From: Gammaproteobacteria bacterium
Lineage (GTDB): Bacteria; Pseudomonadota; Gammaproteobacteria; Pseudomonadales; Azotimanducaceae
DNA: 35,616 bases
Reading direction: 5' to 3'
Assembly: GCA_028824555.1 (NCBI GenBank)
Contig: JAPPDJ010000010.1
Location: forward strand, 1 to 35,616
This document shows positions 1 to 35,616 of the stretch, in pieces. Position numbers and translations under genes: made by a program. The notes under the pieces are model-generated. The model saw only the letters and a list, made by a program, of their open reading frames with translations. It was not told the origin of the DNA and did no database searches. Position 1 is the first letter of the stretch. The number at the start of each line of letters is the position of its first letter.

Positions 1-1310
1 CCGGCGTCGAAGTCGATGAGGAAGATTCGGCCGGGGCGCAGGCGTCCCTTCTCCACCACGGTGGCGGGGTCGATGTCCGCCACCACCCCGACCTCGGAGG
101 CCATGATGCACTTGTCGTCGCTGGTGATGTAATAGCGCGACGGACGCAGGCCGTTGCGGTCGAGCACGGCGCCGATGTAGGTGCCGTCGGTGAAGGCGAT
201 GGAGGCGGGGCCGTCCCACGGCTCCATCAGGCAGGAGTGGTATTCGTAGAAGTCGCGTCGCGCTGCCGGCATGGCTTCGTCCTGCTGCCACGCCTCGGGG
301 ATCATCATCAGCACGGCTTCCTGCAGCGTGCGGCCGGTCATCAGCAGGAATTCGAGCACGTTGTCGAAGGTGCCTGAATCGGAACAGTCTGGCTCCACCA
401 CGGGAAAGAGCTTGCCCAAATCGTCGCCGAAGAGGTCGCTTTCGGCCACGCCTTGGCGCGCGTTCATCCAGTTCTTGTTGCCGAGCAGGGTGTTGATCTC
501 GCCGTTGTGGCTCATGAACCGGTTCGGCTGGGCGCGGTCCCACGACGGAAAGGTATTGGTGGAAAAGCGCGAATGCACCATCGCGAGGTGGCTTTCGTAG
601 TCGGCTTCAGCGAGGTCGGGGTAGAAGGCAAAGAGCTGATGCGGCGTCAGCATTCCCTTGTAGATGATGACCTTGGCCGACAGGCTCACCATGTAGAAGA
701 GCAACCGCTCCTTCAGCGAAGCGTCGCCCCGCAGCCGGTGCGTGGCGTGCTTGCGAATGAGGTAAAGCCGGCGTTCGAGCGCATCGCCCTGGACGCCACC
801 GGCGGCGGCGATGAAGACCTGCTCCATGTGCGGCATGGCGGCTCGGGCGGCGTTGCCGATGTCGGCGCCGTCGGGGTCCGTCGGCAGCGGTCGCCAGCCG
901 ATGAGGGTTTGTCCGGCCGCCTCCGTTTCCTCGGCAATGACCCGCTTGCAATGCTCGCGCTCACGCTCGTCCCGCGGCAGGAAGACGATGCCAGCGCCGT
1001 AGGCGCCGGCTCCGGGCAGTTCGACGCCGAATTCCGCCTCTGCCACCCTCGCGAGGAACCGGTACGGCAGCCCGGTGAGAATCCCTGCCCCGTCGCCGGT
1101 GTTCTTCTCGTAGCCAAGCCCGCCCCGATGCACCATGCAGCAGTTCATGCCACCGGCACGCTCGATGATGTCCCGACTCGGCCGCCCCTTGATGTCGCAT
1201 ATGAAGCCAACGCCACAGGAGTCCTTCTCCAGGGCGGGGTCGTAGAGGCCACGAGGCTGCGGCAGTCCGAGGGTCAGCTCTTGGGCGAGATCTGTCGTGC
1301 GTTCCGGCAT
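1..1310 (-). CDS. gltB: Glutamate synthase (NADPH) large subunit, N-terminal part, cut by the window edge
   Basis: The reverse strand encodes the amidotransferase domain of the large glutamate synthase subunit, which turns glutamine plus 2-oxoglutarate into two glutamates in cytoplasmic ammonium assimilation. The ATG at 1310 follows an AGGA about seven bases upstream. Cys32 in the stretch KDSCGVGF is the expected catalytic nucleophile of a class II (Ntn) glutaminase, so residues 1–31 would be a cleaved propeptide as in known GltB proteins. Other family signatures are MVHRGG, NGEINTLLGN and EPWDGPASIAFTDG, in the correct order. About 436 codons are inside the window; the central, FMN and glutamate-synthase domains lie beyond base 1. 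It diverges from the S41 peptidase gene; the 178-bp space between them holds no gene and presumably the promoters. The identity is secure. Confidence 0.95.
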   Translation of the reverse strand, partial: MPERTTDLAQELTLGLPQPRGLYDPALEKDSCGVGFICDIKGRPSRDIIERAGGMNCCMVHRGGLGYEKNTGDGAGILTGLPYRFLARVAEAEFGVELPGAGAYGAGIVFLPRDEREREHCKRVIAEETEAAGQTLIGWRPLPTDPDGADIGNAARAAMPHMEQVFIAAAGGVQGDALERRLYLIRKHATHRLRGDASLKERLLFYMVSLSAKVIIYKGMLTPHQLFAFYPDLAEADYESHLAMVHSRFSTNTFPSWDRAQPNRFMSHNGEINTLLGNKNWMNARQGVAESDLFGDDLGKLFPVVEPDCSDSGTFDNVLEFLLMTGRTLQEAVLMMIPEAWQQDEAMPAARRDFYEYHSCLMEPWDGPASIAFTDGTYIGAVLDRNGLRPSRYYITSDDKCIMASEVGVVADIDPATVVEKGRLRPGRIFLIDFDA

Positions 1311-1488
1311 CCGGGTGTCCTAAGCGTTCGGTTCCTAAAGGCCCGATCCATTGGAACGGCCCCAGAACAATGCGCCTCTTGCGCGATGCCCAAACGCCTG
1401 ATTCCTCAACACGTAAAGGCAACCCACCGGGCGCACGCGAACGGCAAACCTTCGCAAAATCAAGCCAATCACGCAACCGCAGCGCGCT

Positions 1489-2679
1489 ATGATCGCTGAC
1501 ATGCGGCTTCAGCCCACCACTCTTGTCGGCATCGTCTTCAGCATGGTGGGCGGGGTTGTGCTCGGGGTTAGTTCGTTCTGGGCGTTGGACGAGTGGCTGG
1601 GCGTTGGTTCGGAGCATCGGCTGCTGCTGTCCGTGGTGGATCACGTAGATCGCAACTACGTCACCGACGTCTCCCGCGAGAAGCTGATGCACGATGCCAT
1701 CGCCGGGATGATGCGAGGGCTCGATGGCCATTCGGTGTTCCTGCACGAAGATCGCTTTGACGATCTGCATGAGGACACCACCGGTCGGTTCGGCGGCATC
1801 GGCATCGAAATCGCGCTCGTCGATGGCTACTTCACGGTGGTGAGGCCCATCGCCGACACTCCGGCGGCACGCGCTGGCGTTGCCGCTGGCGATCGCGTGA
1901 TCGAACTCAACCATGCCAGTCTCAAGGGCCGCACCTTGCGCGACATCGTCGCCTCGATGCGCGGCCGGCCCGGCACCGAAGTGCATCTGCGGGTGCGCAG
2001 GCCTGGCCAAGAGGAGCACATCGATTTCGACCTGGTACGTGCCGTGGTCGCCACCAACAGCGTGCGGGCGCGGCCCTTGGAGCCGGGCTTTGGCTACGTG
2101 CGCATCAGCAGGTTTCAAGACACCACCGAGGACGACCTCGCAGAGGCACTGGCGAGCCTTGAGACGGAGCCTCAAGGCCTCAGCGGCCTCGTGGTGGACC
2201 TGCGGGACAACCCTGGGGGGGTGCTGGGGGTCGCAGTGGATGTGGCGGATGCGTTTCTCGACAGCGGACTGATCGTCTACACCGAGAGCCGGGTCGCGAG
2301 CAACGAGCTGCGTCTCGAAGCCGGTGCGGGCGACCTTCTCGGCGGCGCGGCGATGGCGGTGCTCATCAACGGGCAGTCTGCGTCCGGTGCCGAGATTGTG
2401 GCCGGGGCGCTGCAGGACCACGGCCGCGCGGTGGTTGTTGGCGTGCGCAGCTACGGCAAGGGATCGGTGCAATCGGTGCTATCGCTCAAGAACCGCCGCG
2501 CCATCAAGCTGACCACCGCGCATTACTACACGCCGAGTGGGCGTGCCATCCAGTCATCGGGCATAGAGCCGGACATTGAGGTGAAGCCGGCTGCGGGGAT
2601 GGCGCGCACGGAGTATGAGGACCTGCTGATCCAAACAGCCTTGCAGGCGCTGCAAGGTGGGGGAGGGGCGGGGGCTTAA
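1489..2679 (+). CDS. S41 family C-terminal processing peptidase (CtpA-like)
   Basis: A 396-aa serine protease of the tail-specific/CtpA family, which trims exported proteins from their C-termini in the periplasm. The N-terminus has one hydrophobic segment (about residues 9–32) that should act as a signal peptide or anchor. A PDZ domain follows at about residues 90–175 (GIGIEI, AGVAAGDRVIELN). The catalytic domain then carries Ser299 in NGQSASGAEI and Lys324 in YGKGSVQ; the 25-residue spacing equals that of the family's Ser/Lys dyad. ATG 1501 (MRLQP...) is an alternative start 12 bases on and places Arg directly before the hydrophobic core; neither ATG has a clear Shine–Dalgarno. The stop lies 13 bp from that of hisA, so the two genes converge. 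An S41 peptidase near the his genes recalls Pseudomonas. Confidence 0.93.
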   Translation: MIADMRLQPTTLVGIVFSMVGGVVLGVSSFWALDEWLGVGSEHRLLLSVVDHVDRNYVTDVSREKLMHDAIAGMMRGLDGHSVFLHEDRFDDLHEDTTGRFGGIGIEIALVDGYFTVVRPIADTPAARAGVAAGDRVIELNHASLKGRTLRDIVASMRGRPGTEVHLRVRRPGQEEHIDFDLVRAVVATNSVRARPLEPGFGYVRISRFQDTTEDDLAEALASLETEPQGLSGLVVDLRDNPGGVLGVAVDVADAFLDSGLIVYTESRVASNELRLEAGAGDLLGGAAMAVLINGQSASGAEIVAGALQDHGRAVVVGVRSYGKGSVQSVLSLKNRRAIKLTTAHYYTPSGRAIQSSGIEPDIEVKPAAGMARTEYEDLLIQTALQALQGGGGAGA

Positions 2680-2692
2680 GGCAGCCTCCGGT

Positions 2693-3421
2693 TCATGCGT
2701 CGTCGAGAAGCGCTTGGCCGGCGGCGAAGTCCAGTGTGCCTTCGTAGAGGGCGGAACCGGAAATGGCGCCCAGGAGGCCATCTTTCATTGGTGCCAGGGC
2801 TGCGAGGTCGTCCAGGCTGCGGACACCGCCGGAGGCAACCACGGGCACCGATGCGGCGGCCAACATTCGCCTGGTGGCTGGCACGTTGACGCCGGTGAGC
2901 ATGCCATCGCGTGCGATGTCGGTGAAGACGATGGCGCGCAAGGGCAGACCGGCTACCTCCCGCGCGAGTTCATAGGCGTCAACGCCTGTGGTGGCATCCC
3001 AGCCTCGGGTGGCGGCGCGGCCGTCGCGGGCGTCGATGCCGAGGATGATGCGGTTCACAAAGGTGCCGGCCGCCTCGGCGAGAAGGTCGCGGTTCTCGAT
3101 GGCTGCGGTGCCGAGGATTGCCTGCTCAACACCCATGTCGAGACACGCACGCACCGCGTCGAGCGTGCGGATGCCGCCACCCAACTGCACCGGCACGCCG
3201 CCAGCGGCTTCGACGATGGCGGCCACGAGCGAACCGTTGACCGGCTCGCCAGCGAACGCGCCGTCGAGGTCCACGACATGGATGCGTCGGGCGCCGGCGT
3301 CGATCCAGCGCCGCGCCATCGCCGCCGGGTCGTCGGAGTAGATCGAGGCCGAGTCGGCAACCCCTTGCTTGAGCTGCACGCATTGACCGTCCTTGAGGTC
3401 GATGGCCGGAATCAGCAGCAC
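2693..3421 (-). CDS. hisA: Phosphoribosylformimino-5-aminoimidazole carboxamide ribotide isomerase
   Basis: A 242-aa (beta/alpha)8-barrel HisA, which catalyses the Amadori isomerisation of ProFAR to PRFAR in histidine biosynthesis. The first catalytic Asp is in IPAIDLKDG near the N-terminus, the second in GIDARDG mid-protein. Phosphate-binding loops are visible in VQLGGGIR and VVASGGVRS. The start codon is GTG (complement of 3419–3421). It lies three bases from the end of a short element with inverted terminal repeats, whose GGGG could serve as the ribosome-binding site. hisB lies upstream, but hisH, which normally sits between them in gammaproteobacteria, is absent, and so is the usual downstream hisF. 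PRFAR would therefore need an IGP synthase encoded elsewhere. Confidence 0.95.
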   Translation of the reverse strand: MLLIPAIDLKDGQCVQLKQGVADSASIYSDDPAAMARRWIDAGARRIHVVDLDGAFAGEPVNGSLVAAIVEAAGGVPVQLGGGIRTLDAVRACLDMGVEQAILGTAAIENRDLLAEAAGTFVNRIILGIDARDGRAATRGWDATTGVDAYELAREVAGLPLRAIVFTDIARDGMLTGVNVPATRRMLAAASVPVVASGGVRSLDDLAALAPMKDGLLGAISGSALYEGTLDFAAGQALLDDA

Positions 3422-3423
3422 GA

Positions 3424-3672
3424 GCTAGCCCCGGTTATCCATGAATGCGCGTAGCGAGGGCGACGAGACGCCGCTGTGGCTGGACGCGCACGCGTGCCAG
3501 GAGGCACGGCGTTCCGGAACCCGAAGGCATAGCTGCGCACTATGTTGAGGGGGCCGGAGCGAATGCGTCCGCAGGACGCACGAATGCGTCCGCAGGACGC
3601 ACGAGTACTTGCACAGCCTCAGCGAGTGTATCGTCGTCCGCAGTAGGGCATTCATGGGTAATCCGGGCTAAA
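3424..3672. mobile_element. Short element with about 25-bp terminal inverted repeats between hisB and hisA
   Basis: The left end (3424–3448, beginning GCTAGCCCCGG and ending CATGAATGC) and the right end (3648–3672, beginning GCATTCATGG and ending CCGGGCTAA) are inverted copies, matching at about 21 of 25 positions. The core termini begin with CCC and may be flanked by a 4-bp duplication, CTAG at 3425–3428 and CTAA at 3668–3671. The inside (about 200 bp) has no convincing gene but carries a pair of 21-bp hairpin repeats. The right end includes the hisB stop codon, and the left end stops three bases before the hisA start. This architecture fits a MITE or a collapsed insertion sequence; I could not assign a family. 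Confidence 0.55.
3560..3601. repeat. Two perfect 21-bp tandem repeats, each a hairpin
   Basis: The unit, CGAATGCG followed by TCCGCAGGACGCA, is present twice without a mismatch. Inside each unit TGCGTCC and GGACGCA are complementary around a GCA loop, so each copy can fold into a 7-bp stem. The third unit begins (CGAG) and then diverges. The repeats lie inside the inverted-repeat element between hisB and hisA. They could stall or terminate transcription between the two genes or be a binding site; nothing in the sequence decides this. Confidence 0.7.
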
Positions 3673-4264
3673 GCGACCCCTTGGTGGAGGGCGTGTCAGA
3701 CGTGCGGGGGTCCAGCGCGAGTGCCATCCTGAGGGCGCGACCGAACGCCTTGAAGATGGTCTCCGCCTGATGGTGGGCGTTGGTGCCCTTGAGATTGTCG
3801 ATGTGCAGTGTCACTTGCGCGTGGTTGACGAAGCCCTGGAAGAACTCGTGCAGCAGGTCCACGTCGAAGTCGCCTACCCGCGCGCGGGTGAAGTCCACCT
3901 TCCAATCGAGCCCGGGGCGTCCGGAGAAGTCCACCACTACCCGCGACAGCGCTTCGTCGAGCGGCACATAGGCGTGGCCGTAGCGCCAGATTCCGCGCTT
4001 GTCTTGGGCGGCTTCCGCCACCGCCTGGCCGAGCGTAATCCCCACGTCCTCCACAGTGTGGTGGGCATCCACCTCAAGGTCGCCCTTGGCCTCAATGGCG
4101 AGATCGAAACGACCGTGGCGCGCCACCTGATCGAGCATGTGCTCGAAGAACGGCAAACCCACGGCAAGCTGCGCCTGGCCGGTGCCATCGAGGTCCACGT
4201 CCACGCGAATGCGTGTTTCGAGCGTGTTGCGGCTGCGCGATGCCTTGCGATCGGGCGCGCTCAT
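3668..4264 (-). CDS. hisB: Imidazoleglycerol-phosphate dehydratase (monofunctional)
   Basis: A 198-aa IGP dehydratase that forms imidazole-acetol phosphate in histidine synthesis; it is a manganese enzyme forming 24-mers in known relatives. Metal-binding signatures are present: [24 protein letters not shown] and GTNAHHQAE. There is no N-terminal phosphatase domain, so it is the short form typical of Pseudomonas rather than the bifunctional enterobacterial form. The ATG at 4264 is preceded by AGGGA eight bases upstream and gives the usual family length; an upstream ATG at 4300 has no ribosome-binding site. The stop codon lies within the right terminal repeat of the element that separates it from hisA. 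Confidence 0.95.
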
Positions 4265-4321
4265 GGGTCGGTTCCCTTTGGGGCTAAGAGCATTGTTCAC
4301 GAATCGTAGCAGCCTGCCGGG

Positions 4322-4717
4322 CTACAGGCGGTCCAGCAGGCTGCCGTAGGGCAGGAAGCGGTTGTCGCTGACGGAGCGGATCCACGCGGTGAGTTCCTTT
4401 GGGTAGGCGTTGCGGGCGCGCAGGGCTCGCGCCATGAGGATTGCGGGCGACTTGGCGCCGCGTTCGCACCCCGGCAGGCGCATTTCGGCGAGCACCACCA
4501 CTCGGAGCCATTTCGCCAAGGCGGTCGATGGGGTGGCGTCCACCAGTGCTTGCCATTGGTCGAGATTGGCAGCCATCAGTTCGCGCAGGAGGACCGTGTC
4601 CTGTTCGTCCAAGTCCAGCGTGTCGTTTTGGGCCTCGGCGGCGCGTTCAAGTGCCTGAACATGGGCGGCGCCAAGTTGCTGCGGGGCAGGTTGCCAAGTG
4701 GCGACCTCGGATGTCAT
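4322..4717 (-). CDS. Conserved-looking protein of unknown function, 131 aa
   Basis: I do not recognise this protein. It has no signal peptide and no membrane segment, is predicted largely helical and mildly acidic at the N-terminus, and has a basic middle (MARALRARNAYPKELTAWIRSV). The last residues, FLPYGSLLDRL, look like a defined C-terminal motif. The ATG at 4717 has GAGG seven bases upstream, which argues for a real gene. It reads in the same direction as hisB, whose start is 58 bp downstream of its stop, and it diverges from mutY across 72 bp. A longer open frame upstream of this start runs antisense to mutY and is not credible. Function unknown. Confidence 0.7.
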   Translation of the reverse strand: MTSEVATWQPAPQQLGAAHVQALERAAEAQNDTLDLDEQDTVLLRELMAANLDQWQALVDATPSTALAKWLRVVVLAEMRLPGCERGAKSPAILMARALRARNAYPKELTAWIRSVSDNRFLPYGSLLDRL

Positions 4718-4789
4718 GCGTTTGCCTCGATTCGAAAAGCCGCCCGCGCACTTGCGCCAAGGCAGTCGATGCGGTGATGGTAGCGGGTC

Positions 4790-5866
4790 ATGGCGACGGA
4801 TGACGACTTTGCGAGGCGCGTGCTGGCGTGGTGGGACCGGCACGGGCGCAAGGACTTGCCCTGGCAACACCCACGCACGCCGTATCGGGTTTGGGTGTCC
4901 GAGGTGATGCTGCAGCAGACCCGTGCGGGCACCGTGGTGGCCTATTTCGAGCGCTTCATGGCCGCCTTCCCGACCGTTCACGATCTTGCGAATGCCGACC
5001 TCGACCATGTGCTGCACCTTTGGAGCGGCCTTGGCTACTACGCCCGCGCCCGCAATCTGCACGAGGCTGCTCGTCGGCTGGCCGAGCGGCCGGCGACCGA
5101 TCCATTCCCCCGCGACGTGGCTGGATGGATGGAGCTCCCCGGTATTGGCCGCTCCACCGCCGGTGCAGTCGTCGCGCAGGCGTTTGGCGAGCGCGCCAGC
5201 ATCCTCGATGCGAACGTCCGCCGGGTGCTTGCGCGCCATCACAAAGTCGCTGGTGCATCGTCGTCCTCGCACGCGCAAAGGACACTCTGGTGCTGGGCGG
5301 AACAACACACGCCGGTGCAACGTGTCGCGGACTACACCCAGGCCATCATGGACCTCGGCGCCACTGTGTGCCGCAGCACCAAGCCCATGTGCGATGCCTG
5401 TCCGGTGCAAGACACTTGCGCCGCCCATGCCACCGGCGAAGAGGCGCAGTTTCCGCACCGCTCCCCTCGCAAAAGCGCACGGCGGCTTGAACGGCGCCGG
5501 TTCTTCGTCATCACGGCTGGGGACCTCGTGCTGCTCGAGAAAAGGCCGGCGAATGGCGTCTGGGGCGGCCTGTGGTCGCCGCCTGAACGGCGCGAAGACG
5601 AACCGCTTGACGAATGCCTGCCGCGTCTCGGCGTCGAACTCGCAACCGTTGCCGAAACCACCCACGCCGCACCCTTCCGCCACGGCTTCAGCCATTACGA
5701 CCTCGACGTGCTGCCGGTGTATGTTCACTTGACGAGGTTGCCGGCCGAAGTGCGCGACGGCGTTTCCCTGCGCTGGGCAAGGCGAGACGACGCGCTTGGC
5801 CTGTCCGCCGTAGCCGTCAAGCTGATCACACCACCGCAGAGGAGCCTGTTGGAGACGAACCCATGA
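4790..5866 (+). CDS. mutY: A/G-specific adenine DNA glycosylase
   Basis: A 358-aa MutY, which removes adenine mispaired with 8-oxoguanine. The endonuclease III-like domain carries Glu38 in SEVMLQQT, a helix-hairpin-helix ([12 protein letters not shown]) and Asp140 in [11 protein letters not shown], the expected catalytic pair. The [4Fe-4S] cluster ligands are Cys194, Cys201, Cys204 and Cys210 (C-x6-C-x2-C-x5-C). The C-terminal part (from about residue 230) is the NUDIX-like 8-oxoG-recognition domain, with [14 protein letters not shown] and WGGLWSPPE. Its TGA overlaps the ATG of yggX (ATGA), so the two are probably translationally coupled, as in many gammaproteobacteria. The iron-sulfur cluster gives the pairing with the iron-trafficking protein a plausible rationale. 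Confidence 0.96.
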
Positions 5867-6222
5867 GCCGCTCAGTCCATTGCCGCAAATACGGTCGAGA
5901 ACTGCCGGGCCTCGCCGCCCCGCCGATGCCGGGCAAGGCCGGACAGGACATCTTCGAGCACGTCTCAGCCCAGGCTTGGAGTGAATGGCAGGCGCTGCAA
6001 ACGATGCTCATCAACGAGCATCACCTGTCGCTTATGGACCCCGAGGCGAGGAAATTCCTGAGCGAACAGATGGGCAAGTTCCTCGCCGGCGAGGACTACG
6101 AGAAACCCGCCGGCTACGTTCCGCCGGAGCCCTCAGCCGGTGGGGAGCCTTCAGCCAATGAGGAGCCTTCAGCCGGTGAGGAGCCCTCAGCCGGTGAGGA
6201 GCCTTCAGCCGGCAAAGAGTAG
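5863..6222 (+). CDS. yggX: Fe(2+)-trafficking protein YggX with a repeat-encoded C-terminal tail
   Basis: The first about 88 residues are a normal Ygg[18 protein letters not shown] at the N-terminus with its single conserved Cys, then [15 protein letters not shown] and a C-terminal [18 protein letters not shown]. The family protects iron-sulfur proteins from oxidation and supports cytoplasmic iron supply. Normal YggX proteins end near residue 90. This one continues with five six-residue units of the type EPSAGE, made by an 18-bp tandem repeat, to reach 119 aa. The tail is acidic and probably disordered. It starts by ATGA overlap with mutY. The last 109 bp overlap yqgF on the other strand, and the same repeat encodes that protein's tail. 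Confidence 0.93.
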
Positions 6223-6605
6223 CCGCCTGAGCCCAGCCAGGTCTCGCCGATGATGCGGGCGGCCGCGGCGTGGCTGGCTTCCTTGGTGGCGCCTTCTGTC
6301 TCAGCTTCGAACGTGGACAGGCGCTCGTCGGCGTATTCGACGGGGATGGCGTAGTGGGCGGCTAGGCGGCGGCCGAATCGACGCGCGGCGGCAGACATGT
6401 CGCTCTCGGTGCCGTCCATGTTGAGGGGTAGCCCCACGACGGCACGTTCAGGGCGCCACTCCGAGAAGACTCGATCCAAGGCGTCCCATTGTGGCTGGCC
6501 GTCGTTGGCGCGGATTCGCGTGAGTCCGTTGGCGGTGCCGACGCGAGGTTCGACGGTGGCGATGCCAATGTGCTTGAGGCCGAAGTCGAAGGCTAGGACG
6601 GTCAT
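6114..6605 (-). CDS. ruvX: Putative pre-16S rRNA nuclease YqgF/RuvX with a repeat-encoded tail
   Basis: A YqgF/RuvX RNase H-fold protein thought to process the 5' end of 16S rRNA. The acidic active-site motif opens the protein ([12 protein letters not shown]), followed by [25 protein letters not shown] and a C-terminal helix ending [10 protein letters not shown] near residue 130. The remaining about 30 residues are PAEGSS-type repeats encoded antisense to the YggX tail, giving 163 aa against the usual 135–150. ATG 6605 begins the family's normal N-terminus; the open frame further upstream is REPIN sequence and was not used. It follows algH in the same direction, the Pseudomonas order, but a 172-bp gap filled by a repeat element separates them. 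Confidence 0.93.
6127..6219. repeat. 18-bp tandem repeat (five units) coding on both strands
   Basis: Five units begin at 6127, 6145, 6163, 6181 and 6199, with the consensus GAGCCTTCAGCCGGTGAG; a sixth unit is cut after GAG by the yggX stop. Differences between units are few (CCT/CCC and one AAT for GGT). On the plus strand the units read E-P-S-A-G-E in YggX; on the minus strand, in a frame that avoids the antisense TGA, they read P-A-E-G-S-S in YqgF. Because the unit is 18 bp, gain or loss of a unit keeps both frames open. Confidence 0.92.
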
Positions 6606-6621
6606 GGCAGCAGAACGGACC

Positions 6622-6737
6622 CTTGGAGGGAAGGCATCCTGCCCTCCCTGTGCGCCATGGGGCGCGTCCTTCCATGTATCCGCGCCGAGGCAAGCGCGCT
6701 GACGCGCGCAGGGAAGGCAGGATGCCTTCCCTCCAAG
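6622..6737. repeat. REPIN-like element, family A, between algH and yqgF
   Basis: A roughly 116-bp element. Its ends are two palindromic sequences in inverted orientation: 6625–6649 (GGAGGGAAGGCATCCTG...) and 6710–6734 (AGGGAAGGCAGGATGCC...). Between them is a GC-rich linker with GCGCC/GGCGCG and GAGGCAAGCGCGC. A second copy with homologous ends and linker, in opposite orientation, is at 16504–16615, and a half copy is at 34938–34962. The linker homology shows that the whole element is the repeated unit, not just the ends. Confidence 0.8.
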
Positions 6738-6777
6738 GGCCCCGCCCTCGTTCGCCTCCCCGTAGGGAAAGGGCGAC

Positions 6778-7326
6778 TCATGCAAGGCCGGTGGCGTTGG
6801 AGAGGAGGCGGAGGTCCACGCCGATGGCGGCGGCGGCGTCGTTCAGGCGGGAGTCGAAGGCTACGTCGAAGATCAGGTCCTTTGAGCTCGGGCCCGTGAG
6901 CCAGACGTTTTCCGAGAGTTCCTGTTCGAGTTGACCGGCACCCCAGCCGGCGAAGCCGAGGGCCACAAGGTATCTGCCGGGGCCTTCGCCGGCGCCGATG
7001 GCGGCGAGGACGTCGCGGTCATAGGAGAGCAGCAGGCCGTCGCCGGCCGGTTCGCTGCTGTCGTATTCCTTGTCGCTGGTGTGCAGGACGAAGCCTCGCC
7101 GTGGCTCTACCGGGCCCCCTTCCACGGCCACCCGGTCCGGCGCGCCTTCCGTGGGCATGTCGAGTTGCCCCAAGAGCTCTGTGAGCGTGAGGTCCAGCGG
7201 CCGGTTCACCACGAGGCCAAAAGCGCCGTTTTCGTCGTGGCGGCAAAGATAGGTGAGGGTGTCGCCGAAGTAGCTGCCGCGCAGGTCGGGCATGCTGATG
7301 AGGAACTGGTGCTGCCGGGACATCAT
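6778..7326 (-). CDS. algH: YqgE/AlgH family protein (UPF0301)
   Basis: A 182-aa AlgH/YqgE protein; the family is widespread in proteobacteria and its biochemical role is unsettled, although AlgH has been linked to alginate regulation in Pseudomonas. Signatures are HQFLISMPDLRGSYFGDTL at the N-terminus, GAFGLVVNRPLDL, GGPVEPRRGFVLH and, near the C-terminus, ALGFAGWGAGQLEQELSENV. The ATG at 7326 overlaps the tonB TGA as ATGA, which decides it over the adjacent ATG at 7323. It is the third gene of a tightly overlapping gshB–tonB–algH set, an order conserved in Pseudomonas; the next gene, yqgF, is separated by a repeat element. Confidence 0.93.
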   Translation of the reverse strand: MMSRQHQFLISMPDLRGSYFGDTLTYLCRHDENGAFGLVVNRPLDLTLTELLGQLDMPTEGAPDRVAVEGGPVEPRRGFVLHTSDKEYDSSEPAGDGLLLSYDRDVLAAIGAGEGPGRYLVALGFAGWGAGQLEQELSENVWLTGPSSKDLIFDVAFDSRLNDAAAAIGVDLRLLSNATGLA

Positions 7327-8174
7327 CGCGACGGTTCCCCCAATCGAACGGTGCGAGTTCTTTGAAAGCGCCAGGTGCGGTCGATTTCGAGCAGATCGAG
7401 TTCCTGCATCGCCGGCGGAAACGGCGCGAACGGTGCGGCGAGACGGACGATGCGCATGGCGGCCTCGTCGAGCACTTCGTGGCCGGATGATGCCAGCAGG
7501 CGCACGTCGCGCAAGGCCCCGTCGGGTTCGATGCTCACGAGCAGGCGCAGCGTACCGTATAGCTGTTGTTCCCGCGCCTCTTGCGGGTAGTTGATCTGGC
7601 CGATTCGTTCGACCTTGCGGCGCCATGCGTCGAGGTAGTAGGCGTCGGTGACGGTCTCGGGGGCGGCGGCATCGATGCGGCGAACGCGACTGTCGGTTGC
7701 CGGCGCTGTCAAGCTCTGGCCCAGGCGCGCGGCCTCCCGTGCCATTTGGCGGATGTTGGCGGAGAAGACCGCCGGGGCGGGGACGGCTTGCTGGACGGTT
7801 GCCTCGGTGGCCTGTGGAGGCGTTGGCGGCGTCGCGACTCGCTCCGGTGGCGTAGGGCTCGTGGCGCCGGTGTCTGGGCTTGGGCGTGCGTCCACCACGA
7901 TGTCCGCTGGCGCGGCCTCCGTCGCAAGCGGCTCTGATGACCTCGCATCGTCAGTTGGCATGGGCCAGCGCAGCAAGGTGACGTCGATAACCGGCTGTGC
8001 GGCTCGCAGTGGCTTCGGTGCGTCCATGCCAAACCCGCCGACCACAAGCAGCAGTGCCCCATGCAACGCCGCAGACAGGAGCAGCGCAACACGCATGCCG
8101 GATGCCCCGCCTTGGGACGCGCTTCCTGCCCGCCCGGATGCGGGCAAGGCTCGAGCCGCGATCATTGCGGTCAT
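7323..8174 (-). CDS. TonB-family energy transducer
   Basis: A 283-aa protein with TonB architecture. One membrane segment (VALLLSAALHGALLLVVGG, about residues 28–46) is followed by a Pro/Thr/Ala-rich spacer (about 85–135) and a C-terminal TonB domain (about 190–272: YYLDAWRRKVERIGQINYP, LYGTLRLLVSIEPDGALRDV). It would transmit proton-motive force to outer-membrane receptors or related partners. No exbB or exbD is nearby. The ATG at 8174 overlaps the gshB TGA; ATG 8096 would place the membrane segment directly at the N-terminus and is a possible internal start. The position between gshB and algH matches tonB3 of Pseudomonas, which has been connected with twitching motility; pilT is also in this window, 19 kb away. 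Confidence 0.88.
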   Translation of the reverse strand: MTAMIAARALPASGRAGSASQGGASGMRVALLLSAALHGALLLVVGGFGMDAPKPLRAAQPVIDVTLLRWPMPTDDARSSEPLATEAAPADIVVDARPSPDTGATSPTPPERVATPPTPPQATEATVQQAVPAPAVFSANIRQMAREAARLGQSLTAPATDSRVRRIDAAAPETVTDAYYLDAWRRKVERIGQINYPQEAREQQLYGTLRLLVSIEPDGALRDVRLLASSGHEVLDEAAMRIVRLAAPFAPFPPAMQELDLLEIDRTWRFQRTRTVRLGEPSR

Positions 8175-9163
8175 GGCGATGCCGCCCTATCGCCGAGCCG
8201 ATCGGCGATGCTGTCGAGCAGGTCCCCAGCGATGTCGAGATCGAACGCGGCATCAAGCTCCCGAACGCAGGTGGGGCAGGTGATGTTGATCTCGGTGAGA
8301 TAGTCGCCGATCACGTCGATGCCGACGAACGTCAAGCCCCGGCGGCGCAGCTCCGGCCCGACCCGCTCGGCGATGTAGCGATCCCGCGCCGAAAGCGGCT
8401 GCCCGAGCCCGGAGCCCCCGGCGGCGAGATTGCCCCGGCTCTCGCCCTGCATCGGAATCCGCGCCAGCGCATAGGGCACGGCCTCGCCGTCGATGAGCAG
8501 GATTCGCTTGTCGCCAGCGGTGATTTCCGGCACGAATCGCTGCGCCATGATCTGCTGGGCACCGCGCTCGGTGAGGGTCTCGATCACGACCCTGAGGTTC
8601 GGATCGTCCTCGCGCACGCGAAAGATGCTCATGCCGCCCATGCCGTCGAGCTTCTTGAACACCACATCGCCGTGTTCGGCGTGGAAGTCCATCAAGAGGT
8701 CCTGTCGGCGCGCGACGATCAGGGGCGGCGTGCAATCGGTGAACTCGGTGGCGAAGAACTTCTCGTTGCAGTCGCGCAGCGAGTCCGGACGGTTCACCAC
8801 CACCGTCCCTTGCGCCTCTGCCCTCTCGAGCAAATACGTCGCGTAGATGTACTCCATGTCGAACGGCGGGTCCTTGCGCATCATCACGACATCGAAGTCG
8901 CCGAGCGGCACCGAGGCTTCGTCGCCCAGGGTGCAGAAGCCGGCCTCGGCGTCGCTCGGCGCCATCGTTCGCGCAAACGCCTCCGTGAGCGCAATCTCCC
9001 GCACCCGCCCCTTCACCTGCCCGCCTTCGAGCGAGATGTCGGCAAGCGTCAGATATCCCATCTGCCAACCGCGCGTCTGCGCCGCGCGAATCATGGCCAG
9101 CGTCGAATCCTTCTTGAGATTCAACGTGTCGATGGCATCCATGACAAAGGCGATGCGGATCAT
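8171..9163 (-). CDS. gshB: Glutathione synthetase
   Basis: A 330-aa ATP-grasp enzyme joining glycine to gamma-glutamylcysteine, the last step of glutathione synthesis. The prokaryotic GSH-synthetase N-domain begins with IAFVMDAIDTLNLKKDSTLAM and contains MMRKDPPFDMEYIYATYLLE. The ATP-grasp part has VFKKLDGMGGMSIFRV, RFVPEI..GDKRILLIDG, GNLAAGG and the metal-binding DVIGDYLTEINITCPT. It leads the overlapping gshB–tonB–algH series (ATGA junction with tonB). A glutathione S-transferase is also present in the window at 25.5 kb. The 317 bp upstream hold no gene, only repeat DNA. Confidence 0.96.
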   Translation of the reverse strand: MIRIAFVMDAIDTLNLKKDSTLAMIRAAQTRGWQMGYLTLADISLEGGQVKGRVREIALTEAFARTMAPSDAEAGFCTLGDEASVPLGDFDVVMMRKDPPFDMEYIYATYLLERAEAQGTVVVNRPDSLRDCNEKFFATEFTDCTPPLIVARRQDLLMDFHAEHGDVVFKKLDGMGGMSIFRVREDDPNLRVVIETLTERGAQQIMAQRFVPEITAGDKRILLIDGEAVPYALARIPMQGESRGNLAAGGSGLGQPLSARDRYIAERVGPELRRRGLTFVGIDVIGDYLTEINITCPTCVRELDAAFDLDIAGDLLDSIADRLGDRAASP

Positions 9164-9283
9164 GTGTATCCAGCGTCAGGCGTTGGGTAGGAGTCTGTCC
9201 CACTCAACGTTGCGTGTCACTCCCGCCGCAGCATAGGAAACGACGCTTGCGCCGGAGTTGAGGACCCTCCCCTCCTGCGAGAA

Positions 9284-9443
9284 GCCCCCTCCGAAAGCGA
9301 GGTGCTTTTCGACTCTCCGAAGGGGAGTGACAGGAGGGGCTTCGTTCGGGGATTGTGGGGTACGGGGTTTTGGGTCGGCGGCCCCCCCTCCGAGAAAAGC
9401 GGGGACGCTTTTCTCGACTCCCCCGCGAGGGGGGAGTGACAGG
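9284..9443. repeat. Two copies of a GC-rich palindromic repeat (family C) in the gshB–rsmE gap
   Basis: The 317-bp stretch 9164–9480 contains no gene. Copy 1 (9284–9340) and copy 2 (9381–9443) share the sequence CCCCTCCGA, an AAAGCG/CGCTTTT hairpin, GACTC, a run of C and G, and GGGGAGTGACAGGA. Copy 2 has a perfect 10-bp stem, GAGAAAAGCG and CGCTTTTCTC, around GGGA. A fragment of the same type (TGTCACTCCC) lies at about 9215–9225. The open frames running through it have the composition of the repeats and are not credible genes. Confidence 0.65.
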
Positions 9444-9480
9444 AAAGTGCGCGCCGCCACCGTTGTGGGGGTGCGAGGGC

Positions 9481-10224
9481 CTAGGTGGTCGCTTCTCGCC
9501 AGGCATGCAGCTGGTGCCAGCTGGCGAACGCCGCTGGGCCTGCCGTGGCGGCGCGCAATGTGAGCGGGCCCAGGCCGAAGGGATGGAAGTTGGCTTTGAG
9601 GGCGTGTTCCACCTCCGCGTCGGTGAAGCCGCCCTCTGGGCCGATGGCGATTGTGGCGCTGTCGCAGTCGGATGCCGCGCCAAGAGGTGCGGCGCCTCGC
9701 AACGCGATGAGGCGCTCGCCGGTTGCCCGCTCGATGGCTGCGCTGAAACTGTCGACCATGGTCACGGTCGGCAGGAACAGGCGGCCCGATTGTTCGGTGG
9801 CCCCGGTGGCGATGCGGACGGCGCGGTCTTGCCGAAGCGAGGCCGGGGCGCTGCGTTCGGCGCGGAAGATGGCGATGTCGGTAGCGCCGAGTTCCGTGGC
9901 TTGCTGGATGACGCCTTCGAGACCGGACTTGATCGCCGCCTGCAGGAGGTGCAGGTGGCCCCTGGGTGGCGGTCCGGAGCGGAGGAGCCGGCCTAGGCGA
10001 AGCTCGCAGGAGCGTTTGTCTGGCGTCTCCACCTGCGCAAGGTACTCGCTACCCTGGCCGTCAAAAAGCGCCACTTCGTCGCCGGGGCGAGCTCGCAGCA
10101 CTTGGGCGAGGTGTGCGCTGGCGGCCGGTGCCAGCGTCACTGGCTGCCCGTCGGTGGCTTGGCTGCGCGGCGGGAGTTCCGGCGCGTACAGTCTTGGCTT
10201 TCTGCTCACAGTACGCTTCGCCAT
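9481..10224 (-). CDS. rsmE: 16S rRNA (uracil(1498)-N(3))-methyltransferase
   Basis: A 247-aa SPOUT-class methyltransferase that methylates U1498 of 16S rRNA. An N-terminal PUA-like domain (RPGDEVALFDGQGSEYLAQV) is followed by the SPOUT domain with QAAIKSGLEGVIQQATELGA, IAIGPEGGFTDAEVEHA and LGPLTLRAATAGPAA, which form the knotted SAM site. ATG 10224 is chosen because the family begins a few residues before RLYAP; the open frame extends further upstream but into metF. It lies 16 bp downstream of metF and is probably co-transcribed with metK–metF, a sensible grouping because all three concern SAM supply or use. Confidence 0.93.
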   Translation of the reverse strand: MAKRTVSRKPRLYAPELPPRSQATDGQPVTLAPAASAHLAQVLRARPGDEVALFDGQGSEYLAQVETPDKRSCELRLGRLLRSGPPPRGHLHLLQAAIKSGLEGVIQQATELGATDIAIFRAERSAPASLRQDRAVRIATGATEQSGRLFLPTVTMVDSFSAAIERATGERLIALRGAAPLGAASDCDSATIAIGPEGGFTDAEVEHALKANFHPFGLGPLTLRAATAGPAAFASWHQLHAWREATT

Positions 10225-10240
10225 CCGACGGGCCGCCCCG

Positions 10241-11065
10241 TCACAACCCCAAGTTGCCAAGCACGCGCAAGGTCGGTTCGGCACGGTTCAACGTATAGAA
10301 GTGAATGCCGGGAACGTCGCCTTCGAGGAGGCGCTGGCAGAGTCCCGTCACCACGTCGGCACCGAAATCTGCCAGCGCCTCGTCGTCACCGTCAAGCTCG
10401 GCGAGACGATGCCGCAGCCAGCGGGGGATCTCGGCGCCGCACTTGTCGGAGAAGCGGACGAGATTGCGGTAGTTGGTGATGGGCATGATGCCGGCGACGA
10501 TGGGGGCGGAGATGCCGGCCGCCTGGCAGCGGTCGCGGAGGTCGAAGTAGGCGTCGGCGTTGTAGAAGTACTGGGTGATGCAGACTTCGGCGCCGGCGTC
10601 CAGCTTGCGCTTGAGGAACTCGAGGTCGGCGCCGGCGCTTGGGGCGTCTGGATGCACCTCCGGGTAGCCAGCGACCGAAATCTCCATCGGCAACTGCACG
10701 CGCCGGCGAATGAGGCGCACCAAATCTTCGGCATAGTGCCCCTGCCAGCCGCTCCCGACGCCAGACGGCCGATCGCCGCGTAGGGCCACGATACGGTCGA
10801 TGCCCATTGCGGTGTAGCGGCCCAATAGGCGCACCACATCCGCCTCGCTGTCGCGACCCCAAGATAGGTGGGGGGCAACGTCGATTCCAGCCTCCCTAAG
10901 CGCCGATACGGTCTCGAACGTGCCGTCGCGGGTGGAGCCCCCGGCGCCGTAGGTGACCGAACACCATGCCGACCGTCCTTCGAGCAGCGCCTTCGCCGTT
11001 CGCAGCAGCGGCTTGGCACCGGCGGCGGTGCGAGGCGGGAAGAACTCGAAGCTGAGATCGGCCAT
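10241..11065 (-). CDS. metF: 5,10-methylenetetrahydrofolate reductase
   Basis: A 274-aa FAD-dependent MTHFR producing 5-methyltetrahydrofolate for methionine synthesis. Its barrel begins SFEFFPPRT with the catalytic Glu, continues with CSVTYGAGGS, VALRGDRP (flavin-contacting Asp), ISVAGYPEVHPDA, ITQYFYNADAYFDL and GIMPITN, and ends GIHFYTLNRAE. ATG 11065 places this motif at residue 4, the family norm; upstream in-frame sequence overlaps metK. The gene is 23 bp downstream of metK. In Pseudomonas-like genomes ahcY usually lies near metF; it is not in this window. Confidence 0.95.
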   Translation of the reverse strand: MADLSFEFFPPRTAAGAKPLLRTAKALLEGRSAWCSVTYGAGGSTRDGTFETVSALREAGIDVAPHLSWGRDSEADVVRLLGRYTAMGIDRIVALRGDRPSGVGSGWQGHYAEDLVRLIRRRVQLPMEISVAGYPEVHPDAPSAGADLEFLKRKLDAGAEVCITQYFYNADAYFDLRDRCQAAGISAPIVAGIMPITNYRNLVRFSDKCGAEIPRWLRHRLAELDGDDEALADFGADVVTGLCQRLLEGDVPGIHFYTLNRAEPTLRVLGNLGL

Positions 11066-11088
11066 GCGGCGGGCGAATTGCGCTTGAC

Positions 11089-12249
11089 TCAGATGCCGGC
11101 GTCCGCCCTCAGGCCCTCGGCTCGATCCGTGCGCTCCCAAGTGAACGTCTCCTCTTCGCGCCCGAAGTGGCCGTAGGCGGCGGTGGCGCGGAAGATCGGG
11201 CGCTTGAGGTCGAGCATTTCGATGAGGCCACGCGGGCGCAGGTCGAAGTGTTCGCGGATGAGCGTCTCGATGCGGGTGTCGGCAATCTTGCCGGTACCGA
11301 AGGTCTCGACGCTGACGGAGGTGGGCTCGGCAACGCCGATGGCGTAGCTCACCTGAATCTCGCAGCGCTGGGCGAGCCCTGCCGCGACGACGTTCTTGGC
11401 GACGTAGCGGCCGGCATACGCGGCGGAGCGATCCACCTTGGAAGGGTCCTTGCCGGAGAACGCGCCGCCGCCGTGGCGGGCCATGCCGCCGTAGGTATCG
11501 ACGATGATCTTGCGCCCGGTGAGGCCGCAGTCGCCCTCAGGGCCCCCCACCACGAAGCTGCCGGTGGGGTTGATGTGAACCTTGGTGTCGGAACCGATCC
11601 AGTTGTTCGGGATTTCCGGGTAGATGATCTCCTCGCGCACGAGTTCATGCAGATCGTCGGTGTCGATGTCCGGGGTGTGCTGGGTGGAGAGGACAATCGC
11701 ATCGACGCCGGTTGGCTTGCCGTCTTCGTCGTAGCGGAAGGAGAGCTGGCTTTTGGCGTCCGGGCGCAGGGCCTTGGGGTTGGCGCGGCGAACTTCGGCT
11801 TGGCGGCGGACGAGGCGGTGGGCGTAGGTGATCGGAGCTGGCATGAGCACGTCGGTTTCGTCTGTGGCGTAACCGAACATGAGGCCCTGATCGCCGGCGC
11901 CCTGTTCGTGGTCGGCGGTTTCATCGACGCCCTGGGCGATGTCCGCCGACTGCATTCCAAGCGCGTTGACGACGGTGAGGGCGTCGAGGTTGAGGCCGCT
12001 GCCTTCCTCGCCGTAGCCGATCTCGCGAATGACTTGCCGCGCCAGACGATCGACATCTACCACGGCTTTGGTGCGGATTTCGCCGGCAAGCACGACTAGG
12101 CCAGTCTTGATAAGAGTCTCACAGGCGACGCGGGAATCCGGATCCTGTGCCAGCATGGCATCGAGCACCGCATCCGAAATTTGGTCGGCCATCTTGTCGG
12201 GGTGGCCCTCGGACACAGATTCGGAAGTGAAGACGGAATTGGCGAGCAT
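11089..12249 (-). CDS. metK: S-adenosylmethionine synthetase
   Basis: A 386-aa MetK, making SAM from ATP and methionine. Signature motifs are [20 protein letters not shown] near the N-terminus, [12 protein letters not shown] (adenine loop) and the glycine-rich [16 protein letters not shown], all complete. ATG 12249 is chosen because [15 protein letters not shown] follows directly. Upstream, TAGAAT (complement of 12286–12291) could be a -10 element, with no good -35. An imperfect inverted repeat at about 12311–12338 lies between it and the end of the symporter gene. No SAM or SAH riboswitch is recognisable in the roughly 130-bp leader. It is probably the first gene of metK–metF–rsmE. Confidence 0.97.
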
Positions 12250-12379
12250 CAAGTGTCCTTGGCAGCGGCGTTTGGGAAGGGCGCGCATTCTAAACGCATC
12301 GACGCCATTCCCCACCCTCCAACCGGTTGTCGAGGTGGGAGGGAGCGCCAGATTCCCCCGCCAAGGCAGGGCTACGCCG

Positions 12380-14125
12380 CTAGCTGCGCGGCACGCGAAT
12401 CCGTTCCACCAACTCCCGAATCTCTTCCGGTGGCGCGGGCGTCATCTTGCTCACGGCGATGGTGACGGCGAAGTTGAGCATTGCGCCGACGGCGCCGATG
12501 CCTTCCGGGGAGATGCCGAAGAGCCAGTTCTCGGCAACGTTTTCCGCTAGCGGCGGCATGAACACTCCCTTGAAAATGAGAATGTAGCCGAGGGTGAAGG
12601 CGAGCCCCGTCAGCATCCCCGCAATGGCACCTTGCTTGTTCACGCGCACCGAGAGAATGCCGAGCAGGATCACTGGGAACAGCGACGAGGCGGCGAGACC
12701 AAAGGCCAGCGCCACCACTTCCGCCACAAAGCCGGGCGGGTTGTAGCCGAGGTATCCGGCGAGGAGGATGGCCACCGCCGCGCTGATCCGTCCCGCCAGC
12801 AGTTCGCGCCGCTCCGAGATGCCGCGCGTAAACACGCCCTTGAGAAGGTCGTGCGAGACAGCGGCGGAAATGACGAGCAACAGGCCAGCGGCTGTGGAAA
12901 GCGCCGCGGCGATGCCGCCGGCGGCCACCAACGCCACCACCCAATCCGGCAGCGATGCAATCTCCGGGTTCGCGAGCACGATGATGTCCCGATCCACCGT
13001 TAGTTCGTTGCCCTGCCAACCGTGGACGCTGGCACGCTCGGCGAACTCCGGGTTGGCGTCGTTGTAATACTGGATTCGCCCATCGTCGTTCTTGTCCTCG
13101 AACGCGAGAAGCCCGGTCTCTTCCCAGGTGCGGAACCAGCCCGGCCGCTCCTCGTAGGCAAGGTTCGCGGTTTCCTCAAACACGGGCCCCGTCTGGATGG
13201 TCGTCGTCAGATTGAGCCGGGCCAACGCCCCGACTGCTGGTGCCGTGGTGTAGAGGATGGCAATGAAGAGCAGCGCATAGCCGGCGGAGATGCGGGCATC
13301 GCGCACCTTGGGCACGGTGAAGAAGCGCACCAGCACGTGCGGCAAACCGGCGGTGCCCACCATCAGCGCGAGGGTGATGAAGAAGACGTCAACGGTGCTC
13401 TTGGTGCCGTCGGTGTAGGCGGCAAAGCCGAGGTCCGTGACGATCTGGTCGAGCTTGGTGAGCAGATAGCCGCCGCCTTCCACCACTTCGGCCCCGAACG
13501 CCGCCTGCGGCAGCGCGACGCCGGTCACCTGCAAGGAGATGAACACCGCCGGCACCGTGTAGGCGAAGATCAGCACGCAATACTGCGCCACCTGCGTGTA
13601 GGTGACGCCCTTCATGCCGCCGGCCACCGCGTAGGTGAACACCACGCCCATTCCCACCAGGAGACCAATGCCGATGTCCACGCCCAGGAAGCGCGAGAAG
13701 ACGATGCCGACGCCACGCATCTGCCCGGCGACATAGGTGAAGGAGATGACGATGAGGCAGATGACGGCGACCACGCGTGCGCCGTTCGAAGCGTAGCGCT
13801 CGCCGATGAACTCCGGCACCGTGAACTTGCCGAATTTGCGCAGGTACGGTGCGAGCAGAAGGGCGAGCAGGACATAGCCGCCGGTCCAGCCCATGAGATA
13901 GACCGAGCCGTCGTAGCCGATGAAGGCAATGATCCCCGCCATGGAAATGAACGACGCCGCGGACATCCAGTCCGCCGCCGTCGCCATGCCGTTCGCCACC
14001 GGGTGCACGTGCTTGCCGGCGACATAGAAATCGCCCGTGCTCGACGCCCGAGACCAATAGGCGATGCCGATGTAGAGCGCGAAGGAAAGTCCGACGATGA
14101 GGTACGTGAGGGCTTGAAGGTCCAT
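12380..14125 (-). CDS. Sodium/solute symporter large subunit (SSS family, VC2705 type)
   Basis: A 581-aa multi-spanning inner-membrane protein of the sodium:solute symporter family, related to acetate permease ActP. It has the usual opening ([19 protein letters not shown]) and the conserved [29 protein letters not shown]. About 13 membrane segments follow. A long hydrophilic loop (about residues 310–400, containing [20 protein letters not shown]) is the insert characteristic of the long VC2705 subgroup. It starts by one-base overlap (TAATG) with the DUF4212 gene, which encodes the small subunit found with this subgroup. The substrate is not readable from sequence; acetate or another short carboxylate is an inference. 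Confidence 0.9.
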
Positions 14126-14403
14126 TAGGAACCGTCTTCGTCGTCTTCCCGCACACCGTGGCGGCGGTCAAGCACCGTCATCCGTGCCGCATAGACGAAA
14201 GTGATGACGAGAAAGACCACCATGCTGCCCTGCTGGGCAAACCAGAAGCCAAGCTGGAAACCGCCGATGGCGATGCGGTTGAGGAAATCCACCAGCAGGA
14301 TGCCGCAGCCGAAGGAGACGAAGAACCAGACGGCAAGGCAAATGCCCACGAGGCGCATGTTGTCGCGCCAATATCCGCTCCCGTTGGTCGAAGGCTCGCT
14401 CAC
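14125..14403 (-). CDS. DUF4212 small subunit of the sodium/solute symporter
   Basis: A 92-aa protein with two membrane segments (LVGICLAVWFFVSFGCGILLV and FWFAQQGSMVVFLVITFVYA) separated by DFLNRIAIGGFQLG. This arrangement, preceded by YWRDN, is that of the family annotated as the small subunit of VC2705-type sodium/solute symporters. The start is GTG at 14403, preceded by GGGGGAAGAA, a good ribosome-binding site; no ATG fits the family's N-terminus. Its stop overlaps the ATG of the large subunit, so the two are translated together. Confidence 0.88.
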   Translation of the reverse strand: MSEPSTNGSGYWRDNMRLVGICLAVWFFVSFGCGILLVDFLNRIAIGGFQLGFWFAQQGSMVVFLVITFVYAARMTVLDRRHGVREDDEDGS

Positions 14404-14503
14404 TTCTTCCCCCGCGCTTAAGCCTCGCACGGAATTGTAACTTGCCCTCCGAACGCTAGCCCTGCTGAACCGAGACCGTCCGGCTCCCCAACACGAAACC
14501 CCC

Positions 14504-14530
14504 GTAGGGGCGACCCTTGTGGTCGCCCGT
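14504..14530. repeat. REP-like palindrome, family B (27 bp)
   Basis: GTAGGGGCGACCC followed by TTGTGGTCGCCCGT: GGGCGACC and GGTCGCCC-type arms surround a short loop. An identical 27-bp copy occurs at 24291–24317. It lies in the 161-bp space between the start of DUF4212 and the end of the S9 peptidase gene, which otherwise contains nothing I can identify. Confidence 0.8.
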
Positions 14531-14564
14531 GCTGGATGAAACGCTCGCATGGGCCGAACGGCCG

Positions 14565-16541
14565 TCAATCGTTAAGGAGATGTCGCTCCAAGAACATCGC
14601 GGTCAGCGCCGCGAGGTAATCCGCATTCGGCTTTTTGGCGAAGCCGTGGCCCTCATCCCTCGCCAGCACATACCAGACCGGAATCTCGCTCTGTGCGAGC
14701 GCGCCGGCGATCTGTTCCGACTCGCTCGCCGGCACCCGCGGATCATTCAGCCCCTGGGCGATCAACAAAGGCGCGGCGATTTCGTGGGCCCTGTGCAATG
14801 GCGCGATGCCCTCTAGGAAGGCGCGCATCTCGGGGTCCCGCTCGTCGCCGTATTCGGCACGCCGCAAGTCGCGGCGATATGCCTGCGTGTTCTCCAGGAA
14901 GGAAACGAAGTTGCTGATGCCCACTCTCTCGACGCCGGCGCGGATGCGCTCCGCGAAGTGCACCATCGAGGCGAGCACCATGTAGCCGCCGTAGGAGCCG
15001 CCGGTCACCGCGACGCGATCTTGGTCAAGCTCCGGCTGCTCTTCGATCCAGTCCAGCAAGGCGCCGATGTCGCGCACGGAATCCTCTCTCAGGCGGCCAT
15101 TGTCGAGCTTGAGCCACGACTTGCCGTAGCCGGAAGAGCCCCGCACGTTCGGGATCACCACGGCCAGGCCAAGTTCCTGCATGTAGAACTGCGAACTGGG
15201 GGAAAAACCGGGTCGAGCCTGCCCCTCTGGGCCGCCGTGGATGTTCACCAGCACAGGATGCGGCCCGGGGCCGGCTGGCCTATACACGAAAGCGGGAATC
15301 TCAAGGCCGTCGAACGAGGCGAACTTCACCAGTTCCGGCGCGGCGAGGCCCTCCGTCGGCAAGCCTCCGAGTTCGCTCGCGGTCCAGCGCGTCAGGGCGC
15401 CGCTGCCGAGATCGATGCTGTACACGTCCGATGGTGCCACGGGCCGCGACAGCGTGAAGGCAAGCTGTCGGCCATCGGGCGAGAACCGAAGCCGGCCAAC
15501 GATGCCGTCCGGAATCGCGGGCAGTGCCAAGGGTTGTCCATCCGCGGTCGATGCCACCTGCAATCTGCTGTAGCCGCCCTCGTTGAAGGTCCAGGCGATG
15601 CGTGCCCGATCTCGGGAAACCGCGGCACTGCCGACGTTCCACTCGACGTCCTCTGTCAGCGTCGTGGATTCGCCGGTGACGAGGTCCAGACGACGCAGTT
15701 GCATGAACTCCGATCCGGCATCGCTGGTGTAATACACGCCATTGCCAACGCCATAGACCGCGCCGCCGATGGCAACGCCCTCCGTGGCGTCGGGGTTCGG
15801 CAACAGTTGGCGGCGTGCGCCGGTGCCGAGGTCAATCTCGTAGAGTTCCGCCTCGTTGATTGAGACGTATTTGGAGACGAGCACGCGATCTTCTTCGATG
15901 GACCAGTCTTCCAGCGACCAGCCGACGCCGGCGCCTTCCTGAATCACCTTGGTCGCGCCGAAGCCCGCCTCCGGGTCGAAGGATCGAGCATGGATGTCCC
16001 AGTCGCGACCGTTGCGCTCGGTCGTCGTATAGCCGAGCCAGCCGCCGCCAGGCGACCAGGAAACGCCGGTATAGCGCGACCGGCCATCGGAAATGAGCTC
16101 GTCCACGCTGCCGCCTGCCCTACGCCAGAACAACTGGTAGAACTCCGAGCCGCCGATGTCCTTGAGGAACACGAACCCCGGCTCGCTCGCGTGCGGGTTC
16201 ACCGCCGCGCTGCGCACCGGTTCGTTCCCGAACGTCACCTGGCGGCGCATCCCCAGCGGCGTCTCGACCCGATGCAACTGCGTGCTGTCGCCAAACCTCG
16301 TGGCCACGAGCACACCGTCGCCGACCCAATCCACCAGCGTCGCCGAGCGCGTGTTGCGGTAGCGCGCCAGCGTTTCCACGACGCTAGCCGACGCCTCGGG
16401 CGCACCCCGCACTTCCATGTTGGCGGGCGGCGCAACTGTGTCGGCCGATGCGCCGCCCGCAATCACGAATGTCGCGAAGAGCGCCGACAAGCCAGCGGAT
16501 GCCCTGGAGGGAAGGCATTCTGCCTTCCCTAGGGCGCGCAA
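14565..16541 (-). CDS. Exported S9 family peptidase (prolyl oligopeptidase-like)
   Basis: A serine peptidase with an N-terminal beta-propeller (repeats such as SWSPGGGWLGY and RFSPDGRQLAFT) and a C-terminal alpha/beta-hydrolase domain. The triad, numbered from TTG 16541, is Ser516 in TGGSYGGYM, Asp600 in GLNDPRVP and His632 in DEGHGF. HGGPEGQ forms the oxyanion region. A signal peptide (LSALFATFVIAGGASA, then DTVAPP) predicts export. The start is unusual: TTG 16541 is preceded nine bases upstream by a perfect AAGGAGG, and both lie inside a REPIN-like element. The frame also continues to GTG 16640, which overlaps the TauD stop as GTGA, but that start would bury the signal peptide behind about 50 residues. 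I prefer 16541 (658 aa). Confidence 0.88.
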   Translation of the reverse strand: MRALGKAECLPSRASAGLSALFATFVIAGGASADTVAPPANMEVRGAPEASASVVETLARYRNTRSATLVDWVGDGVLVATRFGDSTQLHRVETPLGMRRQVTFGNEPVRSAAVNPHASEPGFVFLKDIGGSEFYQLFWRRAGGSVDELISDGRSRYTGVSWSPGGGWLGYTTTERNGRDWDIHARSFDPEAGFGATKVIQEGAGVGWSLEDWSIEEDRVLVSKYVSINEAELYEIDLGTGARRQLLPNPDATEGVAIGGAVYGVGNGVYYTSDAGSEFMQLRRLDLVTGESTTLTEDVEWNVGSAAVSRDRARIAWTFNEGGYSRLQVASTADGQPLALPAIPDGIVGRLRFSPDGRQLAFTLSRPVAPSDVYSIDLGSGALTRWTASELGGLPTEGLAAPELVKFASFDGLEIPAFVYRPAGPGPHPVLVNIHGGPEGQARPGFSPSSQFYMQELGLAVVIPNVRGSSGYGKSWLKLDNGRLREDSVRDIGALLDWIEEQPELDQDRVAVTGGSYGGYMVLASMVHFAERIRAGVERVGISNFVSFLENTQAYRRDLRRAEYGDERDPEMRAFLEGIAPLHRAHEIAAPLLIAQGLNDPRVPASESEQIAGALAQSEIPVWYVLARDEGHGFAKKPNADYLAALTAMFLERHLLND

Positions 16542-16615
16542 GCGCGCTTGCCTCCTTGCGGGTGTGGGAGACGCGCCTAACGGCGCGTAGGGAAGGCAGA
16601 ATGCCTTGCCTCCAG
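16504..16615. repeat. REPIN-like element, family A, at the start of the S9 peptidase gene
   Basis: A 112-bp element whose palindromic ends are 16506–16530 (GGAGGGAAGGCATTCTGCC...) and 16589–16613 (AGGGAAGGCAGAATGCC...), inverted to each other. The linker matches that of the 6622–6737 copy in reverse orientation (GCGCC..GGCGCGTC and GAGGCAAGCGCGC). It occupies the coding strand between the end of the TauD gene and the hydrophobic core of the S9 signal peptide. It carries AAGGAGG (complement of about 16551–16557) and an in-frame TTG. Confidence 0.82.
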
Positions 16616-16636
16616 AGGCCTGCTGAACCCGCAGGC

Positions 16637-17665
16637 TCACGTTGCTTCCACGCGTGCCCCCGGCATCCGTGTGGCTGGGTCATACGCAGTTCGCGCGCCA
16701 GCACCTGTGGTGTCTGCGGTGGTGCCGCCGTAGAGGCGGTCCGCCGTTTCTTCCCGCAGCAGCGCGAGTTCTTCCTGCAGCGCCTTGCGGCCAGCTTCGG
16801 CAGCAGGGTCGGTTGGGTAGTACGCAAGCTCCGTCGCCGGGTCGCCGGCGACGCGAGTACCGATGAGCACGCGGGGCTGGGCGTAGTCGTAGGGCATGGC
16901 GCGGTGCAGCAGGGCGCGGTTGTCCCAGAACAGGGTGTCGCCGGGGCGCCAGCGATGGCTGTAAACCCGGCGCGGGTCCGCCACCACGAATTCGACCAGC
17001 GATTTCAAGAGCGCCCGGCTCTCTGCCCGCGGCAAGCCCGGAATGCCGAAGGCGTGACGGCCGACGAACAGGTTCTTGACGCCGGTGTCGGGATGCACCT
17101 TCACCAAGGGCCTGAGATACGCCTCGCCGTGGTAGATGCTGTTGTCGCCCTGCGGCGGAAAATCGCCGACATCGTTGGCCTGCGAAAACTGCGTGGAGTG
17201 GAACGCCGAGAGCCCCTCGATGCGATCCTTGGTCGCCTGATCGAGCGCCGCATAGCCTGCACGCATGTCCGCAAGTTCGGTATTGCCGCCCTCTTCCGGC
17301 ACCGTCACGGCGGAAAGCATGGCGCACTTGCTGCTGATCGGCTTGTAGGTGGAATCGGTGTGCCAAGCCTCGTTGCCGACGTTGGTGCGCATGATCTGGG
17401 TGCGAAAGCCAAACACCTCGCCAAAGCTGCCGTCGTCCTTCTTGCGGCTGTTCGACATGGGATTCGCGCCAAACTCAAGCTCACCGAAACGCTCGCCAAA
17501 GGCGACATTCTCGGCGTCGCTCAGGAACTGCCCGGGGAACAGCAGAAAGCCCCGATCGAGCCACGCTGCCCGAATGGCACCGAACTCATCGTCGCTCAGC
17601 CCAGCGAGCCGCACACCCGTGACAACCGCGCCAAATCCCTTGTCCGCAATGGGAATGATGTCCAT
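16637..17665 (-). CDS. TauD/TfdA family Fe(II)/2-oxoglutarate-dependent dioxygenase
   Basis: A 342-aa member of the TauD/TfdA superfamily, cytoplasmic non-haem iron oxygenases that hydroxylate taurine, phenoxyacids and other small acids using 2-oxoglutarate. Iron ligands are His102 and Asp104 in AWHTDST and His254 in LLHRAMPY, followed by RVLIGTRVAGD, which should hold the 2-oxoglutarate-binding Arg. Before these are GFLLFPGQ and EFGANPMS. ATG 17665 is chosen as the family's N-terminus (MDIIPIADKGFGAVVTGV). It is longer than most TauD proteins by about 50 residues at the C-terminus. No sulfonate transporter is near, so the substrate is unknown. Its TGA overlaps the GTG at 16640 that opens the S9 frame. 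Confidence 0.9.
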   Translation of the reverse strand: MDIIPIADKGFGAVVTGVRLAGLSDDEFGAIRAAWLDRGFLLFPGQFLSDAENVAFGERFGELEFGANPMSNSRKKDDGSFGEVFGFRTQIMRTNVGNEAWHTDSTYKPISSKCAMLSAVTVPEEGGNTELADMRAGYAALDQATKDRIEGLSAFHSTQFSQANDVGDFPPQGDNSIYHGEAYLRPLVKVHPDTGVKNLFVGRHAFGIPGLPRAESRALLKSLVEFVVADPRRVYSHRWRPGDTLFWDNRALLHRAMPYDYAQPRVLIGTRVAGDPATELAYYPTDPAAEAGRKALQEELALLREETADRLYGGTTADTTGAGARTAYDPATRMPGARVEAT

Positions 17666-17818
17666 CGATCCAACCGTCCTGCGCCAAGTCGGCGATCGTA
17701 CCATCGCCGCCGCGCCGTCGCGGTCAGCGTCGCGGTTCGGTGGTGTCTCACTTTGGCTCTTCCCGCTGTAGCGGATGGGCACTGACGATCGTGTTCGACT
17801 GGATGCCGGCGCCGCTTA

Positions 17819-17845
17819 GGAGGGAGGGCGTCCCGCCCTCCCTCC
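17819..17845. repeat. Palindromic repeat, family A variant
   Basis: GGAGGGAGGGCGT followed by CCCGCCCTCCCTCC is a near-perfect palindrome with the same arm pattern as the REPIN ends but GGGCG in place of AAGGC. A related core is at 23281–23299. It lies in the 300-bp space 17666–17965 between the TauD gene and the 372-aa unknown gene; I see no gene there. A TACGAT about 30 bases upstream of the TauD start (complement of roughly 17697–17702) is a possible but weak -10. Confidence 0.65.
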
Positions 17846-17965
17846 AGAGTACGACGCGCCAGGCGCTCGGCAAGTCAGAGTAAGACACCAACCGCGGTGC
17901 AGGTGGCCGCCGTGGAGCTAGGGCGGCAGTGCAAAAGCGCCCTGCATCTAGCGCGCTTTTTCCCC

Positions 17966-19084
17966 TTACATCCCCTTCCGCGGTGAGCCGTAGATGTCGA
18001 ATTCGTCATAGCGCAGCCACGAGGCGTCGTACGCTCCGTCGCGGTCGAAGGATTGTGCTTCGGCCCACGCCGGTTTCACGGCGGCGTCGAAGTCGGACGG
18101 CAATTCGCCGGACGTGCGCTTCGAGAGTTCGTCGTGCAGTGGCATGAAGATGCGCGCGAGTTCCGTTGGCATTGGGCCCTTTCCCGAAGGGGAAGTCTGG
18201 CTCACTGGGTGCTCGCCGGTTTCCTCTTCGCGACGGAATGCGGCCTTGCTGTAGGCCGCTTGGGCAGCTTGCTCTTCCTCCGTCATCAGCGCGTTGACGG
18301 TGCGGCCCACCGGCACGACGGGCGTGTACTTGCCTTTGGTGAGGGCGTCCGCTGGCGCCATCGTCTCGGGCAGGGGGCCGGCGCCGACGGTGATTTCGCC
18401 GTGGTCGCAGCGCACCCAAAAGCCGCCGTGGGCGCCGTCGGGGAAGGCATAGGCCGGGGTATGGGTGAACTCCTCAGAGAACGTGAAGACGACGTTGCGG
18501 ATTGTGCCGGCATACTTCGCCGAAGTCGCGCGTGTGGAAAGCACATGGCGCGCTGAGCTCACCCACTCCGGCGTCATGAAGGTGAAGCGCGGCAAGGTGC
18601 GGGGCGCCATGACATCGTGCAGCCGTCGCAGTGCCGCGAGCAGCGCCGGGTTGTCCGGCATCGCCCCGTCGAACTTCCAGCGCGACAGCTTGCCGAGGCG
18701 TGCCTGCGCGGCAGCAACGACGGCTGGATTCCTGCCGTGGAACACGATGCGCCCCATGTTGCTCATGATCGAATGGTCGCCTTCGACGCGGAAGTCGCAC
18801 TCGGAGGCGGGAAGTTCGCCGGCATCAACGGCAACCACCCGGCCGCCCTCGATACGGGCATGCCACGCAACCTTGCCGCCAGCGCGCAGCCAGACCGGCG
18901 GGTTGTGAGCCACCTCGCACAGCGTGAAGGTCTCCGCACGCAGGGCGTCGGCGTGACGTTCGACGGCATCGGCCAGGGCACCACCGGCTTCGGCCACCCA
19001 GTCGCTAGATGCGAAGCTGACCTCGCCAATGCCGTCCGCCATCGCCGCGAGCAACGTGGTTGCGTGTCCAAGTGGTGCCGACAT
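17966..19084 (-). CDS. Conserved-looking 372-aa protein of unknown function
   Basis: I do not recognise this family. There is no signal peptide or membrane segment. Residues about 95–125 (ECDFRVEGDHSIMSNMGRIVFHGR) and the following KLSRWKFDGAMPDNPALLAALRRLHDVMAPRTLPRFTF resemble a small-ligand-binding alpha/beta fold of the sterol-carrier type, but this is only an impression. The C-terminal half contains GFWVRCDHGEITVGAGPLPE and ends DASWLRYDEFDIYGSPRKGM. The ATG at 19084 has AGGGAG six bases upstream, a strong start. It stands alone between folA and the TauD gene, read in the same direction as both, with an 80-bp gap to folA. Confidence 0.75.
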   Translation of the reverse strand: MSAPLGHATTLLAAMADGIGEVSFASSDWVAEAGGALADAVERHADALRAETFTLCEVAHNPPVWLRAGGKVAWHARIEGGRVVAVDAGELPASECDFRVEGDHSIMSNMGRIVFHGRNPAVVAAAQARLGKLSRWKFDGAMPDNPALLAALRRLHDVMAPRTLPRFTFMTPEWVSSARHVLSTRATSAKYAGTIRNVVFTFSEEFTHTPAYAFPDGAHGGFWVRCDHGEITVGAGPLPETMAPADALTKGKYTPVVPVGRTVNALMTEEEQAAQAAYSKAAFRREEETGEHPVSQTSPSGKGPMPTELARIFMPLHDELSKRTSGELPSDFDAAVKPAWAEAQSFDRDGAYDASWLRYDEFDIYGSPRKGM

Positions 19085-19164
19085 GGAGTCTCCCTATGGC
19101 TGGTTGCTGAAAGACGGCTGAAGGGCGCGATTGTACGGGCGCGATGGCGAGACGCGGCGCTCCG

Positions 19165-19653
19165 TCAGACGCGTTCCATAACGTGGATCGAAAACGGCCA
19201 GGCGTGCCGCTCGTCGGCTGGATGCTCGGTGCGCTTCACCTCGCGCCATTGGGCAAGCTCGAAGTCTGGGAACCAGGTGTCGCCTTCGAGTTCCGCATCG
19301 ATCAAGGTCATGTAGAGGCGGTCCAGCCGCGGCCATGCCAGGGCATAGATTTCGGCGCCGCCGATGATGAACGCCTCTTCTGGGGCTTCGCTTTTTGCCC
19401 GATCAAGCGCGGCGTCCAAGTCGGTGACTACTTCCACCCCTTCGGCCTCGAGGCCCCGCCGCGACAGCACGATGTTGCGGCGCTTCGGCAGCGGCCGCCC
19501 GATCTCGTCGAAGGTCTTGCGCCCCATGATGACGGGCTTGCCGAGCGTAGTGCGGCGGAAGAAGCGCTGGTCATCCGGCAGGCGCCAGGGCAGGTCGCCA
19601 TCCTTGCCGATCACCCGGTTGCGGGTCATTGCCCATATCGCCGAGAGGATCAT
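19165..19653 (-). CDS. folA: Dihydrofolate reductase
   Basis: A 162-aa DHFR, regenerating tetrahydrofolate from the dihydrofolate released by thymidylate synthase. The active-site region is complete: AIWAMTRNRVIGKDGDLPWRLPDD, with the catalytic Asp of the helix, then KPVIMGRKTFDEIGRPLPKRRNIVLSR for NADPH, and EEAFIIGGAEIYALAWP. ATG 19653 with GGAG five bases upstream gives the normal N-terminus (MILSAIWAM). It lies 38 bp downstream of thyA in the same direction, so substrate producer and recycler are paired as in many bacteria. Confidence 0.96.
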   Translation of the reverse strand: MILSAIWAMTRNRVIGKDGDLPWRLPDDQRFFRRTTLGKPVIMGRKTFDEIGRPLPKRRNIVLSRRGLEAEGVEVVTDLDAALDRAKSEAPEEAFIIGGAEIYALAWPRLDRLYMTLIDAELEGDTWFPDFELAQWREVKRTEHPADERHAWPFSIHVMERV

Positions 19654-19691
19654 CCCCGCTCCAGCGTCCAACGGTTCCGTTGCCGCCCCCG

Positions 19692-20486
19692 CTACACCGC
19701 GATCGGCGCCTTGATGCCCTTGTGCGAGCGGTAGCCGACGAGGGTGATGTCGTCGTAGGTGAAGTCGAAGATGTCCTCCACCGCCGGGTTCAGTTCCAGC
19801 CTCGGCAAGGGCAGGGGGTCGCGGCCAAGCTGGCGATCCACTTGCGTCAGGTGGTTGGCGTAGATGTGGGCGTCGCCGAAGGTGTGGATGAACTCGCCGG
19901 CGGCAAGCCCCGTGACCTGCGCCATCATGTGCGTGAGGAGCGCGTACGAGGCGATATTGAACGGCACGCCGAGGAAGAGGTCAGCGCTGCGCTGGTAGAG
20001 CTGGCAGGAAAGCCGTCCGTCCGCGACGTGGAACTGGAACAGCAGGTGGCAGGGAGGCAACGCCATGGCGTCGATCTCGCCCACGTTCCACGCCGAGACG
20101 ATGTGTCGGCGCGAGGATGGATTGGCGCGGATGGCTTCGATCACGCCGGCAATCTGGTCCACCGAGCGACCGTCCGCCGTGCGCCAGCTTCGCCACTGGG
20201 CGCCATAGACGGGGCCGAGTTCGCCGTTCTCGTCGGCCCATTCGTCCCAGATGTGAACGTCGTTGGCGGTGAGATAGGCGGTGTTGGTGGCACCCTGCAA
20301 GAACCACAGGAGCTCGTGGGCGATGCCGCGAAAGAACATCTTCTTGGTGGTGACGAGCGGGAAGCCCTCGGCCAGGTCGAAGCGCATCTGATGGCCGAAG
20401 ATGCTGTAGGTGCCAGTGCCGGTGCGGTCCTCGCGCAAGCTGCCGGCCTCGCGCACTTGGCGCAGAAGATCGAGGTATTGCTTCAC
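19692..20486 (-). CDS. thyA: Thymidylate synthase
   Basis: A 264-aa ThyA, the same length as the E. coli enzyme, converting dUMP to dTMP with methylenetetrahydrofolate. The catalytic Cys146 is in [13 protein letters not shown] at the same number as in E. coli. Other signatures are [42 protein letters not shown] and [11 protein letters not shown]. The start is GTG (complement of 20484–20486); the family begins MKQYLDLL exactly here. It is 22 bp downstream of lgt and upstream of folA: an lgt–thyA–folA transcription unit. Confidence 0.97.
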
Positions 20487-20508
20487 GTTTGGGCTCGGTC
20501 TCTCATCG

Positions 20509-21414
20509 TCACTTGCCGGTCTTGGCCGGCACTGTCCAGAGCAGCAAGAGTGCCCCCAGGGCAGCGGTCGGCAGCGACAGCAACTGCCCCATCGTCAGCC
20601 AGTCGGCGACGATGAAGCCGATGCCGGCATCCGGTTCGCGGAAGAACTCGGTGGCGAAGCGGATGATACCCGACGCGACGAGAAAGCACCCCGAAACGCG
20701 GCCTGGAGTGACCCACCACGATCCTGCCCCATTCGCTGCCAGCGAGCGCGCACGGGCAGAAAACCACCACACCACGGCGAACAGCAGCAGCCCTTCGCCA
20801 GCCGCCTGATAAAGGCTCGAGACATGCCGCGTCGCCGTCTCGAACTCGCCGTAGCAGGCAATGCTGAGGCCCTGCACCGACGCGCAAGGAAAATGCACTC
20901 CGAGCGCCGATTCGGTAACCCGCCCTGGCAGCTCGGCGTTGATGAAGTTGCCAAGTCGCCCGAGCCCAATGCCGAGCGGAACCAACGGCGCCACGAAATC
21001 CGTGACTTCGAGAAAACTGCGGTGCTGTGGGAGGGTTTGCGTTCCCTGGCTGCCATCGTCTTGCTGTGCCACCCGCCGCCGCGCGAAGACCGCCATCGCC
21101 GCCAACGCCCCAAGCAAGCCGCCGTGAAACGACATCCCCCCTTCCCAGATGCGCAGCAGCCAAAGCGGATCGCGCAGGAACTGATCGAGGCCGTAGAACA
21201 GCACGAAGCCGAGCCGACCCCCAAGGACGATGCCGGCGACGCCGTAGAAGACCAGATCCGAAACCTCCTGAACCGACCACCCGGTACCGGCACCGGCCCG
21301 CCGCCGCCCGAGCAGGTACATGACGCCAAAGGCAAGCACATACATCAGTCCATACCAGCGCAGGGCAAAGGGCCCGAGCTGCGCCAGAACCGGATCGATC
21401 AGAGGGTATTGCAC
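20509..21414 (-). CDS. lgt: Phosphatidylglycerol–prolipoprotein diacylglyceryl transferase
   Basis: A 301-aa inner-membrane Lgt that attaches diacylglycerol to the lipobox Cys of prolipoproteins. About seven membrane segments are visible, starting [19 protein letters not shown]. Key motifs are [12 protein letters not shown], with the conserved His, and the Lgt signature [17 protein letters not shown] hydrophilic insert (about residues 125–150, [19 protein letters not shown]) sits between two helices and is somewhat longer than usual. GTG 21414 is chosen because VQYPLIDPV matches the normal N-terminus and GGGG lies about eight bases upstream. At least one likely client, the DUF192 lipoprotein, is encoded in this window. 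Confidence 0.95.
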
Positions 21415-21570
21415 ACCGTCGCCCCTTCCGCCCCACCTTGACCCGCAACGCGTCCGCAAACGCAAACGGTAAGCCTACGGCAAGGGGCTGCCTTGGGGGG
21501 AGAGCGGCGCTAGTCCGCCACCATTTCGCATAGAATCGCCGCCTTCCGCCGCTCCAAGGACCTCCGCCTC

Positions 21571-22317
21571 GTGTGCCTGATCCTGTTCGCATATCGCGCC
21601 TGCAAAGGGCGCACGCTAGTGGTGGCTGCCAACCGCGACGAGTTCCACGACCGTCCGGCGCGGGAGGCGCATTGGTGGGATGGCGAGTCGAGCATCTTCG
21701 GCGGCCGGGACCTCAAGGCTGGCGGCGCCTGGCTCGCGATGCGCCGCGACGGCCGTTTCGCTGCAGTGACCAACTGGTCCGAAAACCCGAATGCCCCGGC
21801 GCCCGCATCCCGCGGCGACCTCGCCACGGGGTTCCTCTCCGGCAATGAGCCAGCCCGCGACTACATCGAAGCCATCGACGGCGAGCTCTACAACGGCTTC
21901 AACCTCATCGCCTTCGATGGCGAGGAGATGGTCTATTCGTCGAACCGCACCGGCGAAGTGCGAAGCTTGCCGCCTGGCGTCTATGGCCTCACCAACACTC
22001 GTTTGGGCGACCGGTGGCCCAAGGCCGTACACGGCGCAAGGGCGCTCAGCCAAGCCGCGCCGCATGCCACCACCGCCGACCTGATTGCCCTCCTGGCGAA
22101 GCCCCACTTGCCGGTGGAGCGCGAATACGATGGCGACCTGCAGCCGGAACGCAGCTTCTCGCCCTGCTTCATCGTCGGCGATCACTACGGCACCCGCGCC
22201 AGCACCGCTGTGATCGTCACGGAGCAGCGTGTGGAGTTCGCGGAACAGCACTATGGCCCGCATGGCGTGGCCGGCGGGCGCACCGAGGAGTCTTTCGACA
22301 TCGCCCGGAGCGGGTAG
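21571..22317 (+). CDS. NRDE family protein (TANGO2-like)
   Basis: A 248-aa NRDE-domain protein, the bacterial relatives of eukaryotic TANGO2; TANGO2-like proteins have been proposed to act in haem or lipid handling, but the bacterial role is not settled. The defining motif is AANRDEFHDRPAREAHWW at residues about 19–36, then GGRDLKAGGAWLAM and TNWSENPNA. The start is GTG 21571, so that Cys is residue 2 (MCLILFAYR), as expected for this family in which Cys2 is invariant. It diverges from lgt across 156 bp that hold no gene. Confidence 0.9.
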   Translation: MCLILFAYRACKGRTLVVAANRDEFHDRPAREAHWWDGESSIFGGRDLKAGGAWLAMRRDGRFAAVTNWSENPNAPAPASRGDLATGFLSGNEPARDYIEAIDGELYNGFNLIAFDGEEMVYSSNRTGEVRSLPPGVYGLTNTRLGDRWPKAVHGARALSQAAPHATTADLIALLAKPHLPVEREYDGDLQPERSFSPCFIVGDHYGTRASTAVIVTEQRVEFAEQHYGPHGVAGGRTEESFDIARSG

Positions 22318-22374
22318 CTTCGGCTCAACGAACACGCAAGCCGCCCTTCGGGCGCACACGATAGGAACCCACAC

Positions 22375-23157
22375 ATGGATCTCAATCTCGAAGGCAAGAC
22401 CGCACTCGTCACCGGCGGAAGCCTGGGTCTCGGACACGCAATGGCCAGTGCCTTTCACGGTGCCGGCGCCAACGTCGCCTTGGTGGCGAGGCGCGAGGAC
22501 GTGCTGGCTGAAGCCAAGGCCGAAATCGAAGCCGATTCCGGCGGCAGCGTGGGCGCGTATTCGTGCGATGTCACCGATGCCGCGGCCATCACCGCAACCG
22601 TCGAGCGCGCCACCGCGGAACTCGGCGCCATCGACATCCTCGTGAACAACGCCGGCCAATCCCAGACTGGGCCCTTCGAGGACATCACCGACGAGGTCTG
22701 GCAATACGACCTGGACCTCAAGCTGATGGCCGCCGTCCGCTTCACCCGCCTCGCCTTCCCCGGCATGAAGGAGCGGGGCTGGGGACGCGTCATCAACATC
22801 CTCAACACGGCCGCCAAGGCACCTCCGCCCGGTTCCGCACCCACCTCCGTCAGCCGCGCCGCCGGCATGGCCCTCACCAAGGTGCTGGCGGGCGAAGGCG
22901 CCCCGCACAACGTGCTCGTCAACGCCCTGATGATCGGCAGCATCAAGTCCGATCAGGTGCGCCGCGGCTACGAAGCCTCCGCCAAGGACGTGACACTCGA
23001 GGAATACATGGTGCGCGCCGGCAAGAACCTGCCCATGGGCCGCATGGGCGAAGCCGAGGAATGCGCCAACGTCGCCCTGTTCCTCGCATCAAACGCGGCA
23101 AGCTACCTCACCGGCTGCGCCATCAACATGGACGGCGGCGTCTCGCGGGTGGTGTAG
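22375..23157 (+). CDS. Short-chain dehydrogenase/reductase-like protein with substituted catalytic residues
   Basis: A 260-aa classical-size SDR fold. The Rossmann motif TGGSLGLG (about residues 14–21) and VALVARRED after beta-2 suggest NADP(H) preference; VNNAG is intact. The usual Ser and Tyr-x3-Lys are not. The segment that should read like INISS...Y-x3-K instead reads INILNTAAKAPPPGSAP, then TSVSRAAGMALTK, so Thr and Arg occupy the Tyr and Lys positions. The bases at 22801–22881 confirm this with no frameshift. The C-terminus (AASYLTGCAINMDGGVSRVV) is typical. It may reduce an unusual substrate by a different mechanism, or be a binding protein. It lies 57 bp downstream of the NRDE gene, possibly co-transcribed. 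Confidence 0.85.
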   Translation: MDLNLEGKTALVTGGSLGLGHAMASAFHGAGANVALVARREDVLAEAKAEIEADSGGSVGAYSCDVTDAAAITATVERATAELGAIDILVNNAGQSQTGPFEDITDEVWQYDLDLKLMAAVRFTRLAFPGMKERGWGRVINILNTAAKAPPPGSAPTSVSRAAGMALTKVLAGEGAPHNVLVNALMIGSIKSDQVRRGYEASAKDVTLEEYMVRAGKNLPMGRMGEAEECANVALFLASNAASYLTGCAINMDGGVSRVV

Positions 23158-23266
23158 CTCTAGGCCATAGGGAAGTGGGTGCTGGTGCGAGACACCGGGT
23201 GCTGGCGAGCCCTCCTCGAACAAAAGCCCGCCCCCAAACACCAAGGCAACAGCCCGTGCCATGCGA

Positions 23267-23497
23267 GGGCCTCTCTGGACGGAGGGCGTCCCGCCCTCCA
23301 AGCGTGCCGAAGGCGCGCACGCAGCGGAGCTGGCCGAGGCCACCGCAAGCAAGCCGTTCCAGACAAAGCCAACAAAGCGCCAGCCCCGAACAACGCCACC
23401 AACAAACCCGCCTACCCGCCGCCGCCCCATCATGCCCTTGACGTGCCTGGTGCACGATGGGGGCTAGCGGTCTGCGACGGGCCTCTCTAGACGGAGG
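23267..23497. repeat. Non-coding repeat region with a 19-bp direct repeat and a palindromic core
   Basis: Between the SDR stop (23157) and the methyltransferase stop (23516) there is no gene. GGGCCTCTCTGGACGGAGG at 23267–23285 recurs with one change at 23479–23497. The first copy runs on into the palindrome GGAGGGCGTCCCGCCCTCC (23281–23299), a family A variant; the second copy loses the match at GGAGA. The 190 bp in between are C/A-rich. This looks like decayed repeat DNA between convergent genes. Confidence 0.55.
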
Positions 23498-23515
23498 AGA
23501 TAGCAACCACGGCAC

Positions 23516-24094
23516 TCACACCCGAAACGCCAGCAGTCGTGCCAATGCCGCCGTTTCGCCGTCGGGGTCTTGCATCAGCCCCTCTTCATCGACCTCGATG
23601 CGCAACCCCTCTGCAACCTTCCGAAGCGCTGCCGGCGCCACGCGGAATCGCGGGTTTCTCGGCCCAACAACATCATCAGCCAGACCCGGCAGCGCGAGAT
23701 GCTGTTCCACCAACAGCGCACCGCCGGGGCGCAGCGCTGAGCGAATGTTGGTCAAGAGAGGCAGATTCACATAGCGAACATTGACCACCAGATCGTAGTC
23801 TGCGGGCGGCGTGTAACCCCGCTCCAAATCACAGGCAATCCATCGAATGTCGGCGTTGGGCGCAAGGGCCGCCGCTTTGCGAAGGGCGACATCGGAAACA
23901 TCCACCGCGTCAACCTGCCAGCCGTTCTCGGCAAGAAAGCGGGCATTGCGGCCCAAGCCACAAGCCAAATCCAGCGCCCGCCCGCGTGGCAGACGCTCGA
24001 TCGATTCGGTCAGGAAATCACTCGGCCAGCGGCGCTCGCCGTACTCCCCCGCAGCATAGCGTGTGTTCCAACGCTCCCGGTCCGCCTCGCTCAA
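23516..24094 (-). CDS. Class I SAM-dependent methyltransferase
   Basis: A 192-aa protein with a complete Rossmann methyltransferase core: motif I ALDLACGLGRNARFLAENGW, the acidic residue ending beta-2 in VDAVDVSDVAL, CDLERGYTPPADYDLVVNVRYVNLP (motifs II–III) and LRPGGALLVEQ. The N-terminus (ERWNTRYAAGEY, WPSDFL) is like that of TehB-type and other small-molecule methyltransferases; the substrate is not readable. The start is TTG 24094, with GAAGG six bases upstream, and it overlaps the TGA of the small membrane-protein gene as TTGA, which supports coupling. It converges on the SDR gene. Confidence 0.87.
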   Translation of the reverse strand: MSEADRERWNTRYAAGEYGERRWPSDFLTESIERLPRGRALDLACGLGRNARFLAENGWQVDAVDVSDVALRKAAALAPNADIRWIACDLERGYTPPADYDLVVNVRYVNLPLLTNIRSALRPGGALLVEQHLALPGLADDVVGPRNPRFRVAPAALRKVAEGLRIEVDEEGLMQDPDGETAALARLLAFRV

Positions 24095-24252
24095 CGCTTG
24101 CCTTCTTCGGCGGCCTCTTCCTCGCCGTCATCGTCGTCCGACACGGAGTGCTCGTCCTGCGGCAACTGCACCACCAGCTTCCAAGCCAGCCACATCCCGC
24201 CAAGACCCACGAAGAGCCCCACCAGCGGAACCACGATTGCGCCCAGGGTCAT
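24091..24252 (-). CDS. Small membrane protein, 53 aa, upstream of the methyltransferase
   Basis: The ATG at 24252 opens a 53-aa frame with one membrane segment (MTLGAIVVPLVGLFVGLGG followed by MWLAWKLVV) and then a strongly acidic tail (DEHSVSDDDDGEEEAAEE) ending GKR. The TGA overlaps the TTG start of the methyltransferase, so the pair should be translated together. Hydrophobic then acidic composition with a sharp boundary is unlikely to arise by chance in this GC-rich background. I know no name for it. It is a candidate short gene that could be missed by length cut-offs. Confidence 0.6.
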   Translation of the reverse strand: MTLGAIVVPLVGLFVGLGGMWLAWKLVVQLPQDEHSVSDDDDGEEEAAEEGKR

Positions 24253-24290
24253 GCCAGGCAACATACCACGGTGCCTTCAAGACGGGCCTC

Positions 24291-24389
24291 GTAGGGGCGA
24301 CCCTTGTGGTCGCCCGTCGTGCCGAGCCGAGGCGGTTTCGTTGCATCCGAGACGGGCGGGGACAAGCCCGGGACAAGCCCCGCCCCTAC
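24291..24389. repeat. REPIN-like pair, family B, upstream of the small membrane-protein gene
   Basis: 24291–24317 is identical to the 27-bp repeat at 14504. In inverted orientation, 24354–24389 reads GGGCGGGGACAAGCCC, an extra GGGACAAGCCC duplication, then CGCCCCTAC, so GTAGGGGC marks both outer ends. The arrangement (inverted REP ends about 100 bp apart) equals that of the pair at 32590–32718. It fills the space between the sulfurtransferase stop and the small membrane-protein start. Confidence 0.75.
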
Positions 24390-24409
24390 GGGCGCGCTCG
24401 TAGAGCGCG

Positions 24410-25276
24410 CTAGCTGCCAGTCTCCATTGGCAAAGACTCGTCACGCACCCACTCCGCCATCGATCCGTCATACACCGCCACGTTCGACTGTCCCACCAAC
24501 AGGCACGCCAAGGCATCCACCGTCGCCGAGATGCCGCCGCCGCAATAGGAAATCACCCTCGGCGCTGCCAAGAGCCCCTTCGCATCGAGCGCGGTCCGCA
24601 ACGCATCGGCATCCTTGAAGTGGCCGTTGTCGAGCAAGTCGTCGAAATGAAGATTGACGCTGCCCGTGATATGCCCGCGGCGTCCGTAGGAGAATTCGCC
24701 CTCCCCGGCGTACACATCCGGCGACAGGGCGTTGACCGTACACGTGGCCGAGTCGCCTATGGCGGCCAGCACGCCGTCCTTGTCCACAAACAGATCCGGG
24801 TTCGCCTGCGCCCGGAAGCTGCACGCCGCCGGCACCACCGTCTCCGTGGAAACCGGCAGCCCCGCATCACGCCACGCCCGGAACCCACCGTCGAGCACCC
24901 GCACGTTGGCATGGCCGCAGTAATGCAACAGCCACCAGGCCCGGGTCGCCCACATCATGTGCCCCGTGCTGTAGAGCACGACCTCGGTGTCAGCGCCAAT
25001 GCCCAGCGAACCGAACAGCCCCTCAAGCTGGGCCACCGGCGGCAAGCTGAACCCGAGCCCAGTCGAGGTGTCCGAAGCCGCCCGAATCAAGTCGAGAAAC
25101 ACCGCCCCAGGAATATGCCCCTCGTCGAATTTCCCTTGCCCAGACTCCGCCCGATACCCCGCCGTCGGCGCTGGCGTCAGAAACACCGTCGCATCGAGAA
25201 TCCGCCGCCCCGAGTTGTCGATGTCCCCGGCAAGCTCCTGCACAGAAATGAGATATTCCGGATGCACATAGGACAT
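24410..25276 (-). CDS. Rhodanese-type sulfurtransferase (thiosulfate/3-mercaptopyruvate sulfurtransferase)
   Basis: A 288-aa protein of two rhodanese domains. The N-terminal domain (residues about 8–135: ILDATVFLTP, GHIPGAVFLDL) lacks the catalytic Cys, having YSTGHMMWATRAWW instead. The C-terminal domain holds Cys245 in ISYCGGGISATVDAL and GHITGSVNL. The active loop CGGGIS, close to the CG[ST]GVT type, points to 3-mercaptopyruvate or thiosulfate as donor but does not decide which. ATG 25276 starts MSYVHPEYLIS. It diverges from the glutathione S-transferase gene across a 233-bp space with no gene. Confidence 0.92.
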   Translation of the reverse strand: MSYVHPEYLISVQELAGDIDNSGRRILDATVFLTPAPTAGYRAESGQGKFDEGHIPGAVFLDLIRAASDTSTGLGFSLPPVAQLEGLFGSLGIGADTEVVLYSTGHMMWATRAWWLLHYCGHANVRVLDGGFRAWRDAGLPVSTETVVPAACSFRAQANPDLFVDKDGVLAAIGDSATCTVNALSPDVYAGEGEFSYGRRGHITGSVNLHFDDLLDNGHFKDADALRTALDAKGLLAAPRVISYCGGGISATVDALACLLVGQSNVAVYDGSMAEWVRDESLPMETGS

Positions 25277-25509
25277 GTCGTTCTCTCCTTCGCGGGCCAT
25301 TGTCGAGTTGCACGCCGGTTCGGCGGAGCGCAACGGATTGTAATTCGTCCAATCGGTGCGCCCTGCCTGCTGCGACCACCGCCCAGCAAGGCGTCCTCGC
25401 CCGTTCAGCGGTAACTCCAGCCGCGCAGTCTTCTGGCTCGCGCTATGCTTTGCCGCTGCTGCATGGGCCGGTGGGGTTGCGTGCGCGTCATTTACGGAGG
25501 GGAAAGCGA

Positions 25510-26139
25510 GTGAAGCTCTATGACATGAAGCAGGCGCCGAATCCGCGGCGGCTCAGGATGTTCCTGGCCGAGAAGGGGATCGAGATCGAGACGGTGCAGG
25601 TGGACATTCCGTCTGGGGAGAACCTGTCGGACGAGTTCAAGGCCATCAATCCTCGGGGCTTGCTGCCGACGCTGGTGCTGGACGATGGCACGGTAATCGA
25701 TGAATCGGTGGCCATCAGCCGCTACTTCGAGCAGACGCACCCGGAGCCGAACCTGATGGGCACAGATGCCAAGTCGATGGCGCTGATCGAGTCGGCAGAG
25801 CGGCACATGGAGTTCGATGGGCTGCTTTCCGTGGCCGAGGCGTTCCGCAACTCGAATCCGGTGTTCGCCAACAGGGCGACGCAAGGCACCGACGGGGTGC
25901 AGGCCATCGAGGCGCTGGTGGAACGCGGGCGCAACGGCACGGCACGTTTCTTCGCGAGCTTGGACGCAACCCTAGCGGACTCCCGCTACGTTGCCGGCGA
26001 GACCTTTTCCATCGCCGACATCACCGCCTTCTGCGTCGTGGATTTCGCCAAGTGGACGGGCATGAGGCTTGGCGACGATCACCCGAACGCCCAGCGCTGG
26101 TATGCGGAGGTGGCGGCGCGGCCCAGCGCCCAGGCTTGA
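25510..26139 (+). CDS. Glutathione S-transferase family protein
   Basis: A 209-aa two-domain GST. The thioredoxin-like N-domain has MKLYDMKQAPNPRRLRMFLAEKG and NPRGLLPTLVLDDGTVIDESVAISRYFE, in which the cis-Pro (LLPTL) and ESVAI bind glutathione. The helical C-domain includes YVAGETFSIADITAF, the usual N-capping/hydrophobic-staple motif. Start GTG 25510 is preceded by GGAGGGG, and makes the strand MKLYDM complete; ATG 25525 would delete it. Cytoplasmic; the electrophile substrate is unknown. gshB in the same window supplies glutathione. Confidence 0.92.
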   Translation: MKLYDMKQAPNPRRLRMFLAEKGIEIETVQVDIPSGENLSDEFKAINPRGLLPTLVLDDGTVIDESVAISRYFEQTHPEPNLMGTDAKSMALIESAERHMEFDGLLSVAEAFRNSNPVFANRATQGTDGVQAIEALVERGRNGTARFFASLDATLADSRYVAGETFSIADITAFCVVDFAKWTGMRLGDDHPNAQRWYAEVAARPSAQA

Positions 26140-26154
26140 CCTATTGTCGTAGCG

Positions 26155-26177
26155 GACGGGACAAGCCCGTCCCCTAC
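26155..26177. repeat. REP-like palindrome, family B, overlapping the ybjQ stop codon
   Basis: GACGGGACAAGCCCGTCCCCTAC, read on the minus strand as GTAGGGGACGGGC followed by TTGTCCCGTC, is the same type as 32590–32614 and 35007–35030. It lies between the convergent GST and ybjQ genes. The TAG in its GTAGGGG end is the ybjQ stop codon (complement of 26174–26176). Confidence 0.75.
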
Positions 26178-26494
26178 GGCTCCGCCAACTTCACCGCGGT
26201 GCCGACGGCCAACAGTTCGGCGGCACCGCCCATGATTACCGAGGTGGTGAAGCGGGTGCCCACCACCGCGTCGGCGCCCAGGGACTCGGCTTCGTCGATC
26301 ATTCGGTCGAGGGCCTGTTCGCGACTTTCGGCGACGAGTTTGGTGAACTCGTGGATTTCGCCGCCCACCAAGGTGCGCAGGCCCGCCATGATGTCCTTGC
26401 CGACGTGGCGGGCACGGATGGTGTTGCCGCGCACGAGGCCGAGGGATTCGGTGATTTGCTGACCTGCAACGGTCTCTGTGGTGACAACCAGCAT
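26174..26494 (-). CDS. ybjQ: YbjQ/UPF0145 family protein
   Basis: A 106-aa protein of the YbjQ family, small beta-alpha proteins that form pentamers in known structures and are often labelled heavy-metal-binding, with no firm function. The pattern is typical: VVTTETVAGQQITESLGLVRGNTIRARHVGKDI, EFTKLVAESREQALDRMIDEAESLGADAVVGTRF, then TTSVIMGGAAELLAVGTAV. The last three residues (AEP) run directly into the family B repeat, whose TAG ends the gene. It starts 12 bp downstream of the stop of a small membrane-protein gene. Confidence 0.92.
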   Translation of the reverse strand: MLVVTTETVAGQQITESLGLVRGNTIRARHVGKDIMAGLRTLVGGEIHEFTKLVAESREQALDRMIDEAESLGADAVVGTRFTTSVIMGGAAELLAVGTAVKLAEP

Positions 26495-26506
26495 CGCCGC
26501 CTCCGT

Positions 26507-26743
26507 TTACATTTCGACGTCTCGGTATCGGTCAGTGCGCCGCACGATGAGGCGCTGCCGCAGCGCCAGCAGGCCAAGCACGGCCAGCCCGCCGTAGAGG
26601 GCGAGCACGCCGAACTTGACGATCGCGGGTGCCTCGGCGTCCGCCAACAGCCCGTACAGGCCGTAGCCGATGAGGGCTAGGACGCCGGCGAAGAATAAGG
26701 TGAGACCGACCCAACGGGTAACTTGGCCTGTGTGTTCGCTCAT
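26507..26743 (-). CDS. Small two-span membrane protein, 78 aa
   Basis: Begins MSEHTGQVTRWVGL, followed by two hydrophobic segments (LTLFFAGVLALIGYGLYGLL and VKFGVLALYGGLAVLGLLAL) and a basic C-terminus (RQRLIVRRTDRYRDVEM). The ATG at 26743 is preceded by AAGGAGAAAC, a strong ribosome-binding site. It is 12 bp upstream of ybjQ, which suggests an operon. I recognise no named family; its role is unknown. The 93 bp between this start and the DUF192 stop hold nothing evident. Confidence 0.78.
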   Translation of the reverse strand: MSEHTGQVTRWVGLTLFFAGVLALIGYGLYGLLADAEAPAIVKFGVLALYGGLAVLGLLALRQRLIVRRTDRYRDVEM

Positions 26744-26836
26744 CCGTTTCTCCTTAAGACGAGCCTGCTCCCTTGGCGGAGTTTGCCACGTTCGCCTACG
26801 TTCCGGCAGCAGGGAGGTCGTTTGGCTTAATCGCCC

Positions 26837-27364
26837 TCACCAGCGCAAGCGCATGGAGGCAAACCGGTCGAGCGGCAGGCCGCGCTCCGCGAGCCAGCCG
26901 GCTGGGAGCTCGATGGCGTACCGCGCCGGGACGTTCGAGGTGTAACTCGTCGAAGCCTCTTGGCATAGCGCCTGCCAGTCAGCGTCTGATGCGCCTGGCG
27001 GCCGGGGGCAGGGCTGCATGGTCATGGCGGCGACCGGCTGCCGGTCCGCGTCGAGGTAGATGACGTCGAGCGCGATGAACGTGTTGAACATCCAGAAGCT
27101 GCGCAGCGCCTCGCCGTCGAAATCGAACAGCATGGCGGCGCCGTCGTCCTTGCGACACATGAGGCCCTGGGCGTGTCGGGCGGGGGTTTGCGCCACTTCG
27201 ACGGTGATGGTCACTCGGCGCGGTGGCAGCAGGACTTCGAGCTCCACCGTGGGCAGGGCGGCGCGGTCGATGCCGGCGCAGTCGGGGCTCCGCACGAACT
27301 CGCGGGCGTTGCCGCAAGCCGCGAGAAGGGAGGCGACGACGGCGACGACTTTGGCGGCGTTCAT
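26837..27364 (-). CDS. DUF192 family lipoprotein
   Basis: A 175-aa protein with a lipoprotein signal: MNAAKVVAVVASLLAACGN, where Cys17 in LLAAC is the lipidation site. The DUF192 domain follows, with RHAQGLMCRKDDGAAMLFDFD, RSFWMFNTFIALDVIYLDAD and AMTMQPCP, then YAIELPAGW near the end. DUF192 proteins are small exported or membrane-attached proteins of unknown function. Extra Cys residues (28, 70, 119 and 133 approximately) could form disulfides. Its ATG overlaps the pilT TGA (ATGA), so it is coupled to pilus retraction ATPase synthesis. Confidence 0.87.
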   Translation of the reverse strand: MNAAKVVAVVASLLAACGNAREFVRSPDCAGIDRAALPTVELEVLLPPRRVTITVEVAQTPARHAQGLMCRKDDGAAMLFDFDGEALRSFWMFNTFIALDVIYLDADRQPVAAMTMQPCPRPPGASDADWQALCQEASTSYTSNVPARYAIELPAGWLAERGLPLDRFASMRLRW

Positions 27365-28401
27365 GCCGTGGCGAGCCTCGGCGTACGGGCTTTCGCCTCG
27401 GCGGTTTCTGGGACGATGGTGCCGCTTTGGACCAGTTCCGCCAGCGCCTGATCGAGCGTTTGCATCCCGGCGTTGCGGGAGGTCTGGATGGCGGTGATCA
27501 TCTGCGCCGCCTTGTTCTCGCGGATGAGGTGACGGATGGCGGTGCTCGCCAGCATGATCTCGTGCGCCGCCACGCGCCCGCCGCCGGTGCGCTTGACGAG
27601 GGTTTGCGAAACCACCGCGTTCAGGGACTCGGAAAGCATCGTGCGGATGAGCGCCTTCTCGTCGCCGGAGAACACATCGACGATGCGATCCACCGTTGCC
27701 GGCGCCGACGACGTGTGCAGCGTGGCGAACACGAGGTGACCGGTTTCGGCGGCGGTGAGGGCGAGGCGAATGGTCTCGAGGTCGCGCATCTCGCCCACTA
27801 GAACGACGTCTGGGTCCTCCCGGAGGGCAGCACGGAGGGCGTCGTCGAAGCTCTGCGTGTCGCGGTTCAGTTGGCGTTGGGTCACGAGGCAGTTCTTTGG
27901 CGCGTGGATGAACTCGATGGGGTCCTCGATGGTAAGGATGTGCTCGCGGCGGCTCGTGTTGATGTAGTCGATCATGGCCGCAAGGGTAGTGCTCTTGCCG
28001 GAGCCGGTGGGACCGGTGACGAGCACCAGGCCCCGCGTGGCGTCGGCGATGCTGCGAAACACGGGCGGCATGTTGAGCGACTCCATCGTTGGCACCACCG
28101 CTGGAATCACTCGAAACACTGCACCCACGCCGCGTTGGTGCCGAAAGGCGTTGACGCGGAACCGTGCCGCATCCTGCGCTTCGTAGGAGAAATCCACCTC
28201 GCGGCCAGCCTCGAAGGTGGCGCGGGCATCGTCGTTCATCACCTCTTGGATGAGAGCGAGGGTCGCTGCCTCGCCGAGTGGCGGCCGGTCGAGACGCACG
28301 ATGTCGCCGTCAACACGAAGGAGGGGTTGCTCGCCGGCGGAAAGGTGCAGGTCGGAAGCGCCAGCTTCCACGCAGGCGGACAGGAGTTCGTTGATTTGCA
28401 T
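27361..28401 (-). CDS. pilT: Type IV pilus retraction ATPase PilT
   Basis: A 346-aa hexameric secretion-superfamily ATPase that drives pilus retraction, twitching and DNA uptake. Features: a PAS-like N-domain (ASDLHLSAGEQPLLRVDGDI), Walker A GPTGSGKST at residues 130–138 with Lys136, the Asp box (ILTIEDPIEF), Walker B (LREDPDVVLVGEMRD) and the His box (ETGHLVFATLHTSSA). The C-terminal AIRHLIRENKAAQM matches the conserved AIRNLIREN region needed for retraction. ATG 28401 has AGGG eight bases upstream. It diverges from yggS, as in Pseudomonas. No pilU or other pil genes are in the window; a DUF192 lipoprotein gene follows by overlap. Confidence 0.96.
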   Translation of the reverse strand: MQINELLSACVEAGASDLHLSAGEQPLLRVDGDIVRLDRPPLGEAATLALIQEVMNDDARATFEAGREVDFSYEAQDAARFRVNAFRHQRGVGAVFRVIPAVVPTMESLNMPPVFRSIADATRGLVLVTGPTGSGKSTTLAAMIDYINTSRREHILTIEDPIEFIHAPKNCLVTQRQLNRDTQSFDDALRAALREDPDVVLVGEMRDLETIRLALTAAETGHLVFATLHTSSAPATVDRIVDVFSGDEKALIRTMLSESLNAVVSQTLVKRTGGGRVAAHEIMLASTAIRHLIRENKAAQMITAIQTSRNAGMQTLDQALAELVQSGTIVPETAEAKARTPRLATA

Positions 28402-28511
28402 GACTTTTTCCCTGTATGCGACGGACCGTAGCAGTTTTCGCGCTAGCGAGCCCTCGGAGGGAGGGCGACGCTAGAGACCAAACGCATCCGCTCGCTTGTT
28501 TTGCGGCTGCC

Positions 28512-28517
28512 TATAAT
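28512..28517 (+). promoter_or_regulatory. Probable -10 element for the yggS–hemW run
   Basis: A perfect TATAAT lies in the 163-bp space between the divergent pilT and yggS starts, placing a transcript start near 28524 and leaving a leader of about 40–60 bases. No close match to TTGACA lies 16–18 bases upstream (TTGTTT at about 28497 is too near). In a GC-rich background the hexamer is notable, but without -35 support the call is moderate. Confidence 0.5.
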
Positions 28518-28564
28518 GTTCCCCCTAGTTTCTTTGGTCGCCAAGTGGACAATCTCGCAATCCT

Positions 28565-29272
28565 TTGTGCGACATCGCCACTTTGACGCTGGACGTTGCA
28601 TCTGTTGCCAAGGTGGAGGCTGCCATTCGCGCCGCCGAGACCGCGGCCGGCCGTCCGACGGGGGTCGTGCAGTTGCTCGCGGTGTCGAAGACTCGCTCTG
28701 CCGCTGAAGTCGCGAGCCTGCATGGCGCAGGAGTCGAGGACTTCGGCGAGAACTATCTGCAAGAGGCGCTGCCGAAGATTCGCGAGTTGGCGGATCAGGG
28801 CATCACTTGGCACTTCATCGGTGCCATTCAGTCGAACAAGACCCGCGACATCGCCCGCCACTTCAACTGGGTTCACACCTTGGATCGGGTGCGGGTCGCG
28901 GACCGCCTAAACGCCGCCGCCCACCGCACCCTCGACGTTTGCCTGCAAGTGAATGTGGACGCCGAGCCGCAGAAGGCAGGCGTTGCCCCGGAAGAGACGG
29001 GTGCCCTGCTGGCGCGAGTCCAGCAACTGCATAACCTGCGCGCCCGCGGCCTCATGGCCATTCCCAAGGAAGCCGGCGGCGAGGCCACGCGGGAGAGCTT
29101 CCGCCGGCTGCGTCGCCTCTTCGACGATCTCGCGCCCATCGCCGGGCCTTCATGGGATACGCTTTCGATGGGCATGTCGGGCGATTTCGAGGTGGCAGTG
29201 GCGGAGGGCTCGACCTTGGTTCGCATCGGCACGGCGCTCTTCGGCCCCAGGCCGCCACGAACGCGCCGATGA
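28565..29272 (+). CDS. yggS: YggS family pyridoxal phosphate homeostasis protein
   Basis: A 235-aa PLP-binding protein of the YggS/PROSC family (alanine-racemase-like barrel without known catalysis), which balances free PLP and amino-acid pools. The PLP Lys is in LLAVSKTRSAAEV; other signatures are GENYLQEALPKI, WHFIGAIQSNKTRDIARHF, VNVDAEPQKAGV and SMGMSGDFEVAVAEGSTLVRIGTALFG. The start is uncertain: TTG 28565 gives the longest product, while TTG 28583 gives an N-terminus of the same length as E. coli YggS. Neither has a good ribosome-binding site. proC follows 39 bp downstream, a pairing conserved across bacteria. Confidence 0.93.
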   Translation: MCDIATLTLDVASVAKVEAAIRAAETAAGRPTGVVQLLAVSKTRSAAEVASLHGAGVEDFGENYLQEALPKIRELADQGITWHFIGAIQSNKTRDIARHFNWVHTLDRVRVADRLNAAAHRTLDVCLQVNVDAEPQKAGVAPEETGALLARVQQLHNLRARGLMAIPKEAGGEATRESFRRLRRLFDDLAPIAGPSWDTLSMGMSGDFEVAVAEGSTLVRIGTALFGPRPPRTRR

Positions 29273-29311
29273 TGTTCGCCGCCTGAGCGGCAATTGCACG
29301 AAGGACTTGGG

Positions 29312-30184
29312 ATGACCCACAACCCCGCCCCGGATCGCAGCATCGCCTTCATCGGCGGGGGCAACATGGCGTTCGCGCTCGCGTCGGGCATTCTGCGCGC
29401 CGATCCGGGTCGATCGGTGGTCGTTAGCGATCCGGTGCCGGAGCAACTTGCCCGCTTTGCCGATGCCCCGGTTCGCACCACGCTCGACAACATGGACGCG
29501 GTGGCCGGGGCCTCGATTGTCGTGCTGGCCGTGAAACCGCAGGTGATGGAGGGGGTGGCGCGGGAGCTTGCGGAGGCCATCGAGGCTCAGCAACTGGTGG
29601 TCTCCATTGCCGCCGGCGTGACCGTTTCCGCGCTGCGTTCGTGGCTCGGTTCGAGTGCCATCGTGCGCTGCATGCCGAACACGCCGGCGCTGGTGGGCAG
29701 AGGCGTCACCGGCCTTTATGCCGATTCGGGCGTGTCCGAAGCGCAGCGGAGCGAGGCGGAGGAGTTGCTGCGGGCGGTGGGCGATGCGGTCTGGTTCGAA
29801 AAGGAAGGCGAGCTCGATGCCGTCACCGCCCTCTCCGGCAGTGGCCCGGCGTATTTCTTCGCGGTCATCGAGGCGCTGATCGAGGGCGGTGTGGAGTTGG
29901 GCCTCTCCCGCGAGATCGCGCATAGACTGGTTACCGGAACGGCCGTTGGCGCTGCCGCCATGATCGGGCCGCACGACGACCCTGGGGAACTGCGCGTTCG
30001 CGTCACCTCGCCGGGGGGAACGACGGAGCGAGCGCTCTCGGTGCTGGCATCCGGCGGCGTGCCCCATACTCTGCGCCAGGCAGTACACGGCGCCTGGCAG
30101 CGCTCGCGGGAACTCTCCGGCGTGGAAGCGGATGGCCACGACGGCTCCGCGCCCACAGGGGGTACGCCGGGCAGGGCGCGCTAG
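29312..30184 (+). CDS. proC: Pyrroline-5-carboxylate reductase
   Basis: A 290-aa ProC, reducing pyrroline-5-carboxylate to proline. The NADPH-binding start is IAFIGGGNMAFALASGIL, then VVLAVKPQVM, RCMPNTPALVGRGVTGLY and the P5CR signature ALSGSGPAYFFAVIEALIEGGVELGL, ending RVRVTSPGGTTERALSVL. ATG 29312 is preceded by AAGGA six bases upstream; an upstream ATG at 29294 lacks one. The C-terminus extends about 20 residues past the usual end with a low-complexity EADGHDGSAPTGGTPGRAR. It lies between yggS and yggT. Confidence 0.96.
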   Translation: MTHNPAPDRSIAFIGGGNMAFALASGILRADPGRSVVVSDPVPEQLARFADAPVRTTLDNMDAVAGASIVVLAVKPQVMEGVARELAEAIEAQQLVVSIAAGVTVSALRSWLGSSAIVRCMPNTPALVGRGVTGLYADSGVSEAQRSEAEELLRAVGDAVWFEKEGELDAVTALSGSGPAYFFAVIEALIEGGVELGLSREIAHRLVTGTAVGAAAMIGPHDDPGELRVRVTSPGGTTERALSVLASGGVPHTLRQAVHGAWQRSRELSGVEADGHDGSAPTGGTPGRAR

Positions 30185-30225
30185 CGCCGCCACGCTTTCC
30201 CGCCACACTGGAAGGAACGAAGAAC

Positions 30226-30792
30226 ATGACCGACACGCTCGTATTCATCGTCAAGTTCGTCCTGCAGGCGGCGTCGCTGGTCTTCCTTCTCCGCTTCCTG
30301 TTGCAGGCCGTGCGGGCCGATGCCTACAACCCCATCACCGAGGCCATCGTCAAGCTGTCGTGGCCTGTGCTGCGGTACCTGCGCTATGTACTCCCCACCT
30401 GGCGCAATCTCGACTTCGCGGCCTTCGGCATGGCATGGGGCATCAATGCGCTCCTGCTCGTCATCATCGCCAGTCACCGCGACCTGCCCTTCTCGGCGCT
30501 CGTCGTCATCGGCGACACCTTGCGGGCTACCGTCAGCCTTGCCATCGGCGTGTTTCTGGTGGCCATCTTCGCCACCATCGTCATGAGCTGGATCGCTCCC
30601 GGCACCCGCTCGCCCGCCACCAGCCTCATTCACGACGTGGCGGAACCGCTCTTGGCACCGGCGCGCAAGCTCATCCCGCCGATTGGCGGCACGCTGGACC
30701 TCTCGCCGATGCTGACGGTGCTGGTGCTGCTGGTGATTCAGGGGCCGGTGCTGTCCGCTGTGCTGCCATACCAGATTTGGCACCACGTGTGA
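30226..30792 (+). CDS. yggT: YggT family membrane protein
   Basis: A 188-aa inner-membrane protein with two YggT domains: FVLQAASLVFLLRFLLQAVRADAYNPITEAIVKLSWPVL and, in the second half, GVFLVAIFATIVMSWIAPGTRSPATSLIHDVAEPLLAPARKLIPPIGG. About four to five membrane segments are present. The family is linked to cell-envelope integrity or ion homeostasis in some bacteria and to plastid division factors in cyanobacteria, but its molecular role is not established. It follows proC by 41 bp and precedes metX by 33 bp in the conserved order. Confidence 0.93.
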   Translation: MTDTLVFIVKFVLQAASLVFLLRFLLQAVRADAYNPITEAIVKLSWPVLRYLRYVLPTWRNLDFAAFGMAWGINALLLVIIASHRDLPFSALVVIGDTLRATVSLAIGVFLVAIFATIVMSWIAPGTRSPATSLIHDVAEPLLAPARKLIPPIGGTLDLSPMLTVLVLLVIQGPVLSAVLPYQIWHHV

Positions 30793-30825
30793 CGCACGGC
30801 CCCATCCATTTTCCGAAGGGCCAAC

Positions 30826-31974
30826 ATGCGACCTGACCAGGGGCCAGGCTCTGTCGGCATCGTCACACCGCAGACGGTGCGCTTCGATACGCCCCTGGCG
30901 CTGCAATGCGGCGTCACGCTGCCGGGTTTCGAGCTCGCGGTGGAGACCTACGGCGAACTGAACGCCAGTCGCAGCAACGCGCTGCTCGTTTGCCACGCGC
31001 TGTCCGGCGACCACCATGCCGCCGGCCGGCACTCGCCTGACGATGCAAAGCCAGGTTGGTGGGACGCCTGCATCGGTCCCGGCAAGGCCATCGACACCGA
31101 TCTTTTCCATGTGGTGAGCCTCAACAACCTCGGCGGCTGCAATGGCAGCACTGGGCCCCGTTCCACCGACCCGAACACCGGCGAACCCTATGGCGCGAGC
31201 TTTCCCACGGTGACCGTGAAGGACTGGGTGCAGAGCCAAGCCATGCTGGCGGATCACCTCGGCATCGAGCGCTTCGCCGCCGTGGTGGGGGGGAGCCTGG
31301 GCGGGATGCAGGCGCTGCAATGGGCCATCGACAAGCCGGAGCGCATCGCCAACGCCGTGGTGATCGCTGCCGCGCCCAAACTCTCGGCACAGAACATCGC
31401 CTTCAACGAGATTGCTCGGCAGGCCATCGTCTCGGACCCCGACTTCCACGAAGGCACCTACTTTCGCAAAGGCACGAACCCCGACAAGGGACTGATGCTG
31501 GCGCGGATGTTGGGGCATGTGACGTATCTGTCCGCTGGTGGCATGGGTGACCGCTTCGGGCGGGAACTGAAGTCCGGCGACATCGGCTCGGCCCAGGACG
31601 TGCAGTTTCAGGTGGAGAGCTACCTGCACTATCAGGGCACGTCGTTCTCGCGCCGCTTCGACGCCAACACCTACCTCCTCATGACGAGGGCGCTCGACTA
31701 CTTCGACCCTGCCTTGGATTTCGGCGGCGATCTGGTGCGGGCGCTGGGGCAGGCGCGGGCGAGGTTCTTGGTGCTGGCGTTCACGTCCGACTGGCGCTTC
31801 TCGCCGGAACGTTCCGGCGAAATCGTCGATGCCCTGATCGCGGCAGGGCGGGATGTGACGAGCGCCACGGTTCACTCGGCGGCTGGCCACGACTCGTTCC
31901 TGCTGCCCATCGAACGCTATTGCGACCTGCTCGGCGCCTACCTTGGGCGCGTTGCGGAGGAGTTGGGGGACTAG
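30826..31974 (+). CDS. metX: Homoserine O-acyltransferase MetX
   Basis: A 382-aa alpha/beta-hydrolase that acylates homoserine at the first committed step of methionine synthesis. The catalytic triad is Ser157 in [14 protein letters not shown], Asp322 in [11 protein letters not shown] and His355 in [21 protein letters not shown] and [12 protein letters not shown] form the oxyanion and substrate region. Sequence alone does not say whether it uses acetyl- or succinyl-CoA; in Pseudomonas-type metX–metW pairs succinyl transfer is common. ATG 30826 is preceded by GAAGG. metW begins four bases after its stop, so the two are co-expressed. Confidence 0.95.
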
Positions 31975-31978
31975 GACC

Positions 31979-32572
31979 GTGCGGCGCGACCTCGAAATCA
32001 TCGCCGACTTGGTGAACCCCGGTGCCAGAGTGCTGGACCTTGGCTGCGGCGACGGCGACCTGTTGCGCCACCTGGCGACGGCCAAGGGCGTCAACGGCTA
32101 CGGCATCGAGAAGGATGCGGACGAGGTTGCCATCTGCATCCGCGCCGGCGTCAACGTGGTCGAGCACGACCTCGACGACGGCCTCACCCGTTTCCCGGAC
32201 TCGAGCTTCGACATGGTGGTGATGACCGAGACGCTGCAGGCCGTGGCGGCGCCGGATCGCCTGCTCGACGAGATGCTGCGCATCGGCGAGGAGTGCATCG
32301 TCACCTTCCCCAACTTCGGCCACTGGCGCTGCCGGATGCAGCTCGCCTCGCGCGGGCGGATGCCGGTGGCGCGCCACATTCCGCATTCCTGGTTTGACAC
32401 CCCGAACATCCACCTGTGTACGTTCCGCGATTTCGAGGAACTGGTGACGGGCAAGGGGCTGCCGATCATCGAACGCTTCGTGGTGGACGCGAGCTACGAG
32501 AAGCGAGTGCACTGGGTTCCGAACCTGTTCGGGACGATTGCCTTCTATCGCCTAGGGAGAGCGCCGGCGTGA
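31979..32572 (+). CDS. metW: Methionine biosynthesis protein MetW
   Basis: A 197-aa methyltransferase-fold protein that accompanies MetX and is needed for its activity or for methionine synthesis in several proteobacteria. It starts RRDLEIIADLVNPGARVLDLGCGDGDLL (motif I), continues YGIEKDADEVAICIRAGVNVVEHDL and LQAVAAPDRLLDEMLRIG, and has the MetW-typical FPNFGHWRCRMQL and WFDTPNIHLCTFRDFEEL. GTG 31979 is chosen because the family begins RxDLxII; an upstream TTG start would overlap metX. Its TGA (32570–32572) overlaps an in-frame GTG of the next gene. Confidence 0.94.
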   Translation: MRRDLEIIADLVNPGARVLDLGCGDGDLLRHLATAKGVNGYGIEKDADEVAICIRAGVNVVEHDLDDGLTRFPDSSFDMVVMTETLQAVAAPDRLLDEMLRIGEECIVTFPNFGHWRCRMQLASRGRMPVARHIPHSWFDTPNIHLCTFRDFEELVTGKGLPIIERFVVDASYEKRVHWVPNLFGTIAFYRLGRAPA

Positions 32573-32589
32573 GGGTGCCTTCCCTCCTC

Positions 32590-32718
32590 GTAGGGGACGG
32601 GCTTGTCCCGTCCCGGCGCGCCTTGCCGAGCGCATTGGCAGTTCGCTTGCGCGAACTGCTGTGCCTCGACCAACTCCTCGGCGCGTTCAACACGGGCGGG
32701 GACAAGCCCCGCCCCTAC
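32590..32718. repeat. REPIN-like pair, family B, inside the 5' end of the DUF4426 frame
   Basis: 32590–32614 (GTAGGGGACGGGCTTG..., a palindrome) and 32694–32718 (GGGCGGGGACAAGCCCC..., ending CCCCTAC) are inverted to each other with GTAGGGG at both outer ends, about 130 bp overall. The linker contains a second small inverted repeat, GTTCGCTTGCGCGAAC (32641–32656). The whole element lies between the metW stop and the DUF4426 signal peptide, and is free of stops in the DUF4426 frame. Confidence 0.82.
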
Positions 32719-32721
32719 GGG

Positions 32722-33153
32722 GTGCTGGCCAGCCCGGCCTGGCGGTTTGCCTTGGCCGTGCTCTTGGCAATGAACGCCCCTGCCGAACAGTTCCGCGAGT
32801 TTGGTGACTGGCGCGTGCACTACATCGCGGTGGGCGCTTCCTTCCTGCCACGGGAGGTGGCAGAGCGCCACGGCATTGTGCGGGGCGACAACAAGGCGAT
32901 CGTCAACATTTCCGCCATCGGCGCGGACGGGCGTTCCGGCGCCATCGGCATCGCCGGCAGCGTGACCAACCTGCTTGGCCAGAAGGCGACGCTTCGCTTT
33001 CGCGAAGTGCGCGATGGCGCAGCGATCTACTACATCGCCCCGTTGGACTTCGAGGACGCCGAGACCCTGCGCTTCGAGCTCCGCCTCACGCTGCCGGATC
33101 ACGGCGAGGAAACGCTCTCGTTCCAGCAGTCCCTCTACGGGCCGTTGCCGTAG
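32722..33153 (+). CDS. DUF4426 family exported protein
   Basis: A 143-aa product when started at GTG 32722. A signal peptide (VLASPAWRFALAVLLAMNAPA) is followed by mature EQFREFGDWRVHYIAVGASFLPREVA, VRGDNKAIVNISAIG and a C-terminal FQQSLYGPLP, the pattern of DUF4426 proteins. The function is unknown, but the family regularly lies between metW and rdgB in gammaproteobacteria. The same frame is open back to GTG 32569, which overlaps the metW TGA as GTGA. Using it would add 51 residues encoded by the family B repeat pair ahead of the signal peptide. Start 32722 lacks a clear ribosome-binding site, so the start is unresolved. Confidence 0.82.
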   Translation: MLASPAWRFALAVLLAMNAPAEQFREFGDWRVHYIAVGASFLPREVAERHGIVRGDNKAIVNISAIGADGRSGAIGIAGSVTNLLGQKATLRFREVRDGAAIYYIAPLDFEDAETLRFELRLTLPDHGEETLSFQQSLYGPLP

Positions 33154-33174
33154 TCTCGGTCAGTTGGGCAACCC

Positions 33175-33780
33175 ATGAGCACCGGCCGCTTTCGACGCGT
33201 CGTGCTGGCCTCCGACAACGCCGGCAAGCTTCGGGAAATGCAGGCGCTCCTTGGGGGTGTGGATTTGCTTCCGCAAGGGGAGCTTGGCATTGAGGGCGCC
33301 GAAGAGACAGCCGTTACGTTTGTCGAGAACGCCCTCCTCAAGGCCCGTCATGCGGCTCGGGAGTCTGGGCTGGCGGCGATTGCGGACGATTCGGGGCTGG
33401 TGGTTCGGGCCTTGGGGGGTGCTCCGGGGGTTTGGTCGGCGCGCTACGCCGGGGAGCCGAAGAGCGACGCGGCGAACAACGCCAAACTGATTGCGGCGCT
33501 GCGTGGGGCCTCGGACCGTTCGGCGCACTTCCATTGCACGTTGGTCCTCCTGCATTCGGCAGAAGACCCGGACCCGGTGATCGTCTCGCGCGCCTGGCAC
33601 GGGGTGGTGGTGGACCAGCCGCGAGGGAGCAACGGCTTCGGCTACGACCCGCATTTTCTGCTCGAGTCGCGTGGATGCACCGCTGCCGAGCTTGACGCGG
33701 CGACCAAGAACGCGCTCAGCCACCGGGGCCAGGCCTGCCGGGCGCTGGCAGAGCTCCTCGCCGAAAGAGGCGAGCCGTGA
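33175..33780 (+). CDS. rdgB: XTP/dITP diphosphatase (RdgB/Ham1)
   Basis: A 201-aa inosine-triphosphate pyrophosphatase family protein that removes XTP, ITP and dITP from nucleotide pools. Motifs in order: ASDNAGKLREMQALL, ETAVTFVENALLKARHAA, IADDSGLVVRALGGAPGVWSARYAG, GSNGFGYDPHFL and the C-terminal ALSHRGQACRAL. ATG 33175 gives the usual N-terminus (MSTGRFRRVVLASDN). Its TGA overlaps the GTG of hemW, so translation is coupled, as in many gammaproteobacteria. Confidence 0.96.
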   Translation: MSTGRFRRVVLASDNAGKLREMQALLGGVDLLPQGELGIEGAEETAVTFVENALLKARHAARESGLAAIADDSGLVVRALGGAPGVWSARYAGEPKSDAANNAKLIAALRGASDRSAHFHCTLVLLHSAEDPDPVIVSRAWHGVVVDQPRGSNGFGYDPHFLLESRGCTAAELDAATKNALSHRGQACRALAELLAERGEP

Positions 33781-34922
33781 TTGGGGCCCAAGCGCAACCG
33801 GCCGAGGCACTTGGGCTGTACGTCCACTTCCCTTGGTGCGTGCGCAAATGCCCGTATTGCGACTTCAACTCACACCCGTTGCGCGGCGCCCTGCAGGAAC
33901 GGGAGTACTTGGGCGTGCTGCTCGACGACCTAGCACAAGAGGCCGAACGGCACGGCAACGGGTCCATCGCCAGCGTCTTCTTGGGTGGTGGCACGCCGAG
34001 CCTGTTCTCGCCGGAAGCCATGCAGACGTTGCTGTCCTCACCCGCCGTGCGCGACGCAACGGAAGTGACGATGGAGGCGAACCCCGGGGCCGTGGAACAT
34101 CAGAGCTTTCGTGCCTACCGGGAAGGCGGCGTCAATCGCATCTCGCTCGGAGCACAGTCGTTCGATCCGGCCCAGCTTCAGACACTTGGCCGCATCCACT
34201 CCCCCGAAGACACGGACGCTGCGCTCGCCGAGGTGCGCGGTGCGGGGTTCACGAGCTTCAACATCGACCTGATGCAAGGCTTGCCTGGACAGACGGAGGC
34301 GGATGCCTTGGCCGATCTCGAGCGAGCGATCCGCCACGAGCCGCCGCACATCTCCTGGTATCAGCTCACCATCGAGCCGAAGACCGAGTTCGCACGGCGG
34401 CCGCCGGCGGGGCTGCCGGACAGCGACGCGGCCGCGGACATGGAGGCGGCGGGTGTCGCGCTGCTCGAACGCCACGGCTACCGGCGCTACGAGGTTTCCG
34501 CCTTCGCCCGCCCCGGCCACGAATGCCGCCACAACGTCAACTATTGGCGCTTTGGCGACTATCTCGGCATCGGTGCCGGCGCCCACGGCAAGCACACGTC
34601 GTTCGGCGGTGCCGGCAAGGCGGCCGTGTTTCGCACCGCCAAGCCGTCGCAGCCAAGGCTGTATCTGGCGGACCATTCCGCCGCCACCACCCCGGTCAAC
34701 GGCGAGGAACTCGCGTTCGAGTTCATGCTCAACGCCCTGCGCCTAACCGAAGGCGTGGAGTGGGACCTATTCACGGCCCGCACGGGGCTGTCGAGAACCG
34801 CCATCGAACCGACCGTCTCCGAACTGATCGCTTGGGGCCTCATGCGTGACGACCGAATCGCCTTGACCGCCGAAGGCCGTGCGCAACTCGACGCGGTGGT
34901 GTCCCGCTTCCTCAGTTCGTAG
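33777..34922 (+). CDS. hemW: Radical SAM haem chaperone HemW
   Basis: A 381-aa HemW, the CPO3-like radical SAM protein now regarded as a haem-binding chaperone rather than coproporphyrinogen oxidase. The cluster motif is Cys21-x3-Cys25-x2-Cys28 in FPWCVRKCPYCDFNSH, the HemW form. It continues FLGGGTPSLFSPEAM, MEANPGAVE, NRISLGAQSF, NIDLMQGLPGQT and the C-terminal HemW domain with NYWRFGDYLGIGAGAHGK and RLTEGVEWDLF. The start is GTG 33777, overlapping the rdgB stop as GTGA. It ends the conserved run that starts at yggS. Confidence 0.95.
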   Translation: MIGAQAQPAEALGLYVHFPWCVRKCPYCDFNSHPLRGALQEREYLGVLLDDLAQEAERHGNGSIASVFLGGGTPSLFSPEAMQTLLSSPAVRDATEVTMEANPGAVEHQSFRAYREGGVNRISLGAQSFDPAQLQTLGRIHSPEDTDAALAEVRGAGFTSFNIDLMQGLPGQTEADALADLERAIRHEPPHISWYQLTIEPKTEFARRPPAGLPDSDAAADMEAAGVALLERHGYRRYEVSAFARPGHECRHNVNYWRFGDYLGIGAGAHGKHTSFGGAGKAAVFRTAKPSQPRLYLADHSAATTPVNGEELAFEFMLNALRLTEGVEWDLFTARTGLSRTAIEPTVSELIAWGLMRDDRIALTAEGRAQLDAVVSRFLSS

Positions 34923-34937
34923 GGCACGGGCCCGTTT

Positions 34938-35030
34938 GGAGGGAAGGCATTCTGCCTTCCCTAAGCGCCGCAAGGCGCTTTCTTCTTTCGCATAGGAACG
35001 CGTTTCGTAGGGGACGGGCTTGTGCCGTCC
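34938..35030. repeat. Composite of a half family A REPIN and a family B repeat
   Basis: 34938–34962 is the 25-bp family A palindrome (GGAGGGAAGGCATTCTGCC...). It is followed by AGCGCCGCAAGGCGC and CTTCTTTCGCA, which resemble the family A linker. Instead of the second A end, the family B sequence GTAGGGGACGGGCTTGTGCC begins at 35007. The 170 bp between hemW and the DUF1295 gene hold no gene; a TAATCT at about 35054 is a weak -10 candidate for the next gene. Confidence 0.7.
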
Positions 35031-35092
35031 CGTCGGTGCGTTCTGCTGACTGCTAATCTTGGCCAATCGTTGGCTCGTTGGGTGGCGTTGCG

Positions 35093-35616
35093 ATGTCTGA
35101 ACTGGTCTCGCTCAACCCTCTTGCAGGGACGCCGTTCGGCTCCGCACTGGAGCTGTGCCTCGTTCTCATCGTCTTCTGTGGGGTGGCGTCGATCGTCCTG
35201 CGGGAGAACGTGTGGCTGGATCGGTCGTGGTCGCTTTGTCCGCCCATTTTTTGTCTGCTGGTCGCGGTGCGCGATGGCTTCGACTCGCCGCGCATCGGCT
35301 TGATGACGCTGCTGGTGCTGCTTTGGGCAGCTCGGCTCACCTTCAACTTCGCCCGCAAAGGCGGCTATCGCAGGGGGGGCGGGGATTACCGTTGGATGGC
35401 GGTGGAAGAGCGCCTCGGAAGGCTTCGTTTCCAGATTGCCAACGTCCTACTCATCGTGCCCAGCCAGTTGCTGCTGGTTTGGCTGTTCACTTCGCCGATC
35501 CACCAAGCGTGGCTCTCCCCGGAGGCGCCGCTCGGCTGGCTCGATGCGGTTGCCGCGCTGGTCTTCCTCGCGTTTCTGGCCGGACAGACGGTGGGCGATC
35601 AGCAGATGTGGACCTT
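35093..35616 (+). CDS. DUF1295 family membrane protein (steroid 5-alpha-reductase-like), cut by the window edge
   Basis: The first 174 codons of a multi-spanning membrane protein. Hydrophobic segments occur at about residues 18–38, 50–62, 70–86, 115–134 and 148–167. The motif RLTFNFARKGGYRRGGGDYRWMAVEERLG and the later FLAGQTVGDQQMWTF match DUF1295, a branch of the steroid 5-alpha-reductase superfamily with a C-terminal NADPH-binding part not seen here. The substrate is unknown. ATG 35093 is the first in-frame start with plausible spacing from the repeat region; no strong ribosome-binding site is seen. Confidence 0.85.
   Translation, partial: MSELVSLNPLAGTPFGSALELCLVLIVFCGVASIVLRENVWLDRSWSLCPPIFCLLVAVRDGFDSPRIGLMTLLVLLWAARLTFNFARKGGYRRGGGDYRWMAVEERLGRLRFQIANVLLIVPSQLLLVWLFTSPIHQAWLSPEAPLGWLDAVAALVFLAFLAGQTVGDQQMWT

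Follow-up and report, generated by a model that had tools for sequence, protein, structure and literature searches.

A tandem 18-bp repeat shared by the ends of the convergent genes yggX and yqgF, and its probable place in a dispersed family of in-frame repeats

The convergent genes yggX and yqgF (ruvX) of the gammaproteobacterial genome considered here both end in a tandem array of an 18-bp unit, which is read in frame on both strands and gives each of the two predicted proteins a repetitive tail. From the sequence comparisons described below we consider it likely that this array is the local member of a dispersed family of in-frame repeats resembling the Rickettsia palindromic elements (RPE), recognized by the 11-bp core GAGCCNTCAGC, and that at this place it serves two convergent genes. 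If this is true, a short repeat can alter many proteins, including the tail of a ribosomal protein and a tRNA synthetase, without breaking them, and can couple the lengths of two unrelated proteins. The family would then be a clear system for studying the spread of in-frame repeats, the reasons for their tolerance and any action of the tails.

The window, i.e. the whole stretch of 35,616 nucleotides that was analysed, belongs to genome G000; G006, G007, G009, G012, G013, G014 and so on denote others of the 16 genomes of the genus.

The repeat array at the yggX/yqgF junction

The features of the junction are listed in Table 1. yggX lies on the plus and yqgF on the minus strand, and according to the coordinates the third codon positions of the two frames coincide in the overlap. 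The array was placed by Tandem Repeats Finder at the top of 17 rows for the window, with 88% matches and a score of 139; shifted by 18 bp against itself it agrees at 61 of 69 positions, and the other 87-mers tested in the window reached at most 40 of 69. It writes (EPSAGE)n on the predicted YggX and (PAEGSS)n on the predicted YqgF. As the Iron_traffic domain of YggX ends at residue 88 of 119 and the RuvX domain of YqgF at residue 124 of 163 (Pfam), both before the array, the 18-bp repeat codes for added tails.

Table 1. Features of the convergent junction (window coordinates)
Feature	Position	Strand	Remarks
yggX	5863..6222	+	predicted 119 aa; residues 1-88 Iron_traffic domain; residues 85-119 overlap yqgF
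yqgF/ruvX	6114..6605 (6605-6114)	-	predicted 163 aa; residues 1-124 RuvX domain; residues 129-163 overlap yggX
Tail-to-tail overlap of yggX and yqgF	6114..6222	both	109 bp
Tandem array	6126..6212		18-bp unit GGAGCCTTCAGCCGGTGA, 4.8 copies
Five GAGCCNTCAGC cores in the array	starts 6127, 6145, 6163, 6181, 6199
YggX tail	6127..6219	+	31 residues
YqgF tail	6117..6221	-	35 residues
yqgF stop codon	6114..6116 (6116-6114)	-	within conserved Gly-Tyr codons of yggX
yggX stop codon TAG	6220..6222	+	just after last partial unit

A preliminary description of this DNA had held that the tail-to-tail overlap is written by the 18-bp repeat and that the tails follow complete family domains, and on both points the coordinates, Tandem Repeats Finder and Pfam agree with it. 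Its statement that the overlap is essentially five copies applies to the repeat itself and not to the number, since 4.8 copies were counted and the array takes up most, not all, of the overlap. Both tails had also been called extra, which corresponds to the lengths found in the genus: YggX measures 88–102 aa in 12 other genomes and YqgF 126–144 aa in 13, the remainder being unmeasured or without a full match. The observation named there as a refutation, relatives carrying the same tails without the repeat, was not made: the array-free relatives measured have no such tails.

A terminator in the overlap was considered and rejected, as a search of 5800-6900 gave no terminator-like sites. The plus strand of the overlap folds better than most of its shuffles (z = -2.85; 2 of the 200 did equally well). 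Upstream of yqgF, at 6617-6742 of the window, lies a palindromic repeat of about 125 bp whose family is separate from the 18-bp repeat; it occurs at dozens of places in the genome and on both strands, and nearly all of the 81 matches to a 1.6-kb query fall on it.

In G014, a close relative, YggX has 113 aa, YqgF 157 aa and the overlap 91 bp, compared with 119 aa, 163 aa and 109 bp in G000; the junction is exactly one 18-bp unit shorter and both frames are open. Between the two genomes the flanks show 3 differences in 267 bases of yggX and 1 in 383 of yqgF (4 of 650 together). Besides the missing unit, the aligned array contains five substitutions, all at shared third positions, a pattern made up of five changes in one alignment; none of them changes a residue of YggX and one replaces E by D in YqgF. 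The suggestion that the copy number alters both tails jointly while the frames are kept is thus borne out by this pair of genomes.

G009 has neither the array nor the tails (YggX 89 aa, YqgF 133 aa). Here about 2.6 kb (L054:434-3028) separates the two genes, containing ORFs for a CBS-domain protein, a DarT-like protein and a DarT1-associated NADAR antitoxin, none of which gave a PADLOC match, and beside yqgF the insert contains a 58-bp stretch with a 74% match to the end part of mutY. For 11 other genomes of the genus, no yqgF was found in the roughly 1.5 kb flanking yggX that were covered, a stretch cut shorter in one case by the end of a contig.

In both G000 and G014, yqgF terminates at the CTA within CCGGCTACGTT, which forms the conserved end of yggX with its Gly-Tyr codons. 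In G009 yqgF terminates at this word too, which there lies in the flank of yqgF itself. With a CG extension (one free base), this word was found only at the yggX ends of the clade and in that flank of G009 among the 923 kb of partly overlapping loci searched. Because the yqgF of G009 ends on the same word, this stop codon has probably been retained, with the repeat put in between; the G009 junction also suggests that yggX and yqgF were already touching before the array arrived. Alternatively to such an ancestral overlap, the word beside the yqgF of G009 could be a microhomology join left by recombination, given that the same insert also contains the mutY-like stretch. The idea of a single private expansion erasing both stop codons, put forward in the preliminary description, is not supported, as the unit recurs at other loci as part of a dispersed family and the yqgF stop was probably kept.

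Under the explanation that we favour, yggX and yqgF would have been closely apposed before a copy of the dispersed repeat entered their junction or was amplified there, and the number of units would then have been set by slippage or unequal exchange. Each 18-bp unit would add or remove six residues in both predicted proteins simultaneously, because the unit has 18 bp and is free of stops in the EPSAxx frame and, on the opposite strand, in the xxAEGS frame. Most likely the tails are unstructured, tolerated extensions instead of a selected switch, which is our judgement and not a result.

Abundance, forms and frames of the dispersed core

The core GAGCCNTCAGC occurs at 100 sites in G000, about sevenfold above the 14 sites of a reversed-pattern control. 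Likewise, 83 sites against 15 for the control were counted in G014, 57 against 15 in G009 and 141 against 15 in G006, and the core is raised less in G013 (28 against 9) and G012 (16 against 6), with no clear enrichment in nine of the 16 genomes of the genus (e.g. G008, 14 against 29). The most core-rich of the 16 is G007, with 244 sites and 21 for the control.

At zero mismatches, a pattern of two successive units matched within the genus at a second G000 gene (C25), twice more in G014 and several times in the single-contig G013. The third base of the serine codon TCN was left free in this pattern; nevertheless 19 of the 22 zero-mismatch matches use TCA in both units, and the other three, all from G013, have TCG at least once. 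Exact two-unit 18-bp arrays were present in 57 of 390 genomes of the order, representing 36 of 142 genera, with 0 for the reversed control among the matches listed. A draw of 398 genomes of the phylum gave seven with a match, namely three of the order (the window's own included) and four elsewhere in the class, and none outside the class; in the viral collection two contigs match. As far as titles and the beginnings of abstracts go, the matches listed from the open-licence literature contain no description of a GAGCCNTCAGC repeat family. For the exact repeat letters, no title on a bacterial repeat family was among the matches listed, and both peptide strings had 0 occurrences in these.

Tandem cores of G000 mostly have periods of 18, 27, 45, 87 or 96 bp, and some cores stand alone. 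For the analysis of forms 82 of the 100 sites were examined, 8 (C25, C181) were treated apart and ten were left out (C42, C88:35058, C114, C125:1413, C145, C147, C151 and three at C167). Of the 82 cores, 46 belong to a 45-bp palindromic form (up to 12 mismatches). Where neighbouring cores are at most 150 bp apart, 35 of 38 spacings are multiples of three, six of the 38 coming from the arrays of the window and of C25. The 45-bp consensus folds with -25.3 kcal/mol and an 8-bp stem, moderately better than its shuffles (z = -1.74, 9 of 200 as good); two 18-bp units of the window gave 0 and -1.2 kcal/mol and thus have no hairpin of their own. The proposed kinship of the 18-bp units to the palindromic form rests on the shared 11-bp core. 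By eye, the 96-bp arrays at L265 and L276 (G000:C3 and C85) consist of a GAGCCTTCAGC head and several hairpin-like modules, as if the repeat family were modular.

Frames were compared at 33 arrays, each from a different genome outside the genus. EPSAxx is the longest frame in 14 of them, xxAEGS on the opposite strand in 12 and another one in 7 (26 of 33 for either of the two), in a count that itself disfavours frames with a stop in the unit, that includes the same gene of two genomes twice (L217/L218 and L224/L227) and that contains some arrays near contig ends. EPSAxx and xxAEGS are the two frames used together at yggX/yqgF. In 17 of the 31 clusters of the 45-bp form the EPSA frame exceeds all others in length, long open frames being weak evidence in this GC-rich genome. 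Some arrays, in G013 and G016, have frame-breaking spacings and look non-coding.

Competing explanations and comparison with known repeats

There are other ways in which such an array could come about. Replication slippage of a chance GAGCC-type word at the junction, unrelated to all other loci, would agree with the first units differing between G000 and G014, as slippage and mutation would produce, and with the yqgF end beside the array, which itself reads TGAGCCCAGCC. The same core with the same 18-bp period is found at another G000 gene (C25), however, the cores of G000 exceed the reversed pattern about sevenfold, and two-unit arrays recur across the order (57 of its 390 genomes), the control giving zero among the matches listed. 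A purely local origin was therefore set aside as unlikely, the core being dispersed through the genome. Even less probable seems a convergence of proteins, in which disordered, acidic, EPSA-rich linkers were selected and the likeness of the DNA followed from codon choice. The arrays are indeed often in frame and located at protein ends or between domains, but TCA stands in both units in 19 of 22 matches despite the free third base, 12 of the 33 arrays are read as AEGS from the opposite strand and there are arrays that look non-coding, none of which is expected from selection on one peptide. We give hardly any weight to misjoined repeat copies at the junction: the genomes are drafts, G014 and G009 assembled from metagenomes, but G000 and G014 share the junction with 4 of 650 flank differences and a different number of units (a common study origin being possible), and both frames are open to the same two stops.

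The local member of a dispersed in-frame family thus remains our preferred reading. It is conceivable, although we would not count on it, that this is a selfish repeat coding on two strands, the unit of which evolved so that its third positions coincide and each strand gives a stop-free, hydrophilic and tolerable peptide, EPSAxx on one and xxAEGS on the other. Such a repeat could settle in genes of either direction and, at a convergent junction, in both genes.

Coding variable-number tandem repeats have units in a multiple of three, the number of which varies between relatives. The junction resembles them in that its unit number is 4.8 in G000 and one fewer in G014 with the frames kept, and differs in that a single array determines how long two predicted proteins are and that its unit recurs elsewhere as part of a dispersed family.

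RPE are characterized (PMC2229807, PMC3767692) as small dispersed palindromes of 100-150 bp which lie in frame inside protein genes and do not break them. They and the Wolbachia palindromic elements are similar to the GAGCCNTCAGC family, which is small, dispersed, in frame in genes and has an apparently palindromic 45-bp form; it has many dispersed copies, in frame within genes, and both occupied and empty sites in relatives (see below). It differs from them by its units of 18-96 bp, often in tandem, by the gammaproteobacterial host and by coding frames on both strands. Because the unit lengths of 18, 27, 45, 87 and 96 bp lie outside the range of RPE and the 18-bp units tested have no hairpin, the family was not filed as RPE.

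PARCEL are described (PMC2996958) as tandem, dyad-symmetric coding repeats thought to be moved within and between genomes, with amphipathic units of 25 residues in ORFs without assigned function; compared with this description, the unit considered here is short, hydrophilic and also present in housekeeping genes. REP elements, tagged by GTAG/CGTC, are similarly outlined as small, high-copy palindromic repeats (PMC3733652). They are extragenic by name, whereas many GAGCCNTCAGC copies lie inside genes.

Copies inside genes and their differences between relatives

Pfam domains were found in 16 of 19 ORFs carrying the repeat in the EPSA frame, three being without a match; since these ORFs were picked by us in that frame, the Pfam matches are no test of frame preference. 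The 45-bp form stands in frame in, for example, purD, rlmN and the gene of a class I tRNA synthetase. Among ten of these ORFs, the domains flank or span the element in six, namely PurD, RlmN, a solute-binding protein, a protein with DinB_2 and FGE-sulfatase domains, a class I tRNA synthetase and a 2-oxoacid acyltransferase. Judged by position and Pfam, the repeat forms end tails in ribosomal protein S17, a 5'-nucleotidase, a SpoIIE-type phosphatase and an LptD_N-domain protein.

Sixteen sites were queried in the relatives, and 12 could be aligned to G014, G009 or both, L265, L269, L275 and L292 being left out. Seven of the 12 are unlike G014 or G009 in whether the element is present or in how many units it has. 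The second site of the FGE/DinB protein shows this cleanly, 45 bp being absent in G014 and present in G009. PurD has two copies in G000 and three in G014, and they are absent in G009; the acyltransferase site is shorter by 42 bp in G014 as well as in G009. At L287 the difference is 42 bp, not 45, and L283, compared with G014 only, lies in diverged surroundings. For the remaining five of the 12, every relative compared has homologous sequence, with the core altered in some; L266 and L277 were counted as occupied although the core is altered in one relative. An unsystematic look at the 12 aligned sites gave no evident target-site duplications. The C-terminal tail of ribosomal protein S17 (L279, G000:C101:4100-6000) is made of 27-bp repeats (EPSAAPEKE), and its length differs in G014 and G009, in G014 by more than whole units.
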